Origin: Adineta ricciae
Taxonomy: Eukaryota; Rotifera; Eurotatoria; Adinetida; Adinetidae
NCBI GenBank assembly: GCA_905250025.1
Contig: CAJNOJ010000244.1
Location: 1-64,000 of the forward strand
DNA length: 64,000 nt
Reading direction: 5' to 3'
Shown: positions 1 through 64,000 of the stretch, piece after piece
Layout: each line of letters opens with the position of its first letter
Numbering within the stretch: position 1 is the stretch's first letter
Notes under the pieces: generated by a model
Databases searched by the model: none
Told to the model about the DNA's origin: nothing
The model's input: the letters and a program-made list of their open reading frames with translations, nothing else
Position numbers and translations under genes: made by a program

Positions 1-2019
1 TGGAGAGAAAGAAAGTGTTCAATGTCTTTTATTCTCCTCCCATAGCGTCCACTTGAGAAGTAGTGACTACTACTGTTCGATGTTGTATGTGAACAAGCGG
101 AGAGAATAAAGAGATCTGTCATAACAGGTGAGTGAAGTAAGTAATAGGAGCAATGGTAACGACATATACATGGACGATAGTAGTATGACAGCAGAATTAA
201 TGTCTAATGACACAAAGTTTGCACCGGTGGACGATGCAGAAGGGAGCGAAAAGGCGAAGAAGGGGAGGAGGAAACCGTTTCATACACTTGATCGAGTTTT
301 GCGTGCGGCATAAAATATGAGAGAAAGAAATTAGCACTCTAGTGAATGAGCGTTTTCCAAGAGAAGGTCATCATCTGCGAGCAGCACTAAGATCGATTGT
401 CAATGAACTAACTTTGGTTTGTGTGATTATTATTTGTTCATGCATTGTTGAGTATAGCCACGTAATGAGCGATGTATGTGCTACACTCAATCATTTTCTT
501 TCTTTTCCTATATCAAACACACGCACGCACGCACGCACATATATATGTAGGGTTTTATTCTATATATCTCTCGAAATATCATTCTGTCATTTAAAATAGT
601 TTCGAGAGTCATCCGATGTCATGTCTTTAATACTGAATAATTAACTTCTGTCGTTAATTGTCAATGATCATCGCCTGAGCGTGTACAGAACGCGTATTTT
701 CTTGTTTCCGACATTGTTGATTGTACAAAAAGAAAGGCGTGCATGCAGTGATAATCAGACAACAGATGAGGGTGTGTGTCCTTCTTCTGTAGCGTAAAAT
801 CAAATTTTTAGACATGCTATATCATAGAATACACAATAGAATAGATGATCGTTCATTGTTTTCGTCAAGGAATAAATCTCATTGGTATCTTGACTTCTTT
901 TTCCTTCTCTTTCATCGTTCAAATCAATTATTCGTACTCCATCAATCAATTGACTCAACTTCTCTTCTTCCCTCCCCTTCCCTCCCTCGTTCTCCTTCTT
1001 CTTCTCGAGAACATTTACAAGTCGGTTATGAAATGCAAACAAAACATTGTTAACTTCCATGTAATACAATTCATAAAATGTAAAGTAAACGTTCACGAAC
1101 AACAGTTTTGAATAAGTAATACAACCTTTTTGTTCTTTCTTTTTTTCTGCGTTCAAAAAAAAAAGAAGAAAGACAAATCTTCTACACTACACACATGTAT
1201 ATATATAACTGGACTGAAACTTATTCTCAATGTATATACATATGACACTGAATACTTAGAAATGAACGTTCTTTAGCACGTATCTATCATGAAGTAGTCA
1301 GTGTAAATATGACCCGAATCTAAAGATGATGATTGTTAGTTGTTCTTAAGTCGTGTAGTAATGTCCACGCGTAGTTGCATGACGTAGACGATATATGTCG
1401 TGTGTGTATTACTAAGGTTTCTCGGGTGTGCATGTCTCTTCATCATCACCGCCACGAACACTATATTCGACTATTGACCACGACGACCATTGTATGACGC
1501 ATGGGAAGTAATTCAGTTTCATTCATTTTTAATCAATTTGTAAATAGGCGAAGAGCGAACTCGTCTTCTCCGGAGGGGCAGTCAGTTGGCTATCCTCATC
1601 TGTACATATTTCTCAGTAGTAGAGGGAGAGTGTGTGTGTGTGTGTTGTTCTAATTACTATTGTATAGTATCCATTGCGTGCGTGTCATAGAACAAAAGAG
1701 AGAAGACGATTCTGGTGAACAATATATATATACATATTTCACCGCCTTCTTCAATTAGTGATTTGAATGTTGTTCGTTTTGTCAAACAAGACAATGAAAT
1801 AGTTCTTCGTCAGATTATGATGTAAGATGCATAGAACAGTCATTTTCCAATGATATTAAGAGTAAAAGCGATTGTTGTTATGATCTGCAATGTTGGATAA
1901 TGAATGTATCGAATGTTATCGATACATATCAGGCTCGGAACACTGATTATTAACGTGAATAATTCTCGTTGTTTTATTTCAGAATATTTGTTTGCGACGA
2001 AGAAAAAAAAAACAACCAA
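1..2019. other. Region without a supported gene; possible 5'-UTR exon at its left edge
   Basis: No convincing protein gene is seen in this 2-kb stretch. A strong splice donor (ACAG|GTGAGT) lies at about 127-133, and a good acceptor (TTATTTCAG) at about 1973-1981, just before the start codon at 2020. One reading is therefore a 5'-UTR exon ending near 127 joined to the Ig-protein gene by an intron of about 1.85 kb. That is inference only. Short simple repeats occur: ACGC units near 522-538 and GT units near 1631-1644. Open frames here lack recognisable motifs and overlap on both strands. Confidence 0.3.
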
Positions 2020-3608
2020 ATGAATTTATATCAACGATTCGTTCTTCTTTGGTTATTATTTCTCTTGATTGATATTATAAATGGTAAGTTTGGATAATTG
2101 ATTTCTGATTAGTCAGTCAGAGAAGAAAGAATCTCTCATGCGAACATCATTCCCAGAAGGATATCGATTATGATGTGTGTATTTGATATGAAAATAATCG
2201 AGTAAGACATTTCAATGGAGTTGCATGGCATAATTTCTAATTTGAGAAAGGTTAAACGAGAAAGAAAAATGTGCATCAACTTGAATTAGGTTGACGACGA
2301 ATAATCTGTCTGTAAATAGAAGGATTTTTAATTAACTAATTCAAATATCATAGCGAGATATAAGAAGTTGATTCGAGGTAAACGTCACGCAAATTTCAAC
2401 GACAGAAATCATTGAATGAAATGAACTTCACCAAGTTGTGTTCATTTTTTCTCATCAATGATAAATCTAAATTTATTATAACCATCACGAGAAAGTAGTT
2501 CCGATTTTTTTGTAAAAGGCCAATCTTCAAAATTAACCTTGAATGTAGTTCTCTAATGGAGATTGTCACTCGTGACAAATAAGTCGTTGAAGAACAATTG
2601 TTTTATTAATATCAATTATTGTATAGTTCTGCTCGATGACATAATTTCTTCTGAACAATCTCATTTTTTTTCTAGCGACAGGACGATTACAACCGAAACG
2701 TGTCACGGCTGAACACGGCTCTGATTTGTCTCTTTCGTGTACATTTCAAGAAGAAGACAGTGATAAAACTGTAAGCAACTCCTTTCGTTTCCCGTTCGAA
2801 CTTCGTTTTTCCTCTCACTTTCTTGCTTTAGATTGTACAATGGCTTTATCAAAATTTAACTGATTTTCACAGTAATTCTCGTACACATAAACCCTATTGG
2901 CGACCATTATTTCTCAATGCTCAATCATTGACACCGACTGAGACACGCTATAGTATTCAACAAAAAGTTCAACAAATCAATGATTCATCGATAGCGTATT
3001 CAACAATCTTAACATTGGCTAAAGTGACTGATTCAGACGAAGGTCTCTACATGTGCAAATCTCTTTCTCCGAAAACTATTCAAATGGCTTATCAAGTTCG
3101 TGTTATACGTTAGTTTCAAAAGAGCTCATCTGCTTTTTATTTGAGTTCAACAAATTTTCCTGTTTTTAGAAAGTCTGGATATTAATCCGAAACAGGTCAT
3201 TATTCCTGCTGATGAAAGTGGTCAATATTCCATCCGATTAAGTTGTATTTTAACGGATCATCATACAGGTCGTCGACACGAGATTCATTGGTGGCATAAC
3301 AACAAACGACTTGGTGCCAACTCGAATCGGCACGCTCGTATAACGAAAAACTCTACACAACATTCATTTATATCCACTCTGTTCTATACAGGCGAACCAG
3401 CGCATATCGCTGGTAGTTATGTATGTGAATCAGATCCCTTACGGAAATATATTTCAGTAGAATTAGAAAGCAATAAGTCCTCAGGTACGAGCAATCACTA
3501 CATTTTAGTCAAAATATGTTCTCTATTTCATGTCTTTTAGATTTAATCGTTAGTTCATGTCTGTTTCTGGCACTTGGTATTTCCTTTTCGAGATTTTTAT
3601 TCTTATGA
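2020..3608 (+). CDS. Secreted two-Ig-domain surface protein with hydrophobic C-terminal tail
   Basis: Five exons are read: 2020-2083, 2676-2770, 2832-3108, 3170-3484 and 3541-3608. Exon 1 encodes a signal peptide (MNLYQRFVLLWLLFLLIDII). The first Ig domain has the Cys in SLSCTF, the Trp in VQWLY and the Asp-x-Gly-x-Tyr-x-Cys signature in DEGLYMC. The second has LSCIL, IHWWHN and GSYVCES. The last exon gives a short hydrophobic tail (VSSCLFLALGISFSRFLFL) ending directly in the stop, as in a GPI-anchor signal or a tail anchor. Role is unknown; adhesion or recognition at the cell surface is the family expectation. Exon layout and domain order match the minus-strand gene at 7902-8827, including a phase-0 intron inside the first Ig domain. 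An AATAAA lies near 3750. Confidence 0.75.
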
Positions 3609-4478
3609 ACCCTGACGAAGACAAACGAAAATACACCGGTGAACATTCTCGTTTGTCGCCTATCACAAACACAAATATTGCTACTGTGTATATTCAGTAT
3701 TTTTTATTGTTTCATTCAGTTTTTTTGTAGTTTAAAAAAAAGATATTTCAAATAAAATCTAAAGCGCCTTGTACGATTTTGTTACGCTGAACACCGTTTC
3801 GTTCCAGGAAACCTAAAGCTCCACGACTTACATAAGATCCACTATTTCGATTACCGATCAAAATAGTATTATCTTTTCATTCACGAATTTAACTATTAAC
3901 ACACCTGAACATATTGCGTCACTCTTCATTGCACAATGATCATGTCACTGTTCACGTACACCTATTTCGTTTGCATATCTCGAGCCAATCATGAGATTAA
4001 TATTCTAATTGCTTAGTGATCTAACAATACCATTTCATGCTGCTCATATTCTCTTGTACTGGATCCCATTGACATTTAATAAACTTACATTTACACATCT
4101 TTACCTTAAGGCGTTCGGCGTTCAATCTAGACAACAACTTCTTTCGTCTTTATCACACAGTTTTGATCAAATCATTTGATAACCTTTATGAGCGAAACGA
4201 ATCCACAAAGAGAGACATCTACATCTCTTCAAACTATCGATGTGAGCATGCAAATTAGTGACCACGTAATTGATTGGATTCAATTTACGTAAGTCGTTTA
4301 GTATTCATTAACATCACCAGCTTCCTCTTCTTCTTTCTGTCTCTCTCTCTCCTTTCGTACTCACTTTCAATTGTTTGTACATACCTATATATAAATCATG
4401 CATCATCACATACACTTTCATCTGTTTCACGAACGTTTCTCTCCTGAAATAGTCTACAATTCAAATAAAGCACACATC
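3609..4478. promoter_or_regulatory. Intergenic region: Ig-gene 3' end and duplicated upstream region of copy 1
   Basis: No coding region is supported. The left part should hold the 3'-UTR of the Ig gene. From about 3990 rightward the sequence is recognisably similar to 5870-6440 upstream of the second tandem copy. Similarity is patchy at first and nearly complete from about 4220 (for example ATCGATGTGAG..GTGCAAATTAGTGACC is shared). The duplicated unit therefore carried promoter and 5'-UTR as well as the coding sequence. A CT-rich tract lies near 4328-4355, and the putative 5'-UTR exon ends at about 4480 before GTAAGAATA. Confidence 0.55.
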
Positions 4479-4620
4479 TCGGTAAGAATATCTACTTGAA
4501 TGATTGAGAGATTGATTCAAGATACGATGCATCTACTTTGTTTTCATCTAATTGAAATATCACACTGATAAAGCAATCGTTTCACAATTTCAATTCATTC
4601 TTCTTTGCATTTAGATTGTC

Positions 4621-5271
4621 ATGCAGTCATCAACTTCTCTACATTCTCTGTCATCCACAACATCTAGCAATTCTTCCAGCTATGGTTCTCGCACTATACT
4701 CGAAACCAAAGATCTTCCATATGCTGCACCTCGATGCCGATCATCTATCGCCGCATTCCTCGAAGATGACGATGCTTATACACTCATCTCGCCACCTTCA
4801 TCTCCTGTACCACCACCACCACCTCCTCCTCGCCGCCGCCGATCACAACTTTCCACATCCAACAAATCCATTGATAAATGTCGTCAGCTCTTTCGTACTT
4901 GTCTTGCGTCAACAGCTTCACCTCTCGCATTGTCAACACACTCTAAACTATCAACTTCGTTCATCCGACAAGAATACTTCGCAAAACTATGTCAAACTCA
5001 TCGATTGCTTCTTGTTCTCAACAGTTATCACTGTGAATGCGGTTGCCAATTTTCCATGGAAGAAGGCAGCTATGTTGTGCTATACGATCAACAAAGTCAA
5101 TCATGTTCATCATACAAAACCAAGGGTGGACTAGTGACAGTGATATCGAACGATTTGGTATGTTCGAAAGTGCCTTGTGAATATGTGTGTGATGTGGAAT
5201 TGTTACGTAGTCGTGTTCGATTGAGACGATATGGCAGTGGAAGTGATGATGAACAAAGTTTTGATTTGTAA
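4621..5271 (+). CDS. Unrecognised 216-aa protein, tandem copy 1
   Basis: The coding sequence is one exon. The 5'-UTR contains an intron (donor CTCG|GTAAGAATA near 4480, acceptor TTTAG at about 4613). The product has a Ser-rich N-terminus, an acidic patch (FLEDDDAY), a polyproline stretch followed by four Arg (PPPPPPPRRRR, about residues 64-74), a middle region with two Cys, and a compact C-terminal half with a CECGC motif and beta-like segments (SYVVLYD, GLVTVIS, YVCDVE). It ends in an acidic tail. I do not recognise the family. The C-terminal half could be a small SH3-like barrel, but that is only an impression. No signal peptide or membrane segment is seen. It differs from the copy at 6554-7204 by about 16 nucleotides, only 4 changing the protein, so this frame is under purifying selection. 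Confidence 0.75.
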   Translation: MQSSTSLHSLSSTTSSNSSSYGSRTILETKDLPYAAPRCRSSIAAFLEDDDAYTLISPPSSPVPPPPPPPRRRRSQLSTSNKSIDKCRQLFRTCLASTASPLALSTHSKLSTSFIRQEYFAKLCQTHRLLLVLNSYHCECGCQFSMEEGSYVVLYDQQSQSCSSYKTKGGLVTVISNDLVCSKVPCEYVCDVELLRSRVRLRRYGSGSDDEQSFDL

Positions 5272-5869
5272 TATTCAATTGTATTTTGGCATTTTTATTT
5301 ATATAATAAATATAACTTGTTATGCACACAGAATTCTGTAGTTCTCAAACGATAAAAGAGGTTTTATCATGCACATTAGTGATCTATGGGTGTGAAAGAT
5401 AAGAATCAGGCCGAAGAGAGCAAGAAAATCAAGTGATTGACAACTGAAACAACGAAAGAAATCCCCACTATTTGTTTTTTTATTGTACGGGTATAAGTGT
5501 TTTGATGGCATACACAAGTGTTTTACATTCATATGTAAAAGCGGTTTTGTTTTGAATAATTTCGGAAAATAATAATGAAAAAACGGTAACATTAGCGTAA
5601 TGGTAGCAACATAAATCGTGTCCAGTGAAACGTAAACAAAACAGTCCTCTGATATATTAATTTAATATATATTACATAGAACAAAATGACTCGAAGAATT
5701 GAATTACGCGATCTACATGCTGAGTGTTCAAATGTCATTTCTGTCTTTTGACAATATGCGTCCGAAAGCGATGTTCAGTTTGTTGAATAAAATATTGCAT
5801 TAAGCAACATTGCGTACCTAAGACGATCTTTTCTGTCAATCACATTCAATGTCGACATCATAATTTGTA
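5272..5869. other. Spacer between the tandem copies
   Basis: This stretch holds the 3' end of copy 1 and unique sequence before the duplicated upstream block of copy 2. Similarity between the two copies fades within about 20-30 bp after the stop codons (TTGTATTTTGGCATT is shared). A minus-strand open frame at 5320-5592 has no motif and is not supported as a gene. I see nothing else in it. Confidence 0.5.
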
Positions 5870-6553
5870 ACGCACTTTTCTCATAACAATCAAGAGATTA
5901 ATACTCTAATTGGCTAGTTATATAACAATCACACTTAAGACAATACTGCTTCATGCTGCTCATTTTCACCTGCATCTTATGTTATACGAATGAAATTTAT
6001 CACTTTGTTGATATTTAGCAGTATTTCACCGATGCATCTTCTCCTTTAGGCTATGCACTAAATTAACTATAAAGAACAGTTTCTTTCTTCTTTATCAGTC
6101 AATTTTGATCAAATCATTTGATAACTTTTATGAACGAAACCAATCCACAAAGGGAGACATCTTCACTTTCAGACTGTTTGATCACTTCTTGAAAGATATC
6201 GATGTGAGTGTGCAAATTAGTGACCGCGTAATTGATTGGATTCAATTTATGCAAGTCGTTTAGTATTCATTAACATCACCAGCTTCCTCTTCTTCTTTCT
6301 CTCTCTCTCTCCTTTCGTACTCACTTTCGATTGTTTGTACATACCTATATATAAATCATGCACCATCACATTCACCTTCATCTGTTTCACGAACGTTTCT
6401 CTCCTGAAACAGTCTACAATTCAAATAAAGCACACATCTCGGTAAGAATATCTACTTGAATGATTGAGAGATTGATTCAAGATACGATGCATCTACTTTG
6501 TTTTCGTCTAATTGAAATATCACACTCCTAAAATATTCTTATTTCAGATTGTC

Positions 6554-7204
6554 ATGCAGTCATCAACTTCTCTACATTCTCTATCATCCACAACATCTAG
6601 CAATTCTTCCAGCTATGGTTCTCGCACCATTCTCGAAACTAAAGATCTTCCATATGCTGCACCTCGATGTCGATCATCTATCGCCGCATTCCTCGAAGAT
6701 GACGATGCTTATACACTCATGTCGCCACCTTCATCTCCTGTACCACCGCCACCACCTCCTCCTCGCCGCCGCCGATCACAACTTTCCACATCCAACAAAT
6801 CCATTGATAAATGTCGTCAGCTCTTTCGTACTTGTCTTGCGTCAACAGCTTCACCTCTCGCATTGTCAACACACTCTAAACTATCAACTTCATTCATCCG
6901 ACAAGAATACTTTGCAAAACTATGTCAAACGCATCGATTGCTTCTTGTTCTCAGCAGTTATCACTGTGAATGCGGTTGTCAATTTTCCATGGAAGAAGGC
7001 AGCTATGTTGTGCTGTACGATCAACAAAGTCAATCGTCTTCATCATACAAAACCAAGGGTGGACTAGTGACAGTGATATCGAACGGTTTGGTATGTTCGA
7101 AAGTGCCTTGTGAATATGTGTGTGATGTGGAATTGTTACGTAGTCGTGTTCGATTGAGACGATATGGCAGTGGAAGTGATGATGAACAAAGTTTTGATTT
7201 GTAA
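6554..7204 (+). CDS. Unrecognised 216-aa protein, tandem copy 2
   Basis: This is the near-identical partner of the gene at 4621-5271, offset by 1,933 bp. The coding sequence is one exon after a 5'-UTR intron (donor near 6441, acceptor TTATTTCAG at about 6547). Protein differences from copy 1 are four: Ile to Met after YTL, Asn to Ser in the LNSYH segment, Cys to Ser in QSQSC, and Asp to Gly in ISND. An upstream in-frame Met at 6512 lies inside the 5'-UTR intron. The start at 6554 is preferred because it matches copy 1 and directly follows the acceptor. Function is unknown. Both copies look intact. Confidence 0.75.
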   Translation: MQSSTSLHSLSSTTSSNSSSYGSRTILETKDLPYAAPRCRSSIAAFLEDDDAYTLMSPPSSPVPPPPPPPRRRRSQLSTSNKSIDKCRQLFRTCLASTASPLALSTHSKLSTSFIRQEYFAKLCQTHRLLLVLSSYHCECGCQFSMEEGSYVVLYDQQSQSSSSYKTKGGLVTVISNGLVCSKVPCEYVCDVELLRSRVRLRRYGSGSDDEQSFDL

Positions 7205-7901
7205 TAATAAATTGTATTTTGGCATTGTTTTTAATGCGATTACGCATGAATTTAAGTCAATCTCGTCCTTGTAGTTTGATAATGAATTCATTTTCAGAAT
7301 GTATCTATCGCCAGCGGTAGTATAACGACTAATCCGTTCTCCGCTTCTTTCCCGGATGAGTAATGTTCGAAAGGGAGAGATAGAGAGGGATGATTATTTT
7401 TAGATAAGATGACGCTGATGATGTCGATGATGTAATAATAACTAAGTGAGTGGAACATGAGAAGTACAACATTAACGAGACGGGTAGAAAATAGTTTCAC
7501 TCTTGCTTTTGTTCAATATTTATCATTAATTCTTTTCAAGATAAATTTCCTCGCTTGTTCTTGTCGTAATAGAACTATAATTGGAAACATGTCGAGCGAC
7601 AAACTTTCAAGGCCAATTGACGATGATAGAAACATACATCGATATGTATATAATATTCATTGTTTGACTTTTTCTCTCTGAGATATTCTCCGGAGAAAAC
7701 ATTCCCTATAATTCTAGTGACAAGGTCTTATATCGAGAGTCTACTGTCATCTTCATTTGTAATTTGGATCGATGAACAAAAAAAGAGAAAAGAAACGAAG
7801 AGCGAACATGATAACAAACACTGTGTAACACACATGCAAAAAAGAAAATGAGAAGAGAAATATACGATCAAAAAAAAAGCAGGAAAAGAAAAGATAATTA
7901 T
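7205..7901. other. Convergent spacer, no gene seen
   Basis: This lies between the 3' end of tandem copy 2 (+) and the 3' end of the second Ig gene (-). Open frames on both strands are short, overlapping and without motifs. It should hold both 3'-UTRs. Nothing else was recognised. Confidence 0.4.
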
Positions 7902-8827
7902 TCATCGTAGAATAAAAATGATGTTCATGATGAAAACTAATAACGACCATGTAGACATCAGCTTGTTACTTGTCGATTTTGAATATTCAAGTACTAGAAA
8001 AGGCAGGAAGAAGTTCGATTATTTTCAGATGAGAAAATCATGCTGAGAAACTTACTCGAATTTGTATACAAGATCTGTACATTTTTGCTGATTAGACCAT
8101 CGTTATAGTCACATGTAAATGAGCCCGTATCATTCAATGATAAATTATGTATATATAAAATTAATGTTGCTTGATTATGAAGAGAATATTTATTGATTAT
8201 ATGAGAATTTCGCTCATAATTTATTTCATGCTTATTATGAAACCATTTTATATTTAGTGGATCGATCGAATGAAGAGTTGAATCTCGTACAGTGCAAGAT
8301 AGATTGATTGAACGTTGTGAAGGATGTAATTCAAGAATGCCATCGTTGGGAAAGATTTTCAATGAAGCTAAAGAAAAGAACTTGCTATGAATAATTGAAA
8401 ACATGTTTTGTTCATACGAAGGACAGTTATGTTGAAAATATTGGCAAGATATTGATGTTGATTGGATTTACACATATAAATTCCTTCATCAGATAGATTC
8501 AATTGATTGATAGTTAAGATAGATAAGTGTTTTTGGGTTTGAAGATGATAACCACTATAATCCACAATGAAACGTTGATTATTTTGCGTTAAACGACGTG
8601 CATTTGCATATAATGGTAACCATTTTATTCCATTACTCGTAGGAATTCTTGGTCGATAGACCCAAGTAATCTAAGATAAAGTTACAAACAGAGATGAAAG
8701 GTGCAGAGGAAAAGAAAATGAAGACATACGACGGCATTCGGAGGCAATTGAGCGATTTCACATCGAAGTGAAACGGTGGAATCAAGTTCGCCACTTACAT
8801 ATCGGGTGTTGGACGAATCGACAATAC
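7902..8827 (-). CDS. Second two-Ig-domain surface protein, 5' exon(s) not found
   Basis: Read on the minus strand. Exons run from 8827 (after acceptor TTTCAAG) to about 8730, then about 8670-8425, about 8370-8060, and a last exon ending at 7902. The first Ig domain has LRCEI, ITWVYR and DEGIYMC. The second has LSCTV, IKWFHN and DTGSFTC. The last exon encodes a hydrophobic tail (STWSLLVFIMNIIFILR) ending at the stop, as in the plus-strand gene at 2020-3608. The intron just after the first-domain Cys (..NAV|ITW) matches ..DKT|IVQW there in place and phase, so the two are paralogues in inverted orientation. A signal-peptide exon must lie above 8830 but was not identified. A possible donor (GAG|GTATGT) near 9243 could end a 5' exon. 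Confidence 0.65.
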
Positions 8828-11800
8828 CTTGAAATATTCAATTAATCAATAACAGGAAAACATCTCCTTTCTTCTTTCTATTAGCCTACCATACATATTT
8901 CTTCTCCTGCTGTTCAATTTAATGACTAGTCATAGGGCGGATCTATTATATTTTGCTGTTTTGCCACTAACATATTAAGAAAAAGAAGTCTTTCATCTCG
9001 TCCAACTGTTCTTTCGATTGAGATATATGCTCACTGTGATTTCTTGATCAAATCAAACAGATTTGTCATTAGAAGAGAAAAGTTAATATCTACAGTGACT
9101 AACACAATGCACTATTATCTTAACATTTTTCCAATGTATACGGCCTTTAGTAAACAGCAATGAAGAAATCTCTCATTCTTTCTTTTTCTTTTTATCACAC
9201 AAATATTGTTGTTATACACACGGGAGATTAATTAGCTGTACATACCTCAACTTAACCGGTTGAGCACGCGCGACTGAACAGAAAAAAAACGAAAAAAACT
9301 GTTTGTAATTAAATGATTTCGTTGTTTATACAAGATCGATAGATACACGTTTCCTATCTCTAAAGGCATACTCCAAATGGCTATGGTGATAAAAAAAATA
9401 CGACTGAAGATATCAACGAGTACAGTAAAGAAGAAAACTTTAGTAAGAGTAGTTACCGGTAACAGATATAATGAAGAGAAGAAATTGAGTAATCATGGTA
9501 AGAAGTAATCAGATAAAGTCATGGTGGCATAACAAGAAAGTCTTTATTGATAAGATGACAATGTTATTGAATGAATGCAGATTATGTTGTGTTGACGAAA
9601 TGTAATACAAAACAAATGCGAAGTTTTCTTTTTTTTTGTGTTCCTTTAATTTTGTTTCTGTCGTCCGATGATTAACAAATTGCCATATACCACGCTACGG
9701 AATAGAAAATGAAAAGAATATATGTCTGTATGCGTGTATGAAGTCGTTCGTTTGTTGAACAATTGAAGAGAAGAGAACGGAGAACGATGTAGAAGTGAAG
9801 GGAGAAGAGAAAGAACGTACGTCTGATTCCCGAAAAAAATAACACTCACTCCTCCTTCGTCTCTTTCTAATCTTCCTTTCTCGCTTCTTGTACATATATA
9901 CAATGAGGAAAAGAAACTATGAAAGCCATGTTATATGGTCAGAACTAATTGAGGAAAGTGAATGAAATCTATATATATATATTAAATCTTGTGACATAAG
10001 ACGATTTGACTAGTATGTGTGAGTGTGTCCTTATATTTTTTCAATGAAATCAGACCTACTCTTATACATTTACGTTAAATTTCTTCTAACTAAATAAGGC
10101 AAAGAAAAAAAAAATCTATACATGTTCATACACTAATGATCTCATTGACAGCCAATGGTGTTCATCAAGCCTAGCACACAAGTCGAGCAGCATTACGGTG
10201 ACTATTATTAATTCGACATCTACTTTCACTTCTGTCTAAGCTAATGAACAAATGAATTAATACCTGCATGCATACAGATACATGCATTTACTTTCTATAA
10301 ACAATATCGATCGCAGTTGTCTCTCATGTAAGCATGTATATACATATATGTACCATTTGAAAAATGGGGGACGAAGTGCCTGGCGATAATCTATTTGAAC
10401 ATATACAAATATCTTCGGCAAAAAAATGTTATTCTTTGACATTCTCATAGCAGATATGCTCAATTGAAAATTTGTACGAAACGAATGAGTAACTAAATAA
10501 ATGATTGAAATATGAATAGTGCAAGTGTCAATGTGTCACTCATCACTATTGAATAGGAACACAAGGACAGTATTCGACTAATGGTCGGGCTCTTACTCTC
10601 AACCGAAGGGTCCACTTAAGGCACCATACAGACATACTATACACAGGTCTATACGAACGCGTGCGAAACAATATGATGCAATAACAACATACACACACAC
10701 ACGCGTATATATGTATATATCCGAAAGAGAATAAAAGTCTAATTGTTCTTCACCACCTGTTCTTCCCTAATCGAATAGTTGCTTGTTTGTTCAAGTCGTT
10801 TAAGAACCTAACAACGCATCTGGATGAGATGTTTTACTATATATATATAGATTGTGTATGTGCGTGTGTTTATGTATATATGTGACTCTTTCTATCTCAA
10901 TTTAATCAACGAATGATAGATATCATTGAATGAAATGAAGCTAAAAGCTTTCTTTTGATTTTTCATCGTACAATGCCGCACTAGTTATTTTCTATTTGTG
11001 CAAAGAATGTGACTATCAACTAATGATGACAACAGTCTTACTAGTCTTTATACTTTAACTCGTTCGATGTGATGCATTGCGACAGCTGAGTGTCACAAGT
11101 GTATCGTCAATATAACCTCGTCGAAACAATCTTAAATACATTTTTTTGTTTATATAAGTTATAGGATTGTCGCATAGACGTTGTATCCACAAGGCATCGA
11201 ACGTCTGAGATCAATTTGGGCTCTTACTTTCTTTTCTTTGATACCACGAAGCTTGAAAATAATTAAGTGACTTAATATCTAGACATATTATCTTTGTTAA
11301 CAAGACTCACTCTTCTTATTGTCATGTAGAATTGACCTGTAACTCTCGTTGTCTATTGTTGTTGAACAAAGTATATGACAGAAGAGGAAAACGTCATCTC
11401 CGGTTTAATATGAATGATAGACGAAGAGATAGAAGACAAAGAATGTTGAAACCAATTGTAGGTTCTTTCTCTTTGACTAAACGTAGACAATCTATTGACA
11501 AGAAATTGATTCATAATGGATGTCTTGTGTGTGATGAATAGTACAGATCAAAGATGTTGCCGTTCAAAGATTTTTATCTCTCTACGATATCAATTCACTA
11601 GAGTCAATAGACAAAAGAAGAAATATTTCTGTTTGATACTTTATTAAAAGAAAATCATCTCAGAGAATACAGTTCATCTGTTCGAATACTTTATTAATGA
11701 TAATGTTCCGACATAAAATTAATTCTATCGATACAGTTGTTTCTGTCAGCTCATTAATAATAAAAAAAAACTCGAACAGTTGTTTTCCTTTCTTCTCATT

Positions 11801-12645
11801 TTTTTTAACGACGTCTCGTGTGAATAGAACCTTTTTCTTTCAAAGAGTAGTACAACTCCGTTTCATTCGTGGTGGTACAAGTGTTCTTCGGTAATGATTA
11901 CGTAATTATTCAGCGACCTAGAATAACTATCTTAATGAATTAACTAAAAGAAAACTCTTCTTCTTTTCAGTCTGCAAAACTAAGCATGAGAACATGGAAC
12001 GAAGTCGAAACAAATCAGTTCTTCTTCTTCTTCTTCTATCCGAGTTGATAGAATAACAGTAAGATCGATCGATGTCAATACGAAAAATGATTAGCATGTC
12101 GTCATGATTATTGATTATCGCAAGATTTGCTTCTCGGCTTGACTACTTAAGAGATAATTTCATAAAACGCTTTTTCCAAATATTATTTTACCAAAGAGCA
12201 AGACAAATATAGTTTCCATCGAATGTAATTACATCCCAGACGAGTAGAACATTCAAGGTCTACATATTCCGTTCACAATCAAGATCAAACTTGAAATTCA
12301 CACAGTAGCTTTACTCTTTCTCGAAACATTAGATAACAGCACTCGTGTTGTATATCAAGAATTAATGAATATATTTTGTTGTAAACCTTGAGCATATTTC
12401 GATTATGTTTGAGATGCAAATAGGCATCGTAATAATCGTTTTTATCCTCATCCTTAGCTCTATATTCAAGTGTGCTGTCTGTCTGAGACATACCATCTAG
12501 CAAACCAAGTACATTCGAGCAATTATTTTATTCAGAATAAATTTGCTGCTCATATCGAGAATAATTCCATCTAGAGAACATTCAATAAGCAAGACTTTCT
12601 TTCTTTACATTATGAACAAATTGGAAAATAAACATATTGACGAAC
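8828..12645. other. Long gene-poor region
   Basis: No recognisable gene family is seen. The right side of the Ig gene (missing 5' exons) and the 3'-UTR of the Aurora-like kinase fall here. Simple repeats include TA/TG runs near 9971-9981, CA runs near 10686-10700 and TA runs near 10840-10850. The only stretch with a coding look is 11328-11541, listed separately. Other open frames (10257-10463 minus, 11697-11894 plus, 12285-12503 minus, 12543-12761 plus) have no motif or overlap real exons. Confidence 0.4.
11332..11541 (+). CDS. Possible terminal exon of a small basic, dibasic-rich protein
   Basis: A pyrimidine-rich tract and acceptor (CTTATTGTCATGTAG) end at about 11330. An open frame then runs to a stop at 11541 without its own upstream Met. 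The roughly 69 residues are very basic and contain many dibasic pairs (DRRGKRH, DRRRDRRQR, LTKRRQ, DKK) and two Cys pairs (CNSRC near the start, CLVC at the end). That composition would suit the C-terminal part of a peptide-hormone precursor, but no signal-peptide exon could be found upstream. It may equally be chance. Offered as a candidate only. Confidence 0.25.
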   Translation: MTCNSRCLLLLNKVYDRRGKRHLRFNMNDRRRDRRQRMLKPIVGSFSLTKRRQSIDKKLIHNGCLVCDE

Positions 12646-14121
12646 TTATTCGTCCATATGTACATAAATCGGACATTTGTAGGGACCAAACAAATATTTG
12701 TACGCATTTCTTTGTAACCAATCGTGTGCGATACAGTCGAGAAGTTGCATTCGTCGTTTAGGCTCTTTTTGTAAAAGCTAAAAGTACAAATCTAATACTT
12801 TCGAATTCTACAAACGATAAAATCCTACATTATCGATAAATCTTCTTGCCAAAGGCGAGAAATAGTCGGGAAATGTATAATTAATATTTGCGATCTTCAC
12901 CTTCGTCTCATCATCTGTACCTTCGAACGGTGCATGACCGGAAAGCAATTCATAAGCTAGGACTCCCACACACCAATTATCAACATGATATTGATATTGT
13001 TTATGACCAACGATCTCCGGTGCTAAATAATCCAATGTACCACATGCAGTTGTATTCCTAAAATATTCAGTGATGATTTCGTCATTTTTATTGGTTTAAA
13101 AATATTCGACTTACATCGTATCAGCATGACGGATTTTTGTTGACCAACCAAAGTCAGCTAATTTCAAATTTCCACAGCAATCCACGAGAACTTAATATGA
13201 GAAACAATTTCTTGAATAACATCGTTAACAGAAATTCAACTTACTGTTTTCTGGTTTTAAATCTCGGTGAATGATACTTTTACTATGACAGTATTCTAAT
13301 GCATGACAGATTTGATAGATGTACTAAAAGACAAATCGTCAGAAAAACATATGGAATGATGCATTGCCTACACTAGCAGCTAAACGATCGGAGAACCGAC
13401 GTAATTTTTGCAAGAAACGATACAATTGTCCATGTGGAGCATATTCAAGCATGAAATAGAAGCGTTTTTCATCGTGAAATACATCGTACATTGTCAGAAT
13501 TAATGGATGATTCAATTTGAAACCAGATTCCGTTTCAATTTTCACTTGTTCAGCCATCGAATATTCATTGATTTTACTCTTATGAAGCATCTATTGCAAA
13601 ACAAGACGTTAGATTTCAAGCAATTGAGAAAAAAAGCATTCCATTTACTTTCAATGCACAGATAAATTTCGTTTTCTTCAATCGTGCTAAATAGACGATA
13701 CCAAATGCACCTTTGCCCAGCGGCCGACCGAATTCGAAGTCGTCAACAGTAAACAGACGATCTTCACTGAAAGAAAACCATTCAGATAATCAACTATGTT
13801 TTTCGGGAAGGAGTAGCTCACTTCAATGCCATTTTACGAATGCTATTTGCCATACTCGATTCTAAATGCGATTGACGAATGTATTGTTGAAAGACATTGC
13901 CAGACATGGGTGGAGCTCGGATTTGTTCATCGGTTAAACTATTTAACCAATTTGGCAGATAGGTGTAAAGAGAATCACCATCACATTGTGCCACGTCGAA
14001 CGGAGTTTTGACAGCGTTGATATCTTCATAAGACTGTATAATACAAAAGCGAAACGATTAAAAAGACAATCAAAGTATGTTTTGTTACTTGTTGATCTTC
14101 TTCCATCGCTTGTTCAGACAT
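12646..14121 (-). CDS. Aurora-family Ser/Thr kinase
   Basis: About 366 aa from eight exons joined by short introns. The start Met at 14121 opens [11 protein letters not shown] and is followed by a donor. N-terminal region about residues 1-85; kinase domain about 90-345. Visible landmarks: P-loop GKGAFG, catalytic Lys in ICALK, a Glu in QVKIE at the expected alpha-C position, [15 protein letters not shown] (very Aurora-like hinge), HRDLKPEN, and DFGWS with the Aurora-typical Trp. The activation loop [14 protein letters not shown] keeps Thr-Thr-x-Cys-Gly-Thr-Leu-Asp-Tyr. Aurora kinases drive mitotic spindle and chromosome segregation. The reading as Aurora is strong, but A versus B/C type cannot be decided. 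The LAPEI and DNWCVG segments differ from usual Aurora (LPPEM, DLWSLG), so this may be a diverged paralogue. Confidence 0.85.
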
Positions 14122-14688
14122 TGAAAGCGAACGAATCCTTTCTCATTAATGAATCGAAAAAGAATGGTAAACTTGGAACAAAGAAGAGTACATTGAGTGC
14201 GTGAGAACAAAGACGCGGTAATTATCAAACAGTAAAAATACGCGAATACTTAGTAATTTATAAATGAAAATGATCTTATTTCTTTAAATATCTCTCATTT
14301 TCGGAATTAGAATATGCTCTGGATTTCTTACATGCAGATGTCGCTAGTTTGAATAGCAAAGGTCATTTGCGTGGGACACATTCGAATAATAAGGTTAAAA
14401 ATGAATATCATCTATGGTGTACTTCCTTTAGAATTTCATAGTTGCTTGATTTTCTGCATAGAACGGTTTTGTAATCAAAGCCAATATATAAAAGATCTAT
14501 GCTTGTTTATTCGACGCAGTAAGGCTGCTCATGTCCTTTCCATTGGGTTTTTATTCATTTCTATTATCTACAATAAATAACATTTGCTATTTCGTTACAA
14601 CATCAATCGGACAACAACAACAATATATATATATAAGTTTGAAGTCAATTTTTGGTAGTATCTGATGAAAACAAGACATTAAATTACT
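14122..14688. other. Intergenic spacer, nothing recognised
   Basis: This lies between the start of the Aurora-like gene and the stop of the C2-domain gene, both on the minus strand. It should contain the Aurora 5' region and the C2-gene 3'-UTR. A short TA run lies near 14624-14634. Small plus-strand open frames have no supporting motif. Confidence 0.35.
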
Positions 14689-15576
14689 CTAAGCATTATC
14701 TTCGCTCGTTGCTGACTTCAATTTTTTCCCCAGACGAATTGGTAGAATACGTTCGATGTACAAAATATGCGTTAATTGATCATCCTTTGTCGAATAGCTA
14801 GCTTCACCTAATTCGTACATATTGTTATCTGTTAATAGCATGAGAAAGAATTTAACCTCATAGTTTAATACATCGCCTGCCCGAACATTACTCAATATAT
14901 TGAACGTTTCACCGAAACGGATAAAATCTTGAAAATGTTGTAATGACGTTTCATACGGTTCACCAGTTACTGTTGTTGAGAAGATAGTAAATCGAAGAAA
15001 TATATATGCATCTTTCGTTATTGGATAATTCAATGATGTTAATAACGAGTTCATATGACGTAAGTTTTGGACATTTAATCGAATACTGAAGGTTGATGGG
15101 TTATATTCACAACTGAAGTGTAAAACGGGATACGACGGCGGTGTTCGTTCATCTGTTCCGTCTTCAGTGCCGAAATTAGTATAAACAAACGGATTCAACA
15201 ATGATGAACCGTAGGAACGACGAGGAATCGTTTTATTAATTTGAGTGTTTGTCGAAGGTAGATTTTGAGGAACAGCAATGAGATTTTTATTGACTACCGC
15301 AGGTAGATCAGCTGGTTTAACACACGGATCCGATGTTGATTTTGCTAAAGATAAACTCGACGTTGTAATCGATTGTGGACGATGAAATGAGGTCGAGAAT
15401 TTGCGCATCGATTCCGAAAGTACCGGTCGGAGATCTTCGAAACGTCGTGATAATAATAGATCCCAAATGAATTGTTTGACAAGACAAATTGTTATTACGA
15501 TAGCAAATGCAATCAAGCATGATAATGCTACATAAGCAGACATGTTCACATACGTCGATGGGGCCTGATTTTTCAT
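14689..15576 (-). CDS. N-terminally membrane-anchored C2-domain protein (synaptotagmin-like)
   Basis: A 295-aa uninterrupted frame from the Met at 15576. A single transmembrane helix (about residues 13-34, AYVALSCLIAFAIVITICLV) is followed by a Ser/Pro-rich linker and one C2-like domain from about residue 150. Segments typical of synaptotagmin-family C2 folds are LHFSCEYNP, IRLNVQNLR, DAYIFLRFTI, VLNYEVKFFLML and ELGEASYS. Only one of the acidic calcium-ligand positions (Asp of DAYIF) is obvious, so calcium binding is doubtful. A role in vesicle or membrane contact is a family-based guess. It may be a degenerate relative of the synaptotagmin at 41540-43308. No intron is needed, unusual beside its intron-rich neighbours. 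Confidence 0.6.
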   Translation of the reverse strand: MKNQAPSTYVNMSAYVALSCLIAFAIVITICLVKQFIWDLLLSRRFEDLRPVLSESMRKFSTSFHRPQSITTSSLSLAKSTSDPCVKPADLPAVVNKNLIAVPQNLPSTNTQINKTIPRRSYGSSLLNPFVYTNFGTEDGTDERTPPSYPVLHFSCEYNPSTFSIRLNVQNLRHMNSLLTSLNYPITKDAYIFLRFTIFSTTVTGEPYETSLQHFQDFIRFGETFNILSNVRAGDVLNYEVKFFLMLLTDNNMYELGEASYSTKDDQLTHILYIERILPIRLGKKLKSATSEDNA

Positions 15577-17723
15577 TGATAATTAAAACGAATAGAACTA
15601 GAAAAAAAAATCAAATAATTAATTACGACGTATTAACGATTCTAAACACGTTGATTTTCATATCCATACACATCTAGTCGCAAAAGGATACTTTTAACCT
15701 TTGTAGCGGCGAACTTGCACGCGAATGTTTCCTCCTCGTATTTAAATGAAGCATCCACAGACGAAAATTGTCTTTCCCTCTTTTCTCGTTCTCGTTTTAT
15801 GACATTAATACTTCTCTAACAGATATTTTATTTTGTTTCCTTTTCTCATTTATCATTATTAAAAATAGTTGAAGTCGAATTCAATTAACAATGATAATTA
15901 AACTATTGATAATAAAAACACGCATAGATGTTTCCTTTTCTGACAGATTCCTAGCTATTCGAATAAAGAGATAGTTAGGTCAATCAGTATCATTGCTGGA
16001 GACAAAACGCGACGAGAGACTGTTTCTTAACTCTAATCCTTTTACTTATTCTTTCTTAGATTTGGATGTCTTTCGTCTATCTCGAGATACACAAGTGTTT
16101 ATCCTTATGTAGCTAACTAAAAGAAAGTAAATGAAAGGTACTTAGTGGAAAATCATCAGTGAGAATAGAAAAATATACGAGAGAAAGAAAAGAAGAAGAA
16201 GAATGAATGAATGAATGATAGCAGAGTCGAAATTCATCAAGTAGCTTTTTCTTCTTTATGGAAAAAAAAGAAAACAATGAGCTAAATACGTTGATTTGTC
16301 AGTAATTGCACGATTGAGAGTATTTCTCTTCTTTGCCGTAATTAGTTTCGTGACATAACCCATACTCTAAACCAAACATCGCTTTGAATTTAGACAGCAG
16401 ATGGATATAAATCGACACATGCCCACATCAAATCGGTAAAAAGAAACAAAACGCTCGAGCTTTTCCCTTTCTCTCGTGACTTAGTCTAGTGCGCTTAATT
16501 CTACCAACTTACCAGCATATGGTTCATTTTCCTCACTTAGAATTTTATAAATAATAGATCGACAGATATATGTATAGCAAATGCCGAGTTTTAGTTGTCT
16601 TTGGTTGATAAGAAAGAAAGATAGACGATGATGATGTTGAGATTGTGAAAGCAGAACGGGCGGAAATGATAAATTCTGCTCACTGACTAGTGCAAATAGA
16701 TCTTGTTAATGCTTCTTAAAGAAACGACGTTTACTGTTTTACCATAGTCTGTTGTTACGCTTTGATAGTGACCGAACGGATGCGAAGAATCTAGGGATAA
16801 ATATAATCAAGTTTGTCAGGCTTTTTTTCTCTTTCCCTTTTCTTCTCCACCCACAAGCCGACATCTCTTCAACGGCAAAGCATTTCTGTTTCATTCGACT
16901 CTCCTAGTCTTAGAATACATCGAAAAAGACTAACGTACGGGGTTGAAAGAATGATAATGACATTGGACGGAATAGAATAAGTGAATGAGGAACGGAGTAA
17001 AAGCTCGTCGATGGAAAGCTTGATGCAATAACAAATGAATGCTTTCTATTTACACAAATTCATCTGAATATTTGAAAATGTGACAAAGATGTTAATAATA
17101 AACACATATTCGATATGTATTTACGTTTCTTATCGAACACAAAGACAATCAATTGTTGATAGATCGATTCGATTTCACGATTATGATTATTCAAGATCGC
17201 AGCTTATGAAATATTCATTTCAATGCATGATGATTGATAATTATTTGTTCATGTTAGGTTATATTTCTCGAAAAAGCATGAAAATACGCTTTTCTCATCA
17301 TTAACGAGTATGACAACGCAGCAAAAAGAACTTGAAATATGATCACTAATAGACCTAATGCTTTTTGAAAGCGTTCTTATGTTGTTTATCGGAGTAATTC
17401 TGCAATGAAAAATGTTCTTGGTTCATTTTTCATAAGTGTATCCTTAAAATTAACAAGAATAGCAACAATAGAAAAGAATCATTATTGTTTTCATTATGAT
17501 TAAGAATAACAAATGATCTATTCGGTGTATTTTTATGGTTGTTGAGGCGACTAACGAATAGTACATCATTATCAAGTTAATCGATGCAAAAAGAAAGAGA
17601 AAATGATATAATTAGAACAACGTGCTCTAAGACACGTTCATTCTCTCGAAATGGTTATCTCATCGGAGAAGTTTCCAAAAAAAGCTTTTGCATCTGACAT
17701 GAACAAAAAAGATAAAAGCATTT
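15577..17723. other. Intergenic region, nothing recognised
   Basis: About 2.1 kb between the 5' end of the C2-domain gene and the 3' end of CDK20, both on minus. It is AT-rich and without long open frames. A short GAAT tandem repeat lies near 16201-16217, and GA-rich tracts near 16180-16202. I see no RNA gene or element in it. Confidence 0.4.
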
Positions 17724-19489
17724 TTAATTCGCATTTGTTGATAAGATCATCTCGTGATCAATAATACTATCTGCTATACTTCGTTTAACGTCGAATTCAT
17801 AGACATGACGGTTCTTTCGTCGAGCAGGAATCGGTAATTCCGTGTGATGACATGGTAATGGCGATGTATAGAAATAACAATGTAGTAAAGCCTAAGTAGT
17901 CGAATGTTAACACGTGTCAAAGTGGGTGATGGTGTAAATACCTGCTGAGCACTGATCCGCTGTTTAGACGGATAGACGAGGAACTTTTTTAGGAGGTCAA
18001 TAGCATTCGAACAGGCTTCGGGAACGATATCTTCGAATTTCATTCCTTCGAAATCATCAAAGCTAATTTTGCCATAGTCAGGTAATTTCTTCATTTCCTA
18101 CAAGAATTCGAAATCAATCAAGAAAATGATATTATTGATCTACTCTACCGGCCATTGAGCTTCAGTAGGTGTTCCAAGAAGTTTGCATACACAACATAAT
18201 TGATGAATATCACTCTCTCCCTACAAACGGATATCTTTCTCTCTCCATTTTCATATTCCATTTCTTCTTACCGGAAACAACGGACTGCGATTGATTAATT
18301 CACCGAATATGCATCCAACTGCCCTAAAAAATAAATCAATTGATTTGTAGAGTAACTGATACACACGTAGTTACCATAGGTCAACACCTTCATCATAACT
18401 GCGTGAACCATAAAGAAGCTCTGGTGCACGATACCATCTTAAAAGCAGGAGAAGATTTATGAATCATTCATTCGTTCACTGTTGTAACAGAGCACTCAGC
18501 TATTCTACCTTGTTGCAACTTGATGACTGTATTGTCGTTGTGGTTGAGCTTTGTCAAATATTCTTGCTAAACCAAAATCAGCGATTTTTAAATGTCCAGT
18601 TGCACTTATCAATAAGTTTGCCGGTTTCAAATCCTAGGAATTCATATCGAATGCAATCTATGCCTTTCGATCTCTTTAACTATTTACTCGATGCATGATT
18701 CGATTTTCATGACAAAATGACACACCATTTAATAGCATTTTCATGTAACTTTTTATCTGCGAAGTTGTCAATGGCTGATTGACATTCCGAATCACTTCCG
18801 TTAAATCACTTAGCATATACTCAATTACGAAGATGTAACCCATTCCATGCGGGAAAACATCAAGTAGCTTAACAATCTAGAATCAATCAACAATATGAAT
18901 GAAAATCTTTCTCAGTTCTACAAACATTTTCATGATCTTCAATTTCTTGTAACGCTTTGATTTCTCTAGAGAATATTGAAATGAATGGACTGTGACAAAA
19001 TGATTTCAATGACCAACCGAATGATGTTATTAGGAACACCTTCCTCCGATAGAGATTTCATATGCAAATGAACACGCTTGAGTGCAACGGTTTCGTTACT
19101 CTAAACGCATAACAAGAAGTTGATTTTGATCGAAAACAATCAACAAAAACTCACTTGAACATGTTTACATTTGTAAACGGTCCTAAAAAGAACGATATAA
19201 ACTTTAGACACGATGAAAATTTCATTCTTATTTTGAAAAATAGCATGACGTCTACGGTTACTACCTAACGGACTTGTATCTTTCCTGTTCTTGCACAAAG
19301 GTGATGAAATTCGAGAAAGAGAGAGAGAGACTAGTGAAAGATGTATCTACCGTATAAATTCTATAGTAACCATAAGTGTTTCTCAATGATGTTAGTAGAC
19401 TGACAAATTATCAGCAATAAATGTTTTTAATAGAAGATTTACCCGTAAGCTCCTTTGCCAATACGGTTTAATTTAATATATTTGTCCAT
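17724..19489 (-). CDS. CDK20: Cyclin-dependent kinase 20 / cell cycle-related kinase
   Basis: Multi-exon kinase read from Met at 19489 ([16 protein letters not shown]) to a TAA at 17724-17726. Successive exons give the P-loop [15 protein letters not shown], catalytic Lys in VALKRV, the alpha-[34 protein letters not shown], the catalytic [10 protein letters not shown], and DFGLARIF. They end with the T-loop [30 protein letters not shown] and LPDYGKISF. The last exon gives [18 protein letters not shown], matching the C-terminus typical of CDK20 (CCRK). In animals CDK20 acts upstream of ICK/MAK-type kinases and controls ciliary assembly and the cell cycle. All catalytic motifs are present, so it looks functional. 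It is divergent from MRPL13, with about 300 bp between the start codons. Confidence 0.9.
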
Positions 19490-19790
19490 TTTATCAATAG
19501 ATTCGACTTATATCAAACGTTGACTGACAAATGCATCCATATTCTGCTTCCTGTTCCTGGATATACCTTCACAATGACATCTCTTCCCGATTCGACATTT
19601 CCATTGGCTAGAAGATTCGAACGAATAAAGTAGATTCTCCAGAGAAAACTTATCGACAATATTCTCTACAATTAATAAATCAGTTAATTGTGATATATAG
19701 AAACTTAATCACAACTTGAAAACTATCTATAGAGAAATGAATGAATAATAACTTTGTTATTTTCAGATGAAATATATCTAAACATCAAAC
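19490..19790. promoter_or_regulatory. Bidirectional promoter region, CDK20 / MRPL13
   Basis: The start codons of CDK20 (minus, 19489) and MRPL13 (plus, 19791) are separated by only 301 bp, so both 5'-UTRs and core promoters must share this stretch. An acceptor-like TATTTTCAG ends at about 19766, shortly before the MRPL13 start, which could be a leader-splicing site. No TATA box or known element can be named with confidence. Confidence 0.5.
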
Positions 19791-21038
19791 ATGTCGTTTA
19801 ATAAAGCAAAAGTATGTGTAAAAGAAAAAATCTCAGAAATTCAATTATGAACTTAATTTAATTTAGCATTTAGCAACATTTTCTCGCGTATGGTATCTCT
19901 TTGACGCCAAATGGCAATGTCCACATCTATCAGGTGAACGAATAGCTCGTATTCTACGTGGTGAACACAAACCGATCTTCTATCCAGGAGGTAAGTGATC
20001 TTCGTGTTAACACACATAATGTCAACATATTCGAAATGATGTGAGCCTAGCACAAAAGATAGTAGTTCTTGGAACGGCGTAGATAACATCAAGGTTTCCA
20101 AGGAAAATAAAACAACATTGATAAAAACAGCGCTAGTTCGTTTTTTTATATTTTAGTGCTAAATTTGTCTACAGTTGACAATTTTCTCACCGAGATTACT
20201 TTTCACTACATATGTTCGATATTCTTGAAAGTTTGCGATAGTTCGATTTGACCATGATTATGTCCCTCTTAACGTGTCTGACAACTGTAGAAGATCCCAG
20301 TTCAAATTCCATTGACTTAAAAAAAAAGGAAATGTTTTCATCTATCAATAGAATCTACAGGCGATTGTGTTGTGGCCATAAACACTCGACATGTGGCCTT
20401 GCGCAACGACGCATGGCGTGCTGAAGCACTACACATCCCCCGTGTTTATGCCAAAACCAAATACGATATACCTCTGTTCAAACTTCATGAACTTGATCCA
20501 ACAAAAGTAAGCTATTCTTCAATAAAACCATTCCTATTAACTATCGAATTCTATTTAGGTTCTCCATCTATGCGTTCTCAACTGTTTACCACCAGAAAAC
20601 AATCGAAGATACGACATGGCACGATTGTATACATTTCCTGATGATGTAAAATTATCTTTCCTCTTTAAAAGGTTTTGAATTATAACGCAATTTTTTAGGC
20701 AGTACCTGCTCATTTATTGAAGAATGTATGTGATCAAATACGTGGCTCACGTTCTATACCTAAACGCCTTGATGATTTGACACCGGGTGAAGTAAAAAAC
20801 TTCCCTCAAATGTTCAAATGGTTCGAAAGATGCGAATTTAGACTGTATTCTTAAGTTCTTTTGTTCTTCTAGGCCGAAGGATTTGGTGATTGATGATCTC
20901 GATCGAGACAAATTCGTTCGTGTTGTTCCTCCGGAAGAATTACCTAAACGAGAAGTTATGCTTGGACAACGTGCTGGCAAACAGAACTACTGGTTTCATG
21001 TTTCGACTAGTCGACATGAAGAAGTTAAAATTAATTAA
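19791..21038 (+). CDS. MRPL13: Mitochondrial ribosomal protein L13
   Basis: Six exons: 19791-19811, 19867-19990, 20361-20506, 20559-20645, 20699-20791 and 20880-21038, giving about 209 aa with all phases consistent. The N-terminus reads MSFNKAK then HLATFSRVWYLFDAKWQ. Further uL13-family segments are GEHKPIFYPGG, VVAINTRHVAL, VLHLCVLNCLPPENNRR, LYTFPDD and IPKRLDDLTPGE. uL13m is a large-subunit protein of the mitochondrial ribosome. The last exon adds about 50 residues beyond the region I can match (DLVIDDLDRDKFVRVVPPEE onward). Its acceptor is ambiguous: the exon was started at 20880 because the TAG at 20872 puts it out of frame. Confidence 0.88.
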
Positions 21039-21283
21039 ATTTCTTTTTGTTTACGATGTTCAGATAGATTGAGAGAAATCGTTTAGAACAGAGAGACAAA
21101 AAAAAGTTTAAAGGCCGCCTCAAGTGCATCTATGTTGAATCTTGTTTTTTCGTTTCTTTGTGTTTTTTTCTTAGAACAGAAGAAAGTGTAACTTGTTTTT
21201 CTCTTTCTTTCTCTCTCTCTCTCTCTTTATAAAAAGATTAAATCCTTTCTCTCTCTCTTTTTCTATTCTTCTAGAAATAACAA
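21039..21283 (+). promoter_or_regulatory. Short intergenic with strong C/T tract and acceptor before the CNC-bZIP start
   Basis: Only 245 bp separate the MRPL13 stop from the next start on the same strand. Two CT runs (about 21200-21226 and 21247-21274) end in TTCTTCTAG, 9 bp before ATGTCC. With no coding exon upstream, this acceptor could receive either a 5'-UTR exon or a trans-spliced leader. Spliced-leader trans-splicing is known in bdelloid rotifers; its use here is inference. Confidence 0.4.
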
Positions 21284-23108
21284 ATGTCCGGTCGTATATT
21301 TTCTCTTCATCACAACTCATATCCTGACAAAAACAAAGCACCTCGAATGGAATTAATGGATAGTCAAGATTTATCATGTGTGGATTTCGATGAATTGGGT
21401 GTTCGTCCATCGACTTGGGCCGATGATAACAACCTTGACTTGGACAACGCGGCCGATGCTTATCTATCAAAAGAAAAATTCCGTGAATTCCAATTTATGG
21501 CTGATGAAAAGAATTTCACAAATAATGAAACAATGATTGATGAAGATGATAGCAATTATGAAATCGATCCTGAAACCGGTAAGGAAAAGCTCATTTCCTT
21601 CTTTTCAGCTTCGAACATTGAAATGGAAAGCAGGAGAAAAACAGGTCCATTATTATTTATTTTGGTTTTGTTGACTTGAGAGACTGTTTTATTTCGATGG
21701 CCTAGTTTGTTATGAGAAATTAGTCATAAAATATAGGTCGTAATTTCGAACATACTTGAGAAGTAAAACTGAAGCAATAGAGATAAGTCCAAGAAGAAAG
21801 GAGAAAAATCCTTTTTCTTCTTCGTATTTCATCCACGTTATCACTTTCGTCATATATGTCAATATTTATCTAGCTGTTCCTTTTCAGGTGAGAAAATCTT
21901 TGGTGAAGTGCCTATTGCAACTAGTCCATCCTTTTCGCCAACGAACGATGTAAGTTTGTGTATTTATCTTTTCGTATCCTATGTTATCATCATTGTTTGT
22001 TTTTCTTTTCCGTTTTTCACAGAATTGGATCGAAGAATATTTGACTCGAATTGAATCATCATCGAAATCATATCAACAGTCGATTTCAAACAATAGTGAC
22101 CTACTTTTCGAAGGAATTCCATTGAGCAACGAAAATCTTGTTTCCAGTTGGCTTTCAGGTTACGTTTCCCTTGACGAATCTGCCAATCAAATGATGTTTT
22201 CGGAACAATACCTTCCCGAACATGACAAACTTACACCACCGATATACATGCCCTTATCTTCCAAACAATCACAGGGTTCATTGATGAATCCATTAAGTAT
22301 TTCAGCGGATGATGAACATTCGATTAGCAGTAGCAGCAATAGCAGTCGACAACAAAGATTACCTTCATCCTTTGAGGTAAAAATGCATTTTTTCAACAAA
22401 AAAATATTATCTAAACTGTACTTTGTTCTCTTAGGGTGACTCGACTACCCGCGATAGTGATTTGACGTTTGAAGAAACGTTAGTCGAAGCAAAATTAGAA
22501 AAAGTATGGAGCCCACTGAAATCTACCTTTCATTTAATAGTTCGTATATTTAGATTGAGCGTGACGAGCTTTTAATGCCACCGACGTTTTCGCGTCGATT
22601 GAGCACGCGCGCGAATTACCAAGGGCAACAAGATGAAGAAACTTTACATCGATATAACATTCCGCTTACACTATACGAAATCACACAATCAAGTACAGAA
22701 GAATATAATCGTCATTTAGGACGTCTTAATTACCTAAGCCCCGAACAAATACATATCATCAAAGATATTCGTCGCCGTGGAAAGAATAAAGTAAAGTTGA
22801 TTTGAATTGCAAACGACAATCGATTGAGTTTTCTTTGTTAGATAGCAGCTCAGAATTGTCGTAAACGAAAAGCGGTGAATGTGGAAACTTTACTCGAAGA
22901 AGTCGACGAACTAAAACGTGTTAAACATGATTTAGAACAACGACAAAAATACTTCCAACAACAAGTAAGTGATCAATTGTCAAACACGATCATCGTTCAT
23001 CTTCGTTTGTTGTTTTCTTAGATTATCGAAACGCGCAGTCAATACGAGTATCTTCATCGTCAAGTTTTACCCGATCGACAATTACCACCGGCAATATTTG
23101 TGAAATAA
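21284..23108 (+). CDS. Cap'n'collar (NFE2L/Nrf-type) bZIP transcription factor
   Basis: Seven exons: 21284-21578, 21888-21949, 22023-22376, 22435-22503, 22554-22790, 22842-22964 and 23022-23108. They total 1,227 nt (408 aa) with consistent phases. The C-terminus carries the CNC region (EEYNRHLGRLNYLSPEQIH) and a basic region IRRRGKNKIAAQNCRKRK, followed by a leucine-zipper heptad stretch (VETLLEEVDELKRVKHDLE). CNC factors pair with small Maf proteins at antioxidant-response elements. The N-terminal half is acidic. Residues 95-104 read DPETGEKIFG, containing the ETGE motif by which KEAP1 holds Nrf2 in the cytosol. An upstream DFDELGV (about residue 31) could be a weak DLG-like site. The ETGE is created only by splicing exon 1 to exon 2. 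Regulation by a KEAP1 orthologue is therefore likely but inferred. Confidence 0.9.
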
Positions 23109-24147
23109 ATTTCTTCTTCTGTACATACGTATCAGATTTAATGCCTTGTGACGACAGATTTTTCGTACTCGACAGACATTTCTTGTTTAAGTAGAGTTTA
23201 TCTTGTTATTAGCAGTGCAGTAACCAATACCTTGCGAAAAATGAAATATTGTTCTTTTTTTAAATGGGTGTTTCAATCATCGAAAACAAGTTTTTATTTT
23301 ATTAATAAATCAATGAATATTTATTTGGAAGTAATCGGCATTCTATAACGCGCCTTGCTTCTTATTCATATCGAATATCGACTTATAACGATGTAAACCC
23401 TAGATAAACAGTGTAAAGACTCGTTTGATTTCCTATTAATTCAATTCTGTCGATTCGAGGAGAAAAAAGCTTTCCGGAATAGAAATAATAATATCCTCAT
23501 TGATATGTATTCTACTAGATATCAAGTTGATCTTCGTCTGATTCAGTCACGGTCTACGAAGAGAAAAAAAACGCGTATTTGATAATTGATTTTCTATTTT
23601 TTTCTCGCCGAGAAAAGCTCGCTTTTTATTCGATTATATCTAATCAAATTCAAGCTTGCGATCTGCTCTTTTCTACAGAGCTCCGTGTACCAAAATCTCT
23701 AATAAAATTTCATTTCTTTCGAGTAAATCGTCAACACGATCAATGAACTATTGTTTCCACTGCTGAAAATAAATATATCTCTCCGATTCAAACAGATACA
23801 TTGGTCCTACCATGATAATATCTTTCACCCTATAAATAGACCGACGAGTTATCAGATTTCTTGATAGAAAAGTGAATCCAGCAGAATGACATTTTTTCAT
23901 TTTTACACAGAGTTTTATGAAGAAGGCAACTTCTCATCTTGATACATATGTTGTTCTTCTCATTCTATTGAACTCTTAGTAGCAACATGCTAGAAATCAG
24001 TTGAAAGTCATCTTCGAAGAAATCCTCTTATTTCAGGTTTCAGATGTACTACCAAAATATCATTTTATTCTCAATCATGATGTCTTCCCGTGCTTTTTTT
24101 AATACAAAAATATTTTTTAGAAATGACGAAAAAGAAAAGGTACAGAT
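23109..24147. other. Convergent intergenic region, nothing recognised
   Basis: The region lies between the stops of the CNC factor (+) and the SLC4A11-like transporter (-). It must contain both 3'-UTRs. It is AT-rich, and several short open frames on both strands have no motif. Confidence 0.4.
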
Positions 24148-27100
24148 TCATAATCGTTGGTCTAATGATCGTAGATATTTTAAAGGAATTAACTTTGGTA
24201 ATATTCGATATCGAAATGCAACCATAGCGACAAGCCAGATTGGTAAGACTAATTTCGTGTAAAGTATGGGTGAAAAGCCCAGAAAACATAAGATTAATAA
24301 TTGAAGAACTTGAAAGAAAGTAAATAGATGAATTTTACGTTGTGGGACTTGACGAATATAATGATTAGGTGGGTAAGCAGCCTGAAACAAAAGAGAGAGG
24401 AAGAAGGAATGTTACGGATATTTATCCTTGATGAAGAAGAATTACTTGTTCAGTAAAAAATAATGTAACACGTTCGAAGAATTGATTGCCATCGAGTGAT
24501 GTCAATGCCAAATAGAGAAACAGTCCATCCAATACCGGCATTGGAATTTGTTTGAGGATATCACGCATGAACAATGATAAACCAATAAATATATGAGATA
24601 GCAATACCGTCAAACGAGTTTCTCGAACTTTGACAATACTAAAAGAAAATATTCTCTTCATTCCTTCCTCGAATTCTCAGACTATTCTCTTCTTTCGTAC
24701 ACTGATTGAATATGGCCTTGTTCAACACGTTCTTCAGTATCCGCAAGTGCCTTGACATGTAGCGGCGAAAGTGGTAAGGCACCTAGAGAACAAAGCAGAT
24801 GTCAAGTGGATGTTTCCATCAGCATGAAAACATACCATGCATCCATGTCAGTCCAAACAAGGAAAGCCAACCATTGAGTATCGCTATGACAAACAGATCA
24901 ATATGAAATGCTTTGCCTTTTTTCAGTCTAATGAGAAAAAGAAAACAATCGAGTTGATGGAAGTTAACATTTACGAGGATATTCCTACTTATTCGCCGGT
25001 GAATTAACAATCGCACCGGCTATATTTTGATCCTAAAGAAATAAATTAGTTCTAACACAAAATACTTTCTTCAAGAGAATACTTACAAGAAACATGAGTA
25101 GAGATAATGAAAAACCTAAGCCACCTGTGGCAAGAATTTGTTTCAGAGTGACATTTTTAAATCGAACTAAGACGAAAATATTTTCATGATCAACAGGAAA
25201 TGATTGCACTAAATAGAGAAAAGGCTCTTTGTACATCTATATTGTTTTTAATGACTCAACTCACAATTAATTTTATTGAATAGAAGACTTCCAATCAATG
25301 ACATAATTATAACAGCCACCGGTAGAGCATAGTCTGCCAATAATTCTCGTTTTGCTGATGTTAAGTATGGCGTTTGTTTGAATTTATATAAAAAAGTTCC
25401 TAACCATACTGTGCCTAGTGTCAGAAGAAGATAAAGTAGACTTGAATCGCGTGAGCATGGCTCTTCCAGCACATCTCCAGTCAAATTTGTGGGTATCGTT
25501 TTATTCATTCGACGTAATTTCCAATATTCATCGTACTGTTTGCACGCTGTTGTTGAGTAGTTCCATGCAAAATCTAATTCAAACCCGTCGTTTTGTTTAA
25601 TGGATTTAGAGAAGATAAAATTAAGTTTACTTTGATAGACATGAGCACTTGCATCGACCAAAAATGCAATTGAGACAAACAGAGCAAAGATTTCTTCAGT
25701 CGATCTTCGAAAGCAACACAACTCATATTCCAAGATTCTAGTAGAAAGTGTTATTACCTTGTAGACCACTTCATCACTTTCGATACACCGAAAAACGAGA
25801 AAAGAATGAGAAAAAATGAATTCCATAAGCCCACTAATGCATATGTATCTCGAAAATCCGTTCGATACCATGCGCACAATATGGAAATGACTGATTTAGA
25901 AAGAAAAAGAAAATAGCAATACGATTCATAGATGTCCAGAAATGTTTACCTTTCACATATAATGTTAACGGTGCGGTAGTCATAACTACAATCAATGGTT
26001 GACCAGCGAATATCGAAAAAAACAAACCACCGAGGCATTGAGATGCGACAGCTTTTGAAACACTTATTTGATCATTTGTCACTTGAGAGTTCAACACACC
26101 AAATGCAATACTGGGTAGAAGACAAGCAAAGTAGAGGAAAACAGCTGTTGATATGACTTTATTTGAACCACGATGAGTTTTAAAAACTAAATGATCGAAT
26201 ATCGGAGTTCATCGAGGAAACAAATAGGTTTGAAACTTACTATCGTAGTAATCAGACAGATAATGAGGTAAGCGACGTGAGAAATCCAAACAGATATCAG
26301 AAAGTATTGGACAGTAATATGTTTTAACTTTTAACAACTTGAATTTTGAAACGATAAGAATAGGTAAAGAAACAAAATGACATTTTGCTTACTTCGGAAC
26401 TATTAGTATTATCATCAAATGGATCAATAAAAGAATTTCGTGCGGTTGATGTTTGTTGTTCCATTAGATTATCTGTATGTTTCTAAAGATGGAAGAAAAA
26501 CGTATAGATGAGCAAGCAAACAAAGAAGATCAGATTTACATCAATAATAGAAATAAATTCCTGTTGAGTTGTTGCTTTTAATAGTTTAGCACGTAATTCA
26601 ATATCAGCAAAGATAGTTGCAAACGTTCGGCCTGTTTCGAGAAAGTTTTTCGTACCTTTCTCCTTCATCGGAGACAAGATAAAGACGATAAAGCGCGCTT
26701 CTTGACAGTTTCGACCTAAATTACACGGATTTTTCAAACGCGCTATTGCCACATGCCGTTTGACTATCGATGGAGATGTGCACATGATGGCGAGCCATGA
26801 TTGATCATAAGTCCAATTCGTTTCAGTGGCTGTTGTTGCTTGAAGAGTTTTCGCTAAAATTCGAACTGAACAAAAGACAATTGACACTGAATCCCAACAA
26901 TCGCGCTTTCTACCTCGATCATTCACAAACAAGGCTTGCTTGATTTCATCGATGTTCAAATTCTCTCGATGTCCACTACTGCCACTGCTGATGACTGTAT
27001 TACTGATCATGGTTGTCGTTGCTGTTGGCAGAGAGGATGATTGTGTTGATGACGCACCACCATTATGAGGAACACTTGTTTGTTTGATTCTTCGCAGGAT

Positions 27101-28644
27101 TATTTCCAGCAAATCCCATATCGATGTGTCTTGTACATCGAGAAGCACGAGTGCACTCAATAGAAATTCTTTGATGTCTTTTCCACCACGGATTTCTGCT
27201 GCGAAATCTTTCAGGGGAATATGCTACAATGTAAGATGAAATTCATTGTTTCTCTTTTGTCTTAGTATTTCTTCGTACTTCGGATTTATTGTAAACCAGT
27301 TGAATCTGAGCACCATCGTCTGCAAAAATGAGAGGATTCATTCTTATTATTCGTTCAATTAGTCAAAGAATTGAAACAAGACAACAGTCTAATCGCTACT
27401 CATTAGTCATTCATTGCTGAAGGCTATAAAAAGATAGCGATTCTTTGCATCATTATAAGCAAGTTACTTAATTAAATTGTTAGCGAGAACTGTAAATCCG
27501 AGACATCGACATCTCGTATTTATCTCGAATTACATTACAATTTCCTTCTCGGCAAGTCTTTTCTTAGACGACTCGTGCACAAGGATAATAGAAAGTCATT
27601 TCTCCCAAAAGACGTCGACAAACTAACAATTATAAAGAGTCGCTCTCTTTTACTTCGTGCTGCCTTTCACATCGAATCAACATTTCTTCTCTGTTTTTTC
27701 CTCATCAACGAACCACGCATATGAAAACGAACTCCAAAGACGAAATCATTTCACAACACTAATTCTCATAAGAGAAAAATAACGATGGCAATCGAAAGAA
27801 TATTCTATTTCAATTACTTAATGAAATAGGAAACTTACTTTCTAATAATTGATGGTTCGATGTTATCAATAGATAGATTTTGATTGATGATTATATTTAA
27901 ATCAATGTCTTTCTCCATACGTCGCATGGAAAAGGAAGGTAGCAGGAGGAATATCGTTTAAATTATTTCACTATGTGTATGTGAGCATGTTTCGTTTACG
28001 AAAGAATGAAGATTGTCTACGTTTTTCTTTCACTATTTAATCAAGAATATCTCAGATTTCGACTTCATTGGATGAAAGAAAACATTCAGGATCAGTTTTC
28101 ATAACTTTTATTTTTAAGAAGAAGACCTCATCACATCCTATATCCTACTCATTCATCTTCCGTATTAACTAATCTACTATTTGTTAGCTAGTGCGTGACG
28201 TGGATGACAGTATCTGTTTATATATATATATATATATTTGTTGTATGTTTTATGTCTCATCTCACTCGGAACCAACAGATCTGTCCGGGACTATAGTATT
28301 CCGGAAACGTGCCTGAATAAGATCTTCGTGTATAAGCATGCACACAATCACTACTGTAAATAAACGGGAAGAAAAGACGTTATGTGTGTGAATGATGACT
28401 TAGAAGAATTAGGAACATCAATGATAATGTACGCATCAATGCTTGACTTTCGGTTTCTTTTCTGATTGATTAGAAAAGGCGAAGATTACCTCGAAGTAAT
28501 TGCCATTCATGCGTATCGCTGTTGAATGACCATGTTGATGTTGGTTCCTGTACTGATTCTCGTGTGGGTTTTCGACGAAAACTAAATCTACGCAAACTAC
28601 CACCGCCAGCATGACGTCGAAAAGAGGAGTCGGTTCGATGCATT
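24148..28644 (-). CDS. SLC4A11: SLC4-family transporter, SLC4A11-like
   Basis: About a dozen exons. The N-terminal exon starts MHRTDSSFRR (28644); the stop is at 24148. The cytoplasmic Band-3-type domain shows LLSALVLLDVQDTSIWDLL, SWLAIMCTSPSIVKRHV, ARFIVFILSPMKEKGTKN and ETGRTFATIFADIELR. The membrane part shows FLYFACLLPSIAFGVLN, FFSIFAGQPLIVVMTTAPLT, VGLWNSFFLILFSFF, RRSTEEIFALFVSIAFLVDA, PVLDGLFLYLALTSLDGNQF and a C-terminus AYPPNHYIRQVPQRKIHLF. These match SLC4A11 better than anion exchangers or Na-bicarbonate cotransporters. SLC4A11 proteins conduct H+/OH- (reported also with NH3, borate or Na+) across the plasma membrane; the substrate here is unknown. No disruption is apparent. A further 5' exon at 29731-29819 is possible. 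Confidence 0.88.
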
Positions 28645-31085
28645 GAAACAGATGAGTCGATTTCTATTCGGTTGCTCTTTAAGAAAGGTTTTTTTTCTTC
28701 ACAATGTCAGGTGTTGTGCATTCAGTATTGTGAGCGATAATGAGAGAATTAGGGAGACCTGGAGGACCATTACAATAAGATATTAGTAATAGCACGACCG
28801 ACAAGTAATCAGAAATATCGAGAAGAAAAGACACAATTGATATGAAGAGTGAAGAAGGTTGTTAGAAAAGAAAAGAAGGGAATCAGAACTGCAGGAGAGA
28901 AAGAGAGAGACAGAGATGGATAGTTGTTTATGAGAAAACGGCGACAACCGTTTTCTCTTCATTTTTTTCTATCTCTTATTCTCGATCTCTCATCGTTTTC
29001 TTGAGAAAATGACGACGACGCCGATGAAGTCTTTATGTTAAGAGAAATAGCAACTGGTAGACAAAGTGTCTCTAATTCGTCATTGCATTGCGCGTGCTCG
29101 AGTTAGTTATGATAGTGCATACGTTGATTGAAAGTGCATGACTCTCGTATGTTTATATTTGTGCTGAGAGAAAAATACCAAGTACTCATTTTATTTCTTC
29201 CTTGACATCTCATCATGAAGTCAAGGGTGACAATTTTCTCATATTTCATTTGAAGTGCTCATCATTATTTCTCGGAATAGCATAATGAAAAAAGGAAAGC
29301 GCATACAAAATCATAATCAGAAAACTGCTAATGAAAAATTGATGAACACACGATAGAAATCGTTCTTCCTTTCGATCTAAGAATGTTAATATTTACTTAT
29401 TTAAGCTCTCCTTAATAATAGACTAATCAATTATTCAACAATTCATCTAATATTCATACACAATCGAGAAAAAGAAGATAGATGTCAAGGGTTTCCATAC
29501 AGTAGATCACGAATGTTCTTTCTCTCTTCGTTTTCTCTTAATTAAGATAAGCATTGATGAGAATGTGAATTCTACCAAAACAAGCATGATTTTCTTTCGT
29601 ATTGTCCTATCCACCAGACGACAAGTAGATCAAATGTCTTAACACTGATGTTGTTATTTGTTTATTTTTACGATTGCCGCCAAAGCATGCTATCTCTTGA
29701 GTATAGAAACCTCTCAGATCAAACTTACTTGCTGATGATGTTTTTTCAAGAACAGCTGTATTATTCCCAAGACTTGCATTGCTCATTTCAACAAGTGATA
29801 ATGATTGGCAATCGTGCATTTATGAGATTATATGACGAGAGACAAAAAAGATATTCAGATTAGCATGCGAACAAGAAACATCGGAATGTAGCGGATGATT
29901 TTGAAGAAATATCCAAATGTGTGTGCAGTGATTTGACAAATGTCTCGTCTTATATATGCGTTTTGTTTTCTTCGGTACTTAGTCCGGATGTCAGTGAACG
30001 AGTGTGTATTGATCTAGTTCTCCTCCTCTTGATTTTGACAAGATATTATTATTATGATGGACAGACGATCAATAACAGCAAAATCTGCATTTAATTGCTA
30101 TGACAAGAAGTGAAATACGAAGTACCAAGCATGTTGCTGCGGTTCATATCGAGTCCTATTAATCAACTCAGACCGTGCTCAACTTGATATTTGTCGATAA
30201 TGAAAGTAAAGATATGTTTCTTGGAATGATCAGGAGATTTCTTCGTCTTCTTTCGGATGTATATCTCAAGTGAATGGAAGATATAATATCGAATCTCTTT
30301 CCTCTATTATTACATGTGAATGTTATTCCTACTCTCATCGAGACCATTTCTGTCAATCAAATTATCGACCGGAACAGCTTTTTTTGTAATACAATATAGG
30401 TTGATCCAAACACATTTGACTCATTACTTTTTATCATTAATGATGCACGCTGTACATTGAATGTAACGGATGAATTTTGTGAAGAATCTTTAGTTATGAA
30501 ATAGAAATCCTTTTTTAGCGCGCAGTCATGTGTGAAACACGCCAAGACATGTCTTTAATAGGGATTATTTACCTTTCTTATTTCACAACTTTATTATTTG
30601 ATCGAAATCAATTGTATCACGTTGAATATTTTCGTAATATCTACCCAAATTGTTTCATGATTCGGACTGCATTTAATGTCACGGACTCGGGTAGAATAAC
30701 ATATGATCTTTTGCCGAACCATCATCAGTGACTTTACCGAATCAAACTTGTCATCCTTGTGAATGGAGAATTGATTTTCGATTCATCAATCATGTGAAAA
30801 ACACGCGCACGTATCATAAGAAAAAAAAATGATCTATTAGTACATGTGTTTGAACAACCCCTTACTATCAGAACAGCAAAAACGCCGCGCGAGAAAGAGC
30901 GAAGAAAAATATGAAATGTTCTGTCACACCTTGACGTTATTTTTTTCGCTTTTTTCTTCGTTTTGCGCATGTGCAACATATGAATATTAGATGCATATAC
31001 ATCCATAAGCACATATACACATTCAAGACATAAACTATTCGGCTCGTAAACGATCCTCGCATTGTACATACAGGTGTCACGTGCA
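28645..31085. promoter_or_regulatory. Divergent upstream region of SLC4A11 and RAB27
   Basis: The region holds the 5' side of the transporter gene (minus) and of RAB27 (plus). It is AT-rich. A candidate extra SLC4A11 exon (29731-29819) is listed separately. An open frame at 30528-30731 (plus, starting MCETRQDMSLIGI) has ordinary codons but no recognised domain, and is not called. For RAB27 an acceptor (CATACAG) lies at about 31073, just before the start codon. Confidence 0.4.
29731..29819 (-). CDS. Candidate 5' coding exon of the SLC4A11-like gene
   Basis: From an ATG at 29819 a frame reads MHDCQSLSLVEMSNASLGNN and on to ..KTSSA, then meets a perfect donor (GCAA|GTAAGT). Its single leftover nucleotide fits an acceptor ATAG at about 28664, which would continue AKIDSSVSMHRTD into the exon called as the N-terminus. 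The acceptor lacks a good pyrimidine tract and the intron would be about 1.07 kb, long for this region. It could instead be an alternative first exon or chance. Confidence 0.35.
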
Positions 31086-32014
31086 ATGGACAATGATTTG
31101 GATCTGAAATTCTTAGCTATTGGCGATTCGGGCGTTGGCAAAGTAATTAATCTGAGTTGCTAGGCTTGATTGATGTTATTTGTTTGCCTTTTTTATTCTT
31201 AGACGTGTTTACTCAATCGATATGTTGAAGGTAATTTCAATGAAAAATTAGCACCAACTGTTGGCATTGATATTCGCGATAAGTCTCTCTCGTACAAGTC
31301 CAATGAAACAAATAAAATATTTAATATTCATTTGCAATTATGGTAAATATACTTCAGCAGATAGAAAGGCTGACTTCGATTATGTTCGTGTTTGTAATCT
31401 CATATCCAATAACAACAAAATGCCAATTAAGGTTTAATGATGATCAGATTGTCGGAAGTGTGCGCATAATTGATGTCAATAATAGAATATCATGTTTGGA
31501 AGAGAATTCCGACGAAAACATCCGGCTTTGTTCGCTCTTAATTCATATGTTTCTTTGTAGGGACACAGCAGGACAAGAGCGGTTTCGTAGTTTAACATCA
31601 TCATTCTTCCGTGATGCAATGGGCTTTCTACTCGTGTTCGATTTAACAAGCGAAACGTCATTTATAAACGTTCGAAACTGGATCACTGAAATTCAGTCGA
31701 ATGCATACTCAGAAAACGTGGATATGGTTCTTGTCGGAAATAAATCTGATTTGAATGATCAACGAATTATCAGTAAAGCTCGAGCACTCGAATTCGCTGC
31801 ACAGTACCAGGTTGATTACATTGAAACAAGTGCTTTAAATAATATCAATGTTGGCGAATCTGTTGAATTACTCCTTCGTTCAGTGATGAATCGTTTGGAA
31901 CAGAATCATACATTAACAAAACCGCCGAGACCCACTGCGGATCAAATTACAAAGGAACTTTTAGAAAATCGTACGAAAGAGAAGCCAAATGTGTCCTTTT
32001 GCTGTAATTATTAA
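31086..32014 (+). CDS. RAB27: RAB27-type small GTPase
   Basis: Three exons: 31086-31142, 31203-31342 and 31561-32014, about 216 aa. G-motifs: P-loop GDSGVGKT (completed across the first intron), switch [25 protein letters not shown] (Trp-Asp junction at the second intron), NKSD and ETSAL. The Rab27-specific signature [20 protein letters not shown] followed by [10 protein letters not shown] is clear. The C-terminus ends FCCNY with a Cys pair suitable for geranylgeranylation. RAB27 directs tethering of secretory granules and lysosome-related organelles through Slp/Slac2 effectors. The ATG at 31340 and the frame through the second intron are not coding. Confidence 0.92.
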
Positions 32015-32125
32015 AATGAAAAGAGAAGATTTGCAAGTCTGACTAGATGTATTGGTATTTTTTAATATTTGAATAGAATTTCAATCTGACTAATAATTAC
32101 AAATGAGAGAAAGAAAAGAAAGAGC

Positions 32126-33220
32126 TCATTTTTTCAATATCTGATCGTTATTGTTCAACGTATGTGCAAGATTTCGTGCAAGCATAACTTGAGATTGAAG
32201 TGTAAGGGACGAAGGTTTCGATTGACCGTCGTTCTCTTTGTCGATATCGTTTAGTAAATATTGAATTTTATCAAGGAAGAGTTTATCATTCGAACGAACT
32301 TGATCATAAATGTTATTGAGTTGACTGATGGTCGTTAATTTTTGTAGAATGTCGTTCGAGAGTAAAGATGTCGTCTGTTGGTCGATTGATGTGGATAAAT
32401 TCGGTGTACCTAAAATTCATTCTAAGTAAATGAAAACGTCCTCTAAGTTTAACAAACCTGTTTCCAAACGTTTGAAAAATTGATGTGTATCTCCTAGTGC
32501 ATTTTGCAATTGTTTGTCAATATCAACAATTTGTTCGCTGGTAAAAATTGTTTCAAACTCCGTTTCATTCATATCGTTGGTAGTTTGCGCTAACAATTCC
32601 GTTCGAACTTGTCCGAAAACATCTTTTAAATCTGCACTGGTCTGTTCATCATCACCGGACTGCTGTTGTTCATTATCTGTATATTCAACTATCCGAGAAT
32701 CGATCTGAAGATTTGTCTCATCCATTGGCAATTGTTCGAACATGTTCAAAACATCTCGATTTGCCCACATGTCGTGATGAATGGTCATCGGTGGATTTCT
32801 CAAACATACAATTAATTCACTGAGATATTCGATGAGACCTAGCTGAATGTTATGGCCCAGAATTGGTTTATGTACATAGTAAGATAACATATTGGACAAT
32901 TGATGGAGATCGACTAATGACGAAGAATTGAAAACTTCATCGAGACGTAAAATGAATGAACGTGGAAACATGGCAGTTTCGAGAAAGAAATCCTTGATGA
33001 AAGCAATGGAGTTCGCTGAACGCGTTGCATGAAGACGTTGAGCAAGATCAGTATCGAGTTCACCAAGTAACCAAATAATCACTTTCAAGTTCGTATTCGT
33101 TGTCATCAGAAATGTTGATGTGGGTAAACTTGGCACATGGGGGCAATTAAGCGATACAAGTGATCGATGTAGAACATTGCGTAGTTCAGTACAAGGATCT
33201 GTATTGGAATAGTACGACAT
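32126..33220 (-). CDS. HAUS7-like augmin complex subunit (tentative)
   Basis: Two exons separated by a 48-nt intron (about 32411-32458) that contains an in-frame stop. Start Met at 33220 (MSYYSNTDPC), stop at 32126-32128, about 346 aa. The protein is helical and without catalytic motifs. The N-terminal part resembles HAUS7 in having a short helix then SLNCPHVPSL followed by LKVIIWLLGEL, where vertebrate HAUS7 has LNCP..L then a ..ILEWM stretch. The C-terminal SLTLQSQVMLARNLAHTLNN also resembles the HAUS7 end. Augmin nucleates branching microtubules in the spindle. Similarity was judged by eye from memory of the family and is modest; another coiled-coil scaffold is possible. Confidence 0.5.
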
Positions 33221-33485
33221 CTAAAAAATGTATGAGAATTTTCTGTTAGTAAAGTAGTTAATTTTATTTGATTGAAATAGTCTGGCATGTCAAGTTTTTC
33301 GAAAAATAGAAATCAAACGCTTGAAAGTTGACAGATCGTTTTATATTTTGAAATAACTCGAGAAAAGAAAACTAAAGGACACAGATTACAAAATCAAAAC
33401 TGTTCAAGTGAAGATATACATATACGAAAAAAGAATCTATATATAGATTGTATTAACAAATAAGGCTGAAGGAAATTCGAAATGT

Positions 33486-34619
33486 TCAATCCCGATGAAC
33501 ATGTTGAATTGGTGCTGTCGCAAGAGTCGTTTGTCCAGTATTGGATACTCGCTGACGTGACGTTATGAAAGAGCCAAATGTGAATATGACGAATAGAATT
33601 GTGAGTAGAATCAACACAAGTGTTGAAATAGGTGAAAACAGCATTCGATATTTGATGCGTAAAAACCAGATAAAACCGAGAATTAAGCTCATGATGAGAA
33701 CGAAATACGAGGAGATATTCACAGGTGGCGAATCAATAAATGCAGATGTGTCAAATCGATTGGCATTCATATGTGACCCGGATGATGAACCATTCGACCT
33801 TTGATTAGAAGAATCCGGACGTCGATTATTTATTTGACAGTGGATGATTGTTTGATCACGAATGTTGTATGTACGAAGCATCTCACGGTCTTGCAGCTCA
33901 CGACCCTGATAAATGAAACGGATCATTTTATTATTCGCTAATTCATCGGCAAAATGTAATCTAGATTAAATGAATGTGATGCTTGTCAACTGATCAATTG
34001 TATAACAGAAATCTTACTGTTTTATTTTTGATATGGTATCGTTTGGATTAGCTGTAATCTCCTTTCGTGTATCATCAAGAAATTTAATAACTATATTCAA
34101 TGATTGATTTTCTTGTTCATTAGATGATGTTGTTTGTTGATTAGTGTCTACTTGGACAAGATTCGAATCATTTGTTTGTTGCTCTGATGTTCGATTTGCG
34201 ACGGGCGTTTGTTCACAAATAAACTCATCAACTTCACTAGATCTAAACATAATTTCGAAGTAACATCGCTACTGAATGGAAGCGTCATACTCATTGTCCG
34301 ATTCATGTTCTGTTTGTGTGTCATTGCCAGATGATGGAGATACAGTTTGATCACTCAGTGGAGTTAGCCGCGATGGCGGAGTTGGACTTGTTCTTTCCGA
34401 TTCTTCCTCTTCTAAAAGATTCACAAAGTTATTTTTGCGATGCATTCGATTTCCATTACCATTTCTTGTGCGCGTACGTCGTTCGATGATAAATAATGTC
34501 GTTGGAAAATGAATATAATTCACATGTGTCGAAAACCAAGCAAGAGTAACAATACTGATAAAAAATAAGAAGCCAAATGCGTAAAGCAAATCATCGCCGA
34601 TTCCTTCAATAAATGACAT
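33486..34619 (-). CDS. TMUB: Transmembrane and ubiquitin-like domain protein (TMUB1/2 type)
   Basis: Three exons; start Met at 34619 (MSFIEGIGDD). An N-terminal membrane helix (LLYAFGFLFFISIVTLAWF) is followed by a disordered acidic/Ser-rich linker. A ubiquitin-like domain then starts at NIVIKFLDDTRKEITANPND, crosses an intron at ISKIKQ|LHFAD, and ends FIYQGRELQDREMLRTYNIR..IIHCQI. Two C-terminal helices follow (SSYFVLIMSLILGFIWFLRI and ISTLVLILLTILFVIFTFG). That order (TM, Ubl, two TMs) is the TMUB architecture. TMUB proteins work in ER-associated degradation and receptor trafficking. Introns are about 25-60 bp and phases agree. Confidence 0.85.
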
Positions 34620-35669
34620 TTCCAATGATCTAAAATGATATCTTAATTTTTACAATATGCCACTCAGCAGTTCATTCATTCGCTTGGAGTTATGAAACTA
34701 ATAATCGATTTTCATTAGGAATATTTCGATATATCACGTCGCAAGAAAAGAAAGGCAAGAGCGAATGTGAATGTGAATGCATCACTGTTCTTACAATGGT
34801 AAATAATAATAACCATTTACAAATCGCTTTTGACATATCACTCCATCTATCTTTCATCAAACCAGATGACGTTTACAAACAGAATTTGTGTGTGTGTGTT
34901 CCCGTCGCCGAAAGAAGAACTATCGGCGAAATTGACAAATCTCACACTCTTTTTACCGATGAGGATTTGTACCTCAAACCGTAAACACATACGATAAAGA
35001 CAATTATTGTTTTCTACATTAGAAAAATAACTGAACACTTCAATTGTAGTCGCTTGTGTTGTGATAACCTCTTTCGTATAAACACGTGTTCCTCACTTAC
35101 TATTCTGTAGTGTAAACGCATCATCTGTGATCCTTTTCTCTTTTAGTGATTTATTTCTTTTCATATATTTTCCATTTCAAAAATGAGAAACAAAAAAACA
35201 ACAACACAAAGAAGCAAGTTTCTTCCAAAATCGAATCGATTCTCATGGCACAGCCACGATCGACGTCCAAAATTGAAATATTTGTTTGAAGGTTTCAAAA
35301 CGCAAGTAAACAGAAGAACAACACGAAAAGAGAAAGGAAAAGCGTATCTTTTTCTAATTCGATTTTTGTCTTCGAAATATTTTTCAAACAAAAAAAAAAA
35401 TATTCAATAGTTATCAAAACAAAAAAGAAAAATTTTTTCTTTATCGAAATAATGTTGATCTTTTGTACACAAGGTAATTATAAAGAATGTCGCAATGAAC
35501 AAAAAAAGAAGAAAAAAGGAAATGAAGATAAAATCATATTGCAGTCTACACACATACAACAAGTGAGAGAGAGAGAGAGACAGAACAAAAACAGAAGATC
35601 TCCTTCTTAATGACTTCTTTCCATATGACTTTAAGCGACGAGAAAAGACAAACTATACATAAGAAGAAA
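34620..35669. other. Intergenic region, nothing recognised
   Basis: About 1 kb between the TMUB start and the GATAD2 stop, both on minus. It contains A-rich stretches and a GA repeat at about 35565-35580. Short open frames on both strands have biased composition and no motif. It should hold the GATAD2 3'-UTR and the TMUB promoter. Confidence 0.4.
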
Positions 35670-38292
35670 TCATTTCGAATGATGATGGTGGTGTTGCTGT
35701 TTAGCTGCTTGTGGGATCATATCAAGTAAATATTGAGCGGGATTGGGTTGTCGCATAAGTGAAGCAGCCATAGCGGGCAATGCAGCTAATGCTGCTTGTT
35801 GTTGTTGTTGATGAGTTGATTTGGCTGCAAGCGCTGCGGCTTGATTGGCAACGGCGTATGGAAGCATATTGGATAGAAAGTGTTTTTGAAAAAATTCCAT
35901 TTGTTCAGGTGATTGCAGCGCAGCTAATGTTGACGCTAGTGTTTCAGCGTGCGATGGTGTCAACGCTGGAATATTCGCAAGATTAGTACTATGACCTTTC
36001 GATGAACTACTATGACTTTTTCCACTATGATGATGGTGCGAGTGAGAATGTTGATGATGATTATTATTTGATGTACTATTATTATTATGATGATGGTGAT
36101 GGTGATGATTTGAACTTGTTTTCGTCGATTGTGGCTTATTCAAATGTTTACTACTTTGATGATGGCCATGTTTACTATGTTGATGAGATAATGATGTTGA
36201 CGACGACGACGATGATGATTGTTTGATGGCTGTTGACGAATTTGAATTGGACGTAGTGGATGTCGTTGACGGAGGTGATTGATGTTGAAATTTGGCATCG
36301 AGCTCTTTTTCTTGTTGTAACGCTTTGATAAATGCTTGGCGTAAACGATTCGAATGATCTTGTTTCAGTAGTTTTTTCTGTGATGTTTTCGAACAACGAT
36401 CACAAAGAATTTTCTCATCAGAATTCGTATCACTAGTCGATGACATCTCATGCCAGGTTACAGTCCAGTCTGTACCACATTGGGCGCACACGTGTGGTAG
36501 AGCTATCGAGATGTCTGGTGGAGCACGACGTATGACAATATCTGAGTAAGTATTAATTGCTTGTTCAAGACCAAGGTAAGCGAGAAATTCAGACCAACCA
36601 TTGACACCAGGAATAAATGTTAAATCACATGTGGACGGTTTAGGCGTTGGAATTTGTAATAAAGTTTGTTCAAGTTGTTTACGCAATGCTAGTTTCGCAT
36701 TTAATAAATGCTGCTCAGCAGCGACGCCATTGCCTATAGAAAAGTAAATATGATTATGATGGATAGACAGGTTATCTCCAGGATATAATATTCCTGCTAA
36801 TATGAAACCAGCGCTCATCTTTCTTAAACTGTCTGTGTTGTGTAACTCTTTGAGAAAACTGAAACTGACTAGATGAGGAAATTCCTTCTTGCTCTCAGGT
36901 TTTAATTAAATGATATGATCTTGCAACAGGTGCTTTCAATGCAGCAATGATTTCGACTTTCAAAAAAACTGATTTATTCCGATGAATAATTTCGTTAGTG
37001 AATATACTTTTTGATGAACTGCTTGAATTGGATATCACCGACGAATTTTTTGTCGCTGACGTTGGCACTGTCGATGATATACGTGTAGCGGCCGCTGGTA
37101 CTGTGCTGTTATTATTGGTATTATTTGACTGACGTGTTGCCTGAGGTGCTGATAGAGAATTTTTTGACGACTGTTGTGAGATTTGTGCATTATTATTCGA
37201 ACGATTGACTGTATATTGGTTAGGGTGTGGTGGTTTTGTTGGTGTTGACCGATTCGAATTGTTCTATACAAAAACAATATATGAAAATCAATCGATTTTC
37301 TTGGCAGAAAAAATAGTTTACCGCTTGTTGCTTTGTCGCTGTTAATGGAGTTTTTCCATCTGTTATGGGTATTTGTTGATTTAGTTTCGTGGCTGTCGAC
37401 GGAATTGCTGGTGTTGATCGTTGTTTTATACCGTTATTGCTATTGTTATTTGTTTGTGGTACAAGTCGTTGGTTTGTTTTAAGTTTCTGCATAAGAATGA
37501 GTAAAGCTTCTTGACATTGTAATTCATGTTGAAGACGACGATATTCTGCCAGCATGCTTGGACTCATTTCTGACTCGTCCAATCGTCGATAAGTATTTTT
37601 GGATTCACCGTTGCAAATTGTCATCTTTTTCGAATCATGTTCACTCTTTACTTTAGTTGCCAGCAGAGACATTCGATGTTCATTTTGATTGATTTTTCTG
37701 AAAGACAAGGTGTCAGATGAAGTCATTTGTCAGTGAAAGATGAACATCGCGTTGTTGTTGTTGTTATTTTTGTTTGTTACTGTTGTTCGTTCAGAATAAA
37801 GGAAAGAAAAAGAACGAAACAAGATGTATACGACGAGTAAGCAACAACGGTGGCGAGGTTCGATTTAATGTTCGGAAGCAGTGAATGGCGGAAGGTAGGA
37901 CGAGAAACAAGAAGAGAGAAAAGAAAAAAACGAAGAAAAAGAAGGGATGAAAATATCTATCTGGTGGTGTGATGGTGGAACGCCACTACAAACGTCGACG
38001 ACGACGACGTCCAATTGAACGTTACCACGACAATCATCATATTCGGATAGGAAAAAAAAAAGGAGAAATATATGATGATGATGGCTGAACGAACGAATAA
38101 GGCAGCGGGCAACTTGCCCGCACTGTTTCTAATATTGAATTCTGTTTTCTTTTCAACTTACCCATCATATGCAATACCGCGGAATCGTTTTGTTAATGTC
38201 GATGTAGGATTTGGGTGAGGCACTGTTGTGACATTACTATTATCTAATGCTAACAATGATGATTTACGTTTCAGTCCATTATTTGATATCAT
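35670..38292 (-). CDS. GATAD2: p66/GATAD2-type NuRD subunit
   Basis: Exons run from Met at 38292 (MISNNGLKRKSSLLALDNS), via about 37697-37323 and 37262 to about 36905, to a large 3' exon ending at 35670. The second exon contains the CR1 coiled coil (SPSMLAEYRRLQHELQCQEA, LILMQKLK) that binds MBD2/3. The last exon has LALRKQLEQTLLQIPTPKPS, a GATA-type zinc finger (CAQCGTDWTVTW..CDRC) and SNRLRQAFIKALQQEKELD. The end is QYLLDMIPQAAKQ, a motif p66 proteins also carry at their C-terminus. Between finger and end is a long low-complexity insert rich in Ser, His and Asn. p66 bridges MBD and CHD4 modules of the nucleosome remodelling and deacetylase complex. The junction between the 36.9-kb and 36.7-kb exons could not be settled. 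Confidence 0.88.
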
Positions 38293-41200
38293 TATTAAGT
38301 TTTTCTATTTATGTATATATATATGCGAATGATTTGATTGACAGTATAATAGGTATCTAGAATAGAAAAGAGAAAAACAACAATCAACAGAATAAGTCGT
38401 CGACAGAGAAACAAAATTCTACCAAATGAATGACATGTGCAGGTGAATACAGCATACAATTTATCGAATAACTTGAGAAATAGGAATAAAAAAACTGACG
38501 AAGGAAACAGAAAGAACAATAACAAACAACAATAAGAAGAACACATAGTGTAAATGACGAAGAGACAGGTGAGGAACAGAACCTTCGCGCTATTCCATCC
38601 TATACATGCTGATGTGTTTTGTTTACCGGCAGTATTGGACGCGACGGAAAAGGGTTATTCATTGCTATCATGTGTCTACTCTCTCTCTCCCATTTTGCTC
38701 GACGAACACGACTTACCCTTATATTCCGGTTTTTTTCCATTCTCCTATTTTTTTTTGTTGATGGGAAGGGTTGGTGTTTTATCGTCATCGTCGTTATTCA
38801 GCGTATTATAGAATCTTCTTAAGTGAGACGCTTATGCAATAACATAACTTTCAATCAATCTATCGAATCGAAATTATTTTCGATTGAAACAGCGAACAAA
38901 ATTCAATTTCATGACATTGTCAATATCCTATCACTCGAAGAGTATATCGCGCGTCACATCTCACTCTGTCGAATATCTGATATGATTACTGTTCTAAATA
39001 AGGCTAGTAACAAATATGAACAAGTTCGAGGAAAGGGAAAGAGAAGAAAAAAAAAGAAATGAAAGAACGAGAGGAAAAGAAGTAAAATAGTTCAATGTTC
39101 AGATTTTTTTTCTTGTCTAGCTTAGTTGAAGATGTATATGTACATCATGTTGATGATGCGAACAACGAATCCAACAATCATCCATTGAAGCAGTGAAGAC
39201 AGACATGGACGCTCGCGATAAAGAAAAAAAAAGAAGAAGGAAAAAGAGACGTCGACATACACACTACGATGAAGAAAGAACTATACATTTATGCTTTAAC
39301 TAACCTTCCTCGAACAACACACACACTATGGCGGCGAGTCAAGCATATTCTATTTTTCATCTCTCCCCTATTCTCCTTCGCATTTTTGCAGAGAATGTCA
39401 TTAAGAGTAGGCGGTCGTAGCGCTCCATTCGTAAACAAATAAATAAGTCGTCATTTCTTTCTTTACATTTTATTCCACTCTCTTCTCTACATTTGCAACA
39501 ATAGTCTATGCGCTCGGTCCAATATCAATATCGTACATACATACTTTGACATCCATTGTGTATTTTCTCGTCGAAAGAAGTAAAAAGAAATTTACAAATA
39601 TTCTTTCTGTCATTCTCGTTTTTTTTTTCAAACGATAAAACGCATATGAACACGTTGCGCCTAAGAACGAGCGAATGTAATTGTGCAAATAGTCGACAAC
39701 AGACATACGTACACAATCTCTCTCTGTCTCTTTCACTCAACTTTGTACACATGAAAATCATACAACGAGACGCGGAAAAAAATGTGAAAATCGCAAGTCG
39801 ATTCGAAGGACAAGATATAAAAGTTGAGGTAAAAAAAAGAAAGAATGAATGAAGTCATGCCATAATAGATGGATGTCTCTTAATCAGTATAATAAATAAA
39901 ACTGCGGAAAATTTCGAATGAACAATCGGCGGAAATCCTAATGATGCACGGTTTGTTAATCAAGATCGAATTTTCTACTTATCCGAACGAAATCTCTCCA
40001 CTGTTCGTGTAATTACTTTCTATTGAACAGGTGGTAATGGTCATTTCTATAACATACGTATTCGATCGTGTCGTTTTCTTTCTTTACTATAAAAAAAAAG
40101 GTTATAACGATCAGAGAAAAGGTCGAGGTCAAGGGCATCGATCCATTGGTAAAATACGATCAAATCTTCCAATCGTTCATTGTATAATATTATATTATCA
40201 ACAAAAATGCGACGAAAATTCTGTTAAGACACAGAAATACAAAGAAAACAAACCCGATGACGACGATGTTTCTGTTACTGACGACGAACGTTAAATAAGA
40301 CAGACAAAATACAAGAAAAAAAACTGAAAAAAAGGAAAAAGAAGAAGAAGAAAGACTTATAGTCTCATAAAATAACTAACCATTTTTCTCCTCAATGTAA
40401 TTTATTCACAAAACGTTCCGCTAGTTTTGTAATCATATCTCCACCTTTAATTTCGACATGAATGTATTCAATAAGACGGATAAAGAAGAATGAATATACA
40501 CTTGCTTTAAAAAAAAGAAGGAGAAGACGTACATATGCATATTATGATGTTGAGTGATTGTGGCGCTCGAAACGGACATATATGTGTATATGTGCGTGGC
40601 GAAGAAAAAAAAACAACAAGCGAGAAGATGATTGAATGAACAATCGTTTGTTTGTCAATGATTATTTTATGATTTCAACGAATGAAAAGTACGGAAATAT
40701 GTTGAGTAGTAGTATTGATTGATATGAATAAGATAAAGTTTGTTAATGAACAAAATCAAGTATCCGAAGGAGAGAAGAGATCTTTGATGGATTGGCTTTG
40801 AAATGAGAGAAAGAAGATGATGAAGTTTTGTTGGATGTGATTTTTGTAATGTGTTTATTATTTATTTCCGATGTTTGATCATGTCAATACGTGCGATGCA
40901 TAGTTTGATCAATACGATTGGAAAATTAACATGAATTTTAAGCAATACTACTGAAGATTGTTGATAGGAAGAATTCTTATTTATCGATCAATGATCGTTA
41001 GTATTTGATCAAACCGAACAGACTGAGAGTTCATCAGATTTTTCTCCATCTGCTTCATAGAGCACTTTTAGAAAAGCCTGGTTCAATTTTAATCATAAAT
41101 CATGTCATCATATGATCGTTAAGTCCAAATGAACTTTCCGAAATCGAAAAAGGAAACAAACATATGATTGCCACTCAGGTATTCGAGGCATAACTTCACA

Positions 41201-41539
41201 TACGTCACACGTTGAGTCTAGCTGTGTTAGACTGATACAACGGATATGAAGCAGAGTTTCTTCCGTTTTAATAAGCTACCAATTTGTCATCTCAGAAGCG
41301 TTTATGAATACCAAGACAAATATTAGTCTGAAGAAAATCAAAACAACGATTCTCAACTAACTAGCGGACTTATTCTTGAAAGAAAGCAGAAGTTGTCTGA
41401 TAAAAATATCTTTTCATCCGACGGCGAAAACTTATTCTAACTTTATTTTTCATTCAATAATCAAATAATGTTGACAACATACACAACAACGATAATGATA
41501 TGATTTATGTGACATTCATATAAAAGAACAAGACTTTTC
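38293..41539. other. Gene-poor region upstream of GATAD2
   Basis: About 3.2 kb with no recognised gene. It should contain the GATAD2 promoter and the synaptotagmin 3'-UTR. A-rich and GA-rich tracts are common. Open frames at 38554-38811, 39556-39852 and 40031-40294 (plus) were examined. The last ends in an acidic tail (KPDDDDVSVTDDER) and looks mildly coding, but no domain or convincing upstream exon was found, so none is called. Confidence 0.35.
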
Positions 41540-43308
41540 TTAATAGTTTAATACATTGAATGGCTTTAATTGATACCACTGAGCTATCTGCTTGCTGATC
41601 TGTCGTTGGCACACATCGAGCCAATGCTGATTTGTTTCGCCAGTGTTATTTCCAATTGAAAATGTTCCGATGGGTTCGTGTTTCATGTGATGATCGTAAT
41701 CGAAAAGAATAATGTCGAAATAAATATTTCGTAAATCGTTATCTGGGAGATGAAAGGTGAAACATTCGTTATAAACAGGACACTGTGTCGTTCGTTTGAT
41801 GGTACTTCGTTTTTTCACAATCCGTTGTCCTTTGTAGAACATGTAGATCTTGAAATATGGATCTAAAAGAACAAGGTGAATATTTACCTTGTTCAAGTGG
41901 TTTTTAGACTCACTGATTAATCTCGTGGTGCTGATACGCGGTAAATTAGATGCTTTTAAAACAATTAATGTTATTGTACTATCCGTGGGTTGGTAACACA
42001 ACGAGATAAGCATCTGACCAAGTTGTTGATTATTTAACTAAATAGATCCATGGGATTGTGAAAAAAACCTGAGTAAAATGTTTTCATATCGTTTTACCTG
42101 TTTATGGCGCGGTGTAATATCGCGTATAAATGTCGTTTCCGTTGATTCAAGAGCATTTTCTGTTATTCCATCCGGTAAAATGACAGGAAATGTGACTTCG
42201 CCAAGAATTTCATCACGCGTGAATGTATCGTATGTCAGTATTGTGAAAAGTAAGGAAAGATTCGTTTGATGAAGATTCGGAAATTCGAACAGTTCGTCGT
42301 AAACGGGATTGGAGTTCTTCTTGATAATATGAGTACGCATGGATTGTAATAGTTCTTCAAGAAGAAGAAAGTCAATTGCGTCTTTTCGAATAATCTAGAA
42401 ACTTACCTTGTGTCTGGTCAGATTTTGTTGCGATAAGTTCGATTCGAACGTAGGAATCGATGATAGCCGGTTGTCGATTTCGACGGTAGACAAGAAGATC
42501 TCGTGCATTGAGAATTCGAACAAATAATGATTGTAGATTTGGATCCCATCGTAAAGTAAATGTCAACGATGCCGATTGATAGATCTGTTCCATTGTCGAT
42601 GAATTCGAGATTGTTGATAAACAATCATCTTTTCCTTGTTGCTGTTCTTGTTGTTGATGATGTGGCAATGTTCCTTCAGGCCATGAAAATGAACTTTTGA
42701 TGATTCGACTCGTTTCATTAACTTCTGTATTAGTCTGTAGACTGGATTTGACTGGAGGTGACGGAACGAGACTATCGAAGGACATCGATGCAAATTTTCG
42801 CCGATCGCAACTTGAAAGGCTATATGTCGAATTCTTCAAATCGCATTGACGTCGTTTCCGGTGTGTAAAATATCGCGTAGCAATTAATCCAAGAAGAAAT
42901 CCAACAATCGTCAACGACGAAATTATTGCGATCAACATTGGGAATGGAAATGAATCGCCTAATGTTAGAAGATAATAGAATAGAAGATGAGAATTCCGAC
43001 AGATAAAAAAATAAATCTTTTCGGCAGAGAAAAAGAAGAAAAAAACTGATCAACAGAGTAGTTCTCTAATGATCAAGAAAAATCCCTTGGTAAATGAATG
43101 CTTTACCATTCGAAGCATTTCGAAATTGTTTTAGTTTCATTATGTCGACACAAAGAAATCTAGTTTTCTCATCTAAATTTTTCTACGTACCAGTTTTAGT
43201 TGATAATTGTCTTGTTCGAACATCTTCTTGAATGTGATTATGATGTTCAGTTAGCATACGAACGAACCGTCGGTGCATAGAACTTGTTCTTAACTGCTCA
43301 TCCATCAT
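41540..43308 (-). CDS. SYT: Synaptotagmin family protein (tandem C2)
   Basis: Exon 1 starts at 43308 (MMDEQLRTSSMHRRF). After a roughly 230-bp intron comes a transmembrane helix (MLIAIISSLTIVGFLLGLIA) with a basic stop-transfer (THRKRRQ) and a Ser/Gln-rich linker. C2A follows (LTFTLRWDPNLQSLFVRILN, IIDSYVRIEL, KKNSNPVYDELFEF, YDTFTRDEILGEV), then C2B (ITLIVLKASNLP, PYFKIYMFYKGQRIVKKRST, CPVYNECFTF, FDYDHHMKHEPIG, HWLDV). Synaptotagmins couple calcium and membranes in vesicle fusion. Several acidic calcium ligands in both loop-1 regions are replaced, so this member is probably weakly or not calcium-dependent. The C2B loop-1 region contains a 51-nt in-frame intron-like segment (41863-41913). 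Confidence 0.85.
41863..41913 (-). other. 51-nt stop-free intron (or retained insert) in synaptotagmin C2B
   Basis: On the minus strand the segment begins GTGAGT and ends TTCTTTTAG, has length divisible by three and contains no in-frame stop. Removing it gives SNLPRISTTRLINPYFKIYM, the normal C2B spacing. Keeping it adds 17 residues to loop 1 and restores LLDPYFKI. Introns near 50 nt are usual here, so splicing is the default reading, but frame alone cannot decide. Confidence 0.65.
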
Positions 43309-44837
43309 GCGTGGGTTTCACGGTGCGAGTACTTGAAGATATAGATGTAATTCTTACGTGATTAATACTCCAAAATCATTTGACAAAATGAATGATGAGT
43401 TTTATTCTCGTTATTAGACTTGACATTCTTTTTTTTCTTCTCTCTCTCTCTCTCTGGTAGAGCAACGACTTCGAAAGTCTCTTTCCTTCCCTCCCCCTCT
43501 CGGTCTTTCTCCTATTGCTCTCTCGGGTGTGCAGATGACTAGTTTCTTGTTTGCCGTTTCCATCATTCTTCCAACAAGAATTAGAGAGAAAGAAACAAGG
43601 GAAAGAAGAAGAAGAAGCAGCAAAAAAAGAGAAAGCGAATTTTACTTGTCTCGTTTGTTAATGACACAAAATCGCGCAAGCAAGACAGATGGGGAGACAA
43701 ACTGAAGGAAGAATTGAGGAAACGGCCGACGAAGTTTCTTTTCTCTTCTTGTTTGGTAATTACTATCATCAAAAGAAAAAAAAACATAAAAGTTGACATC
43801 GACAAACTAAACAGTCATCCTATGATGCAATTCCACTTATTCGTTTATCTCCGATCGAGCATACATTCATCTTTTCGAGTGACATTGAACATAAGTGAGC
43901 TAAGATGATTCTCTTGATGGTTCGTTTATTTTACTCCTGATATAATATGTATACAGACGCATAAAGACATATACATAGATATTTGCCGAGACAACAAAGG
44001 AAAACGCACGCATGCACACAGAAAACACTTATTAAGAACGGGTCGATAGAGATCCACAAGCAAAAAAAAGAAGGAAAACGAAAATGACAGGAAACAGTAA
44101 TGATGATCGCACATACACATAGACACCAACACATGTATGCATATCACATTCGTTTGTAGGGACACAAAAAAAAAAGACCGAGAGAATCATTATCGAGTAC
44201 ATATGTGCACACGAACGAGGGAAGAAGAAAAAAAGATTTCAAGATGAAACATACAGGGAACACAAACAAACAACGAATACCATCACATTGCTTTGGTCGA
44301 CTGTGAGTGGAAAAACAACGAGATGAGATATGATATACAACTACTACAACAAAACTGTTGCTTGTGCTTAAACATATTTTTCTTTTCATCGAGCACAGAA
44401 CTAAATGCAAACAAGAGAAAAAGAAACGAACGAAAACTCGAGTAATACCGTCAAGTTTGGCACATGAGATACAGGTTTGGTTCCCGACTTTTTTTGACAA
44501 GAACAGACGAAACCGGTCATCGGAAGACATAGACAAACGAAACGGGAATGTAACGAGAAAGAGAGAGAAAGAAAGAAAGAAACCAATTGATCATTCAAAA
44601 AAAAGAGAGAAAAGTCACATAGATAAGTACACGAATAGATAGATAGGTAGATAGATAATGTGTTGCTTGTCCAAACATCATCATTCAATGTACACATGCA
44701 CATATATGAGAGAAGAGGAGAAAAACAAAAGTTTTTTTGACTATCTTATGTACATGAACATAGAGAAAGAGAAGAAAATTTCGATCTTTATAACTGAAAA
44801 CAAAAGAAACGAAAAGCAAAATGAAAGCAGTTATGAA
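43309..44837. other. Intergenic region with simple repeats
   Basis: About 1.5 kb between the synaptotagmin start and the DCP2 stop, both on minus. Purine-rich tracts dominate. A GATA-type tandem repeat lies near 44627-44657, a GAAA/GAGA stretch near 44559-44581 and a CT run near 43438-43455. Numerous short open frames on both strands reflect this composition and show no motif. Confidence 0.4.
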
Positions 44838-47391
44838 TTATTCTCGAAGGCAACGAAAGACTTCAGAGCGATTCAAACGAAACTGCGTCCAACAACGTGG
44901 ACCACCATAACGAAATGTTTGAGAGTTTAAACCATTGGAAGAATTATTATTTGTTAAATTAGAGAACGGTTGTTGTTGCTGTTGTTGATTTTGTTGTTTA
45001 CGATTTGCTTCATTATTTAAACGTCGATCTGCGCGACCTGTACAATGAAAGAAAGAATTCAAATGATTTTCGAGCGATGTACATGAGAAACTCACGTCGA
45101 TTACGCTGAGATTTTGCATTAGTGCCATTTTCTGAACTGTTAGGTTCATTTTGTAGATGAGAGTTCTTTGGTGTAGATGTCGATTCATCAGGTTCTCCAC
45201 GTTGTAAAATTCGATATTGAATTTGACTTGTTGCATTCGAGGATTTCTTCTCCTTTTGTGACGAGAATTCTTTATTACTTGAGCGATTTTTACTAGCATT
45301 TGGACGTTTATTTTCATCATCATTGGACATCGGTGGTGTTAATTGTATTACATCTAAAGAAAGATTGATTTTTCATTCGTTTAGTCCGACATTGATAAAA
45401 TTTGCTTCGCTTTCTTTTTCTGTTTCAATGACGAATTTCTTTCTATTAGAACTCATATTGTTGATCATGCGACAAACATTAATCGTCGTCTACTCTGGGG
45501 ATTTTCCGGTGAATGACAAGAATATGGAAAGCAGACATAGAAACTATTAATATTCAAGATCTCTGTTCTTTTTTTCCTTCCATTAGATGAAGAAACAATC
45601 AACCAGACTGGTATTCAATATTTGAATAAATTATTCCAGGAAAAGACAATTATATTTCCTTATTAAATTACATGCATCTGTTTCTATTTTGTACGTTTGT
45701 TAATCTCAAAGGTCATTCGACTACGGACATCTTCTCACGCTTGATTCAGATTGCAATTTGGGATTCTTATGCAATACATACTTGATGCAGATGCAGGCGC
45801 CATGCCAGAAGAGCTATTTTCGCGCATGAGTAAAGTTTCGGTAATTGAAGTGTTGTCAGTAACTGTCAATGAATCGTTTTTCAATATTTGACAAAAATGC
45901 CGTTGAATTGTATCTTGAACACTCAATTGTGTTTGAAGTTTTTGGGCTGATGATGGCACTTGCTGCTCGTCAGGGCTGTGGGGTGTAAGACTTGCGATAA
46001 TTTTACTTGGATGTTTTCGTTGTTCGTATGTAGATGTATTATCACGAACTTGAAAACAAAAATTCAGATGCATATGAAACAAAAATGATGATTTGTCACT
46101 CAGAACTTCTTAGCATTGTTAATAATTCTTCATCCAACTATCAAGGATAATTGTATTCATCATGGTGACAAAACTCTACTTACTGTAGGAAGATGTTTGA
46201 TGATCAACGCCGAACAGTTTTTGTAGGATTGTCGGTTGACGAGTATTCGCTGGTAGTGCACCACCGTGATATGTTGTTGTTCGACGTCGTTGTTGAGGAT
46301 AATGATGATGCTGTAAATGTGCTTGTTCGTGTCGTTTTATATATTCATTCGCATTATCTGAATCGCCATTCGATGAAGAATAAATTCCACGTTCTTGATT
46401 GATCCAACGACGTAGATCTCTGAAATGAACATGGATCCCATTGATTATGAAACATTTTACACGATAAAAATTCGTACTTAATGAATGGTATAACCATAAA
46501 GAAAGCTTTTGGATTAAGTCCTAGTGTGACTTGAGGTGTAGTGTCACGTCGGTGACAAGGTAAATCGGAAAGACGAAACCAACGCATTTCCTAATAGCGA
46601 AACAGTGGATTTCAGTTCAATTGAGCAACGATCAACTACCTTAATTTCATTCTTGGTTTTCGCTGCAAATTTCGTATCCAGTGGCACTTGTTTAACAATG
46701 TACAATCTGATAAGTTGTCCATTCAGATCACGTTCCAGATACTGATCATCGTAAGCTCGATCTTTCATATCGAAGCCAACTTCTTCCATAACCTTTGCAA
46801 ACGAAAGTAACAACAAAGTGTCATGCGTCATTCGATCCTATTCAATACGTACTTCTCGTATAGCACATTTCAATGGACTTTCATTTTCCTGTACTTTACC
46901 TTTGGGAAAACCCCAACTTTCTCGATTGTAGAAACCACGAACAAGTAAAACATGTTCGTATGTTGGATCAAGTAAGACTGCACCGTACGTTGGAACACTC
47001 AATTTGTAACCACGCCAACGTGACAGAATAGGATCGAGATTATGAACATAATCGCGTAGAAATGGACAATGTTGAAAAACTAAAATTCACAAGCATGACA
47101 CGAACCCTGACAAGAACAGAATTTACTTTGCTGAGCAAATTCTCGAATGCTGCAAACGTGTAAATCGTTATAATCTTCACAATAAAAATCAATAAAAAAC
47201 CAATGAGCTAATTCGACAGCAAATAGAACACGGACAAGATCTTCACGTTGTTCAGCAGGAATATTAATGATGAAACGACTAAATCAAATGGATTTTATCA
47301 AATTTGGAGTTTTCTCATTTCGAAATCGATCATACCTGCATAAATCGTCTAGGACTTTTGCAGGTATCTGTTGATGCTGGTCAGATGACAT
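44838..47391 (-). CDS. DCP2: mRNA-decapping enzyme 2
   Basis: Multi-exon gene from Met at 47391 ([19 protein letters not shown]) to TAA at 44838-44840. An in-frame upstream Met at 47466 would add 25 residues. The N-terminal regulatory domain shows [20 protein letters not shown] and [16 protein letters not shown]. The Nudix domain shows [21 protein letters not shown] and the Nudix box [11 protein letters not shown] with its metal-binding Glu residues. Box B follows ([12 protein letters not shown].., [17 protein letters not shown]). The C-terminal region is disordered and Gln/Asn-rich and ends [18 protein letters not shown], resembling the conserved C-terminal helix of animal DCP2. It removes the m7G cap from mRNA in cytoplasmic P bodies with DCP1/EDC partners. 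One intron (about 45356-45777) is longer than the others. Confidence 0.93.
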
Positions 47392-48020
47392 CTTTTGGAT
47401 GATAATATTTGAAAAATAGGGACGGATGGAAGAAGAAAAAGAAGGAGGATATCGGGAACTATTCAAAAGGTAGTTTTTACATCTAAAAGAGAAATTCCAA
47501 TGACGAATATGGACGTAAGTTATGCAAACATGTGATAGATGATGATGAAAAGAAATGCAAGTTTATATTTTGACAGACAAATATGTATGCTCGTGTTCCT
47601 CTCTATCCAGATTGGAGGAAAGCGAATACTGATGGTAAAACATGGACTGACACACATGATGTTTATTTTTTCCTTTCGACTAATTGAAAATTTTCTCGAT
47701 AATTGCGAACAAAATTTTTTTATGTTTAAAAAAGTAAAATGAACAAATTGGAAAAGAATTCGATCGAAAGAAGTGTATCTTACTTTTTGATACAGAACAA
47801 ACAATAGAGAAACATATTTTCGCATTGTTACCTACATAAATATAGATAAATGTTGACTGTCCTCAGGTTAACTGTCAATATTTAAGTCATATTTCGCTCG
47901 TCGAGAGATCATCGAGGTTGAATTCGAATACAAAAAGTATTCTTTGGTTTATATTTTAGATAGAAACAAAAAACTTTCAAGATGACGTAGACGAGCAAAA
48001 GATTTCGTCGTTTTTCAAAT
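47392..48020. promoter_or_regulatory. Divergent upstream region, DCP2 / Rubicon-like gene
   Basis: About 630 bp between the DCP2 start (minus) and the Rubicon-like start (plus). It should hold both promoters and 5'-UTRs. Open frames here are short and motif-free. No element can be named. Confidence 0.4.
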
Positions 48021-51000
48021 ATGAATTCATTGTGAGTTTGAAGATCTACTCAACTAATTCGTCATTCGATTGTTTAGACCTCCGTCTGTTAATAGTCTCT
48101 TATCGAATATCAAATCTACGGTTGAATTGTTAATACAATTTCGATGTGATTCTTTAACAACAAAATATGGCGCTATCGAACGACTTCGACTGGCTATTCT
48201 GGCAATTTTATCACACGGTCTCAAACAGGTATTGTTCGAAAACAATCTCCTCATCCGGTCACCTTTGCAAAAGTTAAATACGGGTTGATTATCTCGAGAA
48301 AATTTTGATTAAAGCCTTAAGATACAAAGATCTTATCGAACGCAATTATAGGGAGATGAAAAATGGAATTACGCTTATTAATTTCATCACATAAGTAGAC
48401 AGAAGTAGATCTCTTCTTTCCACTGGGTCTTTGGATGTTATTTACGAATGGTTATTTAGGCAAAAACATCCGTTTGTTATTGTTGAGATGATTGTGATTA
48501 TTGTTAACATTTTCCAATCAACTAACATCACGCAAGTGACTTTGTTCAGAGATATAATTGATCGGATAAAGAACGAAATCTTTGTTTGAAGTTATTATCC
48601 TGATCTATGAAGTTAGTAATAATTTATTAGATTGTTAACAATTGATGTAAGTGGGCGGGGAGCCTTTCATTTGATCAACAATCTTCTCAGAAATAAGATT
48701 ATAGGGCGTGTGCCGAAGTCATGAACAAGACGATTAGCCATATGTACTCTTCAAAGTTAATGATCTTCTAACGTATACTAGTTGGAAGAGTTATCTCTGA
48801 CACGGAACAATCGAGTGTAGGAAGAACATGTTCAAAACTCGATCACCACCCCCGCCGAGCTACCAGTCGTGACACATTACAGTGTACGTCTTCTTTTTAT
48901 CATGAAGTAGTCATTGACAATAGATAATGTTTCAGAATAAACTCTGTCAAGAGTTGACATCGCACTATTTTTTACTTGCTATTACGTCAAGTAATTCTAC
49001 ATGAAAACTTCTGAGTGTTTCGCACGAGTTGCTTGATGACTTCATTACGTCAATGACGAGTCAAAAAAGATCTGTCTAAAGGAAGTTCCTTCTTGACAAT
49101 TCTATATTCAATTCACAAACGCTCATGGTTAACCTAAAGTTTAGAAAAATGTACAAAGAAAACCTTAGATGATGAATCGACTTGTCGATTTCAATTAGTT
49201 CCTAATTAAATTAAATAGAACTCGAAATAGGCAGACTTATACATCCGTATATAAAATGTAAGATTATATCATTAAGCATATATTGTATCAGGTTGTTCAG
49301 AACGAACTACTAATAAGAAAAGTTCAGATGTGAGTCATGGACTGTAGTAATCAATCTCGTTGAATATCAGTTCAAGAAATTGTTTTAATTAATACATCGA
49401 TGAACTCGAGATTATGGGAAAGAAAATTTTCTACAATTCTCTATTTATAGAATGCGGGAGATGTATACGAGCAATTGTGGCAGTTAATCGTTCGTTTAAA
49501 TGCAAATTCTCAACGTTACATTCGTCTACTTCAAGATATTTATCATAAAGAAAATATACGATTGTCAGTCGAACAATGGATCGATCAATCAGTGATTAGT
49601 CAATGTTTATCACACCAACTATGCTGTGCTACAAACGATAATGATCTACTTCCACATTACTACTACAGTAAGTGTTCAATATTGGCTTCTGGAATGTCGA
49701 TTTTCTTTTATTTGAATTATTTATTCTCTGCTGTCTGGAATAAACAATTTGTTAGATGGTCAATATCGAAAATGAAATAGATATATAGAGATCCGTCTAT
49801 CGTCGACGACCAATATAAGGACGCATGTTTTTCGTAAAGTGATGTTTCGGATCAGGAACTAACATGATATAATCCCCTTGACGAACGATATAAAAGCCGC
49901 TAACACGTCTTTGTCGATCAATGTCGTGGTCATACGAAAGTTGTTCATCGAACATTATCTGCCGTCGATTTCGAAATGGACTAATCTTGTTGTTGCGATT
50001 GAGATTTGTTAGTGAAGATAACGATAGAGGATAAGCATTGGAGATAGATGGTAATATACAGCAGATGAATACAAACAAAAATAGGACAGATGCGACGCGA
50101 TTAGGCGACGAACGAACTCGATCAATCGTTGAATGGAAGAAGAAGAGCATTGATTGATTAATTGAATTTGAGATACTCTCCTTCTTCTGTTTTTGGATGA
50201 TTTTTGCAATATGTTATCCCGTTGTTCTACGTTTTTTTTTATTCTATACTAACCAAATGGAGAGAAGAAAAAAAGATGTAGAATGAGATAAATAGACATA
50301 TAGGGGAAAAAAAGAACAGAAATAAGAAATGATAGATCTAAAGTATTGACCCATTAGATACGAACAAGTTTTCGATTGTTCTCACTCCCTTCCCCTGAGA
50401 AAGATCATCCTGTTGTCTAACAATGAAGTCTAGTCCTATCAGTACTAAGAGCTGATGCTCCCTTGGCGTATCGAATCAACTAGTGGATACATGAACACTT
50501 ACATAATAGTATCACGATGATATGAATGCCATAATTGGTATGGTTGATAGAACAAGATGAAAAATTAGTATGGGTTTTTCTTCGAGAATTCTAAAATATT
50601 AGGAGAAATTTATAACAAAAAGAGGAAATCATTCGTTAGTAATCAAGATAAATGATGTCTGTTCTTTTCCTACGTAGTCCGTGGAGACAGAAAGAGAAAA
50701 AGAAAGAAAAGAAAAAGAGCAGAGAGAGAATAAAATATCTGGATGTTCCAACATTCTCTTTTTCATTTTCTAATCATGTAAAAAAACAGAATTAATAACA
50801 CAATGTTTGACGTCAAGGACAGTCAAGGAATTTCAACTGGTGAACGAAGAAAAAGATAGTAATACGGATGATTGAATATCCATGATGGATGAGAATTAGA
50901 AGACAAAAGAAAAGAATATAGTCAACTACCGGATGTTGAATGCAAAGAAATATGAAAAAGTGCGAGTGGGCGTTCAGACTATAATGAGTGTAATCGGATA

Positions 51001-54000
51001 TGATCAGCAATAAATAATACTCAGCTTTGGTAATGATTCAATATAATAAAAAAAGCGGATAAACTGAACCAAGTGTGACTAACCTCAACTACCCGAATGT
51101 AAACGTTTTCTCTTTCTCTTTAGATCATGCTTTCATGCGAATATCAGCGTTTTATGAAGCATTCCTGTTATGCATACGAGCTGTTGAATATAATGATCCG
51201 TCGCTATTGATTGACATCGACCCGAAATTGGTAAAAATGAAGTTGAAGGAAAAGTTTATTGCTTCATGTCAATGTTGTTCATCTGCTTGTAGTCTGTTAC
51301 CGGATATAATCCCACGATAACTATCAAGGAAGTAGCAAGTCCTTCAACTACTCTTCCATCCCCTCCTACGAAAATCTTCTCGCCAATGCTCCTTTCGGCT
51401 GATAAAACTACAGATGATATTCAAGAAAAACTTCGTTAGTAAGAACATCACGTAATTCCCCGCTTCAACTCTTCTATATTTAGATCCACTTACTCGTCAA
51501 CGTACACTTCACCGCCGTATTCATAGTGATCCAGTCTTCTCCATCCCTAAACATTCTCTTAGTTCAAATCGCCTACGTGTTACGTCACCACCACCTACAC
51601 CTATCCATGATGAGAATAAAAGTATTCCAAGCATATCCTATTTTCAATCAGACGAATGTGGTTCCTATGGATCAAGTTACGACTCTCGTGGGGATATATT
51701 GGATCAAAATAAACAAACGAATCTAACTTTAGGACAGTCGACCTCTCCTCAAGCGCATCGCCAGTCAATATCGAGTGATATCACTTTGATTGATGAGAAG
51801 AATCACAATAATCGATCCTCGCCGTCATTCACCAATGAAGAGACAACACTCTCAACCAATTCTACCTCACCTATGGATCAGAGTTTTACAACATTTTCGA
51901 CAAATGATCACCCTACACGAAGTAAGTTTTAGCGAATAACTTCCTCACCTATTAATTTATCGTAACTCATTGGAGGAGAACGTTGAGAATGCGAAGAAAA
52001 AACTATTTTAACTCTTTTTATATTAGAGAAATGACGTGATAATTACTCTCGACCTGGAAAATTCTTTTCTTTCTCTCCGAATAGTTTAACACTACGAACG
52101 CAGTGTCATAAACAGATGAACTATTTTATCAAATGTAACATATCATACTTTATCTAATTGAACTCTTCGAAAATGTCGGAAGCGGAAATAGATCTGATTT
52201 ACTCATAAAGAAAACTTTTCTCCGTGCGTGAGTTTTGCAAAAAGTGTAACCAACTGAAGTGGATGTCATGATGATAATGACCGAATTTTCACTCGTATGT
52301 ACGCTGTTAACAAAGAACGCCTGTGGAAATACCGTCCTACATATGAATGGAAAGTACGGAAGCCTAAGCGTCGAAGGTCAATCCGATTATGAATAGAATT
52401 CCAACAATAAATGTATTTTATTGCTATAAGGTCGTTCTTCAAGGTCGAATACTATCTGCATAATAAATCTCTGGCTTTATCGCTCAATTGATTTAATAAG
52501 ACGAAAGATTGAATCGTATTATTCGGGACTAGGAACTGTATAATCCTTCAACACTAAACTACTAGAAAAGCTAAAACTAGCAAAAGTCTTAACATTATAC
52601 GCAACAGTTTGTTAGAAGAGCATTGTGAAAAGGAAACAGAAGGCGGATTGTGGAAACGGCATTGTTTCCAATTTAGGCGTTAATTTACTTAAAGTACGAT
52701 TCATTCAATTATAATTACTATAACAAGTCGTAGGTGTATATGAGTAAAACAATGTTTGAGATGTGAATGTATTTATTACGTAGTTCCTCCCACGGATAGA
52801 TATTTGTAAATTATGTTTGAAAGCATGATAAACTAATCAAATGAAACATCGCACATGTTCATGACAAGATATCGTCGCACTTATACAACCTGAAGGAAGA
52901 AAATTAATAAAAACTCTTTCTACTATTTACAGTTAGCGTATTACAGGGAAGGAAGATAAGAGAATTGACAAATGATTGTTAACTCTGTTTGAAAATTACA
53001 TACTCGATAAATATTCCGCGAGGGGAAAACATCTGCTTCTATATTTTTTTTACTCCTTTTCTAATTAAATTCAATAGGAGATCATATATCAAGAAGATCC
53101 TGATATCGGCTTTTAATCCATGAATGATATATCTTGAGTACTATCATTTTTTTTAGGTATTCGTCTTCCACACTCTTCGTTACTTTGGCCTCGAAAAGGT
53201 CAAACGCTCGATAATTACATTCGCGAGTGTGATTTAAAAACTCGTACAGATGTTGAAAAGGTAAATATTTTGCTTTTATTCATGTGTCGAAAAACTACGA
53301 AAACTTCTTCCAATCTTTTCTTCAAGGAGAATGCACATTTCTACTTCAGTGAAGCCATCATATCGGCCATTGAACAAATTAAATTTACTCAGCAATGTAA
53401 CAAATACTTTGGCCAATCATGGCCATCATCATCGATAGCTAGTCTGTGTTCACCGTGCGAAACTGTTCACGTTTCTTCCTCAAATAGCAGTTCATCACCA
53501 CCTACACAACAATATATACCTTGTAATTCAAAACTAGTAACTAGTAATGAGTACAAAGTAGGATAGTGTTTTGTTTCTGTTTGAACTTTCTGACGAATAA
53601 GAATACGTTCTAGAATTCGACGATGGAAATATCACAATATGATCCGAATTCGGAGATAACAGAATCGAGTTTGTGATTTATTTCGTTGTTCCAAAGAAAA
53701 ATCATACTATTTCATTTTAGCTGAAGCACCTAATAATTTCGATTGGTCTGTTCGAAGTTCTGCTTTAAGTTTAAAGTAATCGAAATTCTGTCAAAACTGT
53801 TCTTTCATCGCTCTGGCATACTTTTAGTTTACAAGAAACATCTGCGGAATCTATAGGTACTTTTTTTCTGAAAACTACTCTGTTCATTGATTCGGATGAT
53901 TTATTTTATTTAGCGTTATCACTGATGGAAACATGGAAGAATTACAAAGTTCCAACAGCACCTGAACTCTTCTGGATGATTCCACATGATGAAGATCTAC

Positions 54001-55908
54001 CACAAGAGGTAATATGATCAAAATGAAAGAAGTTTGTTTTGCTGTATTTAAGTATTTTTCTTATTTGAAGTTATTACCTCTACCTGAGGGTATATCAGTT
54101 GATCCTAGTGAAGACTATCTTTCGAATGAAGATGGCCAAAGGGTAAGTCCATCAATTGATATAACTATTTTTTAATAACTAACATTCTTCCTTTTGAAGA
54201 TTCTATGTCGAGGTAATAATCAATGGGCACCACCTCGCGAACAATTGATCTTTCATATTCATCAACCAGCCAAGTACGCCATTTGAAGCGACATCATATG
54301 ATATTCCAATACATTCCTCTTTTAGTCGTGATCATCAACTGAGAAAACAAAGCTATCTTTGTGCTGGCTGTGGTCGTCATGTTGAAAAAGGCTATGCTCA
54401 TCGTTATCGCTACTGTGAATATACCGGTAAATAAAGTCACTATTTTTCAAACAAACAAGAAATTCATTTCGTTTGTAGGAAAATACTTTTGCCGAAGTTG
54501 TCATTCGGATAAACGTTCGTTTTTACCATCGTATATCATTTCCAAATGGGATTTTTCCAACAAGCACAGTGTATCGAACTTCGCGTTTGATTATCTAAAT
54601 CGTATTTATGCTGATCCATCGTTTAATCTTCATGACTTAAATCCAAAACTATTTGAAAAGAATAAGCCGCTAAGAGTGGTCGCTGAACTACGTTTGTCAT
54701 TGTATTATCTTCGTAATTATATTCTAACATGCCGCTTTGCGAAAGAAAAAGGGTAATGAGAACTATTCGATTATCTATTCACATTCATAATCCTGTTTTT
54801 ATATTAGTTCTCAGCAAGTTTTCCAAAAATTATCATCGTATATCTACTCCGATCCACAAATGTATTCAATTCAAGATCTATTCAAAGTAAATGGCGCAAA
54901 AGAACCTGAACTTGTCACTATTGATATTCGTCTTTTTTGTCTCTTATTAGACCAAATCAGGTGATTTAATCAAGGTGCTCGAACCCATTGTAGTCAATTT
55001 ACGTGAACATGTGTTGACATGTCCGTTGTGTCATGCCAAAGGATTTATATGTGAAATATGTATGAAAGAGAAAGATATTATTTTCCCATTCGAGTTAGAA
55101 ACTACAAATGTCTGTCAAGGTAAACAACTTCAGTAAACTTTTTCAAAAACATCTTTAATCAAATTTAGTGTGTCAATCGTGTTTTCATTTTCAATGTTGG
55201 GAAAACAGGAAAATTCGTTGTCCAAAATGTGAAAGAAACAAAAGTAGAAGGTATGAAGACCACCCTTCTCTCTCTCTCTCTCGTCGATCAAAGATAGTGT
55301 GAATGAGTATCAGAGAAAGACTTTTTGAATGCTTCATTCTATTAAAGATTCCCAATGATTAATGAGGAGAAGAAACGAGGTTATGCAGGTTTTCCGGATA
55401 TAATGGCTGATGCTCTCCTAAAATGTAGACAAAACAATGATATCAAAATGTTTCCTCAGGGTTTTTTTCAGACTTCCTTCTCTTTTTCTCGAACGATTTT
55501 CTCACATGTATGATAATTGGATGAAAATACATTAATCTATTAATATCTCTCATTGATCAAGTAGACAAAAAAACTGGTTTTCATCATTGCGTCTGACTCG
55601 TTCGTTCTTTTCCTGCAAGTTTGATAAAACAAACATAATAACAATTCGAGTCTTTGTTTATTATACAACTCTTGTAATACTACTCTAACTAATGACGAAG
55701 CTTGAGAGTTGACATCGAGATTATATTAGTTTCTTGTTTCATCTAAAGAGAACAACACTGATACGATTTCATCCTTGAATCTCAATCGAAGAAAAATTGA
55801 TTCTTTTCGTCTATTTCTAGTAGTCTTACTTCATCGAAGCGAAGTAACACACCGACGAATGTTGCACAAGAAAATGATCGACTAGCATCCAGTATTCTTC
55901 TTTCGTAA
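48021..55908 (+). CDS. RUBCN: Rubicon-like autophagy/endosome regulator (RUN + RH domain)
   Basis: Exon 1 is tiny (48021-48031) and splices to 48078-48228. Many further exons reach a stop at 55906-55908. The N-terminal RUN domain reads LLSNIKSTVELLIQF, AILAILSHGLKQ, LWQLIVRLNA, then NHAFMRISAFYEAFLLCIRA and DPKLVKMKLKEK. A Ser/Pro-rich centre follows (HRRIHSDPVFSIPKHS). The C-terminal Rubicon-homology region has WAPPREQLIFHIHQPA, LCAGCGRHVEKGYAHRYRYC, GKYFCRSCHSDKRSFLPS, ISKWDFSNKHSVSNF, and a final Cys/His zinc cluster (TCPLCHAKGFICEICMKEKD, IIFPFELETT, CQSCFHFQCW, IRCPKCER). Rubicon inhibits PI3K-III/UVRAG and autophagosome maturation through RAB7. Introns include several over 1 kb. The splice near 51270-51330 is uncertain: about 44 nt must be removed to keep frame. 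Confidence 0.87.
48229..49450 (+). other. Long intron 2 of the Rubicon-like gene, no content recognised
   Basis: The intron starts GTATTG after the exon ending LSHGLKQ and ends TTTATAG before NAGDVYEQLW. At 1,222 bp it is far longer than the typical 50-80 bp here. I see no open frame, repeat or RNA gene of note in it. Confidence 0.6.
49797..50150 (-). CDS. Neuropeptide-type precursor nested antisense in a Rubicon-gene intron
   Basis: A single-exon frame of 117 aa from Met at 50150. Residues about 20-39 form a signal-peptide core (VASVLFLFVFICCILPSISN). After a spacer come two furin/PC-type sites, RNRR (60-63) and RQRR (79-82), and the protein ends ..RPYIGRRR (Gly then three Arg), the signal for C-terminal amidation. 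Expected products are a 15-residue acidic peptide starting QIMFDEQLSY (Gln could cyclise) and a 31-residue peptide from VSGFYIVRQ to an amidated ..NMRPYI. No known neuropeptide family was recognised. It lies wholly inside the intron from about 49672 to 51123 of the plus-strand gene. The combination of signal peptide, tribasic ends and amidation site is unlikely by chance in one short frame. Confidence 0.68.
   Translation of the reverse strand: MLFFFHSTIDRVRSSPNRVASVLFLFVFICCILPSISNAYPLSLSSLTNLNRNNKISPFRNRRQIMFDEQLSYDHDIDRQRRVSGFYIVRQGDYIMLVPDPKHHFTKNMRPYIGRRR
50151..51123 (+). other. Remainder of the Rubicon-gene intron holding the nested gene
   Basis: Upstream of the nested precursor this should contain its promoter. 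GA-rich tracts occur near 50693-50730. No other gene is seen. The intron ends TCTCTTTAG at 51123 before the exon starting ATCATGCTTTC. Confidence 0.4.
51922..53158 (+). other. Long intron of the Rubicon-like gene, nothing recognised
   Basis: The intron follows the exon ending ..NDHPTR (donor GTAAGTTTTAG) and ends TTTTTTTTAG before RLPHSSLLWPRKG. About 1.24 kb without a supported open frame or repeat on either strand. Confidence 0.55.
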
Positions 55909-56598
55909 ACATAGTCATTTTCGAAGTACATTTATATTTATATAAAAGTCTTTCATGAATATTTATTTCCTTATTTTTCTTTGTAATAATAATTCTTTCT
56001 ACTCGTTCTTCTCCGGTTTTCCATCATGTTGAAAAATTTCATTCTGTACATTAGTTCGAAAGATAATATTACAAGTATGTCAAAGAAGAAATCAAACAAC
56101 TAGCGTCGATTTCTGGCTTGTTCTGATGATTCGGCAAGAATGTCGTTTGCCAATCGGTTTTAATAAAAAGAAAGACGAGTTGCAATGATCTAATAGTTAA
56201 TCATAGATGTCTTGCGGAAGGAAAATCAATGTCTTTCGATGTGACAATTCTCTCAACATAATCACATTTCTTTATGTTGCATAAACAAAAGTTTTCTCTA
56301 CAACACGTCATTAACACATCTGACCAACGATATTAATTGATGGTTGCTTGATAACGAGCATTGAGAGTGCCAAGCTCGCATAATCTAGAGAAAGAAAAAC
56401 AAAAGACAACAAAACCTCATTAACGTAAGTATTTCGAAGCAAATCTCTCTTCTCAATGATAAAGGAAGAAGAAGAAGAAGAAAAGGAGAAGAGAGATAGA
56501 AAGAGAGAAGAATCGAATGATTTCATTTCTAGGAGCATTTGTACTCTTTTTCTCTTTGTGAAAGAACCAGTCGTACGAATGATTCAAAATCAATCAAG
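55909..56598. promoter_or_regulatory. Intergenic region between Rubicon-like and K2P genes
   Basis: About 690 bp separating a plus-strand stop from the next plus-strand start. A short GAA repeat lies near 56464-56480. A minus-strand open frame at 56311-56538 is low-complexity and not supported. Confidence 0.4.
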
Positions 56599-59500
56599 AT
56601 GAGTGCAAGTCGATATGCAGTTGTGCGACGACTAAGTCGCGTACTCTTATTACCATTGCATGGCCAATTTCCTACCAATGAACGGTAAGCACATTTACAA
56701 ATTCATCATTCTCATTGTTATGAATAGCTCACTATAAAAGTCAGTACCGAAGTGTCTGACAGGTCTCTTCAGACTATGATATCGATACGTGTACATTTTT
56801 GTCCTTTGAGATCGATGATACGAGAAATAGATCGCAATGTATTAATATAATGAAGTCCAGGGGTAAAAAATGTTGATCAGTTTATTCCAAAAGAGCAAGC
56901 GAGAGAGGTGAATGAATGATGCAGTAGAGCATCTTAGTTCCATACGGTCGGACCCAACTATCGCTACATTTATCGTGGATAAGTTGAATGAAGTAAGTAA
57001 GTAAGCACACATCCTATATGACAGAAATTAATAGCTGTTCGAAGTTTATAAGACATCTCTTATGATAATGATGTATCGTACTTTAGTGAACGCTTAGTTA
57101 TTATTTGGTGTAAACATTATTCACTAAATTGACTTAATGGGAAGCAAAAGCCCATTGATATTCTTTCTGCTTTTCTCGTGAACTATATCAATGTCAATAT
57201 CTATATCTGTACGTATGTGATCCGTCTTGAAAAATTAATCGTCTAAAGAAGGATAGTTGTCATATCGTGTGCTTGATTGCCATCTTTACTTCATATAGAT
57301 ATGCTAGTTTTGTTTGCTTATTTGACTGGTAAAGAAGATAAGAATAATGCAATGTGCCTTGTTTGTTTGCGCTAAGAAAAAGTAAATGAGACATAAAGTG
57401 GTGGTGTCATCTCGATCGTGTTTCAGACCAAGACGTCTTCTATAGAATCGATCTCTTAACATATCTCTTCTGGAGGAAAAGTCTAATTAGTGATGGCAAG
57501 CACATCATCGGATGAATGGACACAATTAATTGAATTCATTGATTGATTGATTACGTACATTCTCCGTACTCAGTTTTCTTTTTCGACATAAAGAAAAATA
57601 TGTTAACGGATCGATTATCACAAATCATTCTTGTCAAAAACGACTTATGTCATCTACCAAAACATATTTCAATAGAGATATCCTATAGAAATTGTCTTCT
57701 ATTTTCGTATCTGTTGAGTTCTACAAATATGAATTGACATATCAATCGAAGATCAGCTGATCGATTTAGCCCTTCGATGGTCATTGAGATATTGTTGATT
57801 CCCGTGAACCACCAAGAATGTTCTTCTTCTCTGTGGTATGATCAAAAGCAATCGATGGATGATAGAGATAGGACTGGCTTATTAATTAGAATAGAAGCTT
57901 GTTCAGTATGCAGATGATGATAACATCGGTTCGTTTGTATCCAACAGATATTGTTTTTCAATACTCTATCTTCGACTCTTTTTCGATCGAATCGCTTGTA
58001 AATCATCAGAGATCATTGTTCAAGTCAATCACAGCTTGTCGAGAGACTTCTATTTTCTTTTCTTCTTCTATTCTGACAGCCTAGTCGCCTCAATGTTTAT
58101 TTTGTGTGATGATATTAAAACAAGAACTTGTGCATTTGCCATTATGTCCTTGACTATAATCCAATACAAACTCGTTTTCACAGCATGCCATCGAACTAAT
58201 TGTCTAAAGAGAAGAGAAACGAGCAGTTCAAGAAATCTTATATCGATGTATATATTTACGGATGATTGTGTCAAACGTGACATTATCAGAGAAAAAAGAA
58301 GAAGATAAAAAAATCTATTCGATGCTTTGATCTCTTATCCTATTTAAGACGCATTTGCTAGAAAAGATCCGTTAGTCACTTTCGGAACACGATGCTGAGC
58401 CGGTATCGAACAAAAGAGAAGAACATGTAAGAAAAGATCGGCGATTTTGCTTGATAACATTGTTGTTTCTCCCTGTACCTTCATGTATTTGTTGGATGAC
58501 GTTAGCAGTTAGTCAGGCGCGCATACATACAAACGCGCACTAACAACCACAATAATGTTTATTGCTATTTTTTCTCCCGTTTCCAACTGGTGGTGTATTC
58601 TATCCTACATTGATCAGAAAAGAAGACACCGATCTGCTTCTTTTTCTTTCCCCCTCTTTTCTCTCTCTCTCTCTTTATGTATCTATATGGTCGATGGTGG
58701 TTCGATTGTGCCCATCTGCATAATGATCTTAACCTTCTCGAGTGTATCATCCATGTTTGAGAAACGAATTTCGAGTTTTTGAAACGCAGCTATCTTACAA
58801 ACGATGCGTACCGGGCAGGTTTTTGTTATCTATCGTTCGACGACCGTTACCACGACGAAGACGAAGTATGCATAATATTAATGAGATTACGACATTGATT
58901 GGTTTTTGTGTATCTTTCCTTTCCGATAATCTCGACTATTTGATTATTGTTTAGAATGCACCGTCGACCAGCAAAAGGTTCATCTACGACTGGTGATCAA
59001 CGTATATGTACGAAAGATAATTGTTTAACATGTTGCAAGAAATTTACGGCATTCATGTTCTCTCGTGTCGGTCTGTTTTTCGTTATGATCGGTTATGTCG
59101 CGCTCGGCGGAGGATTGTTTCAAGCTTTGGAAGCTGGTAACGAACAGATGATGCGACAATCGATGAGTGAAGAATTGAATTCGACACTGTATAAGTTATG
59201 GAATGTTATTCTACGAGTTAATTCATTTCCTTACCATGATAAGAAGGGTAATTTTACATTAAATGCTACGCAAGAATTAGAAAAGTTCGAAGCTACTGTA
59301 AGGCAACAAGTAAGGAAAGGTTTTGATGGCCGCACCGGACCTGACGCTGCGACCGACTGGAATTATTTTGGAGCTATTCTATATGCTGTGACACTTGTCT
59401 CGACAATAGGTACGTTGAAAGGGGAGAATATCGACTTAAGACTTGCTGATTCATTAGGTTACGGTCATATTACAACGAAAACTGTCTATGGGAAGATTGC

Positions 59501-61294
59501 TACCATACTCTACAGCGCATTCGGTGTACCATTAATGATGTTATTTGTGGCAAATATTGGCTCAACGATGGCGAAAATGTTTACGTTTGTATTCAGTCGC
59601 CTAACGACAATATTTTGTTGTCGATGGCGAAACAAAAAGCGGCGAAAAAGTTTCAGAATCCGAGTATCAACAAATCAAAGCGCAATTACTCTCGATGAGA
59701 AACCCATCCTCAAATCAAATATCAAACTACCAACATTGGAAACCAAACGTAAACAAAACCAGGAAAAGCAAACAATCTTTGAAACTGTATTCTTCGTATT
59801 TTAGCTACAGTCGACGATCAGCTATTAAAGTCTTCTTCTTCGATAAATATCGACTCGCCACCAACTCCTCCGACAAGCGAAACTCGAACTCCACCGTTGG
59901 ATCCGAAATTACTACCAGCAGATGTTCGTTTGAATCTGCTAACAGGCGTGCCAACAGAAATGACGAAATCGCATTCAGTGACATCATCAACAAATTCAGT
60001 CAGTAATCGACCAAAAGATGCACTCAGTCGAATTAATGACTTAATTAAACAAAGTTCCGTCCATGATAATGATGATCAAGCAGCTGACAATGTCATTCAC
60101 GATAACAAACGCTTGTCGTTACCATCAACCGATCAGCAAGTCGTAAATGAAGCTAACTCAATACAGTTCTATATCAACGAAACCGAAAAGTTGACAAATA
60201 ATTTAGAAAATTCCATTCATAGTTCAACATTGAATAAAACAGTACCTGAAAAGATTAATATTACTAATTTAGACGATATCGATGTTCAACAAGTAAGTCG
60301 GTTGCTAATGTATATTCTGGGTACAAACTATTCTCATCAATTAGCATTGTTTGCTCAGCACAGTTGAATAGTTTTCAGCCAAGAAAAACAATATATCCCA
60401 AAGACAAACTCGTAACATGTATTTATTTTATAGATTCCTACTCCCGATGTTACTTTGCCTTCGCCAGAAACAACAAATCCTAATGGATCGACAATAGCAG
60501 CCGAAAATGATATCCAGAAGTCAGCGGCAAAAAAGAAACTAAAACGTTCCAAATCTGAATTGACACATAATCGCAAAATACGTGTTCAATCGCCAAATAC
60601 TTCAGAGACGGCAGTTACCGATGATCGCGAGCCAGTTAAATCCTGTCGTCGACGATTTTTCTTACGTCGTTTGAAAAAACAATCAGCACTCGACGACGAC
60701 ATCCACAAAACAAGTTCATTAGAACAGATTTCAATTGGTATCTCCAATAAATCTGTTAGTAATCTACCACGAAAGTCTCAAAGTTTCAATGAAGGTCTAC
60801 GTTCATTATCTCCTCCGCCTGAATACGAAGAATCGGCTACGCTTGACATTACACCTTCGCCGACGGTCACATGGAAAGCCGACCACGACTTGCATTCAAC
60901 AAAACTTCCATTCGAGTATCCAACACATCAACAACTCGACGAAGAAGAAGAAGAGTTTTACGAAGATGAACAGATGAGTGTACCATTACTCGTCACAGTT
61001 TTTGTCATTCCGCTCTATTTAACTCTCGGCGCTATTTTATTCAATATTTGGGAAAAATGGGGTTTTCTGAATTCATTCTATTTTTGTTTTATCACATTAA
61101 CTACAATCGGTTTCGGAGATTTCGTGCCAGGCTCATCGTTAACAGTGTCAGCCGCTAAGGAAAAGCTGATTTCAGCAGCTCTCTACATTTTACTTGGTCT
61201 CGTACTGATCGCCATGTGTTTTAATTTAATGAAAGAACAGTTAAGCCAAAAAGTCAAGCAAGTCGCTGGTAAATGGGGTATATCAGAATTTTAA
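56599..61294 (+). CDS. Two-pore-domain (K2P) potassium channel with very long M2-M3 loop
   Basis: Exons 56599-56684, 58955-59409, 59458-59748, 59805-60292 and 60434-61294 total 2,181 nt (726 aa) with consistent phases. Exon 1 (MSASRYAVVRRLSRVLLLPL..) joins in frame to MHRRPAKGSS across a 2.27-kb intron; that first exon is inferred from the splice fit. M1 is FFVMIGYVALGGGLF. A long extracellular cap with N-glycosylation sites (NFT, NAT) follows. The first filter STIGYGH is assembled across a 48-nt intron, then M2 ATILYSAFGVPLMMLFV. About 395 cytoplasmic residues (charged, Ser-rich, KKKLKRSKSEL) precede M3 (LLVTVFVIPLYLTLGAILF), filter TLTTIGFGDF, M4 and a short tail ending GISEF. K2P channels set background K+ leak. 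The long loop with short tail resembles KCNK18/TRESK layout. Confidence 0.87.
56685..58954 (+). other. Long first intron of the K2P gene
   Basis: Donor GAACG|GTAAGC at 56685 and acceptor TTGTTTAG ending at 58954. At 2.27 kb it is the longest intron read in the window. Open frames inside are motif-free. A CT run lies near 58660-58675 and CG-rich CGCGCACTAAC near 58530. It could contain an alternative promoter, since the downstream exon begins with its own ATG. Confidence 0.5.
59410..59457 (+). other. 48-nt stop-free intron splitting the K2P selectivity filter
   Basis: GTACGT..TTCATTAG, 48 nt, in frame and without stops. Splicing turns ACA ATA G|GT TAC GGT into Thr-Ile-Gly-Tyr-Gly. Retention would put 16 residues (TLKGENIDLRLADSLG) between Gly and Tyr of the filter. 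Confidence 0.85.
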
Positions 61295-61485
61295 AACATA
61301 TTTCGTAACATTTTTATTATTATTCTTATTGTTCTTGTTGTTGTTGTTTTGTTTATTCGAGAAAATATATGCGCAATCTTTTCCTTTCTCTCGTCACATC
61401 TGTTTAGTAAATAAAACAAAACGAAATGATATCAACTAAAATAAAAAGATCCATGTCTTTTTCTCGCGTAAGATAGGAATCATCG

Positions 61486-62487
61486 TTAAGACGAAATACT
61501 AATTTTATCCAGAATCCATGGATAATAGCTGCTAACTCGAGCATAAACATCAGGATAATTTGTTTGATAACCACAATCAACTGTTCCGGACATAATACCG
61601 ACCTGTTGCCAATAAGTTTTACCATTGGGATGAGTGATCGAACGTATCAGTGGGCCACCACTATCACCGAAACATACTGATTTCGGTGGAAAACCGGCAC
61701 ACATTTGTCCTGGTCGATAACTACCATTAAAACTTACTAATGGCTGACATAAAGAATGTCTTTGCGGCACAAATTGTAAACGAACTTGTTGTAAAACACT
61801 TGGTCGTGTACGATTAGCACTTTCCATTGCGCCCCAACCTGTTGCAACAAGATTATCACCTTCAACCAATGGTTGACTACTAGTATCACTAGTTGCAAGA
61901 CAAATTAAATTCAAACGATCGTCTAAGACAACTGGTGTTTTCAAACGAATCACCGCCACATCATCGTTCAGCGTTGCATCATCATAACTCTCATGAACAT
62001 AGATACGTTCAGCCATATGTGCGACTTGTGGCGACCATGAACTAATATTGAATTCATGAACACGAGATAGAACACCAACATATCGAGGTGACCAACCGAA
62101 GACGCAATGAGCAGCAGTTAAAACATGTTGAGGAGTTATTAAACTTGCTCCACAATATGATAGAGGAATTCCTTGGCTACTAAAATCGACGAGTAATAAT
62201 TGCCATGGCCATGAATTTGGAACAGCTGCTTCACCATTAACAATTCTTGTCGTTATTTGCGGACTAATAGCAGGACAGCCACATTCGCATGGTTCGGCAA
62301 GAGATACTGTTGATAATTGATTTCCATTATTATTATTAGTCGGTTTACCAATTGTAAATACAAGTGCTATACTAGCTGTCAATGCTAATGCCAGAATCGT
62401 TGCGATAATTAGCACAACAATTGCTACATTCCTTGTCAGATTGCTTTTCACCGGTGGCGGATAGTTTGCTTCAGGTCCAACTTGCAT
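61486..62487 (-). CDS. Membrane-anchored (type II) trypsin-fold serine protease
   Basis: A 333-aa single-exon frame from Met at 62487. A short cytoplasmic N-terminus is followed by a transmembrane helix (VAIVVLIIATILALALTASI, about 25-45), a Cys-containing stem (CECGC) and the S1 domain. Zymogen cleavage site is TR|IVNGEAA. The triad is complete: His in VLTAAHC, Asp in LNDDVAVIRL, Ser in FGDSGGPL. Conserved ATGWG and CAGF are present. No LDL-receptor, SEA or SRCR domain is visible, so the stem is minimal compared with most TMPRSS proteins. By trypsin numbering the S1 pocket base is Ser (KSVCFGDSGG), with Asp in the 226-like place (YPDVYARV). That is neither classic trypsin nor classic chymotrypsin. 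Substrate unknown. Head-to-head with NOP58. Confidence 0.88.
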   Translation of the reverse strand: MQVGPEANYPPPVKSNLTRNVAIVVLIIATILALALTASIALVFTIGKPTNNNNGNQLSTVSLAEPCECGCPAISPQITTRIVNGEAAVPNSWPWQLLLVDFSSQGIPLSYCGASLITPQHVLTAAHCVFGWSPRYVGVLSRVHEFNISSWSPQVAHMAERIYVHESYDDATLNDDVAVIRLKTPVVLDDRLNLICLATSDTSSQPLVEGDNLVATGWGAMESANRTRPSVLQQVRLQFVPQRHSLCQPLVSFNGSYRPGQMCAGFPPKSVCFGDSGGPLIRSITHPNGKTYWQQVGIMSGTVDCGYQTNYPDVYARVSSYYPWILDKISISS

Positions 62488-63069
62488 TGTAGTTTGTCAG
62501 AATATAAAATGTACTGTTTCTTGTCTTTGTTCTACAAGGAGAACGTATAAATACCAGAATTAGAAATGAATTGCTACTGAATATCGTAAACTTCGAGATA
62601 ATCTCATTTTATGATATGTATTATTATGCTACACTCGAAACAACAGCACTTTTCGAGATTCGATAAGTGCATTATCTCGAGAAAATGTAAAATAATTGTT
62701 CGCTTTTTGTTATAGTTACAAAGATTAGGAAAGCCACACTATATACGTATGTATGCTCTTAAGATGAGCAATAAAATCCACAAAACGAAAATGCCGTTCT
62801 CTCGATTTTTGTTGTTGTTTCCAAATTCTCTAAGTAATCAGATGGGTTGATGTCGACCTTCTCTCCAGTGTGTTTCTCAACATTCGTCATCAGCAACATG
62901 CGATAGCGCCATCTATTTTCATCCAGTGGGCGATATAACGCTGCACGAAGATTGGTAAAACGATTGCTCGTATTGCGAAATAAACAACTCAACTTCAAAT
63001 AGAGACGACTTTGTGTGACTGTTCATCTTGAGTTGTCGATCTCTGGTTGATTAATTGACGTTTTGTATT
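62488..63069. promoter_or_regulatory. Divergent region between protease and NOP58, with an antisense coding-like frame
   Basis: About 580 bp between start codons on opposite strands. On minus, a 79-codon stop-free frame at 62759-62998 reads FRNTSNRFTNLRAALYRPLD.. and ..EKVDINPSDYLENLE. It has protein-like composition but no upstream ATG in frame; the first internal Met gives at most about 47 residues. It could be an exon of an unrecognised small gene or a relic. It is not called as a gene. Confidence 0.35.
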
Positions 63070-64000
63070 ATGCTCGTTTTATTTGAAACAGCAGCCGGCT
63101 ATGCCATATTCAAAGTATATCATCACTGTACATTTTTCGAACAAAGATTTACAATTTCCTTGTTTAGCTACTCGACGAAAAGAAATTGCAAGAAACAAAG
63201 ACTTTGTATCTGGATTTTGAATCGTTAGAGAAAGCTGCTAATGTGTACGATCATTTGTCCAAGTGACGATATTAATTTGAACGTTTTCTTTGTAGTTTGA
63301 AATTGACACACTTCGAGAAATTCGAAGATACAACACAAGCTCTCGCTGCAGCAACAGCTACTGTCGAAGGGAAAATTTCTAAGCCGTTGAAGAAGTTACT
63401 TAAACAAGTTGTTAATCCAGATGCTCAAGAGAAATTGCTTGTTGCTGATTCAGCACTTGCCAAAGCCATCAAAGTATCTACATCTATCTTTCGTATGAAT
63501 CAATTGTTTTCATACGTGTTCGTTAACAATATTTTCAGGAAAAATTCGGTTTCGACTGCATTTCTAATAGTTCAGTTCAAGATCTCATGCGTGTTATTCG
63601 TTCACAAGCGGATAGTCTCTTACAAATCGATGAAAAAGAATTAGCTGCCATGCGTATTGGTCTTGCACATAGGTAGCAAGCATTGGATTGAAAATCATTT
63701 GCTATGGCATATCTATTTTAGTTTATCACGGTATAAACTCAAGTTTACTCCAGATAAAGTGGACACAATGATCGTTCAAGCTATTTGTATGTATTTGTCT
63801 ATGTGTTTATCGAATACAAATAAATTTATTACCGTTTTACAGCATTACTGGATGATCTTGATAAAGAAACAAATAATTACATAATGCGATGTAAAGAATG
63901 GTATGGATGGCATTTTCCTGAACTGGCGAAGCTAGTGCAAGATAACATTGCTTTTTGTAAAACAGTGCAAAAAATCGGTAAGGAACGTCATATTCATCTT
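63070..64000 (+). CDS. NOP58: NOP58 box C/D snoRNP core protein, 5' part (runs off the window)
   Basis: Exons 63070-63114, 63168-63244, 63296 to about 63473, then about 63540 onward. The N-terminus [15 protein letters not shown] is the NOP58 signature. It continues [70 protein letters not shown] and [10 protein letters not shown]. After another intron come [19 protein letters not shown] and [16 protein letters not shown] followed by [19 protein letters not shown], then ..[11 protein letters not shown] at the window end. The exon-2 donor was placed at 63245 so that the junction reads NVLKL. NOP58 with NOP56, fibrillarin and SNU13 forms the snoRNP that 2'-O-methylates rRNA in the nucleolus. The Nop domain and Lys-rich tail lie beyond the window. 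Confidence 0.93.

What the first reader, a model, noticed from the sequence alone, without database searches (positions are those of the whole stretch)
49797..50150. Nested antisense gene for an apparently undescribed amidated neuropeptide
Inside an intron of the Rubicon-like gene, on the opposite strand, a 117-codon intronless frame has a signal peptide, two R-x-R-R cleavage sites and a terminal Gly-Arg-Arg-Arg. Predicted products are a 15-mer with N-terminal Gln and a 31-mer ending ..NMRPYI-amide. I cannot place it in a known family (it is not NPY/NPF, RYamide or SIFamide by its C-terminus). A host-gene intron as home for a peptide precursor is also uncommon.
Basis: partly seen in the sequence, partly recalled or inferred. 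Interest (0 to 1): 0.72.

Follow-up and report, generated by a model that had tools for sequence, protein, structure and literature searches.

The report
Conserved intron-nested bdelloid neuropeptide precursor gene
Inside an intron of a Rubicon-like gene of a bdelloid rotifer, on the opposite strand, sits a small intact gene for a secreted, probably amidated 31-residue peptide that matches no family we could test and is kept in the same intron of the duplicated gene copy elsewhere in the genome.

Summary
Window 49797-50150 (minus) is a 117-codon intronless frame with a signal-peptide-like start, RNRR and RQRR sites and a GRRR end. It lies in a 1456-base phase-1 intron of a RUN/Rubicon-homology host gene. 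The decisive evidence is a second copy, the only other match in the 130 Mb genome (E 7.5e-16). It is also antisense in the same host intron, in a collinear duplicated block. In both copies the last cleavage site is followed by exactly 31 residues, then GRRR-stop. This end is 18 of 35 identical, finishes RPYIGRRR in both, and is conserved at protein level in this frame. The genome has a bdelloid-type spliced leader, an amidating enzyme exon, 7B2 and ordinary NPF genes. No match passed Pfam cut-offs or was found in the PDB or in text searches. Best reading: a genuine, unnamed amidated peptide-hormone precursor, older than the block duplication. Transcription, amidation, receptor and presence in other species are untested. 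Nesting in introns is common, so novelty is a new member of a known kind.

The parts
49797..50150 (-). Peptide precursor CDS, 117 codons plus stop, intronless
   Evidence: duplicate copy G000:C129:172895-173224 +
50034..50150 (-). Signal-peptide-like segment, residues 1-39 (hydrophobic core, SNA|YP-type cleavage context); the duplicate has the same arrangement (VANA|SI)
   Evidence: judged by hydrophobicity and the small-x-small rule (recalled), no predictor available
49905..50033 (-). Spacer, residues 40-82, with RNRR (60-63) and RQRR (79-82); variable in length and sequence between copies (10 of 32 aligned residues identical); only the second site keeps the R-x-x-R form (RHAR) in the duplicate
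49812..49904 (-). Predicted mature 31-mer VSGFYIVRQGDYIMLVPDPKHHFTKNMRPYI-amide
   Evidence: duplicate is GTGYFVYRKGEYLIFVPDRRHLITKTLRPYI, also 31 residues
49800..49811 (-). Gly (amide donor) plus Arg-Arg-Arg, residues 114-117, immediately before the stop codon; identical at protein level in the duplicate
50249..50250 (-). AG of a splice-acceptor-like site (pyrimidine-rich tract then TTAG), 98 bases before the ATG; a similar site leaves 78 bases before the ATG in the duplicate; candidate SL trans-splice or 5'UTR-intron acceptor
   Evidence: sequence; use is inferred
49707..49725 (-). Two AATAAA polyadenylation-signal sequences 72-90 bases 3' of the stop; the duplicate also has AATAAA, 65 bases after its stop, in a shared CAGCAGAGAATAA context
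50328..50347 (-). 20-base non-coding stretch upstream of the gene, 18 of 20 identical in the duplicate; possible promoter element
   Evidence: weak, E 0.018
50867..50920 (-). Stretch aligned over 60 columns at 75% with gaps in the duplicate's intron; possible distal element
   Evidence: E 4e-4, pyrimidine-rich, may be partly compositional
49668..51123 (+). Host intron (phase 1) of the Rubicon-like gene that contains the peptide gene
   Evidence: duplicate intron C129:171504-173329, 1826 bases
49451..49667 (+). Host exon just upstream (part of RUN domain)
   Evidence: 68% identical to the duplicate's exon
51124..51230 (+). Host exon just downstream (RUN domain continues, HAFMRISAFYEAFLLCIRAVE...)

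Best explanation
This is a functional peptide-hormone or neuropeptide precursor gene of a bdelloid rotifer. Proposed route: it is transcribed antisense to its Rubicon-like host from its own promoter inside the intron, possibly SL trans-spliced just upstream of the ATG, and polyadenylated at or near the end of the intron (all inferred). The signal peptide sends the precursor into the secretory pathway. A furin or prohormone-convertase type enzyme cuts after RQRR (RHAR in the second copy). Carboxypeptidase trims the terminal arginines and PHM/PAM turns the exposed Gly into an amide, giving one 31-residue peptide ending Arg-Pro-Tyr-Ile-amide that probably acts through a receptor. Shown: the intact frame, the second copy in the same intron, frame-specific conservation of the 31-mer plus GRRR, and the presence of amidating-enzyme and 7B2 sequences in the genome. 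Inferred: every expression, processing and receptor step.
For: One other match in 130 Mb, E 7.5e-16, no stops; the degenerate RPYIGRRR-coding pattern occurs exactly twice genome-wide, in these two genes, and 0 times in the reversed control. Both copies are antisense in the same phase-1 host intron inside collinear duplicated blocks. 31-mer plus GRRR: 18 of 35 identical, pS 0.533 vs pN 0.232, Fisher P 0.002 on rounded counts; whole frame 0.614 vs 0.329, P 1e-5 on a protein-guided alignment. BLOSUM similarity of the 35-residue end exceeds a matched-substitution null at P 1e-4 in this frame; the other five frames give P 0.053 to 0.93. The genome has a PHM exon (C371; all 13 PDB matches are PHM/PAM), 7B2 matches and SL exon sites.
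Against: No transcript or peptide data. Codon usage is not distinctive (rank 35 of 96). Counting amino-acid changes alone, 17 in the 35-residue end against 20.1 expected by chance is not significant (P 0.087), and the signal core alone is borderline (P 0.06). Only two copies from one genome; no other rotifer genome could be searched. The predicted third beta strand runs through the Gly that amidation would consume, which fits a small secreted protein as well as a trimmed peptide. RHAR in copy 2 is only a minimal furin site.
Confidence: 0.72

Rival explanations
1. A secreted but non-neuroendocrine peptide, for example an epithelial or immune effector such as a cationic beta-sheet antimicrobial peptide, matured by the same enzymes or left unamidated.
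For: Net K+R minus D+E of the 31-mer is +2 and +4; AlphaFold2 predicts a cysteine-free three-stranded sheet for the 35-residue end (mean pLDDT 89.5, pTM 0.50; same strands in the whole precursor).
Against: An invariant final RPYIGRRR with more drift in the N-terminal part of the 31-mer looks like a receptor-facing amidated end; only two copies genome-wide and no expanded family. Two-sequence beta models of short peptides may be overconfident and no control fold was run.
Confidence: 0.2
2. A strongly diverged member of a known bilaterian peptide family that sequence searches miss.
For: Gnathiferan neuropeptides are thinly sampled (passages of PMC8557429), so intermediates that would reveal kinship may be missing; RPYI recalls neurotensin's RPYIL and, loosely, PRXamide ends (recalled, untested).
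Against: No Pfam match above cut-off for either precursor or for the 35-residue ends (one sub-threshold hit, XOL-1, E 0.11). NPF exists separately in this genome, its open frame stopping right after ...ARPR as expected for the usual intron.
Confidence: 0.25
3. A chance open frame or decaying pseudogene in the intron.
For: Codon usage uninformative; a hydrophobic start plus Gly-basic end arose once in 60 simulated windows.
Against: Second copy intact with frame-specific conservation; 76% of matched random substitution sets would have put a stop in the 35-residue end.
Confidence: 0.03

Closest known systems
NPY/NPF family (PF00159), including this genome's own NPF genes
   Same: Signal peptide followed by one long amidated peptide; R-P near the C-terminus
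   Different: Ends RPYI not R-x-R-F/Y; no PF00159 match; no break of the frame at the C-terminal Arg codon; the peptide lies at the very C-terminus of the precursor after a spacer
Neurotensin / PRXamide group (neuromedin U, pyrokinin, ETH), recalled
   Same: RPYI resembles neurotensin RPYIL; PRX-like basic-proline ending
   Different: Neurotensin is not amidated and continues to Leu; PRXamides end P-R-X-amide. All recalled; kinship not tested by search
DH31/calcitonin-type peptides (recalled)
   Same: About 31 residues, Gly plus a run of Arg at the end
   Different: Different sequence and no GP-amide end; no Pfam match above cut-off
Lophotrochozoan NKY and rotifer FCAP-type precursors (passages of PMC6425005)
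   Same: Spiralian peptide precursors; FCAP reported from three Rotaria species
   Different: NKY is described by terminal K and Y with other core motifs; rotifer FCAP precursors carry eight or nine 11-residue copies, here there is one 31-mer

Membership tests
Amidated peptide-hormone/neuropeptide precursor (general kind) | N-terminal signal peptide | tested here: met
   Best 12-residue Kyte-Doolittle means 3.5 and 2.9 near the start of the two copies, small residues at -3/-1 read off; no dedicated predictor
Amidated peptide-hormone/neuropeptide precursor (general kind) | Basic cleavage site before the mature peptide, kept between copies | tested here: met
   RQRR vs RHAR at the same distance from the end; only minimal R-x-x-R in copy 2
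Amidated peptide-hormone/neuropeptide precursor (general kind) | Gly followed by basic residues at the peptide's C-terminus | tested here: met
   GRRR-stop in both copies
Amidated peptide-hormone/neuropeptide precursor (general kind) | Expression in neurons or endocrine cells, detected mature peptide, receptor | not testable with these tools
   No RNA, peptide or receptor data available
NPY/NPF (PF00159) | Match to the family profile | tested here: not met
   the genome's own NPF segment matches at E 2.3e-8
NPY/NPF (PF00159) | R-x-R-F/Y-amide C-terminus | tested here: not met
   Both copies end RPYI-G
NPY/NPF (PF00159) | Intron splitting the C-terminal Arg codon (defining status recalled) | tested here: not met
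   Frame continuous through the end in both copies, unlike this genome's NPF frame, which stops after ...IIARPR (intron inferred)
RYamide/luqin, SIFamide, PRXamide, neurotensin (motifs recalled) | Family C-terminal motif | tested here: not met
   Read off the sequence: RPYI-G in both copies
Neurotensin / PRXamide receptor clade ligands | Activation of the cognate receptor | not testable with these tools
   No assay or receptor data

The most novel reading that the evidence does not exclude
A previously unnamed bdelloid (perhaps gnathiferan) peptide-hormone family: a cysteine-free, 31-residue amidated ligand that folds as a small three-stranded beta-sheet, with a fixed RPYI-amide end, encoded antisense within the same Rubicon intron since before the duplication of the genome blocks, and thus a marker that should be found in that intron in every bdelloid.
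Probability: 0.35. Interest if true: 0.6.

Novelty: new member of a known kind. Interest (0 to 1): 0.46.

Why it matters
Neuropeptide signalling in Gnathifera (rotifers and kin) is thinly sampled; PMC8557429 (passages) calls an in-depth gnathiferan survey the next frontier and says that only very few precursors were found in three Rotaria species. A conserved precursor with a fixed genomic address gives an exact query for other rotifer genomes, an exact mass for peptidomics, and a ligand for orphan-receptor screens. The conserved nesting also offers a case for asking whether an antisense intronic gene and its host constrain each other.

Tried and rejected
Homologues elsewhere: scans of viral contigs with the full alignment (286 pattern stretches, none confirmed) and with the 35-residue end (34 stretches, none confirmed); genome contigs with the full alignment (317 stretches, 1 hit of 25 residues, 64%, in the hydrophobic signal segment, from an Oscillospiraceae bin), judged a compositional match and dropped. 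In some searches the patterns came from the signal segment and spacer, not the conserved end, and genome contigs was never scanned with that end. These collections are viral and prokaryotic, so their silence says little.

Structure: Foldseek against PDB gave no match at E 0.001 or better for the precursor model (best E 0.91) or the 35-mer model (best E 1.8); the 1-2 Å overlaps with LexA and with PH and FERM hairpins look like generic beta. Codon-usage test: uninformative. Amino-acid change count alone: not significant (P 0.087). The signal core alone is borderline (P 0.06).

Amidating enzyme: 24 PF01082 matches. The best (C18, E 1.9e-41) sits in a frame that looks DBH-like to me and C61 looks MOXD-like (recalled, untested); they were not counted. 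Five further places were fetched and their frames read; only the C371 exon was tested, with 78 of its frame's 149 residues, and it is PHM/PAM.

Copy 2 intron: at first taken as 4203 bases; a 16-base identity at the HAFMR exon start placed its 3' end, and fixed it at 1826 bases and corrected the window intron to 49668-51123. The rest of that host exon lies about 2.3 kb further on in copy 2, so copy 2 of the host may carry an insertion or be damaged there; unresolved.

Full report
What is there. The minus-strand frame at 49797-50150 is as described: ATG to stop, 117 codons, no intron. Residues 1-39 read as a signal peptide, RNRR is at 60-63, RQRR at 79-82, then 31 residues (83-113), then GRRR and the stop. 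The frame sits in a phase-1 intron (49668-51123, 1456 bases, GTAAGT...TTTAG) of a plus-strand gene whose exons match the RUN domain (PF02759, E 2.6e-8) and the Rubicon homology domain (PF13901, E 6e-25), so the host assignment holds.

Chance. In the window, 91 ATG frames of 60-250 aa exist; 19 pass a crude hydrophobic-start rule, 1 ends in Gly-basic, and only the reported frame has both. In 60 simulated 64-kb sequences, 2525 frames gave 321 hydrophobic starts, 6 Gly-basic ends, 1 with both and 0 meeting all criteria at 100 aa or more. That is unusual for one window but, scaled from a single event, would recur some 30 times in 130 Mb, and codon usage does not help (rank 35 of 96). The architecture alone is therefore suggestive, not proof.

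The second copy. The genome in which the window lies is held (130,461,839 bases, 1033 contigs). A protein search found two places: the gene itself and C129:172898-173221 on the plus strand, E 7.5e-16, 38% identity, no stops. The full second frame is 109 aa, C129:172895-173224 with its stop. The pattern coding for RPYIGRRR occurs twice in the genome, in these two genes, and 0 times in the reversed control. Of 35 aligned DNA pieces between C129:150001-190000 and the whole window, 34 are collinear in reverse with window 31-64 kb, at 64-91% identity, and 1 is a short off-line match near 16.2 kb; this is the picture expected of the duplicated blocks of bdelloids (recalled). The second frame also lies antisense in the Rubicon-like gene: the upstream host exon is 68% identical at protein level and its donor is in the same place and phase. 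The 3' end of that intron is recognisable by CATGCTTTCATGCGAA at the HAFMR exon start, giving an intron of 1826 bases, C129:171504-173329. The nesting therefore predates the block duplication.

What is conserved. The two precursors differ in length (117, 109), mainly in the spacer; both end in exactly 31 residues between the last basic site and GRRR: VSGFYIVRQGDYIMLVPDPKHHFTKNMRPYI and GTGYFVYRKGEYLIFVPDRRHLITKTLRPYI. Identity is 16 of 37 in the signal segment, 10 of 32 in the spacer and 18 of 35 in the 31-mer plus GRRR. In that ungapped end, pS is 0.533 and pN 0.232 (rounded counts, Fisher P 0.002), with 6, 9 and 17 differences at codon positions 1, 2 and 3 (chi-square P 0.048); over 104 aligned codons pS is 0.614 and pN 0.329 (P 1e-5, but the alignment was guided by protein). 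Re-dealing the same substitutions at random 20,000 times, the observed BLOSUM62 score of 114 (null mean 60) is reached with P 1e-4 in this frame; the other five frames give P 0.053 to 0.93. Against this, the bare count of changed residues (17; null mean 20.1) is not significant (P 0.087). Outside the frame the introns align only in small patches.

What is not conserved. The second site reads RHAR, a minimal furin site. I therefore take the 31-mer as the single product, with a possible shorter HLITKTLRPYI-amide from copy 2 through its internal RR (inference).

Transcription signals. In both copies a pyrimidine-rich tract and AG lie upstream, leaving 98 and 78 bases before the ATG; the 18 bases CAATCAATGCTCTTCTTC around the ATG are identical; and AATAAA lies in a shared context downstream of the stop. 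Bdelloids trans-splice a 23-base leader to more than half of their transcripts (PMC1925144, passages, citing an earlier paper that I did not see). The leader as I recalled it gave 0 exact matches, and 46 with up to 3 mismatches, 41 of them one base off, against 0 in the control. This supports a bdelloid and makes SL trans-splicing upstream of this gene plausible but unshown.

Machinery. Profiles for 7B2 (PF05281; best E 7.8e-10 in a stretch with two stops inside, next 2.0e-9 with none) and copper monooxygenases (PF01082, 24 matches) match this genome. The strongest PF01082 hits look DBH/MOXD-like to me, but an exon on C371 matches PHM/PAM in all 13 of its PDB hits (best E 6.3e-8). Amidation is therefore probably available; the rest of that gene was not examined. 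NPF genes are present too (PF00159; a frame that stops right after ...SYYAIIARPR; E 2.3e-8).

Family. Neither precursor nor either 35-residue end matches Pfam above cut-off (one sub-threshold XOL-1 hit for the window precursor, E 0.11), and the window precursor matches nothing in the PDB by sequence at E 10. AlphaFold2, with only two sequences, gives the 35-residue end a three-stranded sheet with mean pLDDT 89.5 and pTM 0.50, and the same strands in the whole precursor, but Foldseek finds no convincing relative. The third strand includes the Gly and first Arg that processing would remove, so the model may describe the precursor end rather than the peptide, and no control fold was run. Text searches for RPYIG-type strings found 0 papers; for RPYI/PYI-amide strings no neuropeptide paper by title among those listed (20 of 35 listed; the 1 paper is on liposomes). 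PMC8557429 (passages) and PMC6425005 (passages) suggest that rotifer neuropeptides are thinly sampled. Most subscription papers are not in that library and supplementary tables were not searched, so 'undescribed' is provisional.

Verdict. The gene is very likely real and makes a secreted, processed peptide; amidated signalling is the best reading at about 0.7. Intronic nesting is ordinary as a category (start of the PMC3786989 abstract, listing), though the stability of this one across a block duplication is worth noting. Novelty: a new member of a known kind.

Noticed in passing
window 31000-64000 and G000:C129:159000-190000: Long collinear duplicated block in reverse orientation (34 of 35 aligned pieces, 64-91% identical), as expected of bdelloid degenerate tetraploidy.
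   Followed up: partly
G000:C129:169017-171503: In the second host copy the exon starting HAFMR appears split, with its continuation FLICIR... about 2.3 kb further on and an in-frame stop just before it; a new intron, an insertion or host decay.
   Followed up: partly
window 4615-5271 and 6512-7204: Two nearly identical frames (MQSSTSLHSLSSTTSSNSSSYGSRTILETKDLPYAAPRCRSS...), apparently a tandem duplicate.
   Followed up: no
window 50867-50920: Conserved non-coding patch in the peptide gene's upstream region within the host intron (75%, E 4e-4), shared with the duplicate.
   Followed up: partly
G000 contigs C6, C8, C43, C77, C79, C99, C146: Spliced-leader exon copies in inverted pairs, many about 153 bases apart (for example C6:235175 minus and 235328 plus), pointing to divergently arranged SL RNA gene pairs in clusters.
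   Followed up: no
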